64,000 nucleotides of DNA from contig NZ_JAHKRT010000001.1 in NCBI RefSeq assembly GCF_018863195.1, positions 372,001 through 436,000 of the forward strand, read 5' to 3'. The notes beneath the pieces were generated by a model. That model saw only the letters and a list, made by a program, of their open reading frames with translations, made no database searches and was not told where the DNA came from. Positions 1 to 64,000 of this stretch are shown here, one piece after another; the first letter of the stretch is position 1, and every line of letters starts with the position of its first letter. The translations under genes were made by a program, and so were the position numbers. Source of the stretch: Sphingomonas quercus (GTDB taxonomy: Bacteria; Pseudomonadota; Alphaproteobacteria; Sphingomonadales; Sphingomonadaceae).

Positions 1-81
1 ACAGACTTAACCGAAACGAAACCAGAAACATGGAAATGCCGTGGCCGCGCGGGAAGCACCCGCCCCGGGGGGAAGAACCAT

Positions 82-306
82 ATGTTGATGCAGTCACGCG
101 ACTTCGGCGCGATGCGAATCGTCGCGCCGCCACGCCGCTCCGCCATCGTGATGCGCAGGGCCACCGGCGCGGCGGTACGCGCGATCACCGCCCCGCTCGC
201 CGCGATCCTGTTCCTGATCCTGGCGACGTGGCTGGTCGTGGGCACCGGGCTTGGCGTCGCCGCCTATCTCGGCCGGCGCGCGCGGGGCGCGGCCGGCGTG
301 CGATAG
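82..306 (+). CDS. Small single-span membrane protein, unknown function
   Basis: A 74-residue reading frame with a strong ribosome-binding sequence (GGGGGGAAG) just before the ATG. Residues 1-38 are basic and polar. Residues 39-63 form one hydrophobic span (PLAAILFLILATWLVVGTGLGVAAYL). The tail is short and arginine-rich. The gene ends tail to tail with the HPr gene: the palindrome TAGCGCTA at 304-311 supplies both stop codons, which supports it being real. No family recognised; probably an inner-membrane protein. Confidence 0.5.
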   Translation: MLMQSRDFGAMRIVAPPRRSAIVMRRATGAAVRAITAPLAAILFLILATWLVVGTGLGVAAYLGRRARGAAGVR

Positions 307-308
307 CG

Positions 309-581
309 CTAGTCCTCGCCGAACTTGGCCTCGACCAGTTCGGCGAGCGCCAGCACCGCGACCTCGGCGCCGTCGCCGGCGGCACTGATCGTGACGCTGT
401 CGCCCATCGCGGCGCCGAGCATCATCAGACCCATGATCGATGTGCCGGCGACGCTGGAGCCGTCCTTCTCCACTTCGACATTCGCCGGCTGCCGGCTGGC
501 GAGCGTGACGAATTTCGCGGATGCGCGCGCGTGAAGACCGCGCTTGTTGGTGATCTGGACCGTCCGTCGGACTGGGGTCAT
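309..581 (-). CDS. ptsH: HPr-type phosphocarrier protein of the regulatory PTS
   Basis: 90 residues, normal HPr size. The phospho-accepting histidine is H17 in GLHARA, and the regulatory serine region is around S48 (GTSIMGLMML). In alphaproteobacteria this protein carries phosphate from enzyme I to EIIA proteins in a regulatory PTS rather than in sugar uptake. It is the last gene of the minus-strand operon and overlaps the EIIA gene by 4 nt (translational coupling). HprK upstream is the likely serine kinase. No enzyme I gene is in this window. Confidence 0.95.
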   Translation of the reverse strand: MTPVRRTVQITNKRGLHARASAKFVTLASRQPANVEVEKDGSSVAGTSIMGLMMLGAAMGDSVTISAAGDGAEVAVLALAELVEAKFGED

Positions 582-985
582 GCAGCAGCCTCTCCGAGAA
601 TTTCGGACGCCACCGATATATATTTCCTGCCCGCCTCTCGGGCGGCGGCGGCGGCAGCCTTAACCTGCATCGTCTTTCGCGCCCCGTCCAGACGGATAAG
701 CATCGGCAGATTGACGCCGGCGATAACCTCCACCCGCTCGCTCTTCATCAGGCTGATGGCGAGGTTGGAGGGCGTACCCCCGAACAGATCGGTGAGCAGG
801 ATCACCCCGCTGCCGTCATCGACACGACCGACGGCGGCGGCGATCTCCTCGCGCCGGGCTTCCATGTCGTCCTCGGGGCCAATGCAGATCGCGGCGATCG
901 CCTCCTGCGGCCCGACCACATGCTCCATCGCATTGACGAACTCGGTAGCGAGTCGTCCGTGCGTCACCAGCACCAAACCAATCAT
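578..985 (-). CDS. PTS EIIA component, mannose/fructose (EIIA-Man) family
   Basis: 135 residues, matching a stand-alone EIIA-Man domain. The N-terminus MIGLVLVTHG carries the phosphorylatable histidine H9, and the motif LLTDLFGGTPSN is characteristic of the family. No EIIB, EIIC or EIID genes are adjacent, so a regulatory phospho-acceptor role is more likely than transport. It overlaps rapZ upstream and ptsH downstream by 4 nt each. The family call is firm; the physiological target is not visible. Confidence 0.93.
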   Translation of the reverse strand: MIGLVLVTHGRLATEFVNAMEHVVGPQEAIAAICIGPEDDMEARREEIAAAVGRVDDGSGVILLTDLFGGTPSNLAISLMKSERVEVIAGVNLPMLIRLDGARKTMQVKAAAAAAREAGRKYISVASEILGEAAA

Positions 986-1905
986 TCAATCCCACCCGCG
1001 CCATGCTCCCCGGCTGGCCGCTCTTGTGTGATGGCGGCGTGCGCGAGGTCCCTGTGCTGGACCGTGAGCGAAAAACCGCTGCAGCGCAACAGCGCCGCCA
1101 CACGCTCCGCCGCGTGAACCGACCGGTGTTTCCCTCCGGTACACCCGAAAGCCACTGTAACATAGGACTTTCCCTCCCCGGCGTAGCGGGGAAGCAACAG
1201 ATTCAGCAGCCCTTCGATCCGCTCCAGCGACTCCTCATAGGCCGGGTCGCCCGCGATATAGTCGGCGACGGCGGGATCCCGGCCGGTCAGCGGGCGGAGC
1301 GCGACGTCCCAATGCGGATTGCGCAGATAGCGCATGTCGAACACCAGATCGGCGGCACGCGGCAAGCCGCGCGAGAAGGCGAAGGAGAGGATGGCGAGCG
1401 TCATCGTCCCCTGCCCTCCGGCGCTGCCGAAGCGCTGGCGGAGTTCCGCCTGGAGGGCGTTGCTGGTGAGGCCGGTGGTGTCGATGAGGTGATCGGCGCG
1501 GGCGCGCAGCGGGGCCATCTGGCGACGATCCTCGGCAATGCCGAGCGCGGCGGGGCGATCCAGCGCCAGCGGGTGGCGGTGGCGGGTCGCGGAAAAGCGA
1601 TGCTCCAGCTCGGCATCGGCGCAATCGAGGAACACGATCTCGACGTCATGTCCGCTGCGCGCCAGCTCGGCGACGATGCGGCCGCCGTCAAAGCCGCGCG
1701 TGGCGCTGCCCAGGCCGATGGCGAGCGGGCGCTCCTCGGGCGCATGGGCGGCGGGGGCGACGCCGAGCAGGCGGTCGAACAACCGCACCGGGATGTTATC
1801 GACCACCTCCCAGCCGAGATCCTCGAATGTCTTGAGCGCGGTGGTCTTGCCGGCGCCGCAGAGGCCGGTGACGATCATCACGCGCTGCGGCACGACCTCG
1901 CTCAT
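982..1905 (-). CDS. rapZ: RapZ / YvcJ family nucleotide-binding RNase adapter protein
   Basis: 307 residues. A Walker A loop GLCGAGKTT lies at residues 14-22, and the C-terminal signature FGCTGGKHRSV is diagnostic of the RapZ/YvcJ family. In E. coli RapZ delivers the sRNA GlmZ to RNase E and so controls glucosamine-6-phosphate synthase. In alphaproteobacteria the gene is conserved beside hprK and the PTS genes, but its partner RNA is less clear. It overlaps hprK and the EIIA gene by 4 nt each. Confidence 0.95.
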   Translation of the reverse strand: MSEVVPQRVMIVTGLCGAGKTTALKTFEDLGWEVVDNIPVRLFDRLLGVAPAAHAPEERPLAIGLGSATRGFDGGRIVAELARSGHDVEIVFLDCADAELEHRFSATRHRHPLALDRPAALGIAEDRRQMAPLRARADHLIDTTGLTSNALQAELRQRFGSAGGQGTMTLAILSFAFSRGLPRAADLVFDMRYLRNPHWDVALRPLTGRDPAVADYIAGDPAYEESLERIEGLLNLLLPRYAGEGKSYVTVAFGCTGGKHRSVHAAERVAALLRCSGFSLTVQHRDLAHAAITQERPAGEHGAGGIE

Positions 1906-2327
1906 GCGCCGTGCCTGCCCAGATGAGCCAGCGCCAGCTCGACCTTGAGCGGCGCGGAAGCCTCCAGCGCGGCGAGCCGCACCAGCGGCACGGCGATGCC
2001 GGCAAGCAGCCGGGTCTCGCCTTCGTCCGGCATGCGCACCGGCGCCTCGCCGAGGTCGACGAGCAGCGCCACCGCCGCCTCAGGGCGCGACGGCATCGCG
2101 ATGATGCCCAGTCCGCGCACCTCGATCCGCCCGGCGATCGTCCGCGGTGCGCGCGCCACCAGCCGGTCACCCTCGGCGGCGATCAGCGTATAATCGTCGC
2201 TCACCAGCTCCGCACCGCGATCGATGAGGCGAAGCGCAAGGTCGGACTTGCCCCGCCCCGATTCGCCGGCGAGCAGAACGCCCCAGCCGCCGATCGCAAC
2301 GCAGCTGGCGTGGATCGTGCCGCTCAT
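1902..2327 (-). CDS. hprK: HPr kinase/phosphorylase, short alphaproteobacterial form
   Basis: 141 residues, about half the length of Firmicutes HprK because the N-terminal domain is absent, as is usual in alphaproteobacteria. The Walker A motif GESGRGKSD is near residues 21-29, followed by the Asp-rich strand SDDYTLIA and the segment EVRGLGIIAM typical of HprK. It should phosphorylate and dephosphorylate a serine in HPr (S48 in the HPr encoded here). It overlaps chvG and rapZ by 4 nt each, linking kinase sensing to the PTS. Confidence 0.94.
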   Translation of the reverse strand: MSGTIHASCVAIGGWGVLLAGESGRGKSDLALRLIDRGAELVSDDYTLIAAEGDRLVARAPRTIAGRIEVRGLGIIAMPSRPEAAVALLVDLGEAPVRMPDEGETRLLAGIAVPLVRLAALEASAPLKVELALAHLGRHGA

Positions 2328-3970
2328 GCCGGCTCCCCGGCGAGGCGCGGTGCGGCGGGCAGGGTGACGACGAAGCGCGCGCCGGGGCGCCCCTGCCCGC
2401 GCTCGCTCACCTCGATGCGGCCGTCATGGCCCTCGGCGACGGCGCGCGCGATGGCGAGGCCGAGACCGGAATGACGGCCGAAACTGTCATCATCGGCGCG
2501 GCTGGAATAAAAGCGGCGGAAGATCGCCTCACGCTGGGCGGGGGGCACGCCCGGCCCCTCATCGTCCACGGTGATACGCACGTCGCCCTCACCCTCCTCA
2601 GGCCCGACACGGACGGCGCCGACCTTCACGAGGCCGCCCGGGGGCGAGAAGGACACCGCATTATCGACGAGATTGGCGATCATCCGCGCCAGCCGCGAGC
2701 CGTCGCCCATCACCACCGCCGTCTCCACATAGGGGCGGGCGAAGGCGACGCGGACATCGCCATTGGCGCCGCGCGTCTCGCGCGCCTCGAGCAGCCCCTC
2801 GATAAGCGGGCCGAGATCAATGCGCTCGAAGCGCGCGCGGCCAAGCTCGCCATCGAGACGGGAGATATCGGCGACGTCGGTGATCAGGCGATCCAGCCGC
2901 ACGACATCGTCGCGGATGACGTGGATCAGCCGATCCTGCAGCACCGGATCCTTGACGCGCTCCAGGCTGTCGACGGCCGAGCGCAGCGATGCGAGCGGGT
3001 TCTTCAGCTCGTGGGTGACGTCGGCAGCGAACGCCTCGACGGCGTCGATGCGGCGGCTCAATGCCTGGCTCATGTCGGCGAGTGCGCGCGCGAGCATGCC
3101 GATCTCGTCGCGGCGACCGGGCAGGCGCGGCATCACCACGTCACGGGCGCGGCCGAGCCGCACGCGCACCGCGGCGCGCGCCAAGCGGCGCAGCGGCCGG
3201 GCGATGGTGCGCGCCAGGAACAGCGACAGCAGCACCGAGCACAGCACCACGCCGGCCACCACCAGCGCCAGCATCGAACGTTCGGCACGCACGCCGCGGG
3301 TGATGTCGCGGGCACTGCCGGTGACGAGCAGCACCTCGCCCGGGCGGCCGGGAATGGGCAGCGCGGTGGAGATCACCGGGGTGCGGTCGGGCGCCTCGCG
3401 GATGCGGCTTTCCACCTTGCTGCCGGCGATGACGCGGCTGACCTCATCCCAGGCGCCGGCGCGATCGACCTCGGGTTCGACGAAGGGCGCGAAATTGGGC
3501 GCCCCGACGATGCGATCGAAACCGCGATCAAGGAAGCGGGCGACATGCTTCTGCCACGGCTCGGTGCGCGGATCGCGCAGCTCGTAGGTGGGCGGCCCGA
3601 CGGCCCAGCTGTCATGCAGCTTGGTCCCGTCCGGGCCATAGGCACGCAGCCGCACGTCGCCGACCTGCCCAAGCCGCACCGACAGCGCCGCGCGCATCGG
3701 CCCGGGTACGGCGGTAATGGCGACGGCGATGATCTGGCTGTCCGTCTCGAACTGGGCGACCCGATCGTCGGACAGCCGCCAGCGATAGGAATCGAGATAG
3801 ACGAAGCTGCCAGCCAGCATCGCCAGCGCGAACACGTTCACGGCGAGGATGCGCGCCGTCAGCGACATGCGCCCCGTCCAGCGCACGGCGAGATCCCGCT
3901 CCTCGCAGGTCGCGACGGAAGAGGACGCCGCCGGCGTCTCAGTCTTCTGAGAAGCGGTAGCCGACGCCAT
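2324..3970 (-). CDS. chvG: Sensor histidine kinase ChvG (ExoS)
   Basis: 548 residues. Transmembrane helix 1 is about residues 40-58, a periplasmic sensor domain about 60-232, helix 2 about 233-254, then HAMP. The HisKA box [15 protein letters not shown] places the phospho-acceptor at H320. The ATPase domain has an N box ([12 protein letters not shown]), a G1 box (DDEGPGVP) and a G2 box (GLGLAIAR). ChvG-ChvI responds to acid and envelope stress and is essential or symbiosis-related in many alphaproteobacteria. The start lies inside chvI (32-nt overlap); a later Met at residue 35 is an alternative. Confidence 0.95.
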
Positions 3971-4646
3971 ATAATGTCTCGATGCCCTTGAAGGCCGGAT
4001 CGACCTGACGGAATTTGCGGCGCAAGCGCTTGATATGGCTGTCTATCGTGCGGTCGTCGACGTAGACGTCGTCCTGATAGGCGGCGGTCATCAGCTGATC
4101 GCGGTTCTTCACGAAGCCGGGGCGCTGGGCGAGCGCCTCCAGGATCATGAATTCGGTGACGGTGAGCGTCACGTCATGCCCGTTCCAGGTGACGCGGTGG
4201 CGGGCGGGGTCCATCTCCAGCCGGCCGCGGACGATGCGCTCGGCGGCCTGCTCCTCGCTGGTGCCGAGCGGCCCGGCGCGATTCTCGGTGCGGCGCAGGA
4301 TGGCGCGGATGCGCGCGATCAGCAGGCGCTGGCTGAACGGCTTGGCGATATAATCATCGGCGCCCATGGCGAGGCCGAGCGCCTCGTCCAGCTCGTCATC
4401 CTTGCTGGTTAGGAAGATCACCGGCATCGCCGTCTTCTCGCGGAGGCGCCGGAGCAGTTCCATGCCGTCCATGCGCGGCATCTTGATATCGAGCACGGCG
4501 AGATCCGCCGGCGTCTCGACCAGCGCCTTCAGGGCCGCCTCGCCGTCCGTGTAGAGGCGGACGCCGAACCCCTCCGACTGGAGCGCGATCGAAACGGAGG
4601 TCAGAATATTGCGATCGTCATCGACGAGCGCGATCATCGCGGTCAT
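3939..4646 (-). CDS. chvI: Response regulator ChvI, OmpR/PhoB family
   Basis: 235 residues. The receiver domain has the acidic pair DDD at residues 9-11, phospho-acceptor D53 ([11 protein letters not shown]) and the switch lysine in AKPFS. The C-terminal winged helix ends YGVGYRF. The frame is open upstream, but GGAGG 11 nt before the ATG at 4646 and family length fix this start. It is the first gene of the chvI-chvG-hprK-rapZ-EIIA-HPr operon, whose promoter must lie in the short gap before 4709. Confidence 0.96.
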
Positions 4647-4708
4647 GCTGTGCTCGTCCTCCAGCGCCCTGACTAGCCCAAGCCGTCCACTTCGGGCAAT
4701 CGGTGGTG

Positions 4709-5146
4709 ATGCACGCGCCCCGACTGTTCGAAAACGATGAATCCGTCCGCCGCATCGGCGAAGGGCTGCTCGACCATAGCCTGCCCAAGGCCGAATGGAC
4801 GCACGAGGCCCATATCGCGGCAAGCTTCTGGCTGGTGGCGGAGCGGCCGGACATCGACGTGGACGCAGAGATCGCCGAGATCATCTCCGGCTACAACGTC
4901 GCCACCGGCGGCGTGAACGACGACGCCAACGGCTATCACGACACGATCACCCGCTGCTTCCTGGCCGGCGTGCGGGCGCACGCCATGCTGGCGCTGGGCG
5001 GCACGCTGGCAGACCGCGTGAATGCGCTGCTCGAATCCGAGGCGGGGCGACGGGACTGGCCATTGCGCTTCTACAGCCGGGAACGGCTGTTCTCCGTCGA
5101 GGCGCGGCGGGGATATGTCGAGCCGGACCTGAGGCCCCTGCCCTAG
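4709..5146 (+). CDS. Conserved hypothetical protein
   Basis: 145 residues, soluble, no signal peptide or membrane span. Notable segments are [17 protein letters not shown] (residues 28-44) and [18 protein letters not shown], rich in His, Glu and aromatic residues and predicted helical. Two GTG codons precede the ATG at 4709, so the start may be 6 nt earlier. The gene is divergent from chvI (62-bp gap) and convergent with def, sharing a CTAG stop palindrome. I do not recognise a characterised family. Confidence 0.7.
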
Positions 5147-5679
5147 GCCGCGCGCCTCGTCTTCCGGGCCTTGTCCAGCTTCTTCAGGATCATCTCGCGC
5201 TTCAGGCGGGAGAGGTGATCGATGAACAGGATCCCCTCCAGATGATCCATCTCATGCTGGAGGCAGGTGGCGAGCAGCCCGTCGAGCCTCGCCTCGTGCT
5301 TCGCGCCGTCGCGGTCCAGCCAGCGGGCATGGATCACTGCGGGCCGCTCGACCTCGGCATATTGATCCGGCACCGACAGGCAGCCTTCGTTGTAGAGATT
5401 CTGCTCCTCGGACGGCTCGAACAGCTCGGGATTGATGAACACGCGCGGATTGCGCACCGGCGTCTCGTCGGTCGCGCCCTCGCCATCGCCGAGATCGATG
5501 ACCAGCACGCGCTTGGGCACGCCGACCTGGATCGCGGCAAGGCCGATGCCGGGCGCGTCGTACATCGTCTCGAACATGTCGTCGATCAGCGTGCGCAGCG
5601 CCTCGTCCACCGTCTCGACCGGCTTGGAGACGACGCGCAGCCGGGGGTCCGGCGCCTCAAGAATGGGAAGTATGGCCAT
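5143..5679 (-). CDS. def: Peptide deformylase
   Basis: 178 residues, normal length. All three motifs are present: GIGLAAIQ (44-51), EGCLSVP with metal ligand C100, and QHEMDH with H142, E143 and H146. It removes the N-formyl group from new proteins, reversing the modification made via Fmt, whose gene lies 0.9 kb away on the other strand. It is transcribed toward the hypothetical gene ending at 5146 and shares a CTAG stop overlap with it. Confidence 0.97.
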
Positions 5680-5744
5680 CCCTATCAGCTAGGAAAACCG
5701 CCCCGTAACGTCAAGCGAACGCTATCGATAAGGCTGATCGAGGC

Positions 5745-6341
5745 TTACGAAACGGGCCGTCGCGCGCGCAGCGCCTGGGCCAGCGTGCCCTCGTCGAGAT
5801 AGTCAAGCTCGCCACCAACCGGCAGGCCATGGGCGAGCTGGGTGACGCGCACCGGCAGCGTCTCCAGCCGCTCGGCGAGATAATGGGCGGTGGTCTGCCC
5901 TTCCAGCGTCGCGTTCATCGCCAGCACCACCTCGTCGATGCCGCCGCCGCCGATACGCGCGAGCAGGCGATCGATCGACAGATCCTCGGGCCGCACCCCC
6001 TCCAGGGCGGACAGCCGGCCGCCCAGCACGTGGAAGCGGCCTGGGAACAGCCGCGAGCGATCCAGCGCCCACAGGTCGGCCACCTCCTCCACCACGCAGA
6101 GCAGGCGCGGATCGCGGCGCGCATCGCTGCACACGGCGCAGGGATTGGCGGTGTCGACATTCCCGCACAGCCCGCACGTCACCAGCCGCTCATTGACGCG
6201 GGCCAGCGCCTCGAGCAGCGGCCCGAGCGCGGAGTCCCGCCGCTTGAGCAGATGCAGCACGGCGCGCCGCGCGGAACGCGGGCCAAGCCCCGGCAGGCGG
6301 GCCAGCGCCTGGGTGAGCGCCTCGATCTCGGGGGAAGCCAT
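5745..6341 (-). CDS. recR: Recombination mediator protein RecR
   Basis: 198 residues, typical length. It has an N-terminal helix-hairpin-helix ([20 protein letters not shown]), a four-cysteine zinc finger (C56, C59, C68, C71) and a Toprim domain starting near LLCVVEE. With RecF and RecO it loads RecA onto SSB-coated gaps. It lies 65 bp upstream of def on the same strand and is divergent from fmt. dnaX and ybaB, frequent neighbours elsewhere, are not adjacent. Confidence 0.97.
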
Positions 6342-6543
6342 TGGCCGTTAGATAGGAGATCGGCGAGGCGGGTGCAAAGTCGTCTGTCGTCTCCGTCGTT
6401 CCGCAACCCTGCCACGAGGAAAAGGCAGGCTCTGGTGCGGCTCCATGCCGCCATCACGCCGACGTGGCGGATCGGCGGGGCGGCCCGTGGCCACCGCGAC
6501 ATTGCTCTTTCCCCGCCCCGCCCGCCGGTCCAATAGCACGCCC

Positions 6544-7449
6544 ATGCGGATCATCTTCATGGGAACGCCGGACTTCGCGGTGCCGACGCTGGACGCGCTG
6601 CTCGCCGCGGGGCACGACATCGCGGCGGTCTATTGTCAGCCGCCCCGGCCTTCCGGGCGCGGCAAGGCACTCGCGCCGACGCCGGTCCAGCGGCGCGCCG
6701 AGGCGCTGGACCTTCCGGTGCGCCATCCGCTGACCCTGCGCGACGCAAACGAGCAGGCCAGCTTCGCCGCGCTGGATGCGGATGTGGCCGTGGTCGCGGC
6801 CTATGGGCTGATCCTGCCGCAGCCGGTGCTCGACGCGCCGCGCCATGGCTGCCTCAACGTCCATGCCTCGCTGCTGCCGCGTTGGCGGGGGGCGGCGCCG
6901 GTGCAGCGCGCCATCCTCGCCGGCGATGCGACGACCGGGGTCACGATCATGCAGATGGAGCGCGGGCTCGATACCGGGCCGATGCTCGCCACCGTCGAGA
7001 CGCCGGTGGCCGGCAAGACCGCCGGTGCGCTGACCGCCGAACTGGCGGACAAGGGCGCGGCGCTGATGGTCTCGGTGCTCGCCGACCCCGCCGCCCACCC
7101 GCCCGTCGCCCAGCCCGACGAGGGGGCGACCTATGCCGCCAAGATCGACAAGGCCGAGGCGCGGCTGGATTTCACCGCCCCGGCCGAGGCCGTCGCGCGG
7201 CAGGTGCTGGCGTTCAATCCGGCGCCGGGGGCGTTCTTCATGCTCGGCGACGAGCGGGTGCGCGTGCTCACGGCCGAGATTCTCGCGGAAACGGGCGAGC
7301 CCGGCATGGTGCTCGACGACCGGCTGACCATCGCCTGCGGCGTCGGCGCGATCCGGCCGCTCAGCGTCCAGCGCGCCGGGCGCGGGGCAATGACGCCGGC
7401 CGAGCTGCTGCGCGGGTTCGCGATACCGACCGGCACGCGGCTCTCATGA
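6544..7449 (+). CDS. fmt: Methionyl-tRNA formyltransferase
   Basis: 301 residues. The N-terminus [20 protein letters not shown] and the active-site region [20 protein letters not shown] are diagnostic; the C-terminal OB-like domain follows. It formylates initiator Met-tRNA using 10-formyl-THF. The frame is open further upstream, but ATG 6544 gives the family N-terminus. Its stop overlaps the truA start (ATGA at 7446-7449), so the two are coupled. Confidence 0.97.
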
Positions 7450-8183
7450 CCCGCTTCCGCCTGACGCTGGAATATGACGGGCGGCCATTCATGGGCTGGC
7501 AGCGCCAGAATCACGGGCCGAGCGTGCAGCAGGCGCTGGAAGAGGCCGCTCATGCAGTGACCGGCGAGGATATCGCGGTGCATGCCGCCGGGCGGACCGA
7601 CGCCGGTGTCCACGCCACCGCCATGGTCGCTCATCTCGATCTCGCCAAGGCGTTCACGCCGTTCCGCCTGATGGAAGCGCTGAACGCGCGGCTGCGGCCG
7701 GCACCGGTGGCGGTGCTGGCGTGCGAGGCGGTGGCCGACGACTGGCATGCGCGCTTCTCCTGCACCGGGCGTTCCTACGAATATCGGGTGATCAACCGCC
7801 GGGCGCCGCTGGCGCTGGATGCCGGCCGCGCGTGGCGGGTGCCGGCGGTGCTGGACGCGGATGCGATGCGCGAAGGGGCGGCCCGGCTGATCGGGCGGCA
7901 CGACTTCACCACCTTCCGTTCGGCGCACTGCCAGGCGGACAATCCGGTGCGCACGCTCGACCGCCTCGATGTCGAGGCCGATGGCGAGCAAATCTCGTTT
8001 CTGGTCGAGGCGCGCGCCTTCCTGCATCATCAGGTGCGCTCGATGGTCGGCTGTCTGGTGCTCGTCGGGCGGGGACGGTGGACGCCGGACGATATCGGCC
8101 GGGCGCTGGCCGCACGCGACCGCGCCGAGCTGGGGCTGAACGCCCCGCCCGACGGGCTCTATTTCACCGGCGCGCGCTACTAG
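7446..8183 (+). CDS. truA: tRNA pseudouridine(38-40) synthase TruA
   Basis: 245 residues, normal length. The catalytic aspartate lies in GRTDAGVHA, and the N-terminus [19 protein letters not shown] is typical. It modifies U38-U40 in the anticodon arm of many tRNAs. Coupled to fmt by a 4-nt overlap. Its stop codon shares a CTAG palindrome with the convergent amidohydrolase gene. Confidence 0.97.
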
Positions 8184-9682
8184 CCGGCGGCATTCGGCCG
8201 GCCGGGGATGGCGATCGGGCCGGCGGCGCGAACCTTGTCCCAGATGCGCCGGCCGATCGCATCGGCGCGGGCGACGATGTCGGCCTCGTCCAGCGTCAGC
8301 ACCTTGCGATCGCGCATCACGAAGCGACCGTCGACCATCGTCGATTCCACGTCCGAGGGCTGGCCATTGTGGATCAGCGCAGAGAGGAAGCGCCCGTAAG
8401 GGACGAGGTGGGCGCGCATCGTGTCGACGACGATCAGGTCCGCCTTCTTGCCGACCTCGAGCGATCCGATCTGCGCCTGCATGCCGAGCGCCTGGGCCCC
8501 GCTCAGCGTCGCGTCCTGAAGCACATCCTCCGGCTGGGGCAGCACGCCGGGAAAAGGATCGTCACGGCGGACACGTTCGGTGAGCAGCGCGGTGCGCATC
8601 ACCGAGAACAGGTCGTTGGTATTGTTGTCGGTGCCGTTGGCGATGGCGACGCCCGCCGCGCGCAGCGCCGGGATGGGCGGGATGACGCCGCGATTGGCCG
8701 CCATGTTCGCCTGATGCGAGACGACCGTGCGGGTTCTCGCGAGGAGCGCGATGTCACCCGCGTCGACATAGCGGCAATGGGCGGCGAACAGGCGTGGCCC
8801 GAGAAAGCCGTGGCGATCGAGGAAGGCGACCGGGCTCATCCCGTGCCAGCGCTTCATGAAATCGACCTCGGCGACGCTCTGCGACAGATGGATGGTGTAG
8901 CCGAGGCCGTGCTTGTCGGCGAAGGCGCGGATGGCGCGGAGCAGCTCCGGCGAGGATGTCTCGGACAGGGCGGCGGCGGGGAAGACGCTGATCCGCCCCT
9001 GCTCGGCGCCATGCCAGCGGGAATGAAGCGCCTCGATACGCGCCATGCCCTGCTCGCGGCTGGCCTGCGAGAACACCGGCCGGACACTGGCGGCAAGCCC
9101 GGCGGGCGCCATCGGCCCGGCGACATTGTCGCTGTCGCGCACCGCCTCGGCGAAGACCATGCGCAGGCCGGAGCCGGCGAGCGCGGCGGCGTGGGGGGCG
9201 ATATCGGCGACATTCTCGACCAGCGTGGTGGTACCGGTGCGGATCGCCTCCAGCGCGCCGACGACGCACATCAGCACCGCCTCCTCCGGCGACAACAGGC
9301 TCGACGGGCGGACCGCCAGCTTCGCCGAGTTGGGGAAGCCGAAATCCTCGTTGAAACCGCGCTCCAGCGTCGCCGAGAGATGGGCGTGGCAATTGACGAG
9401 ACCGGGCAGCAGCACCTTGCCGCGCCCGTCATAGGTCTCGGCGCCGGGATGGGCCTTGAGCAGCGCGTCGGTGTCGCCGATCGCGGCGATGCGATCGCCG
9501 ACCACGGCCAGCGCCATGTCGTCGCGGATGCGGTCGCCGACCAGCACGCCGACATGGGCGAACACCACGGAGCGCTCTGTCGGCGCCGGCGCCGCCCGGG
9601 CGCCACTCGCCGCCATCGCGGCGGTCGCCACCCCGGTCGCGCCCAGCAGCTCGCGGCGGCTCAGCCCCTCCTCGTTCGTCAT
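8180..9682 (-). CDS. Tat-exported amidohydrolase (guanine/cytosine deaminase-like superfamily)
   Basis: 500 residues. A twin-arginine signal, [19 protein letters not shown], starts the protein (RR at 9-10). The metal-dependent hydrolase core has HxH at H99/H101 (NCHAHL), a later HLSQS histidine, AAHCRYVD, and an aspartate in ANGTDNNTN. This pattern fits the TRZ/ATZ and 5-methylthioadenosine deaminase-like group acting on nitrogen-ring compounds; the substrate cannot be read. Export is unusual because most relatives are cytoplasmic. Monocistronic between truA (convergent) and trxB (65 bp upstream, same strand). Confidence 0.85.
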
Positions 9683-9746
9683 TCCTGCCCCCAGTTTCGT
9701 TTTATTGTGGAGGCAGTGGATACCGGGCGGGGCCGGCCGTCAATCC

Positions 9747-10712
9747 TCACTCGGCGGCGAGCGCCTCGTAGTCGGCCTCGGCGAGGAAGCGCTCGGCGTC
9801 GAGCGCGGCCATGCAGCCGGTGCCGGCGGCGGTGACCGCCTGACGATAGATCTTGTCCATCACGTCGCCGCACGCGAACACGCCGGGGACGGAGGTGTTG
9901 GTGGTGCCGGGCGTCACCTTGATATAGCCGTCCTCATCGAGATCGACATGGCCCTGGAACAGCTCGGTCGCCGGATGATGGCCGATGGCGACGAATCCGC
10001 CGTCGACGTCGATCCGCTCCACCGCACCGCTACGCGTATCCTTGAGGTCGAGGGCGACGAGGCCGCGATTGCCGTCGCCATGGACGAACTCGGCGACCTC
10101 CTTGTTCCACAGCACCTTGATCTGGGGATGGGCGAACAGGCGCTTCTGCAGGATCTTCTCGGCACGCAGGCTGTCGCGCCGGTGGATCAGGGTGACGTCG
10201 TGGCTGTGGTTGGTGAGGTAGAGCGCCTCCTCGACCGCGGTGTTGCCGCCGCCGATCACCGCCACCTTCTTGCCGCGATAGAAGAAACCGTCGCAGGTGG
10301 CGCAGGCCGACACGCCCTGCCCGCGCAGCCGCTGCTCGCTCTCCAGCCCCAGCCACTTGGCCTGCGCCCCGGTGGCGATGACCAGCACGTCGCAGGAATA
10401 GACGGTGCCGCCGTCGCCGATCAGGCGGAACGGACGGCGGGACAGATCGACCTCGACGATCGTGTCCCACATCATCTGCGCGCCGACATGCTCGGCCTGC
10501 GCCTGCATCTCCTCCATCAGCCACGGGCCCTGGATGACATCGCGGAAGCCGGGATAATTCTCGACATCGGTGGTGGTGGTAAGCTGGCCGCCCGGCTGGA
10601 TGCCCTGCACCACGATCGGCGCCATGCCGGCGCGCGCCGCATAGATGGCGGCGGTGAGGCCGGCGGGGCCGGAGCCCAGGATCAGCATGCGGGTGGAGTG
10701 GGTTGCGGGCAT
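9747..10712 (-). CDS. trxB: Thioredoxin-disulfide reductase
   Basis: 321 residues. FAD-binding GSGPAG at 13-18, redox-active C137-A-T-C140, NADPH-binding GGGNTA and the C-terminal FACGDV motif are all present. It reduces thioredoxin with NADPH in the cytoplasm. Gene and length are standard. It is divergent from hpd, with a 114-bp intergenic region containing a nested inverted repeat. Confidence 0.97.
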   Translation of the reverse strand: MPATHSTRMLILGSGPAGLTAAIYAARAGMAPIVVQGIQPGGQLTTTTDVENYPGFRDVIQGPWLMEEMQAQAEHVGAQMMWDTIVEVDLSRRPFRLIGDGGTVYSCDVLVIATGAQAKWLGLESEQRLRGQGVSACATCDGFFYRGKKVAVIGGGNTAVEEALYLTNHSHDVTLIHRRDSLRAEKILQKRLFAHPQIKVLWNKEVAEFVHGDGNRGLVALDLKDTRSGAVERIDVDGGFVAIGHHPATELFQGHVDLDEDGYIKVTPGTTNTSVPGVFACGDVMDKIYRQAVTAAGTGCMAALDAERFLAEADYEALAAE

Positions 10713-10745
10713 GGATGGCTTTCGAATGATGTCGTTCCGCGTGGG

Positions 10746-10791
10746 AGATAGGATGTCCCGCTATTCCCCCGCAAGATTGGGGGGCCTATCT
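10746..10791. promoter_or_regulatory. Nested inverted repeat between trxB and hpd
   Basis: Outer arms AGATAGG (10746-10752) and CCTATCT (10785-10791) are perfect complements. Inside them CCCCC (10766-10770) pairs with GGGGG (10779-10783) across an 8-nt loop. There is no T-run, so it does not look like an intrinsic terminator. It lies 36 nt before hpd and 34 nt before trxB (opposite strand). It could be a leader structure or a regulator site; function unknown. Confidence 0.4.
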
Positions 10792-10826
10792 TTCGCGTCA
10801 TGAGAGAGACTCTGAAGGCAGACACC

Positions 10827-11897
10827 ATGAACGAAACCCACGACAACCCGCTCGGCCTCGACGGCTTCGAGTTCGTCGAGTTCACCGGCCCCGACCCGCA
10901 GGCGCTGGCGACGATGATGGAGGCGATGGGCTTCACCCATCTCGCCAACCATCGCTCCAAGAATGTCCGCCGCTATCAGCAGGGCGACATCAATTTCATC
11001 CTCAACATGGAGCCGTCCGGCCAGGCGGCCGATTTCCGCGCGGCGCACGGCCCCTCGGCCAACGCCATGGCGTTCCGCGTCCATGATGCGCGGCAGGCCT
11101 TCGAGCAGGCGGTGGCGCGCGGCGCCAAGCCGGTCACCGGCCCGGTCGGCCCGATGGAGCTGAACATCCCGGCGATCGAGGGCATCGGCGGATCGAACCT
11201 CTATCTGGTCGACCGCTACGGCGCGCAGGAGATTTACGACGTCGATTTCGTCGCCACCGGCGCGGCGCGCGATTCGCGCTCCGTGGGCCTGCACACGCTC
11301 GATCACCTCACCCACAACGTCCATCGCGGGCGGATGAATGTGTGGGCCGGCTTTTACGAGCGCATCTTCAACTTCCGCGAGATCCGCTATTTCGACATCG
11401 AGGGGCAGGCCACCGCCCTGCTCTCGCGCGCGATGACGGCGCCGGACGACAAGATCCGCATCCCGCTCAACGAAAGCCAGGACGAGCATAGCCAGATCGA
11501 GGAATTCCTGCGCGAATACAAGGGCGAGGGCATTCAGCATCTGGCGCTGGCCACCGACGACATCTTCGCCACCGTCGACGCGCTGCGCGCCAACGGCGTC
11601 CATTTCCAGGACAGCCCCGAGACCTATTACGACATGATCGACCAGCGCGTGCCCGGCCACGGCCACTCGATCGCCGAGATGCGCAAGCGGCGCATCCTCA
11701 TCGACGGATCGCCCGAGACCGGCGAAGGCCTGCTGCTCCAGATCTTCACCGAGAATATGGTCGGCCCGATCTTCTTCGAGATCATCCAGCGCAAGGGCAA
11801 TCAGGGCTTTGGCGAGGGTAATTTCAAAGCCCTGTTCGAATCGATCGAACTGGATCAGATCAGGCGCGGTGTAATCCCGGCTCCGGCCGGCGCGTAA
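10827..11897 (+). CDS. hpd: 4-hydroxyphenylpyruvate dioxygenase
   Basis: 356 residues, typical of bacterial HPPD. Iron ligands fit His in LHTLDHLTHNV, His in GIQHLALATDD and Glu in FFEIIQRKG. The C-terminal GNFKALFESIE is the helix that caps the active site. It converts 4-hydroxyphenylpyruvate to homogentisate in tyrosine breakdown. An upstream in-frame ATG at 10800 is possible, but GAAGG before 10827 and family length favour 10827. Homogentisate dioxygenase is not in the window. Confidence 0.97.
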   Translation: MNETHDNPLGLDGFEFVEFTGPDPQALATMMEAMGFTHLANHRSKNVRRYQQGDINFILNMEPSGQAADFRAAHGPSANAMAFRVHDARQAFEQAVARGAKPVTGPVGPMELNIPAIEGIGGSNLYLVDRYGAQEIYDVDFVATGAARDSRSVGLHTLDHLTHNVHRGRMNVWAGFYERIFNFREIRYFDIEGQATALLSRAMTAPDDKIRIPLNESQDEHSQIEEFLREYKGEGIQHLALATDDIFATVDALRANGVHFQDSPETYYDMIDQRVPGHGHSIAEMRKRRILIDGSPETGEGLLLQIFTENMVGPIFFEIIQRKGNQGFGEGNFKALFESIELDQIRRGVIPAPAGA

Positions 11898-11914
11898 CGC
11901 GAGAGGCTAAGGGC

Positions 11915-12967
11915 ATGGCGGATCACTCGCACAGTATCGCGGATCATGGCCATGCCCATGCCTTCCTGGGCGCCGATCATGAATCCAAGGAGCGGCGGAC
12001 CATCGCGGCGGTGGCGCTGACGCTGGTGATGATGGCTGGCGAGATCGTCGCCGGGTGGATGTTCGGCTCGATGGCGCTGCTCGCCGACGGCGTGCACATG
12101 GCGACCCATGCCGGCGCGCTCGGCATCGCGGCGGCGGCCTATTTCTACGCGCGCACCCGGCAAGGCGATCCGCGCTTCACCTTCGGTACCGGCAAGGTCG
12201 GCGAGGTCGCCGGCTTCGCCTCGGCGCTGATCCTCGGCATCGTCGCGCTGTGGATCGCGTGGGAATCGGCGATGCGGCTGATCGAGCCTCATCCCGTGGC
12301 CTTTCGCGAGGCGACCGTCGTGGCGGCGATCGGCCTCGGCGTGAATATCGCAACGGCGGCCCTGCTGGCGGCCGGCGGCCACGGACATGACCACGGCCAC
12401 GGCCATGGGCATGACCACGGCCATGGGCATGACCACGGCCATGGGCATGGCCATGATCATGGGCATGGGCATGGGCACGGACATGGGCACGCCCATGATC
12501 ACGGCCACGCCCAGAATACCGGGCCCAGCCACAAGCACGAGGATGCGAATTTCCGCTCGGCCTATCTGCATATCGTCGCCGACGCCCTGACCTCGGTGCT
12601 GGCGATCGCGGCGCTGCTGGCCGGGCGTTTCCTCGGCTGGGTGTGGGCGGACGCGGCAGTCGGCATCCTCGGCGCCATCGTCATCGCACTTTGGAGCCGG
12701 TCGCTGCTCGCCTCGAGCTTTCGCGTGCTGGTCGACGCCACCGACCCGCGACTGGTGGAGCGCGTGCGCCGCGCCGTGGAGGCGGGCGGTGACGCGACGG
12801 TGAGCGACATCCATGTCTGGCAGGTAGGCCCCGGCGCACAGGCCGCGATCATCCACCTCGTCGCCGCACAGCCCCGGGCGGTGGACGAGTATCACGCCCG
12901 CCTGAAAGGCTTCGACACGCTGCGCCACATCTCGGTCGAGGTGCGGCAGTGCGAGGAATGCGGGTGA
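11915..12967 (+). CDS. dmeF: CDF-family divalent metal exporter, DmeF-like
   Basis: 350 residues. The N-terminus (HAFLGADHESKERRT) matches the DmeF group of cation diffusion facilitators, which export Co(II), Ni(II) and related ions from the cytoplasm. Six membrane spans are expected; metal-binding polar residues occur in LLADGVHMATHAG and VADALTSV. Between spans 4 and 5 lies a loop at about residues 155-210 of alternating His, Gly and Asp, with about 24 histidines in 54 residues, a likely metal buffer. It starts 17 nt after hpd, so co-transcription is possible. Confidence 0.9.
   Translation: MADHSHSIADHGHAHAFLGADHESKERRTIAAVALTLVMMAGEIVAGWMFGSMALLADGVHMATHAGALGIAAAAYFYARTRQGDPRFTFGTGKVGEVAGFASALILGIVALWIAWESAMRLIEPHPVAFREATVVAAIGLGVNIATAALLAAGGHGHDHGHGHGHDHGHGHDHGHGHGHDHGHGHGHGHGHAHDHGHAQNTGPSHKHEDANFRSAYLHIVADALTSVLAIAALLAGRFLGWVWADAAVGILGAIVIALWSRSLLASSFRVLVDATDPRLVERVRRAVEAGGDATVSDIHVWQVGPGAQAAIIHLVAAQPRAVDEYHARLKGFDTLRHISVEVRQCEECG
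12379..12514 (+). repeat. Imperfect 6/12/18-bp tandem repeat encoding the histidine loop of dmeF
   Basis: Repeats of CATGGGCATGACCACGGC and shorter variants (CATGGG, CACGGC, CATGAC) run in frame through this stretch. Every unit length is a multiple of 3, so slippage would change histidine number without breaking the frame. Confidence 0.85.
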
Positions 12968-13004
12968 GCCGCGCCCTACCCCCGGCATTCCGGGGGGGGG
13001 ATTA

Positions 13005-13745
13005 TCACAGCATCGCCATGCCGCCGTTCACATGAAGGGTCTGGCCGGTGACATAGGCGGCCTCGCGGCTGACGAGATAGACCACCGCCGCGCCGATATC
13101 CTCGCCCTCGCCGAGCTTGCCGGCCGGAATGCGGCTGGTCAGCGCTTCCTTCTGCGCGTCAGGCAGGACCTCCGTCATCGCCGAGCGGATGAAGCCGGGA
13201 GCGACGCAGTTGACGGTGATGTTGCGGCTGGCAAGCTCCTGCGCCAGCGCCTTGGACATGCCGACCAGCCCGGCCTTGGAGGCGGCATAGTTGGCCTGGC
13301 CCGGATTGCCGGTGGCGCCGACGATCGAGGTGATCGAGACGACGCGGCCGAAGCGCTGCTTCATCATCGGCTTGGCAGCGGCGCGGATCAGGCGGAAGGC
13401 GGCCTCGAGGTTGACGCGGATCACCTGATCCCATTCCTCGTCCTTCATCCGCATGGCGAGATTGTCCCGCGTCACGCCGGCATTGTTGACGAGGATGTCG
13501 AGCCGCCCGCCCAGCGCCTCGACCGCACGGGGCACCAGCCCGTCCACCGCGGCGGCGTCGGAGAGGTCGCAGACGAGGACGACGTGATCGCCGCCGAGTT
13601 CGGCTGCAAACGCCTCCAGCTTCGCCTGATTGGAGCCGGACAGCGCCAGCCGCGCCCCCTGCCCCGCCAGCGCCCGCGCGATCGCGGAGCCGATGCCGCC
13701 CGAGGCGCCCGTGACCAGCGCGGTCATGCCGGTGAGATCGAACAT
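13005..13745 (-). CDS. fabG: 3-oxoacyl-[acyl-carrier-protein] reductase
   Basis: 246 residues, a classical short-chain dehydrogenase. NADPH-binding TGASGGIGSA, NNAG, and the catalytic YAASK with upstream serine (SITSIVGATG) are present. The C-terminal GQTLHVNGGMAM is typical of FabG. It reduces 3-oxoacyl-ACP in fatty-acid elongation. It follows fabD by 30 nt on the same strand with a good ribosome-binding site (GAGGAG). The fabD-fabG order matches the usual fab cluster, though acpP and fabF are not next to it. Confidence 0.95.
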   Translation of the reverse strand: MFDLTGMTALVTGASGGIGSAIARALAGQGARLALSGSNQAKLEAFAAELGGDHVVLVCDLSDAAAVDGLVPRAVEALGGRLDILVNNAGVTRDNLAMRMKDEEWDQVIRVNLEAAFRLIRAAAKPMMKQRFGRVVSITSIVGATGNPGQANYAASKAGLVGMSKALAQELASRNITVNCVAPGFIRSAMTEVLPDAQKEALTSRIPAGKLGEGEDIGAAVVYLVSREAAYVTGQTLHVNGGMAML

Positions 13746-13775
13746 TCTGGTGTCTCCTCGTGACGGGATATTAAA

Positions 13776-14711
13776 TCAGAGCGTCTTCAGCAGCGCTTCG
13801 ATATCGTCCATCGTCACCACGCTCACGGCGGTGGCGTCAGGCGCGATGCGCTTGACCATCGGCCCCAGCACCTTGCCGCCGATCTCGACGAACTGGTCGA
13901 CGCCGGCAGCCGCCATCGCCTGGACGCTTTCACGCCAGCGCACGGTCGACGTCACCTGCTCGACGAGCAGGGTGCGGATGCGCTCCGGATCGGCCACCGG
14001 CTCGGCGGTGACATTGGCATAAACCGGCACCAGCGGCGCGCGCAGCTCCGCGCCCGCGAGCGCCTTGGCCATGGCGTCGGCGGCGGGCTGCATCAGCCGG
14101 CAGTGGAACGGCGCCGACACCGGCAGCAGCATCGCGCGCCGCCCGCCGCGCACCTTGGCAAGCTCGATGGCGCGCTCGACCGCCGCCTTGTGCCCTGAGA
14201 CGACGACCTGCCCGGGGGCGTTGTCGTTCGCCGCCTCGCAGACGTCGTTCTCGGCGGCGTCGGCGGCGACCGCGGACGCGGTCTCCCAGTCGAGGCCGAG
14301 CAGCGCGGCCATGGCGCCAATGCCCACCGGCACGGCAGCCTGCATCGCCTGTCCGCGCAGCTTGAGCAGGCGGGCGGTGTCGGCGAGCCGCAACGCATCG
14401 GCGGCACACAGTGCGGTATATTCGCCGAGCGAGTGGCCGGCGACGAAATCTGCCTTGTCGGCGAGGCGGATGCCGGCTTCCTTCTCCAGCACCCGCAGGG
14501 TGGCGATGGCGTTGGCCATGATCGCCGGCTGGGCATTTTCGGTGAGGGTGAGCTGGTCCTCCGGGCCCTCGCTCATCAGTCGGAACAGGCTCTGGCCGAG
14601 CGCCTCGTCGACCTCCTGGAAGATCTCGCGCGCGGCGGCGCTCGCGGAGGACAGCGCCTGCCCCATGCCGACGGACTGGCTGCCCTGGCCCGGAAAGATG
14701 AATGCGCGCAT
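13776..14711 (-). CDS. fabD: Malonyl-CoA:ACP transacylase
   Basis: 311 residues. The N-terminus has FPGQGSQ at residues 6-12, and the nucleophile elbow GHSLGEY carries S94. The catalytic histidine lies in SAPFHCRLM. It loads malonyl groups onto ACP for fatty-acid synthesis. First gene of a fabD-fabG operon, divergent from the rpsF ribosomal operon. Confidence 0.97.
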   Translation of the reverse strand: MRAFIFPGQGSQSVGMGQALSSASAAAREIFQEVDEALGQSLFRLMSEGPEDQLTLTENAQPAIMANAIATLRVLEKEAGIRLADKADFVAGHSLGEYTALCAADALRLADTARLLKLRGQAMQAAVPVGIGAMAALLGLDWETASAVAADAAENDVCEAANDNAPGQVVVSGHKAAVERAIELAKVRGGRRAMLLPVSAPFHCRLMQPAADAMAKALAGAELRAPLVPVYANVTAEPVADPERIRTLLVEQVTSTVRWRESVQAMAAAGVDQFVEIGGKVLGPMVKRIAPDATAVSVVTMDDIEALLKTL

Positions 14712-14768
14712 ATGCCCTGTTCCTTTCGTGGAGGCCGCGGTTAGAAACCAACGCCGCTTATGGCAAGC

Positions 14769-14796
14769 TTGCCTAATCGACGAAATCCGCTATGAG
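14769..14796 (+). promoter_or_regulatory. Predicted sigma-70 type promoter of the rpsF operon
   Basis: TTGCCT (14769-14774) and TATGAG (14791-14796) are separated by 16 nt and lie about 95 nt before the rpsF start, leaving room for a leader. Prediction from sequence only. Confidence 0.35.
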
Positions 14797-14890
14797 GCCG
14801 GCCGCTTCCATATTCGGAGCGAGACGACAGCCGGAGGGGCGCACCGCATGGGGCGGGCGTCAGCGATCGGCCAAGGATGAGGCAAGAAGC

Positions 14891-15340
14891 ATGGCTCTTT
14901 ACGAGCATGTGTTCCTCGCGCGTCAGGATCTGGCTCAAGCCCAGGTCGATGCGCTGGCGGAAGCCGCGACGAAGATCGTCGAGGAACAGGGCGGCAAGGT
15001 GGTGAAGACGGAGACCTGGGGTCTGCGCAATCTCGCCTACCGCATCCAGAATAATCGCAAGGCGCATTATGTCCTGATCGAGATCGACGGCCCGCCGGCC
15101 GTGGTCGCCGAGCTGGAGCGCCAGACCCAGATCAACGAGGACGTCGTCCGCTACATGACCATCCGCGTGGATGAGCATGAGCAGGGCCCGTCGGCGATGA
15201 TGCGCCGCAACGAGCGCGGCGATCGCGACAGCCGTCGCGCGCCCGGTGGTGATCGCGGCGACCGTGGTGATCGCGGCGACCGTGGCGACCGCGGCGACCG
15301 CGGCGACCGTCCCCGTCGCGACGACCGTGACGCGGCTTAA
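14891..15340 (+). CDS. rpsF: 30S ribosomal protein S6
   Basis: 149 residues. The N-terminal ~95 residues ([20 protein letters not shown] to [10 protein letters not shown]) are the S6 fold. The C-terminal extension ends in six repeats of Gly-Asp-Arg followed by PRRDDRDAA, encoded by a 9-bp tandem repeat. S6 binds S18 in the 30S platform, and rpsR follows at once. The open frame starts earlier, but ATG 14891 gives the conserved N-terminus and follows AAGAAG. Confidence 0.96.
15251..15309 (+). repeat. 9-bp tandem repeat encoding (Gly-Asp-Arg)n in S6
   Basis: About six and a half copies of GAYCGYGGY in frame. Copies differ only at third codon positions. Expansion or contraction would keep the reading frame. 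Confidence 0.85.
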
Positions 15341-15357
15341 GGCAGGAGACACAGACA

Positions 15358-15582
15358 ATGGCCCGTGCATTCTTCCGCCGCCGCAAGAGCTGCCCCTTCT
15401 CCGCGAAGGACGCGCCCCGGATCGACTATAAGGACGTGCGCCTGCTCCAGGGCTTCGTGTCCGAGCGCGGCAAGATCGTGCCGTCGCGGATCACCGCAGT
15501 CTCCGCCAAGAAGCAGCGCGAGCTCGCCCAGGCGATCAAGCGTGCCCGTCATATCGGGCTCCTCCCCTATATCGTGAAGTAA
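15358..15582 (+). CDS. rpsR: 30S ribosomal protein S18
   Basis: 74 residues, normal size. [22 protein letters not shown] and the basic C-terminus [10 protein letters not shown] are standard. It forms a pair with S6 in the small subunit. The gene lies 17 nt after rpsF with a good ribosome-binding site (AGGAGA) and 12 nt before rplI. Confidence 0.97.
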
Positions 15583-15594
15583 GGAGCCGATCCG

Positions 15595-16188
15595 ATGGAC
15601 GTCATCCTGCTGGAGCGTGTCGAGAAGCTGGGCAAGATCGGGGACGTCGTCTCCGTGAAGGCCGGTTTCGCGCGCAACTATCTCCTCCCCCGCAAGAAGG
15701 CGCTGCGCGCCAACGAAGCGAACAAGAAGGTCTTCGAGGCCAACCGCGCCCAGATCGAAGCCGACAATGCCGCCCGCCGTTCCGACGCCGAGAAGGCATC
15801 GACGGGCATCGACGGCAAGACGATCACCCTGATCCGTCAGGCGTCGAACACCGGCCAGCTCTACGGCTCGGTCTCCGCGCGTGACCTCGCCGAGGTGCTC
15901 GAGGCCGATGGCGCCAGGGTCGCCAAGAGCCAGATCGTCCTCGATCGCCCGATCAAGGCGATCGGCCTCTACGAGGTGAAGGTCTCGCTGCACGCGGAAG
16001 TGTCGGTGACGATCAAGGTCAACGTCGCCCGCAGCCCCGAGGAAGCCGAACTCCAGGCCCAGGGCGTGGACGTGATGGCCGAGATGTTCGAGCGCGACGA
16101 AGCCGGCTTCACCGAGGATTACGATCCGAACGCCGAGCCGGGCGAGATCGCCTCGGATCGCGAGGAGGCTCCGGCCGAAGAGGCCTGA
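15595..16188 (+). CDS. rplI: 50S ribosomal protein L9
   Basis: 197 residues. The N-terminal RNA-binding domain starts [19 protein letters not shown] with the conserved GFARNYLLP motif. The C-terminal domain ends near residue 150, and an acidic tail ([17 protein letters not shown]) makes it longer than E. coli L9 (149 residues), as in many alphaproteobacteria. Last gene of the rpsF-rpsR-rplI operon, followed by an intrinsic terminator. Confidence 0.97.
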
Positions 16189-16211
16189 TCCTTCCCGATC
16201 ATCGCAAGGAA

Positions 16212-16247
16212 AAGGGCCGGCCGGAGCGATCCGCGCCGGCCTTTTTC
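16212..16247. terminator. Bidirectional intrinsic terminator after rplI
   Basis: GGCCGGC (16215-16221) pairs perfectly with GCCGGCC (16235-16241), followed by TTTTT on the plus strand. On the minus strand the same hairpin is followed by CCTTTTCC. It therefore suits both rplI and a convergent minus-strand gene, although the PAS gene as read stops about 110 nt short of it. Confidence 0.8.
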
Positions 16248-16355
16248 ATTCGTCCCCGAGCTTTTCGCGGAAGCGGTAGAGGAGCGGATTCGCCGGGCAT
16301 GGCCCGCCGCCGCCGTGCTTCGCGGGCTCACCCTCCCAGCCAGCTGGGGGCGCAG

Positions 16356-17243
16356 TCAGCCTCGGGACACCATCACCACGGCGCCGCTGATCGCGAAACC
16401 GTCGCGCAACTCGGCAAGGGCGATGCGCACCGGCAGCTCGCCACCGCCATTGACCAGCATGATGCTGTCGAAGGCGCGCGCACCCTGACCGGTCAGCACC
16501 GCCTCGATCGCGTCCGAAGCGGCGGCGCGCGACGGCAGGCTGAGCAGATCGGTGAAGCGCACCCCGCCCAGCCGTTCGGGCGCGAAACCGGCCATCTGGG
16601 CCAGCGGCTCCTCGACATGCTCGAAGGTGGCGCGCGGGCCCAGCCGGCCGACGCCGACCCCGCCGTGCGTCACCCGCGCCTGCGCCAGCGCGGCATGCTC
16701 CTGCTCGGCGCGCTCGGCGTTGCGCAGGCCCGCGACGTTGCGGAACGTGACGCCGACGCCCCCCGGATACGGGAACAGGCGCATGCGCAGCAGTCGCTCG
16801 CCGTTAGGGCCGGCGGGCAGATCCACCTGCATCTCCTCGCCGGTGCGCAGCGCCTCGCGCAGATGGCCGGCGATCATCGCCTCTCGTCCGGTGAACACCT
16901 CTTCCGGCGTGCGGCCGATCAGTCGCTCTTCGGGCTGGCCGAAATGGGCGACCGCCGCCGCATTGAGCCGCACGAAGCGCAGCTCCGTATCGAAAGCGGC
17001 AAAGGCGCTGCCGATCTGACCGAGCACCACCGAGAGGCGGGCGGATTCGAGGTCCTCTTCCTCCGCCGCGGGGCCGTGGCCGGCGGCCAGCTCCTCATAA
17101 TGCTCGACGGCGAGCATCATCACGCGCGGCCGCCCATGATGGGTGACGACCAGTGGCCCCTGGGCAGCACGATCCTGCCACATGCCGAAATTTCGCGTGA
17201 TTTCCGCGGCTGAGACGAAGCGCGGAGTCTTTCCCTGGTACAT
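16356..17243 (-). CDS. Phd/YefM antitoxin-like domain fused to PAS-type sensor regions
   Basis: 295 residues from an ATG preceded by AAAGGAGG. Residues ~8-52 (FVSAAEITRNFGMWQDRA, then GPLVVTHHGRPRVMMLAVEHYEEL) read as a Phd/YefM DNA-binding domain. Residues ~65-165 form a PAS-like domain (SAFAAFDTELRFVRLNAAAVAHFG to YPGGVGVTFRNV), and a second PAS-like region follows (~185-295). No toxin gene is adjacent, so it is probably a ligand-sensing regulator rather than a toxin antidote. The -1 frame continues open past the stop to 16246 with protein-like sequence (ANPLLYRFREKLGDE), so the gene may be frameshifted at its 3' end. Confidence 0.75.
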   Translation of the reverse strand: MYQGKTPRFVSAAEITRNFGMWQDRAAQGPLVVTHHGRPRVMMLAVEHYEELAAGHGPAAEEEDLESARLSVVLGQIGSAFAAFDTELRFVRLNAAAVAHFGQPEERLIGRTPEEVFTGREAMIAGHLREALRTGEEMQVDLPAGPNGERLLRMRLFPYPGGVGVTFRNVAGLRNAERAEQEHAALAQARVTHGGVGVGRLGPRATFEHVEEPLAQMAGFAPERLGGVRFTDLLSLPSRAAASDAIEAVLTGQGARAFDSIMLVNGGGELPVRIALAELRDGFAISGAVVMVSRG

Positions 17244-17387
17244 GCCAGCCTCCTTTCGTGTCACCGCATCGACGCACGAAGCGGAAAACTGAGCAAAGCC
17301 AGACGAGTCCATTTTAACGGCAATTCCGCAAAGCGCCCGGTTCGCATGGTAGGTGTATCACTAATCAACGCCGCCCATTCTACACAA

Positions 17388-17795
17388 ATGGGTGAGGTAT
17401 TGAAACGAAACGAGAAAGGCGCTGCGGCGGTCGAGTTCGCGCTCGTCGCGCCGGTGCTGCTCGCCATGCTGGCGGGGATCGTCGCCTATGGCGGATGGTT
17501 CTGGATGGCGCATTATCTGCAACAGGCGGCCAATGATGGCGCACGCGCGGCCCTCGCCGGCCTCACCGCGTCCGAACGCCAGACCATCGCCAACGCCACC
17601 GTTCTCGCCGACCTCGCCACCGCCGGCAACCTCGACCCCGCGAAGGCCGCGGTCAGTGTCGAGGAAACATCCGAAACGGTTGTGATTCGCATCCGCTATG
17701 ATGCTCGGAACAACCCATTTTTTGCGTTCCGGCTGATTCCGATGCCGCCGCGGACAATCCGCGCCTCGGCCGCCGTCCGCCTGCCGCCGGCATGA
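17388..17795 (+). CDS. TadE-like pilus assembly / pseudopilin protein
   Basis: About 135 residues. A short basic N-terminus is followed by GAAAVEFALVAPVLLAMLAGIVAYGGWFW, with the glutamate and hydrophobic helix typical of TadE. A periplasmic domain follows. The start is uncertain: ATG 17388 has no clear ribosome-binding site and lies inside an inverted repeat (CCCATT at 17374-17379 with AATGGG at 17387-17392). Coupled to the TadG-like gene by 4 nt. No other tad/cpa genes are in this window. Confidence 0.8.
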   Translation: MGEVLKRNEKGAAAVEFALVAPVLLAMLAGIVAYGGWFWMAHYLQQAANDGARAALAGLTASERQTIANATVLADLATAGNLDPAKAAVSVEETSETVVIRIRYDARNNPFFAFRLIPMPPRTIRASAAVRLPPA

Positions 17796-19450
17796 TCCGC
17801 CGCCTCGGCCGGGACCGGCGCGGCAGCGTCACGATCCTGATGGCCGGCATCATCGTGGGCTTGCTCGGCGTGACGGGCCTCGCGGTCGATGTCGGCGGCG
17901 CCTATCTGAAGGCGCGTTCCCTGCAAGGCACCGCCGATGCCGCAGCGCTCGCCGCCGCCGGCAATCCCGCCGCGGCGCAGGCGGCGGCGGTGGCGGCGGT
18001 GCGCGACAATGGCTGGGGGGGCGCCGCGGTGCAGGTGCAGCAGGGCCAATATGCGCGCGACGTCGCGGTGCCGCTCGCCGCCCGCTTCACGGCGGGCAAC
18101 ACGCAGCCGAACGCGGCGCGGGTCACCGTGAGCGGGGAGGCGTCGCTGCGCTTCGCCCGGGCGCTGTTCGGCCAGAGCAGCGTGCGGATCACTCGCCGCG
18201 CCACGGCGATGCGGATCAATCAGGCGTCCTTCTCGATCGGCACGAGGCTGGCCAGCCTCCAGGGCGGGGTCGCCAATGCGCTGATCGGGCAGCTGATCGG
18301 CGGGTCGCTCAATCTGTCGGTGGCGAGCTACAGCGCGCTGCTCGGTGCCAATGTCGATCTGTTCACGACGCTGGATGCGCTGCGCAGCCGGCTGAGCCTG
18401 ACCGGCGCGAGCTATGGTCAGGTGCTGGCCGCGAATGTCACGGTGCCGGTGCTGCTGCGCTCGATCGCCGACGCATTGGGCCAGGGCGGCCAGGGCGCGG
18501 CGGCGGCGGCGCTCAACCAGATCGCCAACAGCGCGGCCGCGCGCCCGCTCCAGACCAGCCGGCTGATCGGCCTCGGCTCCTATGGCGCGCGGATGACCGC
18601 AGGCGGGGTGCAGATCGGCATGTCCGCCTGGGATCTCGCCCAGGCGGCGATCGGGCTGGCCGGTGGGCCCCGCCAGGTCACCGTCAACGTCAGCACCCTG
18701 CCGGGGCTGAGCGGCCTGCTCAACACCAACCTCTATTTCGCGACCGGCGAGCGGGCGGCGCAATCGCCGTGGCTGACGGTGACGAGCAGTACCAGCGCTG
18801 TCGTGCGCACCGCGCAAAGCCGCCTCTATCTGTCGACGCGGGTCAGCGTTGCCGGGTTGCAGGCGCTGGGCCTGGGCACGCCGGTCGACCTGCCGATCTA
18901 TGTCGAGCTGGCCTCGGCCGAAGCGCGGCTGTCGAGCATCTCCTGCCCGACCAGCGCCACCGCCGAGGCGCGGCTCGCGGTGACGGCCGGCGGCGGCCAT
19001 CTCGCGCTGCGCAAGGTGGCCAACCCGGCCACCGCGCTTGCCGACTTCACCCGGCCGGTCAGCGAATCGCGGGCGACCCTCGCCGACCTCGCGCTGGTCA
19101 AGCTCTACGCCAATGGCCGCATTGATCTCGGCGGCAACACCCCGCAACAGCTGACATTCACCCGCGCCGATGTGAATGCGGGGACGCTGCGCTCGGTATC
19201 GACGCTCGACCTCGCCGGCGGCATCGTGCTCAGCCTCGTGCGCTATCCGGGCATGATCTCGGCCGACCTGCTCGGCATTCCGCTCAACCTCGATGCGATC
19301 GTCAACCTGCTGGCGAACGCGCTGACTCCGACCGCCGGGCTGCTCGACGAGGTGCTGAACAGCGTGATGGGGCTTGTCGGCCTGCATATCGGACAAGTCG
19401 ACGTGCGGATGAACGGCATCAGCTGCGGCCAGCCGATCCTCGTCGCCTGA
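17792..19450 (+). CDS. TadG-like pilus assembly protein
   Basis: 552 residues. The N-terminus RRGSVTILMAGIIVGLLGVTGLAVDVGGAYL is the membrane anchor and Tad motif. Next comes LQGTADAAALAAAG, the conserved region of Flp-pilus TadG-related proteins. The rest is a large, low-charge, Ala/Leu/Ser-rich exported domain (NLSVASYSALLGANVDL and similar). It probably works with the TadE-like protein at the cell envelope. No von Willebrand metal site is obvious. Confidence 0.8.
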   Translation: MIRRLGRDRRGSVTILMAGIIVGLLGVTGLAVDVGGAYLKARSLQGTADAAALAAAGNPAAAQAAAVAAVRDNGWGGAAVQVQQGQYARDVAVPLAARFTAGNTQPNAARVTVSGEASLRFARALFGQSSVRITRRATAMRINQASFSIGTRLASLQGGVANALIGQLIGGSLNLSVASYSALLGANVDLFTTLDALRSRLSLTGASYGQVLAANVTVPVLLRSIADALGQGGQGAAAAALNQIANSAAARPLQTSRLIGLGSYGARMTAGGVQIGMSAWDLAQAAIGLAGGPRQVTVNVSTLPGLSGLLNTNLYFATGERAAQSPWLTVTSSTSAVVRTAQSRLYLSTRVSVAGLQALGLGTPVDLPIYVELASAEARLSSISCPTSATAEARLAVTAGGGHLALRKVANPATALADFTRPVSESRATLADLALVKLYANGRIDLGGNTPQQLTFTRADVNAGTLRSVSTLDLAGGIVLSLVRYPGMISADLLGIPLNLDAIVNLLANALTPTAGLLDEVLNSVMGLVGLHIGQVDVRMNGISCGQPILVA

Positions 19451-19510
19451 GCGGAGGAACGATCGCCCCGCCTGTGGATTGATTCCGTTCGCGAAACGGA
19501 GACGGGCAAG

Positions 19511-20407
19511 ATGGCGGCGCGTGCATATTGGCAGGGTCAGATCAGGCTGGCGCTCGTTTCCATCCCGGTCGAGGTCTATTCAGCAACGAAGAGCGGCGCC
19601 TCGATCAGCTTCCACCAGATCCACGAGCCGAGCGGCAAGCGGATCAAATATGAGAAGGTGGTGCCGGGCATCGGCCCGGTCGATCGCGACGAGATCCTCA
19701 AGGGCTTCGAATATGAGAAGGGCGAATATGTCCTGCTCGACGAGAAAGAGATCGAGGGGGTCAAGCTTGATTCCAAGCGCACGCTCGAGCTGACCCAGTT
19801 CGTCGATTATACGGACATCGATCCGATCTATTACGACAAGCCCTATTATGTCGTCCCGGCCGACGACCTCGCCGAGGAGGCGTTCATCGTGCTGCGCGAG
19901 GCGCTGCGCCGGGCAAAGAAGGTCGGCATCGGCCAGCTGGCGCTTCGCGGGCGCGAATATGCCGTCAGCCTCAAGCCGTGCGGGCGCGGGCTGGTGATGG
20001 AAACGCTGCGCTATGCCGACGAGGTCAACAAGGCGGCCGGCTATTTCCGCGAGATTCCGGACGACAATCCGGATGCCGACCTGCTCGACCTTGCCACGAC
20101 GCTCATCGAGAAGAAGACCGGCAAGTTCGACGCCAGCGAGTTTCACGACCGCTATGTCGACGCGCTGCGCGCCCTGATCGATCGCAAGCGCAAGGCCAAG
20201 GGCGGCCGCAAGATCATCGAGGAGGAGGATACGCCCGCCCAGTCGCGCGGCTCCAACGTCGTCGACCTGATGGCGGCGCTCAAGAAATCGCTTGAACGGC
20301 CCGACGCCAAGACCAGCAAGGCGGTGAAGACCACGCCGGCCAAGGACGCGCCGGCGCCCCGCAAGACCGCCGCCCGCCGTTCCACCGCCAGCCGCAAGCG
20401 CGCCTGA
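19511..20407 (+). CDS. ku: Non-homologous end joining protein Ku
   Basis: 298 residues. The N-terminus AYWQGQIRLALVSIPVEVYSAT and the core YEYEKGEYVLLDEKEIE-like region are typical of bacterial Ku. The C-terminal ~45 residues are Lys/Ala/Thr-rich (KAVKTTPAKD), as expected for the DNA-binding tail. It forms a homodimeric ring on double-strand ends and recruits LigD, encoded 1 nt downstream. Confidence 0.97.
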   Translation: MAARAYWQGQIRLALVSIPVEVYSATKSGASISFHQIHEPSGKRIKYEKVVPGIGPVDRDEILKGFEYEKGEYVLLDEKEIEGVKLDSKRTLELTQFVDYTDIDPIYYDKPYYVVPADDLAEEAFIVLREALRRAKKVGIGQLALRGREYAVSLKPCGRGLVMETLRYADEVNKAAGYFREIPDDNPDADLLDLATTLIEKKTGKFDASEFHDRYVDALRALIDRKRKAKGGRKIIEEEDTPAQSRGSNVVDLMAALKKSLERPDAKTSKAVKTTPAKDAPAPRKTAARRSTASRKRA

Positions 20408-20408
20408 C

Positions 20409-22931
20409 ATGGCCCGCACCGCCAAGGGCGATCCGCTCGCCACCTACAACGCCAAGCGCGACTTTTCCCGGACCAGGGAGCCGAAGGGCGAGCGCAAGCA
20501 GGGCGAGGGCAATCTGTTCATCGTCCAGAAGCATGACGCTACCCGCCTCCATTGGGATTTCCGGCTGGAGCTGGACGGCGTGCTGAAGAGCTGGGCGGTG
20601 ACCAAGGGCCCGAGCCTCGACCCTGCGGACAAACGACTCGCGGTGCGGACCGAGGATCACCCGATGTCCTATGCGACATTCGAGGGGATCATCCCCAAGG
20701 GCGAATATGGCGGCGGCACGGTGATGCTGTGGGACCAGGGGACGTGGACGCCGGTGCCGGGCAAGGATCCGCGCCGCACGCTGGAGGAGGGGCATCTTCA
20801 CTTCACCCTCGACGGCGAGCGGATGAAGGGGGAATGGCTGCTCGTCCGCCTCAAGCCGCGACCGGGGGAGAAGCGCGAGAACTGGCTGCTGCGCAAGGTC
20901 GCCGATGCCGAGGCGGGCGCGTCGGGCGGGCTCGTCGATACCGCGCTGACTTCGGTCAAGACGGGGCGCTCGATGATCCAGATCGCGGAGGGCAAGGAGG
21001 TCTGGCATTCCAACCGCGCCGAGGCCAGCGCCGACCCGCAGGCGGAATTCGCGAAGCCGGCGAAGAAGGCGGCGGCGGCCAGGCCGCGGCGGTCCGCCGC
21101 GGGCAAGCGCCACCCGCTCCCCGCCTTTCAGCCACCCCAGCTCGCCACGCTGGTCGATCATGTGCCGTCCGGCTCGGCGTGGCTGCACGAGGTCAAATAT
21201 GACGGCTATCGCTGCCTGGTCGCGGCCAGCGGCGGCGAGGCCAGGGCCTATACCCGCACCGGGCTCGACTGGTCGGACAAGTTCGCACGGGTCGTGAAAG
21301 CGGTGGCCGGGCTTGGCCTCGACGGCGCGCTGATCGACGGCGAGGTGGTCGCGCTCGACGCCAAGGGGCGCCCGAGCTTCCAGGCGTTGAAGGACGCGCT
21401 GTCGGCCGGCGGCGAGCTTCACTATTTCGCGTTCGACCTGCTGCGCGACGGCGGCGAGGACCTGACCGGCCTTTCCAACCTCGAGCGCAAGGCGCGGCTC
21501 GCGGCTCTGCTCGAAGGCGCGGCGCCGCCGATCCATTATGCCGAGCACATCACCGGCGGCGGCGAGGAGATGCTGCAGACGCTCTGCCGCGAAGGCTATG
21601 AGGGCGTCGTCTCCAAGCTCGCCGACGCTCCCTATCGTGGGCGGCGGACGCAGGGCTGGGTGAAGACCAAATGCCTGCACCGGCAGGAGTTCGTGATCGT
21701 CGGCTGGACGGCCAGCGACAAGGCGCGGCGCGGCTTCCGCGCGCTGCTGCTCGGGCTCAACGGGCCGGACGGGCTGCGCTATGCCGGCAAGGTCGGCACC
21801 GGCTTCGACCAGGCGATGATGACGGAGCTGATGGAGCGCATGCGGCCGCTGGCGCGCAAGACGGCGACGGTCGAGGCGCCGCGCGCCGCGACGCGCGGGG
21901 CGCAGTGGATCGCCCCGAAGCTGGTCGCCGAGATCGCCTTTACCGAGTTCACCGACGACGGCGTGCTGCGCCATCCGAGCTTTATCGGCCTGCGCGAGGA
22001 CAAGGCCGCCGAGACGGTGGTCGCCGAGACCCCGGTGCCGGCCCCGGACGTCCCCGCGCGCGACAGCTTTGCCGGCGTGAAGATCAGCAATCCCGACCGG
22101 GTGCTGTTCCCGGAGGGCAAGCTGACCAAGGCCGATCTCGCGGCCTATTATGGGACGATGGCCGAGGCCATGCTCGACTGGATGGGCGATCGCCCGATCA
22201 GTCTGGTGCGCTGCCCGCAGGGGCGCGCCAAGCAATGCTTCTTCCAGAAGCATGACGCCGGCAGCTTCGGCGATGCCGTGCATCACGTCCCGATTCGCGA
22301 GAAGGACGGGCATGAGGAGCCCTATCTCTATGTCGACGACGCGCGCGGGCTGATGACCTGCGTGCAGATGGGTACGATCGAGTTCCACGGCTGGGGGGCG
22401 CGGCGCGAGGACGTCGAGAAGCCGGACCGGATGGTGTTCGATCTCGACCCCGATGTCGGGCTCGGCTTCGACGTGGTCAAGCGCGCCGCCTTCCAGCTGC
22501 GCGACATTTTGGGCGAGATGGGGCTGGTCAGCTATCCGATGCTCACCGGCGGCAAGGGCGTGCATCTGGTGCTGCCGCTGGAGCCGTCTCGCGAATGGCC
22601 AGAGGTCAAGGATTTCGCCGAACGCTTCGCCCGCGCCGCCGCTGCCGCCCATCCCGATCGCTTCACCGCCAACATGAAGAAGGCGACCCGCACCGACCGC
22701 ATCTTCCTCGACTGGCTGCGCAACCAGCGCGGCGCCACCGCCGTCATGCCCTATTCCGCCCGCGCGCGGGCCGGGGCGCCGGTGGCAGCGCCGGTGACCT
22801 GGGCCGAGCTGGAGGAGATCGAGACGCCCGCGCTCTACCATATCGGCGATGCCGCGACGCTGCTCGCCCGCCGCGCCTCGCCTGCGCTCAAGGATTGGGG
22901 CACGCACCGGCAAAGACTGCCCGACCTCTGA
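20409..22931 (+). CDS. ligD: ATP-dependent DNA ligase LigD (phosphoesterase-ligase-polymerase)
   Basis: 840 residues, in the order seen in Pseudomonas LigD. The 3'-phosphoesterase domain is about 1-190 (FIVQKHDATRLHWDFRLEL). The ligase domain follows, with nucleotidyl-accepting K263 in KYDGYRC, then an OB fold. The polymerase/primase domain is about 555-840 (ISNPDRVLFPEGKLTK; metal-binding DLDP in VFDLDPDVGLGF). The linker near residue 220 is Lys/Ala/Arg-rich. It processes and seals broken ends with Ku; the 1-nt spacing implies one transcript. Confidence 0.97.
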   Translation: MARTAKGDPLATYNAKRDFSRTREPKGERKQGEGNLFIVQKHDATRLHWDFRLELDGVLKSWAVTKGPSLDPADKRLAVRTEDHPMSYATFEGIIPKGEYGGGTVMLWDQGTWTPVPGKDPRRTLEEGHLHFTLDGERMKGEWLLVRLKPRPGEKRENWLLRKVADAEAGASGGLVDTALTSVKTGRSMIQIAEGKEVWHSNRAEASADPQAEFAKPAKKAAAARPRRSAAGKRHPLPAFQPPQLATLVDHVPSGSAWLHEVKYDGYRCLVAASGGEARAYTRTGLDWSDKFARVVKAVAGLGLDGALIDGEVVALDAKGRPSFQALKDALSAGGELHYFAFDLLRDGGEDLTGLSNLERKARLAALLEGAAPPIHYAEHITGGGEEMLQTLCREGYEGVVSKLADAPYRGRRTQGWVKTKCLHRQEFVIVGWTASDKARRGFRALLLGLNGPDGLRYAGKVGTGFDQAMMTELMERMRPLARKTATVEAPRAATRGAQWIAPKLVAEIAFTEFTDDGVLRHPSFIGLREDKAAETVVAETPVPAPDVPARDSFAGVKISNPDRVLFPEGKLTKADLAAYYGTMAEAMLDWMGDRPISLVRCPQGRAKQCFFQKHDAGSFGDAVHHVPIREKDGHEEPYLYVDDARGLMTCVQMGTIEFHGWGARREDVEKPDRMVFDLDPDVGLGFDVVKRAAFQLRDILGEMGLVSYPMLTGGKGVHLVLPLEPSREWPEVKDFAERFARAAAAAHPDRFTANMKKATRTDRIFLDWLRNQRGATAVMPYSARARAGAPVAAPVTWAELEEIETPALYHIGDAATLLARRASPALKDWGTHRQRLPDL

Positions 22932-23045
22932 CAGCCCTGTTCCGGACGAGTTCCGCTTCGCCAACAACTTGTTAAGCGTTATGGGGAAAAGGGGGGATAG
23001 GGGGGACTCGGTCCTGCGGGCTCCCGAGAGGGGTAGACACACACG

Positions 23046-24767
23046 ATGCGTGCCGTGCTGGCCTTATTGCTGGCACTGCTGGGAAGCTTCTCGGCAGGCG
23101 TGGCGGGTCGTGCGGCCACGCCCGTGGTACTGCGCATCGGCGCGCCGCTCTGCCATGCCATCACCCCCCGCGATGCGCCGCCGCCGGCCGCCGCCGCCTA
23201 TCGCTGCACCGGCACGCCGCAGGGTTATCAACGGGGTACGCTGTGGCTGCGCGCGACGCTGACCGGCGAGACGCTGGCCGGACATGGCATGAGCCTGCTC
23301 GTCCACCAGACCCGTTTCGACCGGGCGACGACCTGGTTCGATTATGCCGACGGCGTCCATATCGAGACGGGCACGGTGCTCGCCGGCAATTATGGCGACC
23401 TGTGGCGGCTGAACGGCCAGGTCGCGTTCGCCGCACCGGGCCGGCGCGTGCCGGTGACGGCGGTGACGCTGCGCTTCGACGGGCTGGCAAGCAGCGACCT
23501 GCTGCGCATCCGCCTGCTGCCGGCCGACGCCGCCGGACGCGAGGTGTCCCTGGCTTCGGCGCTGGTCGGCGGCGGGCTCAGCCTGTTGCTGCTCGGCGCG
23601 CTCTACAGCCTGTCGCTGGCGGTCGCGGCGCGACAGGCGTTCATGGCCTGGCACGCGGCGTGGGCCGGCAGCGTCTTCCTCTGGGGGACGATCTGGTCGC
23701 AAGCCGCGCTGACCATCGTGCCGGGGATTGCCGGTACAGCAGCTTCGCAGGCCTGCACCTTCCTCTCGACCCTCGCCATCGCCTGCGCCACCGCCTGCGC
23801 GATAAAATCGATCCCGGCGGGTGTCGTACCGCGCTGGTTGAGGTGGGCGGCGCTGATGCTCGGCGGCGCGGTAGCGTTATGCGGGACATGGGCGGCCACG
23901 CTTACCGACGGACGCATCGCGGCGGCCGGCGTGCTGCTCAGCGTGCTGGTGCTGTCCTTGCTGGCGGCGGTGGCGGCGGCGATCGCGCTCGCATGGCGGC
24001 GCGGCAGCCGCGACGCGCGTGACTTCGCCTTCGCGTGGGTGCCGGCGATGATCACCCTGGCGCTGACCCAGATTTTCGATTTCGACACCAGCCTGATGGG
24101 CGGCGGATCGCAGGTGGCGGTGCTGATCGCCTCCGCGCTGCAAACGGCGTGGCTGTCGATCGCGGTGACGCTGCGCCTGTCCCGCCTGCGCAGCGAGCGC
24201 GATGCCGCGCGCACCGCCCAGCGCGAGCTGGACGAGCTTTCCCGGCGCGATTCGCTGACCGGCCTGTTCAACCGGCGCGGCTTCATCGCGCGCGCCACGG
24301 CGACGCTGGAGAGCGAGGCGCTCGGGCTGCTGCTGATCGACATCGACCACTTCAAGCGGGTCAACGACAGTTTCGGCCATGATGCGGGCGACGCCGTGCT
24401 GCAGGGCATCGCCGCCTGCCTGCGCGAATGGGAGGACGAGCATTGCTTCGCCGGGCGGATGGGCGGCGAGGAATTCGTGCTCGGCATGCACGGGCTCGCC
24501 GCCGGACCGCTGTTGCAGCACGCCGAACAGGTGCGCGAGGCGATCGCCCGCTGCCCGCATGAGGCGCTGGCCGACGGACCCGGCGTCACCGCCAGCATCG
24601 GTGTTGCCGCCGGACCGCCCGGCGCGTCTTTCCGCGACATCTACAAGGCGGCCGACCAGGCGCTGTACGAGGCCAAGCGCCTCGGCCGCAACCGCGCCGA
24701 AAGTCGCGCGACGGTGACCAGCGCCGGCCCGCCCCCACCGCAGCCGGAGCGGCGCGCCAGCTTGTGA
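23046..24767 (+). CDS. Membrane diguanylate cyclase (7TM sensor plus GGDEF)
   Basis: 573 residues. A signal peptide is followed by an extracytoplasmic domain to about residue 170, then about seven membrane helices (~170-385), like 7TMR-DISM sensors. The GGDEF domain starts near RRDSLTGLFNRRGF and carries the active site GGEEF at 473-477 with LLIDIDHFKRVND. It should make cyclic di-GMP. The RxxD inhibitory site expected just before GGEEF is absent, so product inhibition may be weak. It lies 114 nt after ligD. Confidence 0.9.
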   Translation: MRAVLALLLALLGSFSAGVAGRAATPVVLRIGAPLCHAITPRDAPPPAAAAYRCTGTPQGYQRGTLWLRATLTGETLAGHGMSLLVHQTRFDRATTWFDYADGVHIETGTVLAGNYGDLWRLNGQVAFAAPGRRVPVTAVTLRFDGLASSDLLRIRLLPADAAGREVSLASALVGGGLSLLLLGALYSLSLAVAARQAFMAWHAAWAGSVFLWGTIWSQAALTIVPGIAGTAASQACTFLSTLAIACATACAIKSIPAGVVPRWLRWAALMLGGAVALCGTWAATLTDGRIAAAGVLLSVLVLSLLAAVAAAIALAWRRGSRDARDFAFAWVPAMITLALTQIFDFDTSLMGGGSQVAVLIASALQTAWLSIAVTLRLSRLRSERDAARTAQRELDELSRRDSLTGLFNRRGFIARATATLESEALGLLLIDIDHFKRVNDSFGHDAGDAVLQGIAACLREWEDEHCFAGRMGGEEFVLGMHGLAAGPLLQHAEQVREAIARCPHEALADGPGVTASIGVAAGPPGASFRDIYKAADQALYEAKRLGRNRAESRATVTSAGPPPPQPERRASL

Positions 24768-24797
24768 GCCACCGGGGGCTATGCCACACAGCCGGCC

Positions 24798-25784
24798 ATG
24801 ACCGTCGCCCTCGCGCTCCTGCTCGCCGCTGCGGCCCCGACCGGGGAATTGTCCAACGGCCGGATCAGCCTGTCCTATTATCTGCCCGACGCTGCCGCCG
24901 GCTATTATCGCGGCACCCGGTTTGACTGGGCGGGGCTGGTCTCGCGGCTGGAGTATCGCGGGCAGCGTTTCTATGGGCCGTGGTATGATCGCATCGACCC
25001 GGCGGTGCGCGACTTCACCGATACGCCCGACGCGATCACCGTCGGCACCAACAGCAGCGCGATGGGGCCGGCCGAGGAATTCGCCGCAATCGGTTATGAC
25101 GAGGCCGCCCCCGGCGCGACCTTCCTGAAGATCGGCGTCGGCCTGCTGCGCCGCGCCGACGACAAGCCCTATAACCAGTTCCGCAGCTACGACGTCGCCG
25201 ATGCCGGCCAGTGGAGCGTCGCGGCCGATCGCCGCCATGTCAGCTTCACCCAGACCCTGCGGGATCGGGGATCGGGCTACGGCTATGTCTATACCAAGAC
25301 GCTGCGACTGGTGGCGGGCAAGGCCGAGCTGCGCGTCGAGCATGTCTTGCGCAATACGGGGCAACGGATGATCGCGGCGGACGTCTACAGCCACAATTTC
25401 CTCGTCACCGGACTCAACACCGGGCCGGATTTCGCGATCACCGCGCCCTATGCGATCACCAACGCCCCGCCCAGATCGGCGGCGCTGGCGACAGTGACCG
25501 GACACCGTGTCGGCTTCACCCGGCCGCTGACCCCCGGCGAGCGCGTGTTCATGCCGGTCGAGGGCAAGGGGCCTTATGATTTCCGGGTCGAGAACCTCCG
25601 CACGGGCGCCGGCTTCACCGTGAAGGGAGATCGGCCGATCGAGCGGGTCGTGCTGTGGTCGATCCGCACCACCATCTCGCTTGAACCGTTCATCGCCATC
25701 CGCGCCGCGCCCGGGCAGGAGACGCGGTGGAGCTATCGCTACCGCTATTTCGCGCCCGCCAGCCGCCGGCGCCCGCGCCATTAG
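24798..25784 (+). CDS. Exported protein with galactose-mutarotase-like features
   Basis: 328 residues. The N-terminus (TVALALLLAAAAPTG) looks like a signal peptide. The rest is beta-rich, with RLEYRGQRFYGPW, EVHVLRNTG-like and YSHNFLV segments reminiscent of the aldose-1-epimerase superfamily, but no catalytic His/Glu pair can be assigned with confidence. It may bind or isomerise a sugar in the periplasm. It lies 30 nt after the diguanylate cyclase on the same strand. Confidence 0.6.
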   Translation: MTVALALLLAAAAPTGELSNGRISLSYYLPDAAAGYYRGTRFDWAGLVSRLEYRGQRFYGPWYDRIDPAVRDFTDTPDAITVGTNSSAMGPAEEFAAIGYDEAAPGATFLKIGVGLLRRADDKPYNQFRSYDVADAGQWSVAADRRHVSFTQTLRDRGSGYGYVYTKTLRLVAGKAELRVEHVLRNTGQRMIAADVYSHNFLVTGLNTGPDFAITAPYAITNAPPRSAALATVTGHRVGFTRPLTPGERVFMPVEGKGPYDFRVENLRTGAGFTVKGDRPIERVVLWSIRTTISLEPFIAIRAAPGQETRWSYRYRYFAPASRRRPRH

Positions 25785-25796
25785 GTCGCACAGGCC

Positions 25797-27182
25797 CTAG
25801 ACCAGCGCCGTCGCGCGGGCATGGCCGTGGTGTAGCAAAGCCTCCAGCCGCTGCAGCGCGCGACGCAGCCGTTCATGGTCCATCGCTCCGCCGAACGAGA
25901 TGCGCACGGCCGGCGGCGACGCCTCGTCGGGCCGCGCCGCGAAGGCCTGCGCCGACACCGCCGACAGGCCGGCCGGACGCAGCATCGCCGCCAGCTCGGC
26001 CGGCGCCGGCATGTGCGCGGCATCGAGGCGCAGCCAGAGGTGATAACCCTCCGGATGGGTGGCGTAATCGAGCCCCGCCAGCGCGCGCGAGACGATGCGC
26101 TGGCGAGCCACCGCCTCCTCCCGCACCGCCGCGATCAGCCGCCCGAACGTCCCGTCGCGCAGCCACAGCGAAACCAGCGCGGCGTTGAGCGGTGGCGCCA
26201 TCACCGCCGTCTCGTGCACGTCCGCCGCCAGCCGCCACGCATCGCGCAGCGTGGGCGCCCGGACATGGGCGACGCGCAGCGCCGGGGAGATGATCTTCGA
26301 CGTGCTGGCGACATGCCAGGTCAGCTCCGGCGCGAGCGCGGCGATCGGCGTCTGCGGGGCGGCGGGAAGCAGGCCATAGGCATCATCCTCGATGATCGCG
26401 AGGCCGTGGCGCCGCGCCACCTCGGCGATCGCGCGGCGGCGCTCCATGTCGAGGGTCACGGTGGTGGGGTTGTCGTTGGTCGGCACGATGTAAAGCGCGC
26501 GTGCCCCCTCGCCCGCTGCCGCCGCCAGCGCATCCGGATCGATGCCGCCGGCGTCACCCGGCAGCGCCCGCACGCTGAGCCCGAAGCGCGCGGCGAGCGC
26601 CAGCATGCCGGGATAGGCATAGGCGCCGGTGCAGATCACATCGCCACGCGCCAGGGTCGCGCCCAAGATGGCGTGCAACGCATTCTGCCCCCCGGCGGTG
26701 ACGATCACCTCGTCGTCGGCGGTCTCCAGCCCGCGCGCGGTGAACGCCGCTGCGGCGGCGAGGCGATCGTGCAGGCTGCCCCCGTCCGGCTGATATTGCA
26801 GCATCGGCGACTGACCGCCCGCGCGCAGCAGCACGGCATGACCCGTGCGGATCGCATCGGCGAGCAGCGCGAAGCCCGGCTGCGGCGGCATGTTCATGCC
26901 AGTATCCGCCGCCGCCCCCGCCGAGGCGGACAGCGCCACCCCGTTGCGGACATAGGAGCCGAGCCGCCCCGCCCCCTCGATCAGCCCGGCCTCGCGCATG
27001 ATCGTATAGGCGCGGGTCACAGTCGTCAGGTCGACCGCGAGCGTCCGGGCGAGATCGCGTTGCGGCGGCAGGCGCTCGCCCGGCCGCAGCCGGCCGTCGC
27101 GGATCGCCTCCTCGATAGCGGTGGCGATGACCGCATATTTGGGGCCGCCATGGTCGTCGAGCCGCGGGAGCCAGCTTTGCAT
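25797..27182 (-). CDS. MocR-type regulator: GntR winged helix fused to aminotransferase fold
   Basis: 461 residues. Residues ~15-80 are a GntR winged helix (AIEEAIRDGRLRPGERLPPQRDLA). Residues ~110-455 are a class I PLP-dependent fold with EDDAYG (265-270) and the PLP lysine K296 in STSKIISP. MocR proteins sense an amino compound through PLP and often control a neighbouring gene; the target is unknown. A perfect inverted repeat (8-bp arms) lies just before the start and probably is its operator. Confidence 0.93.
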   Translation of the reverse strand: MQSWLPRLDDHGGPKYAVIATAIEEAIRDGRLRPGERLPPQRDLARTLAVDLTTVTRAYTIMREAGLIEGAGRLGSYVRNGVALSASAGAAADTGMNMPPQPGFALLADAIRTGHAVLLRAGGQSPMLQYQPDGGSLHDRLAAAAAFTARGLETADDEVIVTAGGQNALHAILGATLARGDVICTGAYAYPGMLALAARFGLSVRALPGDAGGIDPDALAAAAGEGARALYIVPTNDNPTTVTLDMERRRAIAEVARRHGLAIIEDDAYGLLPAAPQTPIAALAPELTWHVASTSKIISPALRVAHVRAPTLRDAWRLAADVHETAVMAPPLNAALVSLWLRDGTFGRLIAAVREEAVARQRIVSRALAGLDYATHPEGYHLWLRLDAAHMPAPAELAAMLRPAGLSAVSAQAFAARPDEASPPAVRISFGGAMDHERLRRALQRLEALLHHGHARATALV

Positions 27183-27199
27183 GGGAACAGTGGAGCCTT

Positions 27200-27222
27200 T
27201 GTATGGTTGTTAGGACCATACA
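27200..27222. promoter_or_regulatory. Inverted-repeat operator between MocR gene and DUF983 gene
   Basis: Perfect 8-bp arms TGTATGGT (27200-27207) and ACCATACA (27215-27222) with a 7-nt spacer. It is 18 nt before the MocR start and 49 nt before the divergent DUF983 start, placed to control either or both. Binding by this MocR is inferred from position. Confidence 0.65.
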
Positions 27223-27270
27223 TAAATCCTAGATAGCGGGCAACGCCGAGTGATCGTTGGAGTCGTCCCG

Positions 27271-27720
27271 ATGGAAGCCGCCGCCGCCCCCGCCGAAAAG
27301 GAATGGCCGAAGCTCGATCCGGTGCAGACGGGGCTGCGCGGCCGCTGCCCGCGCTGCGGCGAGGGGCATTTGTTCAAGGGCTATCTGAAGCTGGCCGAGG
27401 GCTGCGAGGCCTGCGGGCTCAGCTATGGCTTTGCCGACCCGGCGGACGGCCCGGCCTTCTTCGTGATCTGTTTCGGCTGCGTGCCGGCGGTCACCTTCGC
27501 GCTGCTGCTGCAGATTTTCGTCGACCCGCCGATGTGGGTGCATCTGGTGACCAGTCTGCCCTTCCTGCTCGCCACCTGCATCCTGCCGCTGCGCCCGCTC
27601 AAGGGCTGGCTGGTGTGCAGCCAGTATTTCTACAAGGCGCGCGAAGGGCGGATATTGGGCGAGTGGAAGCCGTTCGGGCCGGATGGCCCGTCGGTGAGGT
27701 CGCCAGCGCATCCGTGGTAA
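27271..27720 (+). CDS. DUF983 family membrane protein
   Basis: 149 residues. The N-terminus has a zinc-ribbon-like region, GLRGRCPRCGEGHLFKGYL then GCEACGLSYGFADPADGPAFF, with paired cysteines. Two hydrophobic spans follow (FVICFGCVPAVTFALLLQIF and LVTSLPFLLATCILPL). This is the usual DUF983 pattern, of unknown function. ATG 27271 is chosen because GGAG lies 8 nt upstream; an in-frame upstream start exists. Divergent from the MocR regulator. Confidence 0.88.
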   Translation: MEAAAAPAEKEWPKLDPVQTGLRGRCPRCGEGHLFKGYLKLAEGCEACGLSYGFADPADGPAFFVICFGCVPAVTFALLLQIFVDPPMWVHLVTSLPFLLATCILPLRPLKGWLVCSQYFYKAREGRILGEWKPFGPDGPSVRSPAHPW

Positions 27721-27849
27721 GGATGATCGCTTTTCTGGGGTGACATCCTGCGCATCGGCATGATGCGGCGGCCAACGTGAACCGGTCAAATTCTCGAATG
27801 CCGGTCGACCATTCCCGAACGATCATATCTTCGCTTCGACGGCCCCGGC

Positions 27850-28332
27850 CTACTTCACCACTTCCCCCGCCGCGACGCCCCATAGCCTGTCCGTCGCCAC
27901 GAACCCCCGCTTCCCCTTCACGTCGAACGCGCACCAGCCGTCCGCGCAGCTCGCGATGCGGCCGACGACGCCGGGCTCGGCTTCCCACACCACGCGCGCG
28001 CCCGGTTCCGGGGAGGCGCGCAGCGGTTCGGTGCCGGCGCCGGTGATGACTCCGGTCCGTGTCTCGCTCAGCAGGTTGGCGAGCATCCAGCCGACGGCGC
28101 CGTCCTGATCCTGAACGCGGCGCCAGCCCTGCACAACCTGCAGCACCTTCACCGGCAGGCCGGCGCGGCGATACAGCCAGATCGCCGGAAATTGCCGGCC
28201 CGGGCCGGTGCGCATGCGCGCCTCGCCGGCCGAGATCGACGCCCAATAGGGGACGGCGCGCTCCGGCGGCTGGGCGTGGGCAACGGCGGGGAGCGTGGCG
28301 GCGAGGAGGGCAGCGAGGCGGGCAGTCTTCAT
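27850..28332 (-). CDS. Exported SH3-domain protein
   Basis: 160 residues. The signal peptide KTARLAALLAATLPAVAHAQ is followed by a bacterial SH3-like domain (WASISAGEARMRTGPGRQFPAIWLYRRAGLPVKV, and WRRVQDQDGAVGWMLANLLS), then a second SH3-like half (GTEPLRASPEPGARVVWEAEP). Such domains often bind peptidoglycan or proteins in the periplasm. The start follows the signal peptide; the frame is open upstream. Divergent from the glycine-zipper gene. Confidence 0.88.
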   Translation of the reverse strand: MKTARLAALLAATLPAVAHAQPPERAVPYWASISAGEARMRTGPGRQFPAIWLYRRAGLPVKVLQVVQGWRRVQDQDGAVGWMLANLLSETRTGVITGAGTEPLRASPEPGARVVWEAEPGVVGRIASCADGWCAFDVKGKRGFVATDRLWGVAAGEVVK

Positions 28333-28446
28333 GGCCGCGCCATAGCGGTTCGCGGGCGCGCGGGGAATATTCGCCGGGCCGGTGCCCTGCGGAACCTGTC
28401 GGGAGGTACCTCGTTCCACCGCGGTAACTATCGGGGAGGTCCATTG

Positions 28447-28734
28447 ATGAAGCGTAACTCTATCCTCGCCGCGGCGGCCGTCCTTTCGCTCGGGCTGGCC
28501 GGTCCTGCCTCGGCGCAGAGCGCAAAGCAGATGCTGAAAGGCACCGCTATCGGCGCCGGCGGCGGCGCGCTGGTCGGGGCGATCGTGCCGGGCATGTCGG
28601 TCGGCACCGGCGCATTGGTCGGCGGGGCCGGCGGCGCCGCCTATACGGCGCTCAAGAAGAACCACAAATATTACCGGGACAGCCGCGGGCGGCGTTACTA
28701 TCTCGATCGGCGCGGGCGGCGCGTCTATCGCTGA
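28447..28734 (+). CDS. Small exported glycine-zipper protein
   Basis: 95 residues. The signal peptide (KRNSILAAAAVLSLGLAGPASAQ) is followed by a glycine-zipper segment, GTAIGAGGGALVGAIVPGMS and VGTGALVGGAGGAAY. The tail is basic and tyrosine-rich with an RRYYLDRRGRRVY motif. Glycine zippers of this kind insert in the outer membrane. Function unknown. A ribosome-binding GGGGAGG lies upstream. Confidence 0.8.
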   Translation: MKRNSILAAAAVLSLGLAGPASAQSAKQMLKGTAIGAGGGALVGAIVPGMSVGTGALVGGAGGAAYTALKKNHKYYRDSRGRRYYLDRRGRRVYR

Positions 28735-28746
28735 GCGGCGTCTGTC

Positions 28747-28763
28747 CCCGTCAGGATGACGGG
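28747..28763. terminator. Short perfect hairpin between convergent genes
   Basis: CCCGTCA (28747-28753) pairs with TGACGGG (28757-28763) across a 3-nt loop, midway between the ends of the glycine-zipper gene and the amidotransferase gene. No T-run follows. Its CCGTCA/TGACGG arms match the outer arms of the REP-like element at 35583-35672, so it may be a remnant repeat rather than a terminator. Confidence 0.4.
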
Positions 28764-28783
28764 TGCTCCGGGACGAACGGAAA

Positions 28784-29479
28784 CTAATCCAGCTCCGCCA
28801 GCCACTCCGTGATCATCCGGCGACCGGCCGCCACTGCGTGCGCGCCGTGGCGGTCGTTGTCGGCGCGCAGCGTCGCGATGTCGGTGCCGGCCTCGGCAAT
28901 ATAGTCGACATTCTCCAGCCAGGCGTCGAAGCGCGGATCCTCGCCCATCTCCGCATGGCATTGCAGCGCCAGCAGCGCGCGTCCGCGGCGGAATACCTGG
29001 TGCGGATAGGCTTCGGTGGAAGCGAGCAGCTCGACATCGTCGGGCAGCTCGAACGTGTCGCCATGCCAGTGCAGGATCGGCACCTCGGCAAGGTGACGGA
29101 GCGGCGAGGCGAGCCCCGCCGCGGTCAGCCGCAGCGGGGCATAGCCGACCTCCTTGACCGGCCCGGCATAGACACGTTTGCCGAGGGCGGCGGCGATCAT
29201 CTGCGAGCCGAAGCACACGCCGAGCGTCGGCCGGCCGGCGTCAAGGCGGGCGGCAAGGCCATCGAGCTCGCGCGGAATCCACGGATGGTCGGCATGTTCA
29301 TAGACGCCCATCGGCCCGCCCATCACCACCAGCAGGTCCGGCGCGAGATAATCGACGGCGTGGAATTCCGGATCGGCGACGTCGATGCGATCCAGCACGA
29401 AGCCGGCCTGCTCGACAGGCGCACGGAAGCCGGCGATCCCCTCATAAGGGACGTGGCGGATGATGAGGCCCTTCTTCAT
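28784..29479 (-). CDS. Class I glutamine amidotransferase (GMP synthase-like)
   Basis: 231 residues. The nucleophile C89 lies in GVCFGSQ, and the catalytic His-x-Glu is H175/E177 in LQCHAEMGED. The rest matches stand-alone class I amidotransferase domains often labelled GMP-synthase-like. The acceptor substrate is unknown. It follows the nitronate-monooxygenase-like gene by 57 nt on the same strand and may be in one transcript with it. Confidence 0.9.
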   Translation of the reverse strand: MKKGLIIRHVPYEGIAGFRAPVEQAGFVLDRIDVADPEFHAVDYLAPDLLVVMGGPMGVYEHADHPWIPRELDGLAARLDAGRPTLGVCFGSQMIAAALGKRVYAGPVKEVGYAPLRLTAAGLASPLRHLAEVPILHWHGDTFELPDDVELLASTEAYPHQVFRRGRALLALQCHAEMGEDPRFDAWLENVDYIAEAGTDIATLRADNDRHGAHAVAAGRRMITEWLAELD

Positions 29480-29536
29480 GCCCGACCTCTGGCCCGGCGG
29501 CGGGCCGGAGGTCGAACAAGAAAGGCTTGGGCGCCC

Positions 29537-30940
29537 TCAATTGCCGGTGAGGATGCGATCCACGAGCTGGCCGACGCTGGGCACGAAGCCGTTCGAATAG
29601 AAGGGATCCTGCCGGAAACGATAAGCGGCATGGCCGGCGAACATCAGGTTCTGGTCTACATCGCCGCCATGGGCGATGTCTTGCAGGGTCTTCTGGATGC
29701 AGAAGCTGCGCGGATCGGCAAGGCGGCCGGTGGAATTGGATTCGGTATCCATCCACGAGGAGAAGCCGCAGGCCGACAGGCAGCCCATGCAATCAGCCTG
29801 ATCCTTGCGGATGACGCGCGCCTCCGCATCGGTGACGAAGACGAGGGTGTTGTCCGGCGTCTTCAGCGCCGTGGTGAAGCCGAGGCCGAACCATTCGCGG
29901 GCGCGCAGCAGGTCGTTGCGGGTGACCCAGAAGCTCTTGCCCTTGACGCCGACGTCGAGCTGATACTGGTGGTCGCCCGCCGCCTGGGTGGAGAAGGCGA
30001 TCTGCCGTTCCGAGCGCGCCTCGAGGTTGCGCAGGAAGGGATTGCGCACCGCGCTCGAATAGAAGCCGGTCGGCGAGAAGCGGTGGAGCAGGATGTCGCC
30101 CTCGTCGAGCGTCATCAGCCGCTGCTTCCATGCCTCCGGGATGGGGCTCTCCCTGGTGAGCAGCGGCCGGGTGCCGAACTGGAAGGCGATGGTGCCGAGT
30201 TCGGGATTGTCGATCCAGTCATTCCACTCGCGCAGGAACCAGACATTGCCGGCCATGACGATCGGCGTGCTGTCCGGGATGCCGCCCTCGCGCATCGTCT
30301 CGCGCAGCGCCTTGACGCGGGGATAAGGATCCTCGGGGATCAGCGGATCCTCGGCGTTGGACAGGCCGTTATGGCCGCCCGCCTTCCACGGATCCTCGTA
30401 GACCACCGCCGCCAGCCAGTCGGCTGCCTTCGAATAGGCACGCTTCCACAGCGCGCGGAAGGCGCGCGCCGAGGATACGATCGGCAGATAGCTGACATTG
30501 TAGGAGGCGGCGATCTCGGACAGCTTGTAGGGCATGCCGGCACCGCAGGTGACGCCGGAGACCAGGCCGCGGGTGCGTTCGAGCACGCCGTGCAGGACGC
30601 GCTGGGCGCCGCCCATCTCCCACAGCACGTTGATGTTGATGGCGCCGTGACCGCTGGCGATGTCATAGGCGCGGCGCACCTGCTCGACGGCGCCGTCGAT
30701 GGCGTAATTGATCAGCTCCTCGTGGCGATCACGGCGGGTGAGCGCGCGATAGACCTGGGGAATGATGCGGCCTTCCGGATCATAGCTGTCGGCGTTGACG
30801 GCGGAAACGGTACCGATGCCGCCGGCAGCCGCCCAGGCACCGGAGGAAGCGTGGTTCGTGGCCGCCACGCCCTTGCCGCCCTCGACCAGCGGCCACACCT
30901 CGCGACCCCCATAGACGATCGGCCGCAAACCCTTGAACAT
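29537..30940 (-). CDS. Nitronate monooxygenase / flavin oxidoreductase family protein
   Basis: 467 residues. The TIM-barrel FMN region shows GVTCGAGMPYKLSE, LPIVSSARAFRALWK and PIVMAGNVWF, as in the 2-nitropropane dioxygenase family. It is longer than most (about 320-380 residues), with a C-terminal extension holding a cysteine cluster DCMGCLSACGFSSW (C-x2-C-x3-C). Substrate uncertain. Placed between the GH130 gene (84 nt upstream) and the amidotransferase. Confidence 0.85.
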   Translation of the reverse strand: MFKGLRPIVYGGREVWPLVEGGKGVAATNHASSGAWAAAGGIGTVSAVNADSYDPEGRIIPQVYRALTRRDRHEELINYAIDGAVEQVRRAYDIASGHGAININVLWEMGGAQRVLHGVLERTRGLVSGVTCGAGMPYKLSEIAASYNVSYLPIVSSARAFRALWKRAYSKAADWLAAVVYEDPWKAGGHNGLSNAEDPLIPEDPYPRVKALRETMREGGIPDSTPIVMAGNVWFLREWNDWIDNPELGTIAFQFGTRPLLTRESPIPEAWKQRLMTLDEGDILLHRFSPTGFYSSAVRNPFLRNLEARSERQIAFSTQAAGDHQYQLDVGVKGKSFWVTRNDLLRAREWFGLGFTTALKTPDNTLVFVTDAEARVIRKDQADCMGCLSACGFSSWMDTESNSTGRLADPRSFCIQKTLQDIAHGGDVDQNLMFAGHAAYRFRQDPFYSNGFVPSVGQLVDRILTGN

Positions 30941-31023
30941 CTCGCCTCCGTGCTGAAAAATCCGCCGGCCTATAGCAGAAGCGAGGCATTTTGCGCGCGG
31001 AAAACTGTGTCGGAATGTAAGGC

Positions 31024-32148
31024 TCAGGCGAGTCCGAACGCGCTCTTGGGCACATGGGTGATGCGGCAGGCGAGGTCCGCCTCGCCGGATGCGACGATAA
31101 AATGGTCGCCCGCGTCGGCCAGGCCGGTGGAGAACACCACGTCACGAATATACATCCGGTGCTCCAGCGGCCGGGTCAGCTCGGGGGCGGGCTCGAGGAT
31201 GGGCTGGTGGCTGGTGCGCACCACGCGCGAGGGATCGTCGCGGTCGAGCAGCGACCAATAGGTGCGGTAGATGCCGACGATCTCCTTGGGCTCGACGCCA
31301 TGCCACAGCGACAGCCAGCCCTGGTCGGTGAGCACCGGCGGGGTGCCGCCGCCCATGCGCGCGGTATGCAAGGTGGCCGAATGGGGGCGGATGCCCGGCT
31401 TCTCATAGGGCTTCCAGTGAAGCCCGTCCGGCGAGCGGGCGAGGTTGATCGACGGGCCGGCGCGCCATTCGCTGCCCGGGGGATATGCGAAATAGAGGTC
31501 GCCGAGCGGCCGCGTCTGGGCCCAGTAGAAGCCGTCCACCAGCCCCTCGAAGATCAGCATATCCTTGTTCTGATGATCGAGGATGATGCCTTCCAGCCGC
31601 CAGTCGCGCGCGTCCTCGGAGGTGTAGAGGGTGGTGGAATGGCGCTCGGGGCTGACCGAACAGCTGGTCATCATGTAGCGGCCGTCGACGCGGCTGATCC
31701 GCGCGTCCTCGACGCCATAGCATTGCCACGACGCGGCAGGTGCGACGGCCCGCTCATAATCGACGGCGACCACCTCCCGCCCGTCCGCCGACAATTCGAC
31801 CGGCAGCAGCCATGACAGCGAGGTCAGCGCCATCACCCGCCAGCCCGGCCCATGGACCAGGAACTTGCGCGGATCGCGCGTGTCGACGAGGTCGAGCGGC
31901 CACGCATCCAGAACATAATTGCCCTCGTCCCAGCGGATGGCGCGGATATGGCCGTCGCGGATCGGATGGCTGAGCGCTTCGGCGATGCGCACCATCATCA
32001 GCAGATTGCCGTTGGGCAACCGCGTCAGCGCCGGGTTGAACGCGCCGAGCACGAACGTCTCCTCCCCGCCGAGCCGGCCGGCGAGCGGGGAGCGGGACAG
32101 ATCGACATCATCAGGGCCGAAGACCAGGCGGTCGATCGGGGCGCTCAT
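31024..32148 (-). CDS. Glycoside hydrolase family 130-like enzyme
   Basis: 374 residues. A five-bladed beta-propeller is suggested by GAFNPALTRLPNGNLLMMVR, the GVEDARI motif and repeated propeller strands (LYTSEDARDWRL, LARSPDGLHWKPYEKP). GH130 members are phosphorylases or hydrolases of beta-mannosides. No signal peptide, so it acts in the cytoplasm. Its start overlaps the SDR stop by 4 nt, so the two are coupled. Specific substrate not predictable here. Confidence 0.8.
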   Translation of the reverse strand: MSAPIDRLVFGPDDVDLSRSPLAGRLGGEETFVLGAFNPALTRLPNGNLLMMVRIAEALSHPIRDGHIRAIRWDEGNYVLDAWPLDLVDTRDPRKFLVHGPGWRVMALTSLSWLLPVELSADGREVVAVDYERAVAPAASWQCYGVEDARISRVDGRYMMTSCSVSPERHSTTLYTSEDARDWRLEGIILDHQNKDMLIFEGLVDGFYWAQTRPLGDLYFAYPPGSEWRAGPSINLARSPDGLHWKPYEKPGIRPHSATLHTARMGGGTPPVLTDQGWLSLWHGVEPKEIVGIYRTYWSLLDRDDPSRVVRTSHQPILEPAPELTRPLEHRMYIRDVVFSTGLADAGDHFIVASGEADLACRITHVPKSAFGLA

Positions 32149-32903
32149 TCCTTGTCCTCGGTGCGCGGGGTGATGACGAGCTGCTGGACGACGGCGCGCC
32201 GCGGCTGGGTGAGGAGATAATGGACGCCGACGGCGATATCTTCGGCGCGGAGCATCGTCTCCTCCCTGATCTTCTCGCGCTGCTTTTCCGGCGGGAATTC
32301 CGGATATTGGAAATCGGCCCCGGTCTTGCCCGGCTCGACCAGCGAAACCTTGATGCCCTTCGGCCCCAACTCGCGGCGCAGCGCCTCGGAAAAGCCGGCG
32401 ATGCCCGCCTTCATACCGGCATAGACGGTGGAACCCGGCTGAAGCGTGTGCGACGACATCGAGCCGATCAGCACGATGTCGCCCTCGCCGCCCAGCCGAT
32501 CCGCGGCGGCGTGCGCGCTCATCAGATAGGCGGTGAAGTCGGTAGCGATGGCGTAGCGCAATTCGGCGGCGCTCATTTCGGTGAGGCCGCTGGCCGGAAT
32601 GGCGGCGTTGATCACCGCGATGTCGAGCCCGCCAAGCGCCTGCTCCGCGGCAGCGAAGAACCGGTCGGAGGCGCCCTCCCCGGCGAGATCGATGGCGATG
32701 CCGTCGCCCTCGCCCACCTCGCGGATGCGGGCGAGCGCATCATCGAGATGCTCCGGCGTGCGACCGCATACGAACACTTTCGCCCCCTCGCTCGCCAGCA
32801 GCACGGCGATGGCGCGACCGATGCCGGTGGTGCCGCCGGTGATGGCGGCGCGGCGTCCCCTGAGATCGGGCTTGGCGGTGTGAGCGTCGGCGAGATCGGT
32901 CAT
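32145..32903 (-). CDS. Short-chain dehydrogenase/reductase
   Basis: 252 residues. Cofactor motif TGGTTGIGRA, active-site serine in LIGSMSSHT and YAGMK provide the SDR triad. N-terminal Rossmann sequence fits NADP(H) preference (CGRTPE, basic residue). Start 32903 follows GAGGAG; the frame is open upstream. It overlaps the GH130 gene by 4 nt, suggesting a joint role in a sugar-related pathway, but the substrate is unknown. Confidence 0.92.
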   Translation of the reverse strand: MTDLADAHTAKPDLRGRRAAITGGTTGIGRAIAVLLASEGAKVFVCGRTPEHLDDALARIREVGEGDGIAIDLAGEGASDRFFAAAEQALGGLDIAVINAAIPASGLTEMSAAELRYAIATDFTAYLMSAHAAADRLGGEGDIVLIGSMSSHTLQPGSTVYAGMKAGIAGFSEALRRELGPKGIKVSLVEPGKTGADFQYPEFPPEKQREKIREETMLRAEDIAVGVHYLLTQPRRAVVQQLVITPRTEDKE

Positions 32904-33026
32904 GTTGGGGGGCTCCTCTGTCCGGAGGCCAAAAGCCCCGAACGGGCGGAGCGTTCCCCGCATCATCAGCAGAGCGGACGAGCCACCCGCCTCACCCGAT
33001 CACTTTCGCCATGCTGCCGGCCCCAC

Positions 33027-33887
33027 CTAGGCCACTCGCGCCAGCAGCCGGTCGATCGCCTCCGCCACCGGCGGCTCGTCCAGCGTCGGGGCGTGGCCGG
33101 TGCGGGGCAGCGTCACCAGTTCGAGCCCGATGCGGGAGACCATCCGCTCGGCTGATTCGGCCGAGAGGATGTCGCTGAGCGCGCCGCGCACCAGCAGTCC
33201 CGGCATGTCGCGCAGCGCCTCGGCGGCCGGCCACAGGTCGATAGCATCGGCATGGAGCCGCATCGGCTCGGCGATCTTCATGTCATAGTCGTAGACGATG
33301 CGGCCCGACGCGTTCAGCCGGCAGAGCCTTTTGGCCATGGCCAGCCAATCCTGCAGCGCATAATCAGGGAAGACCGCGGCATTGCCGTCAGCCAGCGCGC
33401 GGGCGGCGTGGAGCCAGGTCGGATAGGCGGCGGGCTTGCCGACATAGCCGCGAATGCGCTCCAGCCCGCGCGGGTCCAGCTCCGGCCCGATATCGTTGAG
33501 CAGCACGCCGGCGAACCTGCTCCGCCCGGTGGCGGCGAGCAGCATGCCGAGCAGCCCGCCCAGCGACGTGCCGAAATAGACGAAGCGCGCGAGCTGCAAT
33601 TCGGTGATTAGCGCTTCCAGATCCTGCAGGTAGGTGAGCGGCACATAGGTCATGGAATCGCGCGCATAGGCGCTCTCGCCGCGGCCGCGCAGCTCGACGC
33701 AGATCAGCCGCCAGTCGCCGGCCAGCCGCGCCGCCAGCCCCTCGAAATCGCGCGCGTTGCGGGTAAGGCCGGGCACGCAGACGATCGGCGGGCGGTCCGG
33801 CCGGCCCGGATAGTCGCGATAGTGAAGGCGCAGGCCGTCGCGCGACCACCACCAGCCGTCGTGCCATTCGATCGCCCGTGCTGTCAT
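33027..33887 (-). CDS. Alpha/beta hydrolase
   Basis: 286 residues. The nucleophile motif GTSLGGLLG, an oxyanion region PGLTRNARDF, aspartate in RGALSDILSAE and the catalytic histidine in RTGHAPTLDEP form the expected triad. The N-terminus is unusually Trp-rich (WHDGWWWSRDG). Substrate unknown. ATG 33887 follows GGGAGG. Divergent from selO, 37 nt apart, so their promoters must overlap. Confidence 0.92.
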   Translation of the reverse strand: MTARAIEWHDGWWWSRDGLRLHYRDYPGRPDRPPIVCVPGLTRNARDFEGLAARLAGDWRLICVELRGRGESAYARDSMTYVPLTYLQDLEALITELQLARFVYFGTSLGGLLGMLLAATGRSRFAGVLLNDIGPELDPRGLERIRGYVGKPAAYPTWLHAARALADGNAAVFPDYALQDWLAMAKRLCRLNASGRIVYDYDMKIAEPMRLHADAIDLWPAAEALRDMPGLLVRGALSDILSAESAERMVSRIGLELVTLPRTGHAPTLDEPPVAEAIDRLLARVA

Positions 33888-33924
33888 GGTTGCGCTCCCG
33901 CCTCCCTGCCCCCCATATCGCGTC

Positions 33925-35307
33925 ATGGCCCAGACCCCGCAATATAATCCGGCAACGCCGATCCTCACGCTCGGCGACGGCTTTTACGATCCGGTGGCGG
34001 CGGCGGACTTTCCGCAGACGATGCTGCGCTTCCGCAACGATCGCGCGGCGGCGACGGTGGGGCTGGCAGGGCTCGGCGATGCGGAGTGGATCGCCCATTT
34101 CGGCCGCTTCCAGCCGCTTCCCGACAACCTGCCGCAGCCGCTGGCGCTGCGTTATCACGGCCACCAGTTCCAGGTGTACAATCCGGATATCGGCGATGGG
34201 CGGGGCTTTCTCTTCGCGCAACTTCGCGCCGGGGATGGCCGGCTGCTCGATCTCGGCACCAAAGGGTCGGGGCAGACCCCCTATAGCCGCTTCGGTGACG
34301 GTCGGCTGACGCTGAAGGGCGGCGTGCGGGAAATCCTCGCCACCGAGATGCTGGAGGCGCTCGGCGTGCGGACTTCCCGGACCTTCTCGCTGATCGAGAC
34401 GGGGGAGCGGCTGCAACGCAACGACGAGCCCTCCCCGACCCGCTCGGCCGTGCTGGTACGGCTGTCGCATGGGCATATCCGCATCGGCAGCTTCCAGCGG
34501 CTGGCCTGGTTCAAGGATGCGGAGGGCATGCGTGCGCTCACCGCCTATTGCCTTCGCACCCTCTATGACGAACATCCGGGCGACGTGCCGGAGGTGCAGC
34601 TCCTCTCCCATGTCGTGCGCGGCGCGGCGCGGCTGGCGGCGAGCTACATGGGGGCAGGCTTCGTCCATGGCGTGCTCAACAGCGACAATATCGCGATCAC
34701 CGCCGAGAGCTTCGACTATGGCCCGTGGCGCTTCGCGCCGAACTGGGAGCCCGGCTTTACCGCCGCCTATTTCGACCATCAGGGCCTCTACGCTTTCGGT
34801 CGGCAGGCGCAGGCGATCCACTGGGACGTCGTGCAGCTGGCGGTGTCGCTGCGGCTGTTGAGCGAGGCCGACCCGCTGGTCGAGGTGCTCGAGGAGTTTC
34901 CGCAATTCTACGAGGCGGAACTGGCGGCGGCGATGCTCGCCCGGCTCGGCGTGACGCTGGCGACGGAGGCGGACCGGCTCGCGCTGCTCGAGGCGATGCA
35001 GGCGGCGCTGACCGACGGCGGCGTCGGGATCGACCGCTTCTTCTTCGACTGGCGGGGCGGGCGCCTGCGCCGCGAGGCGGATGCGTACGACGCACCGGCC
35101 TTTGCCGGCTTCCGGCTGGCGGTGGCCCATGCGGCGCCGGTGGCCGGGGCGACGGATCACGATTACTGGGCGGAAGAAGCCCCGTGCTCGATGCATATCG
35201 ACGAGGTGGAGGCGATCTGGTCGGCGATCGCCGAACGTGACGACTGGGCACCGCTATACGCCAAGGTCGAGGCGATACGGCGCATGGGTGAAGCGCACCG
35301 AGTGTGA
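33925..35307 (+). CDS. selO: Protein adenylyltransferase SelO (YdiU family)
   Basis: 460 residues, near the E. coli length (478). Conserved segments: LALRYHGHQFQVYNPDIGDGR, LGTKGSGQTPYSRFGDGRLTLKGGVRE, HGVLNSDNI and ITAESFDYGPWRF. SelO is a pseudokinase-fold enzyme that AMPylates proteins and is linked to oxidative-stress responses. The C-terminus ends without a selenocysteine or terminal cysteine, as in bacterial short forms. Translation likely starts at ATG 33925 (MAQTPQYN); an in-frame earlier ATG at 33886 overlaps the neighbouring gene. Confidence 0.95.
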   Translation: MAQTPQYNPATPILTLGDGFYDPVAAADFPQTMLRFRNDRAAATVGLAGLGDAEWIAHFGRFQPLPDNLPQPLALRYHGHQFQVYNPDIGDGRGFLFAQLRAGDGRLLDLGTKGSGQTPYSRFGDGRLTLKGGVREILATEMLEALGVRTSRTFSLIETGERLQRNDEPSPTRSAVLVRLSHGHIRIGSFQRLAWFKDAEGMRALTAYCLRTLYDEHPGDVPEVQLLSHVVRGAARLAASYMGAGFVHGVLNSDNIAITAESFDYGPWRFAPNWEPGFTAAYFDHQGLYAFGRQAQAIHWDVVQLAVSLRLLSEADPLVEVLEEFPQFYEAELAAAMLARLGVTLATEADRLALLEAMQAALTDGGVGIDRFFFDWRGGRLRREADAYDAPAFAGFRLAVAHAAPVAGATDHDYWAEEAPCSMHIDEVEAIWSAIAERDDWAPLYAKVEAIRRMGEAHRV

Positions 35308-35319
35308 AGGAGTAAGACT

Positions 35320-35562
35320 ATGCGTATCCTGCTTCTCACCGCCGCCGCGCTGGCCCTTGCCGGCTGCGTGCGCACGGCGGCCAATATCGTCACCTTCCCC
35401 GTGCGCGCCGGCAGCCAGGTGGTCGACTGGTCTACCACCAGCCAGGAAGAAGCCGACCGCAATCGCGGCCGCGAAATGCGCAAGCAGGAGGAACGCGAGG
35501 CGAAGGAGCGGCGCAAGGAGGAAAAAGAAGCCCGGCGGCGAGAGCGGGACGCCGGGCGCTAG
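35320..35562 (+). CDS. Small lipoprotein with charged helix
   Basis: 80 residues. The signal has a lipobox LALAGC, so C18 or nearby should be lipidated. After a short stretch the C-terminal half is almost entirely charged (EEADRNRGREMRKQEEREAKERR), predicted helical or coiled coil. Ribosome-binding GAAGGAG precedes the ATG by 8 nt. It follows selO by 12 nt and may share its transcript. Function unknown; not recognised as a named family. Confidence 0.75.
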   Translation: MRILLLTAAALALAGCVRTAANIVTFPVRAGSQVVDWSTTSQEEADRNRGREMRKQEEREAKERRKEEKEARRRERDAGR

Positions 35563-35582
35563 AGGCGCCCTCGCCTGCCCCT

Positions 35583-35672
35583 CCGTCATGCTGAACCCGG
35601 TTCAGCAGCCATGTCGCCACAAGCTCCGGAGTTCGCGGATGGATGGACCCCGGATCAAGTCCGGGGTGACGG
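35583..35672. repeat. REP-like compound inverted-repeat element
   Basis: Outer arms CCGTCA (35583-35588) and TGACGG (35667-35672) enclose two hairpins. The first is GCTGAAC/GTTCAGC (35590-35596 and 35600-35606). The second is ACCCCGGA/TCCGGGGT (35647-35654 and 35660-35667) with loop TCAAG. This pattern resembles repetitive extragenic palindromes seen in many sphingomonad genomes. It lies in the gap before the sulfate operon. Confidence 0.7.
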
Positions 35673-35723
35673 CCAAGGGGCGGCTGTTGGCGGGCGGCTG
35701 GCTCACAATCCCCACCCCGCCAC

Positions 35724-35740
35724 CAGAGAAAGTATCTCTG
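35724..35740. promoter_or_regulatory. Short inverted repeat upstream of the cobA/cys operon
   Basis: CAGAGA (35724-35729) and TCTCTG (35735-35740) form a perfect repeat with 5-nt spacer, 59 nt before cobA. Its position fits an operator for the sulfate operon, but no cognate regulator is visible nearby. Confidence 0.3.
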
Positions 35741-35799
35741 TACCCTCTCAAAAATTCCCTCGGTTGCGCAGCGGCGCGTCTGACGCCAAATGCGCGACC

Positions 35800-36591
35800 A
35801 TGGCGACACTTCTCGATCCTCAGGCGCGCGGGCGCGTCATTCTGGTCGGTGCCGGCCCCGGTGATCCGGGGCTGCTGACGCTGCGTGCCGTGGAGGCGCT
35901 GCGCGAGGCCGACATCATCGTGCATGACGGGCTGATCGACATGCGCGTGCTGGATCACGCCCGGCCCGAGGCGCAGCGCATCAGCGTCGCCAAGACCCGC
36001 GCCCGCCACACCCTGCCGCAAGACGCGATCAACGCGCTGATCGTCGCCCATGTCCGCGCCGGCTCGATCGTCGTGCGGCTGAAGGGCGGCGATCCGTTCG
36101 TGTTCGGGCGCGGCGGCGAAGAGGTCGAGGCAGTGCGCGAGGCCGGCCTCAAGGTGGAGGTGATCCCCGGGGTGTCGGCAGCGCTCGGCTGCGCGGCCGA
36201 GGCGATGCTGCCGCTCACCCATCGCGACTGGTCGTCGGCGGTGAGCTTCGTCGCGGGCCAGTGCAAGGGCCTGTCGGAGCAGGACTGGTCCGGCCTTGCC
36301 GGCAAGGGCCGCACGCTCGTCATCTACATGGGCGTCGCCAATGCCACCGCGATCGCCGACAAGCTGATGGCCGACGGCGCAGCGCCGTCGCTACCCGTCG
36401 CCGTGCTGGAGCGCGGCACGCTGCCCGAGGCGCGGGCGATGCGGACGATTTTGGCCGATCTGGGGGACATGGTGCGGCGTGAGAAGGTGTTGAGCCCGGC
36501 GATCATCGTCGTCGGCGAAGTGGTGCTGCTGTCTGACGCGGAGAACCGGCTGGCGAGCCTCGCCGCCCGCGCGGAGGCCTTGCAGGCATGA
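35800..36591 (+). CDS. cobA: Uroporphyrinogen-III C-methyltransferase
   Basis: 263 residues. The SAM-dependent methylase motifs VGAGPGDPGLLTLRA, VRLKGGDPFVFGRGGEE and VIPGVSAALG are typical of SUMT. It makes precorrin-2, here most likely for the siroheme of the sulfite reductase encoded by cysI downstream. First gene of the cobA-DUF2849-cysI-DUF934-cysH operon, overlapping the next gene by 4 nt. The frame is open far upstream; ATG 35800 gives the family N-terminus. No CysG dehydrogenase/ferrochelatase half is fused. Confidence 0.95.
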   Translation: MATLLDPQARGRVILVGAGPGDPGLLTLRAVEALREADIIVHDGLIDMRVLDHARPEAQRISVAKTRARHTLPQDAINALIVAHVRAGSIVVRLKGGDPFVFGRGGEEVEAVREAGLKVEVIPGVSAALGCAAEAMLPLTHRDWSSAVSFVAGQCKGLSEQDWSGLAGKGRTLVIYMGVANATAIADKLMADGAAPSLPVAVLERGTLPEARAMRTILADLGDMVRREKVLSPAIIVVGEVVLLSDAENRLASLAARAEALQA

Positions 36592-36884
36592 GGATCCTCA
36601 CCGGCAATGACCTGGTCACCGGGCAGGTGACGTGGTGGACCGGCGAGGGCTGGTCGCTGCATGTCGACGAGGCGACCGACGTCGCCGACAAGGCCGACGC
36701 GATCCTCGCCGTCGAGCAGGCGGCGCGGCGCGTCAACGGCGCCTACGCCATCGACGCCACCCGCGAGGGCGGCCATGTCCGTCCCGATCATATCAAGGAC
36801 CGCATCCGCGCCATCGGGCCGACCGTCCGGCCCGACCTTGCCCTTGCCCCCGCCGATCCGGCCGACCGCGACTGGGTGATCTGA
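36588..36884 (+). CDS. DUF2849 family protein of the sulfite-reduction operon
   Basis: 98 residues, soluble. MRILTGNDLVTGQVTWWTGEGW matches DUF2849, repeatedly found between cobA and cysI in alphaproteobacteria. Overlaps cobA by 4 nt and shares the A of its TGA with the cysI ATG. Probably an accessory factor for sulfite reduction; the mechanism is unknown. Confidence 0.9.
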   Translation: MRILTGNDLVTGQVTWWTGEGWSLHVDEATDVADKADAILAVEQAARRVNGAYAIDATREGGHVRPDHIKDRIRAIGPTVRPDLALAPADPADRDWVI

Positions 36885-38518
36885 TGTACCGTTATGATGA
36901 TTTCGACCACGGCATGGTCGCCGCCCGCGTCGACGAGTTTCGCGAGCAGGTGGAGCGCCGCCTGTCCGGCGCGCTGACCGAGGACCAGTTCAAGCCGCTC
37001 CGGCTGATGAACGGCCTCTATTTGCAGCTCCATGCCTATATGTATCGCATCGCCGTTCCCTATGGCACGATGAGCGCACGGCAGCTGCGCAAGCTGGCCC
37101 ATATCGCGCGCACCTATGATCGCGGCTACGGCCATTTCACGACGCGCCAGAACATCCAGTTCAACTGGATCGAGCTGAAGAACGCGCCGGACATCATGGC
37201 CGAGCTTGCCTCGGTCGAGATGCATTCCATCCAGACCAGCGGCAATTGCATCCGCAACACCACGTCCGATCAATATGCCGGCGCCGCCGCCGACGAGATG
37301 ACGGACCCGCGCCCCTGGGCGGAACTGCTCCGCCAGTGGAGCACCTTCCATCCCGAGTTCAGCTATCTTCCGCGCAAGTTCAAGGTCGCGGTGATCGCCA
37401 GCGCCGAGGATCGGGCGGCCATGCGGCTGCACGATATCGGCGTCGAGATCGTCCGCAACGAGGCCGGCGAACTCGGCTTCAAGGTGTTCGTGGGCGGCGG
37501 CATGGGGCGCACGCCGATGGTCGCGCCGCTGATCCGCGAATTCCTGCCGGCCGCGAATTTCATCAGCTATCTGGAGGCGTGCCTGCGCGTCTACAATCGC
37601 TATGGCCGGCGCGACAACATGTTCAAGGCGCGCATCAAGATCCTCGTCCACGAGATCGGCGCGGCGGAATATGCCCGCCAGGTGGAAGAGGAATGGGCGC
37701 ATGTGAAGACGCTCGGCCTCGATCCGCCGGCAGAGGAATTCGAGCGCATCGCCGTGCAGTTCGCCCCCCCGCCCCTCGACCCGGAGGCGCCGGACGAACT
37801 GGACCTTGGCGATCCGGATTTTCGCGTCTGGGTCGATCAGAACATCGTCGCCCACAAGGCGAAGGGCCATGCCATCGTCACGATCAGCCTGAAGCCGATC
37901 GGCGGCATTCCCGGCGATTGCTCGGCCGACCAGATGGACCTGATCGCCGACCTCGCCGAGCGCTACAGCCATGACGAGCTGCGCGTCACCCATGCGCAGA
38001 ACCTCGTCCTGCCGCATGTCGCCAAGCGCGATCTCTACACGATCTGGCAGGCGCTAGACGCGGCCGGCCTCGCCACGCCCAATCTCGATCTGATCAGCGA
38101 CATCATCGCGTGCCCCGGCCTCGATTATTGCGCGCTGGCCAATGCCCGCTCGATCCCGGTGGCCCAGAAGATCGCCGAGCGTTTCTCCAGCCTCGAGCGG
38201 CAGCGCGACGTCGGCGAATTGAAGCTCAAGATTTCCGGCTGCATCAACGCCTGCGGCCATCATCATGCCGGCCATATCGGCATCCTCGGCGTCGACAAGA
38301 AAGGCGAGGAGAATTACCAGCTCTCGTTCGGCGGGTCGGGCGCGGAAGATGCCAGCGTCGCCAAGATCATCGGTCCCGGCTTCTCCGAGGACGGGGTGGT
38401 AGATGCCGTCGAGAAGGCGGTGGAGACCTATCAGGCGCTGCGCGATCCGGGCGAGCGCTTCCTCGACACCTATCGCCGGGTCGGCCTCCAGCCTTTCAAG
38501 GAAGCCATTTATGGGTGA
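36884..38518 (+). CDS. cysI: Sulfite/nitrite reductase hemoprotein (CysI-like)
   Basis: 544 residues. Siroheme-4Fe-4S cysteines occur in ACPGLDYC and SGCINACGHHHAGHIG. Two ferredoxin-like half domains are visible (GYGHFTTRQNIQFNWIEL; DELRVTHAQNLVLPHV). It reduces sulfite to sulfide for cysteine synthesis; nitrite reductase is an alternative by family, but the cysH and cobA context favours sulfite. ATG overlaps the DUF2849 stop by one base. No cysJ flavoprotein is adjacent. Confidence 0.93.
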   Translation: MYRYDDFDHGMVAARVDEFREQVERRLSGALTEDQFKPLRLMNGLYLQLHAYMYRIAVPYGTMSARQLRKLAHIARTYDRGYGHFTTRQNIQFNWIELKNAPDIMAELASVEMHSIQTSGNCIRNTTSDQYAGAAADEMTDPRPWAELLRQWSTFHPEFSYLPRKFKVAVIASAEDRAAMRLHDIGVEIVRNEAGELGFKVFVGGGMGRTPMVAPLIREFLPAANFISYLEACLRVYNRYGRRDNMFKARIKILVHEIGAAEYARQVEEEWAHVKTLGLDPPAEEFERIAVQFAPPPLDPEAPDELDLGDPDFRVWVDQNIVAHKAKGHAIVTISLKPIGGIPGDCSADQMDLIADLAERYSHDELRVTHAQNLVLPHVAKRDLYTIWQALDAAGLATPNLDLISDIIACPGLDYCALANARSIPVAQKIAERFSSLERQRDVGELKLKISGCINACGHHHAGHIGILGVDKKGEENYQLSFGGSGAEDASVAKIIGPGFSEDGVVDAVEKAVETYQALRDPGERFLDTYRRVGLQPFKEAIYG

Positions 38519-38936
38519 CGCCCTGCGTTTTCGCGACGACGAGCCGCATGAGGAGCCGGCCGTCACGCTCGACAGCTTCCTCGGCCAGTCCAATGCCACC
38601 GCCGTCCGCCTCGAATCGGACGAGGACGCGCGCCTGCTGCTGCCCTATCTGGACCGGCTGGCGCTGGTCGAGGTGGCGTTCCCGACGTTCCGCGACGGGC
38701 GCGGCTATTCCGCGGCGAGCATCCTGCGCGAGGCCGGCTACAAGGGCGAGCTTCGCGCGCAGGGCGATGTGCTGGTCGATCAGATCGCCCATATGCGCCG
38801 CTGCGGCTTCGACAGCTTCGCGCCCGAGGCGCCGCTCGACATGGCGGCGGTGGAGCGGGCGTTGACCCGTTATCCCGCCCGCTACCAGCCCGCCGCCGAC
38901 GGCACGGCCCCGATCTGGGCGCGCCGCCGTGGCTGA
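38511..38936 (+). CDS. DUF934 family protein of the sulfate-reduction operon
   Basis: 141 residues. The core FPTFRDGRGYSAASILREAGYKGELRAQGDVLVDQ is the DUF934 signature, usually encoded next to cysH and cysI. Overlaps cysI by 8 nt and cysH by 8 nt, so tightly coupled. Function unknown; assigned to sulfate assimilation by context. Confidence 0.9.
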   Translation: MGDALRFRDDEPHEEPAVTLDSFLGQSNATAVRLESDEDARLLLPYLDRLALVEVAFPTFRDGRGYSAASILREAGYKGELRAQGDVLVDQIAHMRRCGFDSFAPEAPLDMAAVERALTRYPARYQPAADGTAPIWARRRG

Positions 38937-39687
38937 GCCCGCCCGCACCCTCGACATGATCGACGTCACGCCGGCCTTCACCCAGGCCGATGCGGACGCC
39001 TTCAACGCGCGCTATACCGGCATGCCGACGGAAGACATGCTGGCGGAGCTGCTCGCCGGGCCGCTCAAGGACCGGGTGGCCGCGGTGTCGTCCTTCGGCT
39101 CGGAATCGGCGGTGTTGCTGCACATGATCGCGAGCGTCGATCGCGACGTGCCCGTGATCTTCACCAACACCCAGAAGATGTTCGGCGAGACGCTGGCCTA
39201 TCGCGACGAGCTCGCCGAACGGCTGGGCTTCACGGACCTGCGCGTCTATCGCCCCGATCCGCGCATCCTTGCGGCCAGGGACGACAAGGGACTGCGCTGG
39301 TCCTATGATCCGGACGGCTGCTGCGAGATCCGCAAGGTGGAGCCGCTGCGCCGGGCGCTGGTGCCGTTCGATGCGTGGATTTCCGGCCGCAAGGGCTTTC
39401 AGGCGAACACCCGCAAGGCGCTGCCGCTGTTCGAGATGGACGAGGGCCGGCTCAAGCTCAATCCGCTCGCCGGCTGGGACAAGACCGCGCTCGAAGGCTA
39501 TTTCGAGGCGCACAAGCTGCCCCGCCACCCGCTGGAGGCCGAAGGCTACCCCTCGATCGGCTGCGCGCCCTGCACGTCAAAAGTGCTGCCCGGCGAAGAC
39601 CCGCGCGCCGGCCGCTGGCGGGGCTGGGACAAGGTCGAGTGCGGCATCCATGTGACCCCGAAGCCGGGCGAAGAGCCGGCGTTCTGA
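38929..39687 (+). CDS. cysH: Adenylyl/phosphoadenylyl-sulfate reductase
   Basis: 252 residues. Motifs SSFGSESAVLLHMI (PAPS loop) and the catalytic cysteine C238 in VECGIH are present. C131-C132 and C212/C215 make the 4Fe-4S cluster that marks the APS-type reductase rather than the cluster-free E. coli enzyme. Starts at GTG 38929. It reduces activated sulfate to sulfite using thioredoxin, feeding cysI. Last gene of the operon, followed by a terminator. Confidence 0.96.
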   Translation: MAEPARTLDMIDVTPAFTQADADAFNARYTGMPTEDMLAELLAGPLKDRVAAVSSFGSESAVLLHMIASVDRDVPVIFTNTQKMFGETLAYRDELAERLGFTDLRVYRPDPRILAARDDKGLRWSYDPDGCCEIRKVEPLRRALVPFDAWISGRKGFQANTRKALPLFEMDEGRLKLNPLAGWDKTALEGYFEAHKLPRHPLEAEGYPSIGCAPCTSKVLPGEDPRAGRWRGWDKVECGIHVTPKPGEEPAF

Positions 39688-39693
39688 CACGAC

Positions 39694-39720
39694 GGGGCGC
39701 CGGTCGGCGCCCCTCTTTGT
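39694..39720 (+). terminator. Intrinsic terminator of the cobA-cysH operon
   Basis: GGGGCGCC (39694-39701) pairs with GGCGCCCC (39706-39713) across a GGTC loop, followed by TCTTTGT, 7 nt after the cysH stop. Confidence 0.8.
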
Positions 39721-39992
39721 CGCCACATTTCCGATCGATTTGCATCGTGATGCAATCAGGTCACAATCGGGCAAGTTCCGTTTTTGCATATTGCGGACTC
39801 TTCCGCGTTGGGTTAGCTATTCCCCTGCGACACAGTCGGGCCAAATGGTTTCCGTAACGTTTATCGTCATTGCAACGATACCGCTGCAGTTCCGCAGCAT
39901 GTCGCGAAACAACAAGCACGGTCAAAGGGGATAAGCCCAAGGCGATCCGGTGACGGACGTACTTGGTGCACTCCACGATCTGGGGGGATATC
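39721..39992. promoter_or_regulatory. Leader region of the TonB-receptor operon with two inverted repeats
   Basis: No gene seen here. TTGCATC/GATGCAA (39740-39755, 2-nt centre) and TATCGT/ACGATA (39862-39880, 7-nt spacer) are perfect inverted repeats and candidate operators. A third, CTGC/GCAG, lies further on. GGGGGG precedes the start at 39993. The controlling regulator is not identifiable from this window. Confidence 0.4.
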
Positions 39993-42932
39993 ATGAAATC
40001 TTTTGCGCTCTCTTCGCGCATGGCGATCGCTGTTGCCATGCTGGCAGCTGGCACGGCCGCGCGCGCCCAACAAGCAGCCGACGTCGAACCGCAGCAGGAC
40101 ATCATCGTCACCGGTACGCGCACCACCGGCATGGGTGCCGCGGACAGCCCGGCGCCGATCCAGCTGCTCGGTGGCGATCTCCTGGCCCGCACAGCCCAGC
40201 CGGATCTGGTGCAGACACTTGCGCAGAACCTGCCATCCGTGCAGGCCCAGTCCTTCGGCACCGACCTGCAGCAGGTGAACCTGTCCTTCCGCTTGCGCGG
40301 CCTTAGCCCGAACCACACCCTGGTCCTCGTGAACGGCAAGCGCCGCCACGGCACGGCAAACGTCTCGGTTGCTGGTGGCGTCTTCGGCGGTGCCGCCGCG
40401 CCCGACATGAGCTTCGTGCCTTCCGTTTCAATTGATCATGTGGAAGTGCTGCAGGACGGAGCCGCGGCGCAGTACGGCACAGACGCCATCGCCGGCGTCA
40501 TCAACATCATTCAGAAGAAGGCCAATCACGGCGGCTCGTTCACCGTCGACGGCGGCCAGTATTTCGATCAGAGCAAGGATGGTTCCTGCCCCGGCGGCCT
40601 CGTCGATCATTGCATGCAGACAGGCGGAAAGTCCTGGAGCATCAGCGGGAATATCGGCATCGAGCCGTTTGAAGGCGCCTATCTGAATTTGTCTGCGGAG
40701 CGGCGGCACAAGGGTCGGAGCGTTCGCACCCACTACAACGCCCAATATTACCAGACCGGCCCGGCCAATACGACCGCTGCCGGCAACCTCGCCCTGTATC
40801 CGGATTATCTCAACAATCCTGATTATCCCTATGTGGATCAACGTCAGGGCGATCCGGAAATGGATCTCGCCAACGTGGCCTATAATGCCGGCTATGAATT
40901 CGGCGATTTCGAGATCTACAGTTTCGGCAGCTACGGGCACAAGAACGCCCGGACGCTGCAGGTGGCCCGTCCTCCGGCCAACATCTATTGCGTCGTCGGC
41001 AGTTCCGCCGGCTGCGCGGGCGATGTCGAGGGCGGTTACTATATGAACACCGGCGCGGTGACCGTCGACGGCGTCACCTATCCGGCTGGCCCGGCAAGCG
41101 GCGCCGCCATCGTCTCCGGCCGGACGCGAATGCTGTTCGCCCCGCAGGGCTTCGAGCCGGAGCAGGTTACCTCCGAGACCGACTACGCCTTTACCGGCGG
41201 CTTCAGCGGCGCGTTCGGCGACACGCACTTCGACCTCGCCACTACCTATGGCCGCGACCGCTATGATCTGAGCGTGGCGAATTCGGCCAATGGCACGCTC
41301 TATGCCAATACCGGCGCCACGCCGACAAACATCTACATCGGCAATCTGAAGGCCAGTCAGTGGAGCACCACGCTCGATCTGACCCATGAATTCGACATCG
41401 GCCTCGTCAACCCGGTAACCATCGCCTTCGGTATGGAATATCGCCACGAGACCTACGCCATCGGCGCGGGCGATCCGATGTCCTATTATGGCGGCGGGGC
41501 ACAATCCTTCTACGGCTGGACTCCGGACAGCGCGGCATCGGGCCATGGCAAGCGCAATAACTTCTCCCAATATCTCGATATCAGCGTCAAGCCGACCGAC
41601 AAGTGGATCGTCGACGGCGCAATTCGCCATGAACATTATAGCGACTTCGGCAACACCACCGTGTTCAAGCTGACCAGCCGCTATGATTTCTCCGATGCGA
41701 TTGCCGTCCGTGGCACGGTTTCCACTGGCTTCCGTGCGCCCACATTGGCCGAGGAATATTATTCCGGCATCAACGTCAGCACCAATTATCTGGCAGGCAT
41801 ATTCCCCGCCAATGGCGACATTATTTCGAACCTGGGCTTCGGCAACCTGAAGCCGGAGAAATCAACGAATTTCAGCCTTGGCCTGGTGCTGAAGCCGATC
41901 GATCGTTTGTCGATCACGGTCGACGCCTACATGATCAAGCTGCGTGATCGCATCATGATGACGCCGACCTTCTACGGATATCGGGGCAATTATTGCCCGC
42001 CAGCGAATGTCGTCCAGAACAGCAATCCCAATGATGCACGGACACTGGGGAGCACCCCGACGTCGCCGACCACCCTGTCCTGCAACGTCGCGGCGGCCAT
42101 TGGCACCTACACCTCGCAGCAGGTCACCGACGACAATTATTTCATCAACAACCAGAAGCCGATCTATGACGTCATGACCTCGGTCGTGAGCGATATTCCG
42201 GCTGCGGTGCTCTATCTGAACGCAGACCCCGCCAATGGCCGCGAACTTAGCGGCGGCTACCTGTCGGTACAGTCGTTCGCAAACGCTCTCTCCGTGCGTA
42301 CCAAGGGCATCGACATTCAGGCCAACTACCGCAGCGACTTCGGTCCGGTGCGCGTCAACTGGAACCTGTCGATGAACTATAACAAGAACAAGATCACCAA
42401 GGTGAATCCGCTTCCGGATGGCTTCTATATTTCGGAGATCCAGCCGAACCTGACCACGCTTTACGCGACGGATACCGGCTTCGACAGTTATCCGACTGAG
42501 CATGACAGCCCGCACATTCGCATAACGGCGGGCGCCAACGCGACATGGAACAAGCTTAGCGTGGGGCTGCGTGGCAGCTATTATGGCTCCACCTGGTCAT
42601 CCGCGACGCAGTCCACCGGTTCGATCAACGACGACGGCAGCGTTGTTGGAAGTTGCTCGACCTGTGTCGCGCCCCTGATCTACAAGCAGCGCATCAACGC
42701 TGCCTTCCTTGCCGACCTCGACATCAGCTATCAGCTCACCGACTTCCTCAGGCTGACGATTGGCGCGAACAACCTGTTCAATCATTATCCGAACGGGGTG
42801 AGCTGGCAGTATAACCAGGAGGTGAAGGAGCGGATCGGCAACGGTAGCAACCTCACCGGCCCCTACCAGAACGGTTCGCCCTATGGTTATAATGGCGGCT
42901 ATTATTATGCCAGGGTCGGCTTCAAGTTTTAA
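39993..42932 (+). CDS. TonB-dependent outer-membrane receptor
   Basis: 979 residues. Signal peptide MKSFALSSRMAIAVAMLAAG is followed by QDIIVTGTRTTG, the plug start (TonB-box region), plug motifs (FRLRGLSPNHTLVLVNGKRR, QYGTDAIAGVINII), then a long beta-barrel ending YYYARVGFKF with a C-terminal aromatic residue. It should import a large substrate into the periplasm. Followed at 9 nt by the flavoprotein gene, suggesting that the imported compound is its substrate. The ATG 39993 follows GGGGGG; an earlier start is possible. Confidence 0.95.
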   Translation: MKSFALSSRMAIAVAMLAAGTAARAQQAADVEPQQDIIVTGTRTTGMGAADSPAPIQLLGGDLLARTAQPDLVQTLAQNLPSVQAQSFGTDLQQVNLSFRLRGLSPNHTLVLVNGKRRHGTANVSVAGGVFGGAAAPDMSFVPSVSIDHVEVLQDGAAAQYGTDAIAGVINIIQKKANHGGSFTVDGGQYFDQSKDGSCPGGLVDHCMQTGGKSWSISGNIGIEPFEGAYLNLSAERRHKGRSVRTHYNAQYYQTGPANTTAAGNLALYPDYLNNPDYPYVDQRQGDPEMDLANVAYNAGYEFGDFEIYSFGSYGHKNARTLQVARPPANIYCVVGSSAGCAGDVEGGYYMNTGAVTVDGVTYPAGPASGAAIVSGRTRMLFAPQGFEPEQVTSETDYAFTGGFSGAFGDTHFDLATTYGRDRYDLSVANSANGTLYANTGATPTNIYIGNLKASQWSTTLDLTHEFDIGLVNPVTIAFGMEYRHETYAIGAGDPMSYYGGGAQSFYGWTPDSAASGHGKRNNFSQYLDISVKPTDKWIVDGAIRHEHYSDFGNTTVFKLTSRYDFSDAIAVRGTVSTGFRAPTLAEEYYSGINVSTNYLAGIFPANGDIISNLGFGNLKPEKSTNFSLGLVLKPIDRLSITVDAYMIKLRDRIMMTPTFYGYRGNYCPPANVVQNSNPNDARTLGSTPTSPTTLSCNVAAAIGTYTSQQVTDDNYFINNQKPIYDVMTSVVSDIPAAVLYLNADPANGRELSGGYLSVQSFANALSVRTKGIDIQANYRSDFGPVRVNWNLSMNYNKNKITKVNPLPDGFYISEIQPNLTTLYATDTGFDSYPTEHDSPHIRITAGANATWNKLSVGLRGSYYGSTWSSATQSTGSINDDGSVVGSCSTCVAPLIYKQRINAAFLADLDISYQLTDFLRLTIGANNLFNHYPNGVSWQYNQEVKERIGNGSNLTGPYQNGSPYGYNGGYYYARVGFKF

Positions 42933-42941
42933 GGGGGTGTA

Positions 42942-44174
42942 ATGTCGGAGGACATCGGGCTTGCGCGCAGACAACTGCTCACAGGCTCGATAGCCCTCAG
43001 CGGGCTGAGCCTCGCCGGATGCACGACCGGGCTTGCGAGAAGCGGGCCCGGTCGTACGCCGTCTGGGCCGATGCTCGCCCCGATGCGCGTCTCGCCGAAC
43101 GAGTTGGTCGACGTGAAATGCTGCATCCGGCCATTCCGCGCGCAGGGCTGCCGGCTGGACGCCGAGCAGCTCGGCGACACGCTGGTCATCCATAATTACG
43201 GCCATGGCGGCAGCGGCTGGTCGCTGTCTTGGGGATCGGCGGAGATCGCGGTCGGCAAGGCGATGTCGGTCCTGCCGAGGGATATCGCCGTGGTCGGCTG
43301 CGGCATCGTCGGGTTGACCGCAGCGGTAGTCGCGCAGCGCGCAGGGCTCAACGTCACCATCTACGCACGCGAGATGTTCTCCCGCACGCGATCGGTGCGG
43401 GCGTTTGGCGCGTGGACGCCGTCGTCGCGCATCGCGCTCACCGAGCCGGCCGGGCCGGCCTTCGCCGCCCTGTGGGAGCAGATGGCGCGCATTTCCTGGC
43501 GCTATTTCCGTGCCTGTCTCGGCCTGCCGGGGCAGCCGGTCGAGTTCATCGACAGCTACAGCCTCTCGGACACGCCGCCCCGCAATCGGGAGCACGCACC
43601 GGCGACGAGCAGCTTCGCTGCCACCGGCGTGCCGCAGAGCGAAGGCGAGTTCGCCGAATATGATTCGCTGGTCAGGGATATCGTCCCCTCCTCGACCAAC
43701 CTTGCGGCCGGCGAGAACCCGTTCGGCACGGCCTATGCCAGGCGGCGAAGCCAGATGCATTTCAACTTCACCGGCTATGGCCATATGCTGCTGAGCGAGT
43801 TCTTCGCGATGGGCGGGAAATTTCAGAACCGCGATTTCCATTCGCCGGCGGATATCGCCGCACTGCCGGAGAAGGTGGTGATCAACTGCCCCGGCTATGC
43901 CGCGCGCGACCTGTGGCGCGACCAGACGATCATTCCGGTGCGCGGCCAGACCGGCTGGCTGATCCCCCAGCCCGAGGCGCATTACGGGCTCGGCTATGGC
44001 GGCGTGTCGCTGCTGTCGAAGAGCGACGGGGTGATGGTGATGCACACCGACAGCACGCTCGGTGACATGGAAGGGGTCGGCAACAGCATGGAGCTGCCCG
44101 ACCGCAGCAATATCGAGGCGGGACTGGCGATCGTCGCGCCGCTGTTCGCGCGCATGGCGGGAGGCCGGGCGTGA
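42942..44174 (+). CDS. Exported, circularly permuted D-amino acid oxidase-like flavoprotein
   Basis: 410 residues. The Tat signal ARRQLLTGSIALSGLSLAGC ends in a lipobox cysteine (C27). Residues ~57-107 (VKCCIRPFRAQGCRLDAEQ; VIHNYGHGGSGWSLSWG, NYGHGG at 85-90) match the C-terminal end of DAAO. The Rossmann motif GCGIVG follows at 119-124, then AFGAWTPSSR and other normal N-terminal DAAO features. The end (NIEAGLAIVAPLF) matches the part before the FRPxRP region of ordinary DAAO. Order is thus permuted. It should oxidise an amino acid in the periplasm. Starts 9 nt after the TonB receptor; overlaps the cytochrome gene by 4 nt. Confidence 0.9.
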   Translation: MSEDIGLARRQLLTGSIALSGLSLAGCTTGLARSGPGRTPSGPMLAPMRVSPNELVDVKCCIRPFRAQGCRLDAEQLGDTLVIHNYGHGGSGWSLSWGSAEIAVGKAMSVLPRDIAVVGCGIVGLTAAVVAQRAGLNVTIYAREMFSRTRSVRAFGAWTPSSRIALTEPAGPAFAALWEQMARISWRYFRACLGLPGQPVEFIDSYSLSDTPPRNREHAPATSSFAATGVPQSEGEFAEYDSLVRDIVPSSTNLAAGENPFGTAYARRRSQMHFNFTGYGHMLLSEFFAMGGKFQNRDFHSPADIAALPEKVVINCPGYAARDLWRDQTIIPVRGQTGWLIPQPEAHYGLGYGGVSLLSKSDGVMVMHTDSTLGDMEGVGNSMELPDRSNIEAGLAIVAPLFARMAGGRA

Positions 44175-44590
44175 GCCGCCTTGTCGCCCTCGTCTGCCTG
44201 CCGCCGGCGCTGGCGCTCGCCGTCGCCGCGCCCGGCCAGCGGCCCGCCGCCAGCACCGCGACCGGCGTCTATAGCGAAGCGCAGGCGGCGCAGGGCGCGA
44301 TGCTCTACAAGGACGCCTGCGCGGCCTGCCATGGCGAGACGCTGGCGGGCACCTATGAGATCCCCGCCCTTACCGGCCGTTTCCTGCGCAACTGGTCGAA
44401 CGGATCGGTGGGCACGCTGTTCGATTATATCGGCCGAGCGATGCCGCAAATGGCGCCGGGGTCACTGACGCCGGAGGACAATGCCCGCATCGTCGCCTAT
44501 CTGCTCAAGGCGAACGGGATGCCGGCGGGCGCGCAGCCCCTGCCGGCGGATCAGGGCGCGCTGGACCGGATCGCGTTTGCCCCGCGTTAA
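44171..44590 (+). CDS. Exported c-type cytochrome
   Basis: 139 residues starting at GTG 44171, overlapping the flavoprotein stop by 4 nt. The signal-like N-terminus (SRLVALVCLPPALALAVA) is followed by heme-binding C50-A-A-C53-H54. M91 or M94 in RAMPQMAPGS is the likely axial ligand. Single-heme class I type. The coupling implies that it accepts electrons from the neighbouring flavoprotein, passing them to the respiratory chain. Confidence 0.92.
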   Translation: MSRLVALVCLPPALALAVAAPGQRPAASTATGVYSEAQAAQGAMLYKDACAACHGETLAGTYEIPALTGRFLRNWSNGSVGTLFDYIGRAMPQMAPGSLTPEDNARIVAYLLKANGMPAGAQPLPADQGALDRIAFAPR

Positions 44591-44684
44591 CAATGGCCTC
44601 GAATCTTGTTCAAGATCAAAGGTTTCACGATACGCCCGATGATATCTGTCCATTCTGACCGGACCAGATTCTGAGGGAATGACT

Positions 44685-45074
44685 ATGCCGAACATGCGAC
44701 CATTGGTGGGCGCCATCATCCTGGCGGTGGCGATGGGGGGCGGAAGCCTTGCCCCCGCAGCGGCGCCATCGGCCGCGCGGCCCGATCCCCGGATCACCCG
44801 GGCGTGGCTGACGGGCGGGTGGAGCTATGAGGGCGGGTGCGAGAATGATCAGGGCGTGGCCTTTGCGGCGGACGGCAAGGTGCAGGATGTCGACGGCCAT
44901 GGAAGCTGGAGCCTGCGCGGCGACGTCGTCACGCTGACGATCCGCGAAGTCATCGAAACCGACGAAGGCGCCCCGGTGCGCCTTCCCACGCCGCAGGTCG
45001 TGCAACATAAGGTCCGCTGGCTGGGGCCGAAGGCAGCGATGCTGGGAGACGACAAGATCGTCAAATGCCAGTGA
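44685..45074 (+). CDS. Small exported protein, unknown function
   Basis: About 129 residues. Signal peptide MRPLVGAIILAVAMGGGSLAPAA then a ~90-residue domain beginning WLTGGWSYEGGCENDQG, like small secreted domains that bind ligands or metals, with two cysteines (one terminal). The preferred ATG 44685 has GAGGGA 6 nt upstream; ATG 44679 is an alternative. No family recognised. A partial inverted repeat upstream (44654-44668) resembles the GntR-type operators at 49379-49412. Confidence 0.75.
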   Translation: MPNMRPLVGAIILAVAMGGGSLAPAAAPSAARPDPRITRAWLTGGWSYEGGCENDQGVAFAADGKVQDVDGHGSWSLRGDVVTLTIREVIETDEGAPVRLPTPQVVQHKVRWLGPKAAMLGDDKIVKCQ

Positions 45075-45108
45075 CGCGCCCCGGCGGCCCGCCGGACCGG
45101 GGCCCGCC

Positions 45109-46620
45109 CTACTGAAACCGCTCTGGCTGATAGACGTCGTCCGCGAAGTCGCTGAACTTGGTGATTCGGCTGTCGAAGCGAAGCTTGACCTTGCCGGTGG
45201 CGCCATGGCGCTGCTTGGCGACGATCACTTCGGCCATGCCCGACACGCGCTGCATGTCCCGGCCCCATTCGTCATAGGCGTCGTGGACCTTGGCGTCGTC
45301 TTCCGGCATCGGGCGCTTGGGCTCGCGGGCGGCGACGTAATAATCCTCGCGATAGACGAACAGCACGATATCGGCGTCCTGCTCGATTGAGCCGGATTCG
45401 CGCAGGTCCGACAGCTGCGGCTTCTTGTCCTCGCGCTGCTCGACCGCACGGCTGAGCTGGGACAGCGCCAGCACCGGCACGTTCAGCTCCTTGGCGAGCT
45501 GCTTGAGGCCGCGGCTGATCTCCGAGATTTCCTGCACGCGATTGGATTCGGACGATTTGCCCGAGCCCGACAGCAGCTGAAGATAGTCGATGACGATGAA
45601 GCCGATGCCGCGCTGCCGCTTCAGCCGGCGGGCGCGGGTGCGCAGCGCAGCGATGGTCAGGCCGGGGGTGTCGTCGATATAGAGCGGCAGCTCCTCCAGC
45701 TCCGCGGCGGCACGGGCGAGGTTGCGAAACTCCTGCTGGCTGATCTTGCCCATGCGCAGGTTTTCGGAGCTGATCCCCGATTGTTCGGAAAGGATGCGGG
45801 TGGCGAGCTGATCGGCTGACATTTCGAGGCTGAAAAAGGCGACCGCCGCGCCCACCGACCGCTTCTCCTCGATGCCGTCCTCCTTGTCGCGGAGATAGCG
45901 GCGCGCCGCGTTGAAGGCGATGTTGGTGGCAAGGCTGGTCTTGCCCATGCCGGGACGGCCGGCGAGGATCAGCAGATCGGAGTGATGCAGGCCGCCGATC
46001 TTGGCATTGAGCCCCTCCAGCCCGGTGGTGACGCCAGAAAGATGGCCGCCGGAGTTGAGCGCCTTCTCGGCCATTTCCAGGGCGAGACGGGTGGCGATGC
46101 CGAAGCTCTTGGTTCCGCCGCTCTCGCCGCCCTGCTCGGCGACCTGATAGAGCGCCACCTCGGCGGCCTCGATCTGGGTCTTGGGATCGACGGATTCGGA
46201 GGTGTCGGTGGCATTCTCGACCATCTGCCGCCCGACGCCGATGAGGGCGCGGAGCAAGGCGAGATCGTAGATCTGCTGGGCGAAATCGCGCGCGCCGATC
46301 AGCGCCGCGCCAGAACCGGTGAGCTGCGCCAGATAGGCCGGGCCGCCGAGCGTCTTCAGCGCTTCGTCCGCCTCGAACATCGGCTTCAGCGTCACCGGGT
46401 TGGCGACCATGTTCTTGTCGACCAGCCGGAGGATCGCCTCGTAGATGCGGCCGTGCAGCGGCTCGTGGAAATGATCGACCTTGAGCTTGACCTGCACGTC
46501 CTCGACGACGCGATTGTCGATGAGAAGCGCGCCGAGCAGCGCCGCCTCGGCCTCGACATTGGCGGGAATGGAGGTCGCTTCCGCGTGGGGCGCGGACATG
46601 AGTCGCATCGGTTCGGCCAT
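45109..46620 (-). CDS. dnaB: Replicative DNA helicase
   Basis: 503 residues. The N-terminal domain (VEAEAALLGALLIDNRVVEDV) is followed by RecA-like ATPase with Walker A GRPGMGKTS, FFSLEMSADQLATR and Walker B-type FIVIDYLQLL. Hexameric helicase at the replication fork. The frame is open far upstream; the start MAEPMRL at 46620 or the next MRL (codon 5) is plausible, with no clear ribosome-binding site. Its end is 34 nt from the convergent hypothetical gene. Confidence 0.96.
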   Translation of the reverse strand: MAEPMRLMSAPHAEATSIPANVEAEAALLGALLIDNRVVEDVQVKLKVDHFHEPLHGRIYEAILRLVDKNMVANPVTLKPMFEADEALKTLGGPAYLAQLTGSGAALIGARDFAQQIYDLALLRALIGVGRQMVENATDTSESVDPKTQIEAAEVALYQVAEQGGESGGTKSFGIATRLALEMAEKALNSGGHLSGVTTGLEGLNAKIGGLHHSDLLILAGRPGMGKTSLATNIAFNAARRYLRDKEDGIEEKRSVGAAVAFFSLEMSADQLATRILSEQSGISSENLRMGKISQQEFRNLARAAAELEELPLYIDDTPGLTIAALRTRARRLKRQRGIGFIVIDYLQLLSGSGKSSESNRVQEISEISRGLKQLAKELNVPVLALSQLSRAVEQREDKKPQLSDLRESGSIEQDADIVLFVYREDYYVAAREPKRPMPEDDAKVHDAYDEWGRDMQRVSGMAEVIVAKQRHGATGKVKLRFDSRITKFSDFADDVYQPERFQ

Positions 46621-46752
46621 GGCGCAGGGTTTGGCACAGCCGCCCCCCGCCCGCCACCCCGCGCTGCGGCCGGCGCCCGCCAAACCGGGGCGGAGCCACC
46701 CGCGGCCCGGCGCGTTTTGCCTTTCGCACTCGCAGCATATAAAAGGCGCCGG

Positions 46753-47235
46753 ATGGGTGATCCGCGTATCATCGACATCGAGCTGGACGCCGACACGATC
46801 ATGTGGCGCAGCGACGAGGTGGAGCAGGAACGGCGCGTTGCCGTGACCGATCTGCTCGCCGCGAATTATTTCGCGCCCGAGCGCGCCTATCCGCAAGGCT
46901 ATGATGGACCGTTCCGGGTAGCCCTGAGCGTGGCCGAGGGGCGGCTGGCGATCGACGTCGCCGCGCGGGACGGCGCGCCACTGGAGACGCTGGTGCTGTC
47001 GCTGACCCGGTTCCGCCGGCTGATCAAAGATTATTTCGCGATCTGCGACAGCTATTTCCGCGCCGTGCGGCAGGCATCGACCCAGCAGATCGAGACGATC
47101 GACATGGCCCGGCGCGGTGTCCACAACAGCGCGGCGGAGCTGCTGCGCGAGTGCCTGGCGGGCAAGATCGCCGTCGATTTCGACACGGCGCGGCGACTCT
47201 TCACTCTCATCTGCGTGCTGCATATACGCGGCTGA
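46753..47235 (+). CDS. UPF0262 family protein
   Basis: 160 residues, soluble. IIDIELDADTIMWRSDEVEQE and the conserved RLIKDYFAICDSYFRAVRQAS and EAHNSAAELL-like region identify the UPF0262 family, restricted mainly to alphaproteobacteria and of unknown function. AAAAGG precedes ATG 46753. Followed after 1 nt by cdd, so co-transcribed. Divergent from dnaB with a 132-bp gap. Confidence 0.9.
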   Translation: MGDPRIIDIELDADTIMWRSDEVEQERRVAVTDLLAANYFAPERAYPQGYDGPFRVALSVAEGRLAIDVAARDGAPLETLVLSLTRFRRLIKDYFAICDSYFRAVRQASTQQIETIDMARRGVHNSAAELLRECLAGKIAVDFDTARRLFTLICVLHIRG

Positions 47236-47236
47236 T

Positions 47237-47701
47237 ATGGAGATACCGATCGAGGACGTCGCAGCCCGGGTGCTGATCGATGCCGCGCGCGAGGCGGCCC
47301 GCCACGCCCACGCCCCTTATTCCCGGTTCGCGGTCGGCGCGGCGCTGTTGATGACGGACGGGGAGATCATCACCGGCACCAATTTCGAGAATGCCAGCTA
47401 TGGCCTGTCCCTCTGCGCCGAGACGGTGGCGCTGGCGACGGCCAATGCCCGGGGCCGGCTGCGCGATGTGGTGGCGGTGGGCGTGGTCGGCGGGCTCATG
47501 GACGCCGGCGGGCGGATGGGCGGCGACGTGGTGGTGCGCCCGTGCGGACGCTGTCGGCAAGTGCTCAACGAGGCGGCGCAGCTCGGCGGGCGCGACATCG
47601 CCGTCCATTGCGGCGCGGCGCAGGGCGACGCGATCTCCCACCATCGCCTGTCGGAACTGCTGCCGATGGCGTTCGGCCCCGGCGACCTCGGCATCGGCTG
47701 A
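47237..47701 (+). CDS. cdd: Cytidine deaminase
   Basis: 154 residues, tetrameric-type size. Zinc-binding motifs SLCAETVALA (catalytic glutamate) and RPCGRCRQVL are complete. It converts cytidine and deoxycytidine to uridine forms. Placed with dcd downstream, so this small cluster handles pyrimidine salvage and dUTP supply. Starts 1 nt after the UPF0262 stop. Confidence 0.95.
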   Translation: MEIPIEDVAARVLIDAAREAARHAHAPYSRFAVGAALLMTDGEIITGTNFENASYGLSLCAETVALATANARGRLRDVVAVGVVGGLMDAGGRMGGDVVVRPCGRCRQVLNEAAQLGGRDIAVHCGAAQGDAISHHRLSELLPMAFGPGDLGIG

Positions 47702-47755
47702 TTGCCAATCGGCGCAGGGAGCGGCTAGGCCGTGCCCCCAGGAGGAAGCCCGTCA

Positions 47756-48310
47756 ATGTCGATCATGTCCGACCGCTGGATCCGTGCCCAGGCCGAGGCG
47801 CATGGCATGATCGAGCCCTTCGTTGAGAGCCAGCGGCGCGACGGCTGCATCAGCTACGGCCTTTCCTCCTACGGCTATGACGCGCGTGTGGCCGACGAGT
47901 TCAAGATCTTCACCAATGTCGATTCGGCGACGGTGGACCCGAAGAATTTCGCCGCGAACAGCTTCGTCGACCGCAAGACCGAGGTCTGCATCATTCCCCC
48001 GAACAGTTTCGCGTTGGCGCGCACCGTCGAATATTTCCGGGTGCCGCGCGACGTGCTGGTGATCTGCCTCGGCAAATCCACCTATGCGCGCTGCGGCATC
48101 ATCGTGAACGTGACGCCGCTGGAACCCGGCTGGGAAGGCCACGTCACGCTCGAATTTTCGAATACCACGCCGCTGCCCGCCAAGGTCTATGCCAATGAAG
48201 GGGCGTGCCAATTCCTCTTCCTACAGGGCAATGAGCCGTGCGAGGTGAGCTACGCCGACCGGGCCGGCAAATATATGGGGCAACGTGGCGTAACGTTGCC
48301 GCGGCTCTAG
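47756..48310 (+). CDS. dcd: dCTP deaminase
   Basis: 184 residues, standard length. Motifs [24 protein letters not shown] and [18 protein letters not shown] are conserved. It deaminates dCTP to dUTP, the main route to thymidylate in many proteobacteria. ATG 47756 follows AGGAGGA. It lies 54 nt after cdd, probably in the same transcript. Confidence 0.97.
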
Positions 48311-48431
48311 AGTTCCCGCCCCTTTGGCTGATTTTTCTGCAATTTCCGTTGCGCGCATTGCATGCCGCATTGCGGTAGAATCCGACTATAGACCCGCCCA
48401 GGCACTGACGAGAACCTGAGGGAGGTCCCGG

Positions 48432-48599
48432 ATGGCCAAGCTTGCGAGCCTGTTTGCGACGCTCGGAATTGGTACGGCCGTGATGCGGCCCGATCTGGCC
48501 CATCTGGCCTGGGTCGCGGTATTCGCATCGACGATGATGGCGACGGCGGCGATCGGCCGGCAACGCGCCTATCACGCGGGCAATCGCGTCATCAGCTGA
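48432..48599 (+). CDS. Small membrane protein, unknown
   Basis: 55 residues, starting MAKLASLFATLGIGTAVM, with a second hydrophobic stretch LAWVAVFASTMMATAAI and a basic C-terminus. GAGGGAGG lies 6 nt upstream of the ATG, a strong ribosome-binding site. Likely one or two membrane helices. No family recognised. It is convergent with the GntR regulator gene ending at 48614. Confidence 0.6.
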   Translation: MAKLASLFATLGIGTAVMRPDLAHLAWVAVFASTMMATAAIGRQRAYHAGNRVIS

Positions 48600-48613
48600 C
48601 GAAGGCGCCGGCA

Positions 48614-49366
48614 TCACCCGCCGGAATAACGCGCCCGCTGCTCGGCTACCCGCGCGCGGGCCTGTTCCATTTCGTGCACCTCGGTCGCCTCGAAGAGCGA
48701 TTCGAGCACATGGTTCATGTGATCCTGCATCGCCGCGCGAGCCCGATCGGGATCGCCGGTGCGCAATGCCTCGAGGATCACGGCATGTTCCTCGATGCGC
48801 GGGCGGACGCCGGCGGCATGAGCCTTGGCGGCAAGCAACTGATATTGCGGCGAGCGGGCGCGCGTGTCCCACAGCATCCTGACCGCGGCGACGAGGGCGC
48901 TATTCTCCGAGGCGCCGGCAACGAGCAGGTGAAAGCGCCGGTCGGCATCCTCCGACATCACCACGTCGCGCTCATTCTCGGCCTGCATCTCGGCAACGAC
49001 ACCGGCCAGATCGTCCAGCGTCTCCTGGCTGATGCGCTGGGCGGCAAGCGCGCAGGTCTCGCTCTCGATCGCGCGCCGCGCCTCGGTGAGTTCGAACGGA
49101 CCGACATCGGTGGGCGCGGCCTTGCCGCCGCGCGGCTGGCATGCGACCACATAGACGCCCGAGCCGATACGCACCTCGACCAGCCCGTCCAGCTCGAGGG
49201 CGATGATCGCCTCGCGCACGGTCGGCCGCGACACGGCATAGTGGAGCGCGAGGTTGCGCTCGGCGGGCAGGCGCTGGCCGATCTCGTAATGTCCGGCGGC
49301 GATCGCCTCGGCGATATCGCGCGATACCCGTTCGTAGAGTCGCCCACCTTCGGCCTTGCCGTTCAT
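48614..49366 (-). CDS. GntR regulator, FadR subfamily
   Basis: 250 residues. N-terminal winged helix (DIAEAIAAGHYEIGQRLPAERNLALHYAVSRPTVREAI) and an all-helical ligand domain with the FCD features (LTEARRAIESETCALAA; metal-binding RFHLLVAGASENSALVA). FadR-type regulators sense carboxylic acids. The site TTGGTCAGACCAGT at 49379-49392, just upstream of the start, with a second copy nearby, suggests autoregulation. Target genes could include the phosphoesterase and beyond. Confidence 0.92.
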   Translation of the reverse strand: MNGKAEGGRLYERVSRDIAEAIAAGHYEIGQRLPAERNLALHYAVSRPTVREAIIALELDGLVEVRIGSGVYVVACQPRGGKAAPTDVGPFELTEARRAIESETCALAAQRISQETLDDLAGVVAEMQAENERDVVMSEDADRRFHLLVAGASENSALVAAVRMLWDTRARSPQYQLLAAKAHAAGVRPRIEEHAVILEALRTGDPDRARAAMQDHMNHVLESLFEATEVHEMEQARARVAEQRARYSGG

Positions 49367-49378
49367 TCCCGCTCCTCT

Positions 49379-49412
49379 TTGGTCAGACCAGTAGATTGAC
49401 CGGCCTGACCAA
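49379..49412. promoter_or_regulatory. Two predicted GntR/FadR-type operator sites
   Basis: TTGGTCAGACCAGT at 49379-49392 contains the palindrome TGGTCAGACCA. A second, related site (TTGGTCAGGCCGGTCAA on the minus strand) occupies 49396-49412. The first is 13 nt before the GntR start. TGGTxxGACCA-like sites are the usual targets of FadR-type regulators. Confidence 0.65.
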
Positions 49413-49489
49413 TTTCTGCAAGCAACAAGGTGCTTGCGCCCGGGCCGCTATCCTCTTTACCGCACGGGCGAGCAAGTTGGGGTAATGCG

Positions 49490-51160
49490 ATGAGCGACAC
49501 GCGTGACGGCCGGCCTGAGGATGAGCGACCGCAGGATCCGGACCGCCGGCTGTTGCTGGGCGGGCTGGCGGCGGCCGGCGTTGCCGCTGCCGTGGCGAGC
49601 GGCAGCGAGGCCAAGGCCCCGCCCCGCCAGACCGGACCCGGGAAGCCTGTCACCGATGCGGTGCTGCGCGCGCATATCGACACGGTCGTCGTGATCTTCG
49701 CCGAGAATCGCAGCTTCAATAATCTTTTCGCCGGCTTTCCGGGGCTGGAGCAGCCCTTGTCGGCGGTGCCGCCCGAGCGCTTCCTCCAGCGCGACCGCGA
49801 CGGGCGGGTGCTGGATAAGCTGCCGAAGATCTGGGAAGGGCTGGTGCCGCAGGAGCAGGTGGTGGAGCACCGCACCTTCCGCATCGGGCCGGACGATCTC
49901 GCGCCGCTGCCCAACGCGCCCTTCGCGCTCAGCACGCCCGAGGGCGATCCCCTGCCCCATGGCGTGGTGACCCGCGACCTCATCCACGCCTTCTACAACA
50001 ACCAGCTGCAGATCAATGGCGGCCGCAATGACGGGTTCGTCGCCTGGGGGGACAGCGGCGCGCTGGTGATGGGCCATTATGGGGATTGCTCGGCCAACCT
50101 CCGCCTGTGGCAGCTCGCCCGCGAATTCACGCTGTGCGACAATTTCTTCATGGGCGCGTTCGGCGGCTCCTTCCTCAACCACCAATATCTCGTTGCCGCC
50201 CAGCCGCCTTATTATCCGAATGCCGACAGGAGCCCTGCGCGCGACCGCGTCACTCAGCTGGACGATGCGAGCCCGCGCGGCATCCGCCCGAAGCTGCACA
50301 AGGACAGCCCGGCCAGCGCGATGGACGGCCCGCCGGCCTTCGTCCCGAACTCGATCACCCCCGATTTCTGGGCGGTGAACACGATGATGCCGCCCTATGC
50401 GCCGGCACCGAAGCTCGATCCGGCGCGCCCGGACCATGCGGATGCGACCAGCCCGGTCACCGTGCCGCCGCAGCGGCACAAGATGATCGGCGACGTGTTG
50501 AGCGCGCGCGGCGTCGACTGGGCCTGGTATGCCGGCGGGTGGGGCGAGACGCTGAAAGGCCTGAACACCGAGCGCGCCTTCCCCGCCCGGCCGAATTTCC
50601 AGTATCACCACCAGCCGCTCAATTACTTCGCGAGCCTCGCCCCCGGCACGGCGGCGCGCGATCGCCATCTGCGCGACGGCGGCGTCGGCGAGACGGCGCG
50701 GACCAACCTGTTCCTCGCCGATGTCGAGGCCGGCAAGCTGCCGCCGGTCACTTTCTACAAGCCGCAGGGCAATCTCAACATGCACGCCGGCTATTCCGAC
50801 GTGGATGCCGGTGACCGGCATATCGCCGGCGTCGTCGACGCGCTGCGCAAGAGCCCGCAATGGGACAAGATGCTGATCGTCGTCACCTTCGATGAGAATG
50901 GCGGCTGGTGGGATCATGTCGCGCCGCCAAAGGGCGACCGCTGGGGGCCCGGCACGCGCGTCCCGGCGATCGTCATCTCGCCCCATGCGCGGCATGGCGA
51001 GGTCGATCACAGCATTTATGACACCGGGTCGATCGCCCGTTTCATCACCCGCCGGTTCGGCCTCGAACGGCTGCCCGGCCTGATCGAGCGCGAGCGGGCG
51101 ATGGTCGCCGCCGGTGGCCCCGCCCCGGGCGATCTCACCAACGCGCTCCGTTTCGCCTGA
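49490..51160 (+). CDS. Tat-exported phosphoesterase / acid phosphatase-phospholipase C family
   Basis: 556 residues. A twin-arginine signal ([23 protein letters not shown] at 19-20) starts the protein. The phosphoesterase domain has [50 protein letters not shown] and [13 protein letters not shown], typical of the phosphoesterase family that includes AcpA and phospholipase C. Acts in the periplasm or outside; exact substrate unknown. ATG 49490; no clear ribosome-binding site. Neighbours a GntR regulator divergently. Confidence 0.9.
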
Positions 51161-51310
51161 CCGACGATTGCCCGTCGCTCCGCGCGGGCATAGTCTTGGC
51201 CAGCATGACCTGCGAATGGGTGCGATCGGCTTCTGCTTGGGGATGGGGCGCGAGGCGCCGGGGTGGCCCCATCCGCTTCCTGTCTGGCGCTCAGCTGTAG
51301 GAGCATTGTC

Positions 51311-52141
51311 ATGACGACGATCACCACCGAAGACGGGACCGAGATCTTCTACAAGGACTGGGGCGCCAGGGACGCGCAGCCGATCGTGTTCCATCATGGT
51401 TGGCCGCTGAGCGCGGACGACTGGGACAACCAGATGCTCTATTTCCTCGGCAAGGGCTTTCGCGTCATCGCCCATGACCGGCGCGGCCATGGCCGGTCCA
51501 GCCAGACCGATACCGGCAACGAGATGGACACCTATGCCGCCGACGTCTCAGCGCTCGCCGAAGCGCTGGACCTGAGGGACGCCGTCCATATCGGCCATTC
51601 CACCGGGGGCGGCGAGGTGACCCGCTATGTCGCGCGCGCCAAGCCCGGCCGGGTGTCCAAGGCGGTGCTGATCGGCGCCGTGCCACCGGTGATGGTCAAG
51701 TCGGAAAGCAACCCCGGCGGGCTGCCGCTGGAGGTGTTCGACGGGTTTCGCAAGGCGCTGGCCGACAATCGGGCGCAATTCTACCTCGATGTGCCGTCGG
51801 GTCCGTTCTATGGCTACAACAGGCCGGGCGCGAAGGTGGACCAGGGTGTCATCCGGAACTGGTGGCGGCAGGGCATGATGGGCGGGACCAAGGCCCATTA
51901 TGATTGCATCAAGGCCTTTTCCGAGACCGACTTCACCGCCGATCTACAGGCGATCGAGGTCCCGGTGCTGGTGATGCACGGCACCGATGATCAGATCGTG
52001 CCCTATGCGGACTCGGCGCCGCTCGCCGTGAAGCTGCTGAAGAACGGCACGCTCAAATCCTATGAGGGGCTGCCGCACGGCATGTGCACTACCCATGCCG
52101 ATGTCGTGAACCCGGAGCTGCTCGCCTTCATTCAAGGCTGA
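51311..52141 (+). CDS. Alpha/beta hydrolase, chloroperoxidase-like
   Basis: 276 residues. Motifs [28 protein letters not shown], nucleophile [18 protein letters not shown] and LPHGMCTTH match the non-heme haloperoxidase/esterase group. Ser-Asp-His triad complete. ATG 51311 follows AGGAG. It is convergent with an OhrR-like regulator, which often accompanies such hydrolases; expression may respond to peroxide or ester substrates. Confidence 0.93.
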
Positions 52142-52182
52142 ACCGAAGGGCGCCCGGGCCGCGCGGTCCGGGCGTCCCGCGG

Positions 52183-52632
52183 TCAGGCGGCGTTGGCGCG
52201 CAGCGTGTCGCGCAATTGCACGATGGCGCGCTCCAGTACCCCGAGCTGCTCCGGCGTGCGGCCGGTGGCGGCGAGCACTTCGCCCGGCACGCATTTCGCC
52301 TCCTCGGCAACCGCCCTCCCCTTGTCGGTCAGGGTGACGCGGACGACGCGCTCATCCTCGCTGTCGCGACGGCGGGTGACCAACCCCGCAGCCTCCAGCC
52401 GCTTGATTAGCGGAGTAAGCGTGCTCGAATCCAGAAACAGCTGATCGCCAAGCTCGCCCACCGTCTGCCCGTCCTCGCCGCGCAGGATGACCATGGCGAG
52501 ATATTGCGGATAGGTGAGGCCGAGCCGATCCAGGATCGGCTTGTAGACGCGGTTGAAGGCCAGCCCCGTCGAATAGACCGCGAAGCAGAGGTGGCCGCCC
52601 AGCGCATCGGCATCAGGAGATTTGCGTTTCAC
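52183..52632 (-). CDS. ohrR: MarR-family regulator, OhrR-like
   Basis: 149 residues. LCFAVYSTGLAFNRVYKPIL then LGLTYPQYLAMVIL and DSSTLTPLIKRLEAAGLVTR match OhrR, with the reactive cysteine in LCFAVY (C17). OhrR senses organic hydroperoxides through this cysteine. No ohr gene is adjacent, so the target may be the neighbouring hydrolase or a distant gene. A perfect inverted repeat (TGCGAT/ATCGCA) lies 20 nt upstream. Confidence 0.88.
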   Translation of the reverse strand: MKRKSPDADALGGHLCFAVYSTGLAFNRVYKPILDRLGLTYPQYLAMVILRGEDGQTVGELGDQLFLDSSTLTPLIKRLEAAGLVTRRRDSEDERVVRVTLTDKGRAVAEEAKCVPGEVLAATGRTPEQLGVLERAIVQLRDTLRANAA

Positions 52633-52651
52633 GGGTCGAATATATATCGCG

Positions 52652-52666
52652 TGCGATTTTATCGCA
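52652..52666. promoter_or_regulatory. Candidate OhrR operator
   Basis: TGCGAT (52652-52657) and ATCGCA (52661-52666) with a TTT centre, 20 nt before the regulator start in an AT-richer stretch. Autoregulation is inferred. Confidence 0.5.
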
Positions 52667-52788
52667 AGTGCTCCCTCGACTATGTCACCTTGTTTCTGGG
52701 TCTCGGTTGCACAAGGCCGGGCTTGTCGGCGGGCGTAATGATCACGATAACATGGACTGCATCCGATTGCGGATCAGGGGAGATTATC

Positions 52789-54012
52789 ATGAAGTTGACG
52801 AAGGCCGCCCTCCTGCTGGCGCTGGCCGCCTCGGCTCAGGCCAATGCGCAGGTGAATGCGGGCGAGCAGAAGCCGGAAGCCAGCCTTCCCTTCACCATGA
52901 CGCAGGTCGCGACATTCAATCTGCCGTGGCGCATCGCCTTCCTGCCGGACGGCCGCATGCTCGTCACCGAGAAGGTCGGCCCGGTCTATCTGGTCACGCA
53001 GCAGGGCCAGAAGGTGCAGATCACCAACGTGCCGGCGGTGGCCTATGGCGGCCAGGGGGGCATGCTCGGCATCTATCTGTCGCCGCATTACGCGACCGAC
53101 CATAATGTCTACCTCACCTATTCCGAGCCCGGCGAGGGCGGCTCGAGCCTGGCCCTGGCGCGGGCGCGGCTGGCGATCGGCCAGGGTACGGCCAGCCTCG
53201 AGGGGCTGCAGGTGATCTGGCGGCAGATGCCCAAGGGCAAGGGCGGCCAGTTCGGCGCGGCGATCGCCTTCTCCCCGGACGGCAAATATCTGTTCCTGAC
53301 GGTCGGCGACCGCCAGCGCATGACGCCGGCCCAGGATCCCAACCAGGAACTGGGCAAGATCCTGCGCCTGACGCTGGACGGCAAGCCCGCGCCGGGCAAT
53401 CCGGGCGCCGGCAAGACCGGCGCCGGGAAGGTGACGTTGATCGATCCGCCGAAGGACACCGAAGCCGCCAAGACCGCGCCGGTGGTGAGCACCTACAACT
53501 TCCCCGGCCCGAATGTGACGCCGTCGGAAGTGTGGTCCTCCGGCCATCGCACCCCCTACGGCCTCGCCTTCGCGCCCGACGGCCGCCTGTGGGAGCTGGA
53601 GCATGGGCCCAAGGGCGGCGACGAGCTGAACCTGATCGAGCCCGGCAAGAATTACGGCTGGCCGCTGGTGTCCTACGCCGTCAATTATGACGACGTGCCG
53701 ATCCCGAGCCCCGACACCCGGCCCGACCTGACCAAGCCGGTCATCTATTGGCGGCCGGTGATCGCCCCGGGCAACCTCACCTTCTACAAGGGCGGGATGT
53801 TCAAGGCGTGGCAGGGCTCGGCGCTGATCGGCGGCATGGCCAGCAAGACGCTCAGCCGCGTCGTCTTCGACGGCAAGGGCGGCGCCCGGCCAGCCGAGCG
53901 CTGGGATGTCGGCCACCGCATCCGTGACGTCGCGGTGGCGCCAGATGGCGCGGTGTGGGTCGTCGAGGATGCCAATCCGGGCGGTCTGTTCCGCGTGACG
54001 CCGGGCAAGTGA
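52789..54012 (+). CDS. PQQ-dependent sugar dehydrogenase (soluble aldose type)
   Basis: 407 residues. Signal peptide KLTKAALLLALAASAQANAQ, then a beta-propeller with FNLPWRIAFLPDGRMLVTEK, GYGGQGGMLGI-like region, HRTPYGLAFAPDGRLWELEHGPKGGDELN and NYGWPLVSY, as in YliI-like aldose sugar dehydrogenases. Needs the cofactor PQQ; acts in the periplasm. ATG 52789 follows GGGGAG. Ends at a strong terminator. Confidence 0.93.
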   Translation: MKLTKAALLLALAASAQANAQVNAGEQKPEASLPFTMTQVATFNLPWRIAFLPDGRMLVTEKVGPVYLVTQQGQKVQITNVPAVAYGGQGGMLGIYLSPHYATDHNVYLTYSEPGEGGSSLALARARLAIGQGTASLEGLQVIWRQMPKGKGGQFGAAIAFSPDGKYLFLTVGDRQRMTPAQDPNQELGKILRLTLDGKPAPGNPGAGKTGAGKVTLIDPPKDTEAAKTAPVVSTYNFPGPNVTPSEVWSSGHRTPYGLAFAPDGRLWELEHGPKGGDELNLIEPGKNYGWPLVSYAVNYDDVPIPSPDTRPDLTKPVIYWRPVIAPGNLTFYKGGMFKAWQGSALIGGMASKTLSRVVFDGKGGARPAERWDVGHRIRDVAVAPDGAVWVVEDANPGGLFRVTPGK

Positions 54013-54019
54013 CCCATCC

Positions 54020-54055
54020 CCCCCGCGCGGAAAAAATTCCGCGCGGGGGTTTCTT
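54020..54055 (+). terminator. Intrinsic terminator of the PQQ-dehydrogenase gene
   Basis: Perfect 13-bp stem (54020-54032 with 54037-54049), AAAA loop, then TTTCTT. Confidence 0.9.
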
Positions 54056-54162
54056 CCGGGAACCCGATCCTGTATTAGGCGTTCCCAATCGCGCATTGCC
54101 CGCTTTTTCGGGCCATGCGTGGTGAAAGGCGGCCCTGCCGGCATTCAAGCCGGCCGTGCTCG

Positions 54163-54250
54163 CCCTTCGATAACGGCAAACCGCCAGCGATGGCGGGACG
54201 CAAAGCCTCCGGTCTCGGCAGTGTCGAGGTAGCGGGGTTACCGAATAGGG
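54163..54250 (+). ncRNA. Cyclic di-GMP-I (GEMM-I) riboswitch
   Basis: Conserved segments match the class I c-di-GMP riboswitch: GGCAAACC, stem CCGCCA-GCGA-TGGCGG with a GNRA loop (54181-54196), GACGCAAAGCCTCCGG directly after, and GGTAGCGGGGTTACCGA at the 3' end. The closing stem pairs CCCTTCG (54163-54169) with CGA-AGGG in CGAATAGGG (54242-54250), and AGGG is 6 nt before the CAP-domain ATG. Ligand binding would therefore hide the ribosome-binding site (off switch). A GCCGGC hairpin just upstream (54137-54154) lies outside the aptamer. Confidence 0.92.
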
Positions 54251-54256
54251 CTGACC

Positions 54257-54817
54257 ATGCGGACCGTCTTTGATGGACTTTCGCGCCTTCATTCCGTCAC
54301 CCGCCGGGGAATATCGGCGGTCTTGTTGTCGGCGATGGCGCTCCCCTTCCTCACCGCTGCGATCGTCGAACCGCCGAGCGTCGAGGCACGGCTGTTGCTC
54401 GCTCACAATGTCGCCCGGCGCCAGCTCGGCCTCGGCCCGCTGACCTGGGACCCGGCGCTCGCCGTCGATGCCGCGAAATGGAGCCAGCACCTCGCGCGCG
54501 TCGGCTATCTCGTCCACTCGCCGAGCGACCCGCGCGATCGCGATCCGCAGGGCGAGAATCTGTGGGCCGGCACCAAGGGCTATTACTCGCCCGAGCAGAT
54601 GGTCGGGCTGTGGCTGAGCGAAAAGCGCAATTATGTCGACGGCACCTTCCCCTATGTCAGCCGCACCGGCGAGCTTGAGGATGTCGGCCATTACACGCAG
54701 ATCGTGTGGCGCTCGACGCAGACGGTCGGCTGCGCCGTCGTCACCGGGCGCTATGACCAGTTCCTCACCTGCCGCTATGCGGAGGGCGGCAATGTGATCG
54801 GCGAACGCGCCTTCTAG
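54257..54817 (+). CDS. Secreted CAP-domain (SCP-like) protein
   Basis: 186 residues. N-terminal hydrophobic region GISAVLLSAMALPFLTAAI acts as signal. CAP signatures: LLAHNVARRQLGLGPLTWD, DPQGENLWAGTK, GHYTQIVWRSTQTVGCA and CRYAEGGNVIGE. Such proteins are secreted or envelope-associated; the activity in bacteria is poorly known. The gene directly follows a cyclic di-GMP riboswitch, so production probably changes with the motile/sessile state. Shares a CTAG stop overlap with the convergent NmrA-like gene. Confidence 0.92.
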   Translation: MRTVFDGLSRLHSVTRRGISAVLLSAMALPFLTAAIVEPPSVEARLLLAHNVARRQLGLGPLTWDPALAVDAAKWSQHLARVGYLVHSPSDPRDRDPQGENLWAGTKGYYSPEQMVGLWLSEKRNYVDGTFPYVSRTGELEDVGHYTQIVWRSTQTVGCAVVTGRYDQFLTCRYAEGGNVIGERAF

Positions 54818-55674
54818 GGCCGGACGAGGGCGGCGATCGCCTCGTCGATCGTGGTGCGGCCCTTGCGGTGATCCTCATTGGCCCCGGTGAAGTCTATCCA
54901 CCCCTGGTTGAAGCCGTCGAGCATCTGCATGCGCGGGCCCGGGTTGCGCATGCCCTGAGCGCGGAACATCGCCTCCCATTGTTCGCGCGGCACCGCCTCC
55001 GCGCGGACGGGCCGGCCAAGCGCGCGTGCAAAGGCGGCGGCGATGTCATGCGGCGAGACACGCGCGGCGGCTTCCAGCTCGACGATGCGCTCCCCCTGCC
55101 AATCCTCGAGCAGCAGGTCCGCCGCGACCCGCCCGACGTCGCCGGCCGAAACCATCGCCACCTTGCGATCCAGCGGCTGAAGGCAGGATCGGATCACCCC
55201 CTCGTCACGGGCCGGGGCGACGTCCCATTCGGCATTCTCCATGAACCAGGCGGCGCGGAGGAAGGTGACCGGCACCGGAACGGCGGCCAGCCCCTGTTCG
55301 AGGAAACGCAGCGCGTTGAGCAGATTGGGCCGCTCGGCGTCGGCCCCGATCGTCGACAGCACCACCAGCCTGGCGGGACGGGCGCGCACCACCGCCTCCC
55401 GGAACGCGGCGATCGCCCCACGCGCCTCGGCGAAATCCGGCGCCGGGTCGAACATCGGCCGCAGCAACAGGAAGGCGCCGGCGACGTCGGTGAAGGCGGC
55501 GGCCAGCGCATCGGCGTCCGACGCATCGGCATGGGCCACCGCGCAGCCGCGTGCCGCCCACGCCTCGCCCTTCGCCGCGTCGCGCACGACGGCGCGCACG
55601 GCATGGCCGCGATCGATCAGGGTTCGGGCCAATGCGCCGCCGACGCGGCCGGTGATTGCAGTGATTGCGTACAT
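54814..55674 (-). CDS. NmrA-like NAD(P)-binding protein
   Basis: 286 residues. YAITAITGRVGGALARTLIDRGHAVRAVVRD is the dinucleotide-binding start; RLVVLSTIGAD and FLRAAWFMENAEWDV match the NmrA/atypical SDR group. It lacks the catalytic YxxxK, so may be a redox sensor or quinone-related enzyme. ATG 55674; the frame is open upstream. Divergent from a LysR-type regulator, with an operator-like palindrome in the gap, so probably its target. Confidence 0.88.
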   Translation of the reverse strand: MYAITAITGRVGGALARTLIDRGHAVRAVVRDAAKGEAWAARGCAVAHADASDADALAAAFTDVAGAFLLLRPMFDPAPDFAEARGAIAAFREAVVRARPARLVVLSTIGADAERPNLLNALRFLEQGLAAVPVPVTFLRAAWFMENAEWDVAPARDEGVIRSCLQPLDRKVAMVSAGDVGRVAADLLLEDWQGERIVELEAAARVSPHDIAAAFARALGRPVRAEAVPREQWEAMFRAQGMRNPGPRMQMLDGFNQGWIDFTGANEDHRKGRTTIDEAIAALVRP

Positions 55675-55763
55675 GACGTCGCGGTCTTCCCTGTGAAATT
55701 CGGACAGCAACGGAATAGCCGCGACGGAAGATTGATCAGAGCGCCGATATGTCACATCATTAT

Positions 55764-55776
55764 GGATTGACAATCC
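55764..55776. promoter_or_regulatory. LysR-type operator candidate
   Basis: GGATTG and CAATCC form a perfect 13-bp palindrome (1-nt centre) in the 114-bp gap between the divergent NmrA-like and LysR genes. LysR sites commonly show this dyad form. Confidence 0.5.
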
Positions 55777-55788
55777 GGAATTGTGACG

Positions 55789-56703
55789 ATGCTCCATGAT
55801 GGTCGCCTGCTCTCCGGCGTGACGGTGCTGATGGCCGTGGTCGAAGCCGGCTCGATGACCCGCGCGGCCGAGGCGCTCGGCCTCACCCCTTCCGGCGTCG
55901 GCCGCGCGATCGCGCGGCTTGAGGCGCGGATCGGGGTTCGGCTGCTCGATCGCACGACCAGGGTGATGCGCCTGACCGACGAGGGCCGCCTGTTCCACGA
56001 TCGCGTCGGCCCGCTTCTCGACGGCATAGAGGAAGCGGCGGCGGAGGCATCGGGCGCCGCGGCGCGGGTGCGCGGGCGGCTGCGCGTCAATGTCGATCCC
56101 TTTTTCTCGCAAGTGGTGCTGGCCGGCCGTGTCGCGGATTTCGTCGCCCGTCATCCGGAGCTGGCGCTTGAGCTGATCATGCGGGACCGGATCGGCGATC
56201 TCGTCGCCGACGGCTTCGATCTGGCGCTGCGCTTCGGGCCGTTGCCGGGCGGGAATTTCGTCGCGCGCCGGCTGTTCGAAACGCGGGTGGTGACGGTCGC
56301 GGCGCCGGCTTATGTGGCGCGGCGCGGGCGTCCGGCGCATCCGTCCGACATCCCGCAGCATGACGTGATCGACTTCTGGGACGCGGCGCATGGTCGCCCC
56401 TATGAATGGGAATTCCGCCGCCGTGACGAGGTGCTTCCGGTGCGGCCGGTGTCGCGGCTGATCACCTCCGACGCGCGCACGATGCTCGACGCCTGCCTCG
56501 CCGGCGCGGGTATTGCCCAGGTGCTCGCATTCGGCACGCGCGGCGAACTGGCACGAGGTGAGCTGATCGACCTGTTTCCCGACTGGCCGGACGAGATGTT
56601 CCCGCTGCACGCGGTCAGTCCCTCGCGCCGCCATCGCCCCGCGAAGGTCCGCGCGCTGATCGATTTCGTGGCGGAACTGGTCGCGCCTCTCGATCAACAT
56701 TGA
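55789..56703 (+). CDS. LysR-family transcriptional regulator
   Basis: About 304 residues. N-terminal helix-turn-helix (VEAGSMTRAAEALGLTPSGVGRAIARLEARIG) and a periplasmic-binding-protein-like domain (LRVNVDPFFSQVVLAGRVADF). Start either GTG 55783 or ATG 55789. Divergent from the NmrA-like gene, which it probably controls. Confidence 0.92.
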   Translation: MLHDGRLLSGVTVLMAVVEAGSMTRAAEALGLTPSGVGRAIARLEARIGVRLLDRTTRVMRLTDEGRLFHDRVGPLLDGIEEAAAEASGAAARVRGRLRVNVDPFFSQVVLAGRVADFVARHPELALELIMRDRIGDLVADGFDLALRFGPLPGGNFVARRLFETRVVTVAAPAYVARRGRPAHPSDIPQHDVIDFWDAAHGRPYEWEFRRRDEVLPVRPVSRLITSDARTMLDACLAGAGIAQVLAFGTRGELARGELIDLFPDWPDEMFPLHAVSPSRRHRPAKVRALIDFVAELVAPLDQH

Positions 56704-56784
56704 TCGCCCCCGACGGCCAAAAAAAACCCGCCACGACAGCACCGTCTGGCGCCGCCATGGCGGGGTGCAGGGGGGTTCGAGAGG

Positions 56785-59754
56785 TTAGAAGTTCACGCGC
56801 ACGCCAAGGCGGAACATCCGGCCCAGCACATCATAGAGCTGCGGGTTGAGATCGATACCGGTGTTGGTCGCCGGGCTCGGCTCCGGATCGCGGTTGAACA
56901 GGTTGTCGACCTTGAAATAGGCCTCGATGCTCTTCGTGATGCTGTAGGATCCCGACACGTCCACGTAGAAGGCGCCCTTCATCGTGTTGTTGTCGATGGT
57001 CCGGTTGTTGCTGGTCGAGACCGGGCAGTTCGTCTGGCAGACAATGTAGGTGCTGTTGTAGACGCCGTCCGAGAACCAGCGCTCCTGCAGGGTGAAGCGC
57101 CACTTGTCGGTCGCCCAGGTCTGCATGCCGAGCAGCTTCCAGTTCGGCGTCGCGCCGGAGTTCACGCCCGCCGAGTCGATTGGGATCGAGCCGGGAATGC
57201 CGGAATCCTGGGTGTTGTGGATGACGTGAGTGGCCAGCGCGCGCAGCGTCAGGCGGCCGTCAAGCCCGAGCGGATTGACGAACTGGTAGGTCGCCTCGAT
57301 GTCCAGACCCTCGGCCAGCAGCTTGGCGAAGTTGAACGGCTGGGTGTTGACGAAATTGCCGACGCCGTCGGCATGGCTGAGGTCGAAATAGGCGTTGGAC
57401 AGGTTCTTGCAGTTGGCGAGCGTGCCGTCGAAGCAGAAATTGACGACCTGCGTCGGCGACAGGCTGGCGATGACGCCCGACACCTTCACCTTGTACCAGT
57501 CGACAGACAGGTTCAGGCCCGGCGCCCAGCTCGGCCGCGACAGCACGATGCCGGCGGTGGTGTTGCGGCCGACTTCCGGCTTCAGCGCGGGGTTGCCGCT
57601 GGTGATCTGCAGGATGTTGACCGGCGCGCCGAACGGATTGTTGAAGTTCGGCGTGTTGACCGAGCTGCCGGCCGCGAACAGCTCCGACAGGTTCGGCGCA
57701 CGCACGTCACGCGAGGTCACCGCGCGCAGCTTGATGCCGTCGATGGGGGTGTCCCAGGTGCCGCCGATCTTCCACGCATAGGTGGTGCCCGACGTGCTGT
57801 AGTCGGTCACGCGGATGCCGCCGTTGAGGTTGGCGCGGCCCAGCGCCTCGGAATCGATCACCGGCAGGTTGAGCTCGAGGAAGCCCTCCAGCACATGGTA
57901 GGAACCGCCGCCGCTGCGATAGTTGCCGGCATACCAGTTGTTGCCGGCAGCGTTCAGCGTCGGGTCGACCGGGTAGAGCGAGGCCAGGTCGCCATTCGCG
58001 GCGCCATTGCCGTTGCTGTAGGGATCGCCGGTCACCTTGTACCACTCGCGGCGCCACTCGACGCCGGTGGCGACGGAGAGCGGACCGGCCCAGAGCTGCG
58101 CCGGCTCGCCGGACACGTTGAAGCTGGCGACGTCCTGCGTCTGGCGGGTGTGCTGGAAGGGGCCAGCGCCCGGCTCGATATAGTTGAGCGTCGCCGCCGA
58201 CGGCGCGACATTGCCGAAGATGTTGAGCGGGACGCAGCCATTGGCCCGCGCCGTGGCGTTGGAGCAGACGATCTGCCCGTTCAGCACAGTCGCCTGGATG
58301 GCGTTGTTGTAGCGATTGTTGAGCGTGATGTTGTCGACACGGATGTCGGTGATGCTTTCACCATGCTCGTAATAGGTGTCGTAGCGCCAGTCGGTGCCGA
58401 ACAGGCTGGCCTTGCCCGTCAGGCCGCCGACGAAGCGATATTGCTGGCGCGTCGGGTTGACGGTGATGTTCGGCAGGATGGCGTTGCTGAGACCATATTG
58501 GAACTGGCTGATGCCGTTGGCCGCGCAGGCCTGCTGGACGAGGTCCGGCACGAACGGATTGGCGCACTGGATGATCAGGCCGCTCTTGGCGGCACCCGGG
58601 TTGGGCTGCGTCTGGGTGCTGATCTTGGCGACGTTGGCGGTGACATAGAGCTCGGTGTCGGGCGTGATGTCGAAGCCGACGCGGGAATAGGTGTTCCAGC
58701 GCTTGATGCTCGCCTGCAGCGTGGTGCCGATGCCGACATTGCCGGACAGGTCGCCGCCCATGCAGAAGCCGTTATAGCAATTGTTGACGGTGCCCGCCGC
58801 ATTCTTGGCAGGCACGCCCTGCACGCCGTTGGCGTTGCCGCCATAGACGAAGGTGAAAGGCTTGCCGTCGGCGCCGATCGCGGTGCCCTGGAGCGGACCG
58901 GCGGTGATCAGGCCGTATTTCGAATATTGATAGGCCTGGGCATGGTCGCCGCGGATATACTGCGGACCGCCGCCGGCGGCGGTGCTGCCGGTGTCGAACA
59001 AGGTGGAGGTGCGATACCAGTCGCGGCCGGCCGGGGCGGCCTCGCCATAGCCGCCGGCGCCCACGCCCTCCTCATAATCATACTCGCCGCTGACCACGAC
59101 ATGCAGGCGGCCATCCATGAACGCCTTGCCAAGCGCGACCTGCGCGGTGCCCTGGGCATTGTCGCCATAGGTGCTGATGCCGGTCTGGAAATTGCCCTTC
59201 ACACCCTCGAAATGCTTCTGGGTGACGAAGTTGACGACGCCGCCGACGGCGTCCGAACCGTAGGAGGCAGAAGCGCCGCCGGTCACCACGTCGACGCGCT
59301 CGACGAGGATCTGCGGGAACAGGCTGATGTCCGGTACGCCGGTCACGTTGGCGCCGACGACGCGCTGGCCGTCGAGCAGGGTCAGCGTGCGGATCGTGCC
59401 GAGGCCGTGCAGCGCGAAGGAGCTGAGGCCCTGCGTGCCGCTCGACGTGCTGTTGTTGCCGACGGTGGCGCCGGTCGAGCCGAGCAGCGAAGGCAGCTGG
59501 GCGATAGTGGTGAAGATGTTCGGCTGGGCATTGGCCTGCAGCTGGGCGGCATCGACCATCTGGGTCGGCGTCGGCGCCGCGAAGCTGCTCGAGGTGATGC
59601 GCGAGCCGGTGACGACAATCTCGCCCTCGGCGGGCGCGGCCGGCGCGGCGGCCGCGGCGGGCGCCGCCACCGGCTCCTGCGCCATGGCGGGCGCGGCCAG
59701 GCCGACGAGGCTGGAGCCAGCCAGCAACGCCAGGGTGAAGTTCATTTTATTCAT
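56785..59754 (-). CDS. TonB-dependent outer-membrane receptor
   Basis: 989 residues. Signal peptide, an alanine/proline-rich linker (APAAAAAPAAPAEG) and EIVVTGSRITSSSFAAPTPTQ with the TonB-box/plug start. Plug motifs (LSSFALHGLGTIRTLTLLDGQRVVG; ASYGSDAVGGVVNFVTQK), then a beta-barrel ending FRLGVRVNF. The plug belongs to the group typical of sphingomonads (oligosaccharide or other organic ligands possible). GGGGAG lies just before ATG. Gluconokinase upstream is divergent; relation unclear. Confidence 0.95.
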   Translation of the reverse strand: MNKMNFTLALLAGSSLVGLAAPAMAQEPVAAPAAAAAPAAPAEGEIVVTGSRITSSSFAAPTPTQMVDAAQLQANAQPNIFTTIAQLPSLLGSTGATVGNNSTSSGTQGLSSFALHGLGTIRTLTLLDGQRVVGANVTGVPDISLFPQILVERVDVVTGGASASYGSDAVGGVVNFVTQKHFEGVKGNFQTGISTYGDNAQGTAQVALGKAFMDGRLHVVVSGEYDYEEGVGAGGYGEAAPAGRDWYRTSTLFDTGSTAAGGGPQYIRGDHAQAYQYSKYGLITAGPLQGTAIGADGKPFTFVYGGNANGVQGVPAKNAAGTVNNCYNGFCMGGDLSGNVGIGTTLQASIKRWNTYSRVGFDITPDTELYVTANVAKISTQTQPNPGAAKSGLIIQCANPFVPDLVQQACAANGISQFQYGLSNAILPNITVNPTRQQYRFVGGLTGKASLFGTDWRYDTYYEHGESITDIRVDNITLNNRYNNAIQATVLNGQIVCSNATARANGCVPLNIFGNVAPSAATLNYIEPGAGPFQHTRQTQDVASFNVSGEPAQLWAGPLSVATGVEWRREWYKVTGDPYSNGNGAANGDLASLYPVDPTLNAAGNNWYAGNYRSGGGSYHVLEGFLELNLPVIDSEALGRANLNGGIRVTDYSTSGTTYAWKIGGTWDTPIDGIKLRAVTSRDVRAPNLSELFAAGSSVNTPNFNNPFGAPVNILQITSGNPALKPEVGRNTTAGIVLSRPSWAPGLNLSVDWYKVKVSGVIASLSPTQVVNFCFDGTLANCKNLSNAYFDLSHADGVGNFVNTQPFNFAKLLAEGLDIEATYQFVNPLGLDGRLTLRALATHVIHNTQDSGIPGSIPIDSAGVNSGATPNWKLLGMQTWATDKWRFTLQERWFSDGVYNSTYIVCQTNCPVSTSNNRTIDNNTMKGAFYVDVSGSYSITKSIEAYFKVDNLFNRDPEPSPATNTGIDLNPQLYDVLGRMFRLGVRVNF

Positions 59755-60150
59755 GTTACTCCCCGTTTTTACAGTCCCGGCAGCGGGGCCGGACCCGGTT
59801 CATCTATGGTGTTCAAGAAGTTCGCCGAGGCGCATCCGATGGAGCAGATCGAATTGCGTGGATCGGGCCATCGGCGAGCGCGAATGTTCGCAATCAGCCG
59901 GAGCGCATGCTGCAAGTGGAGCGGTACGACCGGCAAAGCACATCGCGCGACGGCGAGCCGACTGGCCCTGCCCTGGGGCGATGCCTCATATTATCCTCCC
60001 ACATTCGCGGCGCGCGTGCGCTTCTTGCTGATTAACCTCGCTGTAGCAGAATTTGCCTACGCGGCACCCGAGACCAAGGTCGTAATAGCCATCCGCCGCC
60101 CTCGTTCGATAACAGCGGCGAAGTCCGGCTCCCTCTGGAGGCGCCGCCTC
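59755..60150. other. Intergenic region without a recognisable gene
   Basis: 396 bp between the divergent TonB receptor and gluconokinase genes. Frames here are short or lack a start and ribosome-binding site. It must hold both promoters, but I see no convincing operator or terminator. Confidence 0.5.
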
Positions 60151-60744
60151 ATGGGACGCCCGCGGCCCGGGCCTTTGAATCAGGGAAGTCAGGTGCGACG
60201 GCAATCCGATATCGCCGCAGCCCCGCCACGGGCGGTCATCGTCATGGGCGTCAGCGGCAGCGGCAAATCCACGTTGGGCGCATTGCTCGCCCAGGATCTC
60301 AAATGCCGCTTCCTCGAAGCCGATGATTTCCACTCGGCGGAAAATGTCGCGAAGATGCGCTCCGGCCAGCCTCTCGTCGACGAGGATCGCTGGCCGTGGC
60401 TCGATCGGCTCGGCGAGACGATCGGCGCCGCCATCTCGGCCGAGGGCGCGGCGGTGGCCGCCTGCTCGGCGCTGAAACGCAGCTATCGCGAGCGGCTATG
60501 CCGCGCGGCGGGCACGCCGATCGCCTTCATCCTGCTCAATGCCGGGCGCGACGAGCTGGTCCGCCGGCTCGGCAACCGGCCGGGTCACTTCATGCCGGTC
60601 AGCCTGCTGTCCAGCCAGCTCGAGGCGCTCGAGATTCCCGCGCCCGACGAGCAGGCGATCACCCTCGACGCCGGCCAGCCGCCGGCAGATCTGGTGCGTG
60701 CTGCCCGCCAATGGCTGGGCTTGCGCGAGAAAATGGCCAGCTGA
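60151..60744 (+). CDS. gntK: Gluconokinase
   Basis: 197 residues. Walker A GVSGSGKST at 33-41, LEADDFHSAENVAKM and PLVDEDRWPWLDRLGE are the gluconokinase signature. It phosphorylates gluconate to 6-phosphogluconate for the Entner-Doudoroff or pentose phosphate path. The start at 60151 follows GGAGG; a start at the later Met before GVSG (60244) would lose about 31 residues. Confidence 0.93.
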   Translation: MGRPRPGPLNQGSQVRRQSDIAAAPPRAVIVMGVSGSGKSTLGALLAQDLKCRFLEADDFHSAENVAKMRSGQPLVDEDRWPWLDRLGETIGAAISAEGAAVAACSALKRSYRERLCRAAGTPIAFILLNAGRDELVRRLGNRPGHFMPVSLLSSQLEALEIPAPDEQAITLDAGQPPADLVRAARQWLGLREKMAS

Positions 60745-60832
60745 GCGCCGCCGCGCCGCGCCGCCGGCGCCCTCGACAGCCGCGATCCCGCCCGGCAAGA
60801 GGGTGACCGCACTGGCTGAGGGGAGAGCGGCA

Positions 60833-62110
60833 ATGCTGGCAAGGATCGGGATCGCCGCCGCGATGCTCGCGGTGACGGGCGTGGCCCAGGCGCAGTCGCC
60901 GGCCCAGATGCGGGTGATCCGCACCATCGAGGTCAGGCCCGCCTTCAAGGCTGCGCTCGCCGAGCTTGATCGCGAACATCCCCGGTGGATCGAGAACATC
61001 GTCACGCTGACGGAAATTCCCGCCCCGCCCTTCAAGGAGGCCGAGCGGGGCAAGGCCTATGCCGACATGTTCCGCAAGCTTGGCCTGGAGGTGTCGATCG
61101 ATGAGGTCGGCAACGTCCTCGGCCTGCGTCGCGGCACCCAGCCGGGCGGCAAGGCGATCGTCGTTTCCGCCCATCTCGATACCGTCTTTCCCGAAGGCAC
61201 GCCGACCAAGGTGCGACGCGAGGGGGACAAGCTGTTCGCGGCCGGCGTCGGCGACGATTCCACCGGGCTCGCCACCCAGCTCAGCCTGATCAATGCGATG
61301 AACGCGGCAGACATCCGCACGCCATCCGACATCCTCTTCGTCGGCACGGTCGGCGAGGAAGGGCTGGGCGATCTGCGCGGCGTGCGCCACCTGTTCACAC
61401 AGGGCGCCTACAAGGATCGCATCGCCGCCTTCTTCTCGCTGGATGGCAATTCCACCGATGAATTCACGATCGGCGGCGTCGGCTCCAAGCGTTATCGCCT
61501 CACCTTTACGGGGCCCGGCGGGCACAGTTTCGGCGCCTTTGGGCTGGTCAATCCAATGACGGCGCTCGGCCAGACCATCACCGATCTCTACAAGGTGCAG
61601 GTGCCAGCCTCGCCGAAGACGACCTACAGCGCCAGCGTCGTCGGCGGCGGCACCTCGATCAACGCCATCCCGCGCGAGGCGTGGCTCGAAGTCGACATGC
61701 GCTCGGAAAGCGCCGCCGAGCTGGCCAGGCTCGAACGGCAGTTCCTCGACATTGTCGGGCGCGCCGTCGCCGGCGAAAATGCGGCGCGCTCCACCGCGGA
61801 AGGCCCGGTCAAGGTCGACATCAAGCTGGTCGGCGATCGCCCGGCAGGCGCCACGCCGCGCGATGCCGATATCGTCGGCTTCACCACGGCGGCCTATGCC
61901 TCCGCCGGCATCACCCCGCGCTACAGCTCCAGCTCCACCGATTCCAACGTGCCGATGAGCCTTGGCATCCCGGCAATCACCATCGCCCGCTCGGCCCAGG
62001 GCGGCCGCAGCCATTCGCTCGACGAATGGGTCGGCACCACCAGGGAGCCGGCGCTGCGCATCCTCCGGCTCGACCTGCTCTCCGTGCTGGCGGTGGCGGG
62101 CTACAGATAG
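60833..62110 (+). CDS. Exported M20-family metallopeptidase
   Basis: 425 residues. Signal peptide LARIGIAAAMLAVTGVAQAQ. Zinc-site motifs: SAHLDTVFPEG, GVGDDSTGLA, TVGEEGLGDLRG and the dimerisation domain (FTGPGGHSFGAFG). M20 enzymes cleave peptides, acylamino acids or carbamoyl compounds. Periplasmic. ATG 60833 after GGGGAGAG. Lies 88 nt after gntK; no clear functional link. Confidence 0.92.
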   Translation: MLARIGIAAAMLAVTGVAQAQSPAQMRVIRTIEVRPAFKAALAELDREHPRWIENIVTLTEIPAPPFKEAERGKAYADMFRKLGLEVSIDEVGNVLGLRRGTQPGGKAIVVSAHLDTVFPEGTPTKVRREGDKLFAAGVGDDSTGLATQLSLINAMNAADIRTPSDILFVGTVGEEGLGDLRGVRHLFTQGAYKDRIAAFFSLDGNSTDEFTIGGVGSKRYRLTFTGPGGHSFGAFGLVNPMTALGQTITDLYKVQVPASPKTTYSASVVGGGTSINAIPREAWLEVDMRSESAAELARLERQFLDIVGRAVAGENAARSTAEGPVKVDIKLVGDRPAGATPRDADIVGFTTAAYASAGITPRYSSSSTDSNVPMSLGIPAITIARSAQGGRSHSLDEWVGTTREPALRILRLDLLSVLAVAGYR

Positions 62111-62137
62111 ATCCCCCCGCGCCCGGGGGAGAAGGGA

Positions 62138-62590
62138 TCAGGCCGGCTTGCGTGCGAGCAAGGCGGTGCGCAGACATTCGCACACCGGCTCATCGCGCTG
62201 GTTGAGCGCGCGGTGGCGGAAGGTGACGACGCCCGCGTCCGGCCGCGAGCGGGACTCGCGCAGCGCCTCCACCCCCGTCTCGGCGCGCAGCGTGTCGCCG
62301 AGAAACACCGGCCTCGGCATGACCAGCTTGTCATAGCCGAGATTGGCGACGAGCGTGCCGAGCGTGGTGTCGCCCACCGACAGGCCGATCATCAGCGCGA
62401 AGGTGAAGGTGCCGTTGACGAGGATCTGGCCGAACTCGCTCGCCCGCGCCGCCTCGGCATCGATGTGCAAAGGCTGGGGATTGTGGGTCATCGTCGAGAA
62501 CAGGAGATTGTCCGTCTCCGTGACGGTGCGGCGGATGTCGTGGACGATGCGATCGCCGACCTGCCACTCATCATACCAGCGCCCGGCCAT
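62138..62590 (-). CDS. MaoC-family acyl-CoA hydratase
   Basis: 150 residues, hot-dog fold. The hydratase motif NPQPLHIDAEAARASEFGQILVNG with catalytic Asp/His region is present, and NLGYDKLVMPRPVFLGDTL is the C-terminal part. It likely hydrates an enoyl-CoA in branched-chain amino acid or fatty-acid breakdown. The start lies 2 nt after the carboxylase stop, so co-transcribed with it. Confidence 0.93.
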   Translation of the reverse strand: MAGRWYDEWQVGDRIVHDIRRTVTETDNLLFSTMTHNPQPLHIDAEAARASEFGQILVNGTFTFALMIGLSVGDTTLGTLVANLGYDKLVMPRPVFLGDTLRAETGVEALRESRSRPDAGVVTFRHRALNQRDEPVCECLRTALLARKPA

Positions 62591-62592
62591 GC

Positions 62593-64000
62593 TCAGCCTT
62601 CCTTCTCGATGCGGACGAGCAGCGCGCCCTCGCTGACCTGCGAGCCTGCCGCCACCGGCAGCGCCGCGACGACGCCGTCGAACGGGGCCTGAAGCGCCTG
62701 TTCCATCTTCATCGCCTCGATCACCACCAGCTTCTGCCCGGCCTTGACGCTCTCCCCCGCCGCCACTTCGACGGCGACCACCCGGCCCGGCATCGGCGCC
62801 AGTACTGCTCCGTCGCCGGCGGCGGCGCCGCCTCCGGCGCGGTTGGCATCGGGCGCGGCGAAGGGCCACGCCTCGCCATTGAGAAACGCCACACGCTCGG
62901 TCCCGACAACGGCGCTGCGCGCCGCCCCGGCCATGGGCTCGGCCAGCTGCATCTCGCCGCCGATCACCAGCGCGACACGGCGATCCTCCGGCCCGTTGAG
63001 GCGGAAGCCGGCCAGCGCCTGCCACGGGTCCGCGCCGCCCGCACGGACCAGCGCCGCCGCCGCGCCCGCCACCAGCTCAGCCGACGGGCGGGCGGGCGGG
63101 ATCAGCGCGTCCTGATGGCGTTCGATAAACCCGGTATCGACATCACCGGCGACGAAGTCATCATGCGCGGCAGCACGCGCGAGGAAGGCGGCGTTGGTGC
63201 GCACCGGCCATACCTCGACCGCGCCGCACGCCGCCGCCAGACGCGCCGCGGCGGTCGGCCGGTCGCGCTCGTGGACGATCAGCTTGGCGATCATCGGATC
63301 ATAATAAGGCGTGACCTCCCCGCCCTGCTCGACGCCGCTGTCGACGCGGATACCGGCCGGAAAGACGAGATGGGCAAGCGGACCGGTGGACGGCAGGAAG
63401 CCGGTCGCCGGATTCTCGGCATAGAGCCGCGCCTCCATCGCCCAGCCGCTGATCGCGAGTTCGTCCTGCGCGCGCGGCAGCGGCTCGCCGCTGGCGACGC
63501 GCAGCTGCCACTCGACGAGATCCTGCCCGGTGATCGACTCCGTCACCGGATGCTCGACCTGAAGGCGGGTGTTCATCTCCATGAACCAGATGCGATCGGC
63601 GCGCAGGCCATCCGAGCCGTCGGCGATGAACTCGATCGTGCCTGCGCCGACATAATCCACGGCGCGCGCCGCGCGCACCGCCGCCTCGCACACCGCCGCG
63701 CGCGTCGCCGCGTCCATGCCGGGGGCGGGCGCCTCCTCGATCACCTTCTGGTGACGGCGCTGGAGCGAGCAATCCCGCTCGAACAGGTGGACAACCTGCC
63801 CATGGGTATCGCCGAATACCTGCACCTCGATGTGGCGCGGGTTCAGCACATATTTCTCGATCAGCACGCGATCGTCGCCGAACGCCGCCGCCGCCTCGCG
63901 CCGGCAGCTTTCCAGCGCGTCGGCGAAGGCGGCGGGATCGTCGACGCGGCGCATCCCCTTGCCGCCGCCGCCGGCGACCGCCTTGATCAGCACCGGCCAG
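62593..64000 (-). CDS. Biotin-dependent acyl-CoA carboxylase alpha subunit (partial, 5' end beyond window)
   Basis: About 469 codons visible; the coding frame continues past 63999 (WPVLIKAVAGGGGKGM). Biotin carboxylase motifs: AGGGGKGMRRV, MEMNTRLQVEHPVTE, and the C-terminal biotinyl lysine in VIEAMKMEQ. The size and MaoC neighbour suggest methylcrotonyl-CoA carboxylase (leucine path) or a close relative; propionyl/acetyl-CoA type is possible. Biotin domain intact; the BC start is not in the window. Confidence 0.93.
   Translation of the reverse strand, partial: WPVLIKAVAGGGGKGMRRVDDPAAFADALESCRREAAAAFGDDRVLIEKYVLNPRHIEVQVFGDTHGQVVHLFERDCSLQRRHQKVIEEAPAPGMDAATRAAVCEAAVRAARAVDYVGAGTIEFIADGSDGLRADRIWFMEMNTRLQVEHPVTESITGQDLVEWQLRVASGEPLPRAQDELAISGWAMEARLYAENPATGFLPSTGPLAHLVFPAGIRVDSGVEQGGEVTPYYDPMIAKLIVHERDRPTAAARLAAACGAVEVWPVRTNAAFLARAAAHDDFVAGDVDTGFIERHQDALIPPARPSAELVAGAAAALVRAGGADPWQALAGFRLNGPEDRRVALVIGGEMQLAEPMAGAARSAVVGTERVAFLNGEAWPFAAPDANRAGGGAAAGDGAVLAPMPGRVVAVEVAAGESVKAGQKLVVIEAMKMEQALQAPFDGVVAALPVAAGSQVSEGALLVRIEKEG

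Follow-up and report, generated by a model that had tools for sequence, protein, structure and literature searches.

We found that a gene in the window (the whole stretch of 64,000 nucleotides analysed here) encodes a circularly permuted flavoprotein of the D-amino acid oxidase (DAAO) family. DAAO is a model flavoenzyme that has been much used and studied. Sequence comparison established the permutation and its conservation among relatives, and the fold predicted for the permuted chain is DAAO-like. We infer that the protein is a putative periplasmic amino-acid dehydrogenase. The first-pass annotation of this DNA knew of no description of such a form, and no description of a natural DAAO permutant was found in the open-access full texts searched, most subscription papers lying outside that set. 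According to a passage of PMC4432964, 54 circular permutations, none of them named, occur among Pfam domain cases, and one of these may be of the DAAO kind.

Segment order, rotation and predicted structure

The features of the locus are collected in Table 1. An R-P-x-R...HNYGHGG segment (residues 55-110) precedes the GxGxxG Rossmann strand (from residue 114), the reverse of the order in the DAAO/D-aspartate oxidase (DASPO) family, in which GxGxxG comes first and the HNYGHGG segment last. CIRPFRAQGCRLDAEQ starts at residue 61, HNYGHGGSGWSLSWG occupies residues 84-98 and GCGIVG residues 119-124; IAVVGCGIVGLT, the dinucleotide-binding strand, occurs in the 410-aa protein only after CIRPFRAQGCRLDAEQ...HNYGHGGSGWSLSWG. 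The first-pass annotation had claimed this reversed order, and we confirmed it together with the open reading frame and the motif positions given there. Its further claim that the C-terminal end stops where FRPxRP would start also holds, as the tail aligned up to the residues just before the human FRPVRP.

Table 1. Coordinates of the permuted gene, its parts and its neighbours within the window
Feature	Position	Strand	Basis or remark
TonB-dependent outer-membrane receptor	39963..42932	+	Pfam TonB_dep_Rec and Plug
Circularly permuted DAAO-family flavoprotein, 410 aa	42942..44174	+	ORF, Pfam, phmmer, rotation scans
Tat-type signal with lipobox	42942..43040	+	RR at residues 9-10, LAGC ending at Cys27
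Moved segment, residues 55-110	43104..43271	+	Matches C-terminal end of ordinary DAAO; strands E55-66, E74-77, E80-84, helix 96-110
Arg63, counterpart of human DAAO Arg283	43128..43130	+	
HNYGHGG signature, residues 84-90	43191..43211	+	
FAD domain, Rossmann start (GCGIVG 119-124) to C-terminal end	43281..44171	+	Corresponds to ordinary DAAO residues 1 to about 280; Pfam DAO 114-369; best rotation cut at residue 114
Small c-type cytochrome (CAACH), signal-like N-terminus	44171..44590	+	Cytochrome_CBB3 3e-13

The Pfam DAO profile (PF01266) scored 65.5 bits against a curated cut-off of 27.9, which places the protein in the superfamily, and it matched 45 of the 45 members of alignment A1 at E 0.001 or better. 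Its best stretch (residues 114-369) covers profile positions 1-270 of 353. This matters for annotation, because the best stretch omits the moved catalytic segment of the window protein. The annotated permuted cases examined carry only the label 'FAD-dependent oxidoreductase'. A phmmer search against the PDB aligned residues 59-107 with residues 324-372 of the Rasamsonia DAAO 7ct4, and residues 110-337 with its residues 21-239 (48.6 bits). Since the stretches of query and chain are reversed, the segment order is swapped relative to 7ct4. With 8hy5 and 5zj9 three pieces each were aligned, the first piece of the query being the last of the chain. For comparison, L147, an ordinary DAAO from another alphaproteobacterium, aligned with 2du8 residues 1-330 as a single unbroken stretch.

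Every rotation of residues 46-410 was scored by global alignment against nine ordinary DAAOs (seven bacterial and two human). In this permutation-aware alignment, a check proposed along with the original claim, the mean score rose from 111 in the natural order to 185 in the best rotation, whose cut at residue 114 coincides with the first Rossmann strand. Ten shuffled copies of the window protein gave best scores of 14-23 versus 185 for the rotated protein, and the nine ordinary DAAOs scored best in their own order or within 3.1 points of their best. The rotated window protein showed 30-32% identity over 307-311 aligned residues to human DAAO, L147 and L185, and gave one continuous alignment with moved ends and a single best joint, as a circular permutant does. 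An HMM of the nine ordinary DAAOs was also tried as a rotation test; it cut the rotations into local pieces and did not separate them, and global pairwise scoring was used instead.

Against four ordinary DAAOs, rotation raised the score in 145 of 145 distinct permuted relatives (median gain 76), with best cuts located -35 to +5 residues from the GxGxxG motif. The lowest gain (5.5) came from the interrupted gene L027 and fell below that of control L177 (10.5), while the next lowest was 48. Three glycine-oxidase-like controls gained 0.25, 1.25 and 10.5 points, likewise against four ordinary DAAOs.

An AlphaFold2 model of the window protein, calculated from the 45-row alignment A1, had a pLDDT of 91.5 and a pTM of 0.87. 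The pLDDT was below 50 in most of residues 1-33, and residues 41-110 were predicted with high confidence within one compact model. The modelled elements run as strands 55-66, 74-77 and 80-84, a helix 96-110, a three-residue link and strand 114-118, an order shared by the model of L029, a relative from a second subfamily (pLDDT 87.9, pTM 0.85). Foldseek ranks 1-33 with both models were DAAO or D-aspartate oxidase chains by title, some titles being incomplete. The in-order TM values of the target were 0.48-0.66 for the window model and 0.55-0.68 for the L029 model; at ranks 1-33 the fits of the window model were loose (rmsd 4.0-7.7 over 301-336 columns) and those of the L029 model tighter (rmsd 2.6-5.5). 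Foldseek makes in-order alignments only, therefore the moved segment cannot count in these fits, and the TM values are as expected were only the unmoved part aligned. The predicted fold is DAAO-like, and NYGHGG would lie close to the flavin in the window protein. Rotation, the best cut, the order conserved in relatives and the DAAO-like predicted fold together support the original interpretation as a circular permutation and not a domain loss.

Relatives and history of the permuted branch

Of 249 genomes of the same family, 87 gave some match at E 0.001, and in 53 the best E was no higher than 1e-20; the gene was not found in the four same-genus genomes listed in this family scan. A scan of named genomes detected at least 559 relatives by tblastn at E 0.001, of which the best 80 were examined. 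The permuted order lies in one open reading frame in 79 of these 80 and is split over two frames in the remaining one (L102), so that the conservation in homologues which the original claim had left to be checked was observed among the best 80 of at least 559. These 80 were distributed in Sphingomonas, Sphingobium, Novosphingobium, Acetobacter, Komagataeibacter, Gluconacetobacter, Caulobacter, Reyranella, Niveispirillum, Bradyrhizobium, Dyella, Edaphobacter and other Acidobacteria, an Opitutaceae MAG and others. The two reading pieces of L102 (5841-7248, Gluconacetobacter tumulicola) perhaps reflect a broken gene or a sequencing error. A plasmid collection added permuted forms from Kozakia, Niveispirillum, Rhizobium, Bradyrhizobium and the actinomycete Nonomuraea.

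By motif order, 190 loci comprised 168 permuted open reading frames, eight ordinary ones and 14 without both motif patterns. On inspection of the last group, L013, L102, L164, L170, L171, L180 and L184 proved permuted and L189 ordinary, while L168, L169 and L175-L178 lacked HNYGHGG. Duplicates are numerous among the 190 loci (L065 = L066 = L147; L001 = L053 = L159 = the window gene), and the distinct permuted proteins therefore number 145. Homologues with a second, normal C-terminal copy of the motif, named at the outset as evidence that would speak against the permutation, were not encountered: a second HNYGHGG was found in none of 176 motif-bearing open reading frames. HNYGH and GxGxxG lie at a spacing of 33 residues in 153 of the 168 permuted frames. 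Alignment A1 was drawn from 49 loci with a match and omits L001 (the window gene itself), L011 (close to L008), L013 (missed by the motif pattern), L027 (internal stop) and L047 (no start found).

A search with the ordinary protein L147 reached E 1e-6 in 24 of 398 Pseudomonadota genomes; 18 of these matches were permuted, six lacked HNYGHGG, and none of the 24 was an ordinary DAAO form. A class-wide profile search, which favours permuted forms because its query was permuted, matched 16 of 385 genomes, 15 with permuted forms and one with an ordinary form (L147 itself).

For phylogenetic analysis the permuted rows were rotated to the ordinary order, and the tree was left unrooted and calculated without glycine-oxidase-like proteins and the divergent L148. 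One branch with support of 100/99 separated 43 permuted from nine ordinary rows. With L148 and three glycine-oxidase-like outgroup proteins included, support for the ordinary clade was only 88/59. Rooting by these three proteins was discarded, as their branches were very long and the root was not clear. A single permutation event is the simplest reading of this history. Human enzymes, actinomycetes and the glycine-oxidase-like outgroup all have the ordinary order, which suggests that this order came first. The permuted type gives the impression of an ancient DAAO branch that has spread widely; its presence in several phyla shows that the moved joint is tolerated and offers a natural starting point for engineering. 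L148 (3614-4795, minus strand), from a 1.9 Mb genome of another family of the same class, is a very divergent permuted form with an end branch of 3.27.

Active site, export signal and neighbouring genes

At the position of human Arg283 all 44 permuted and all nine ordinary rows carry Arg, and His307, Tyr309, Gly310, His311 and Gly312 are unchanged in every one of these rows. GxGxxG is kept in all 44 permuted rows. The window protein thus possesses the HNYGHGG loop and the carboxylate Arg of the DAAO/DASPO family, but not its Tyr228: this position is Tyr in nine of nine ordinary rows and Ser in the window protein, and it is occupied in the 44 permuted rows by Ser (18), Tyr (15), Asn (5), Gly (3), Gln (2) and Phe (1). 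The Tyr224 position is gapped in 40 of the 44 permuted rows; being Tyr in only one of nine ordinary rows, it is uninformative and was dropped as a family test. In human DAAO, Arg283, whose counterpart in the window protein is Arg63, and Tyr228 bind the substrate carboxylate. Since the Tyr228 position is altered, the substrate may not be an ordinary D-amino acid. As the Arg283 counterpart and the loop are kept and Tyr228 is often replaced, amino-acid chemistry is likely, with a pocket that appears from these residues to be altered in the window's subfamily.

The closest known system is DAAO/D-aspartate oxidase (human 2du8 and 6rkf; Rasamsonia 7ct4; bacterial L147 and L153), which has GxGxxG, the Arg283 counterpart, HNYGHGG and the best fold matches in common with the window protein. 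Unlike ordinary DAAO, the window protein has permuted segments and, in pairwise alignments, a mid-protein insertion; most permuted forms also differ by a Tat/lipoprotein-like signal, many by the replaced Tyr228, and one clade by a cytochrome c neighbour. DadA (D-amino acid dehydrogenase) and ThiO (glycine oxidase), which are members of Pfam DAO, the large flavoprotein family of the window protein, have the ordinary order, unlike the window protein. The dehydrogenase role of DadA is the role proposed here for the window protein. The NCBIfam scores stayed far below the cut-offs for DadA (NF001933, 20.7 of 383 bits) and ThiO (19.7 of 250.8 bits), and six matches labelled by eye as of the DadA/ThiO kind lacked HNYGHGG.

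Residues 1-33 of the window protein look like a Tat-type lipoprotein signal. R9 and R10 are invariant in the 45 rows of A1, partly by construction, since start codons just before the RR pair were preferred for this alignment. A Tat-like pattern precedes the moved segment in 134 of the 145 distinct permuted proteins versus 18% of shuffled segments, and a lipobox-like Cys occurs in 95 of the 145 versus 14%. As background, the Tat-like pattern was present in 159 of 765 first-70-residue stretches of genes around the loci, permuted genes included. The 11 permuted proteins without the pattern include the Rhizobium, Bradyrhizobium and Nonomuraea forms. In the Rhizobium and Bradyrhizobium plasmids the permuted genes (L151:4920-5981 and L154:5001-6053) encode no evident signal and lie between genes for an FAD-binding oxidoreductase and a thiamine pyrophosphate enzyme. 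Export is therefore not universal, nor is it bound up with the permutation; the gene cluster shared by these rhizobial forms is a different one. Among the proteins released by Asaia bogorensis, a passage of PMC12502724 lists one under the name D-amino acid oxidase.

The ATG of the permuted gene lies about 10 nt after the receptor stop codon, and its own stop is overlapped by 4 nt by the GTG start of the cytochrome c gene. A cytochrome c homologue was located directly downstream in 20 of the 80 named loci (L067-L084, L089 and L102; best 80 of at least 559) and in Kozakia too. An adjacent homologue was absent from the other 60, and the cytochrome link is therefore limited to one clade. By a separate CxxCH pattern, 16 of 79 loci (again of the best 80 of at least 559) had a downstream cytochrome, nine of them overlapping the permuted gene. 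Receptor homologues were detected in the examined flanks of 13 of the 80 loci (best 80 of at least 559), a weak link because flank lengths differ and TonB-dependent receptors are common in such bacteria. A RidA-family gene (PF01042) was found in flanks of differing length at eight of the 80 loci (L067-L069, L071-L073, L076 and L096; best 80 of at least 559) and was not found in the window. At L096 the receptor, permuted and RidA genes stand in succession. RidA proteins hydrolyse imines from amino-acid oxidation and are typically not exported. The RidA-family protein of L071 (10489-10989, minus strand) and its homologues have by eye a signal-like N-terminal stretch and are perhaps exported. Enamine/imine deaminase is named among RidA functions in a passage of PMC9537276.

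Proposed function and rival readings

In the permuted chain the last roughly 60 residues of DAAO, namely three strands, which bring along the carboxylate Arg and the NYGHGG loop, and the final helix, now stand at the front. A linker of three residues joins them to the first Rossmann strand, and the new ends fall just before the FRPxR strand. The protein would fold with FAD in the cytoplasm, exit by the Tat route and be anchored as a lipoprotein. In the periplasm it could act on an alpha-amino acid, whether a D-amino acid or a near analogue of one, which Arg63 would bind, and oxidise it to the imino acid; in the window's clade the electrons would pass to the adjacently encoded cytochrome c, rather than or as well as to O2. 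The imino acid would then be hydrolysed to keto acid and ammonia, with help from a RidA-family protein in some species, and the TonB-dependent receptor may import the substrate or a substrate-containing peptide. We regard such a permuted, periplasmic DAAO-type flavoenzyme, with putative amino-acid oxidation and cytochrome c as acceptor in the window's clade, as reasonably probable. The role of bacterial DAAOs is called largely unknown in a passage of PMC4699246, and the linked cytochrome c, RidA and receptor genes make it testable.

The same permuted fold could act on a substrate other than a D-amino acid, such as a secondary amino acid, an amino-sugar acid or another amine with a carboxylate. 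The Tyr228 position, which is Ser, Asn, Gly, Gln or Phe in 29 of the 44 permuted rows, points in this direction, and a cluster for the chitin product GlcNAc1A described in a passage of PMC9537276, with TonB-dependent receptors, a RidA protein and a D-amino-acid-deaminase-like enzyme, shows that such clusters can serve other substrates. However, the carboxylate Arg and the YGHG loop core kept in 44 of 44 rows and the peptidase-like neighbours in Kozakia argue against it, and we consider this reading possible but somewhat doubtful. A true oxidase that passes electrons to O2 and forms H2O2 in the periplasm, with the cytochrome c a bystander or active in another step, would agree with the best-matching solved relatives, which are named oxidases, and with the 60 of the best 80 loci that have no adjacent cytochrome c homologue. 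It fits poorly with a cytochrome gene that overlaps or closely follows the permuted gene in the window's clade (named Sphingomonadaceae and Acetobacteraceae), and is unlikely.

Taken alone the sequence displays only a different order, which would also result if a short NYGHGG domain had been fused before a C-truncated flavoprotein without packing in its old place. A fusion of this kind is very improbable given the lack of two-motif frames, the near-constant spacing of HNYGH and GxGxxG, the C-terminal end at the start point of the moved segment, the continuous alignment obtained by rotation and the confident placement of residues 41-110 inside the compact model. A sequencing, assembly or gene-calling artefact found no support and is hardly credible, as the order recurs in independent genomes of Alpha- and Gammaproteobacteria, Acidobacteriota, an Opitutaceae MAG and Nonomuraea.

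Beyond the periplasmic cytochrome-linked enzyme favoured for the window, we tentatively propose that the permuted branch is the main DAAO form in Pseudomonadota, arose by one permutation and gave rise in an exported lineage to a periplasmic amino-acid dehydrogenase wired to a cytochrome c of its own, by which amino acids would be burned outside the inner membrane without H2O2 formation; we hold this broader history to be quite possible.

Several further observations concern the neighbourhood. Neighbour families were built from codon-usage gene calls, raw longest-ORF calls being noisy. A PHROGs search gave no matches, and the window ORF 44679-45074 (131 aa, after the cytochrome c gene) had no Pfam or NCBIfam match above cut-off. 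The make-up of the Kozakia cluster, with a receptor, a second FAD oxidoreductase, two hydrolases of the beta-lactamase family and others of S9 and S15 type, suggests that peptides are used. At L067, L068, L069, L071, L072 and L076 the surroundings of the permuted gene share two recurrent neighbour clusters, and one of their members (L076) is a response regulator.
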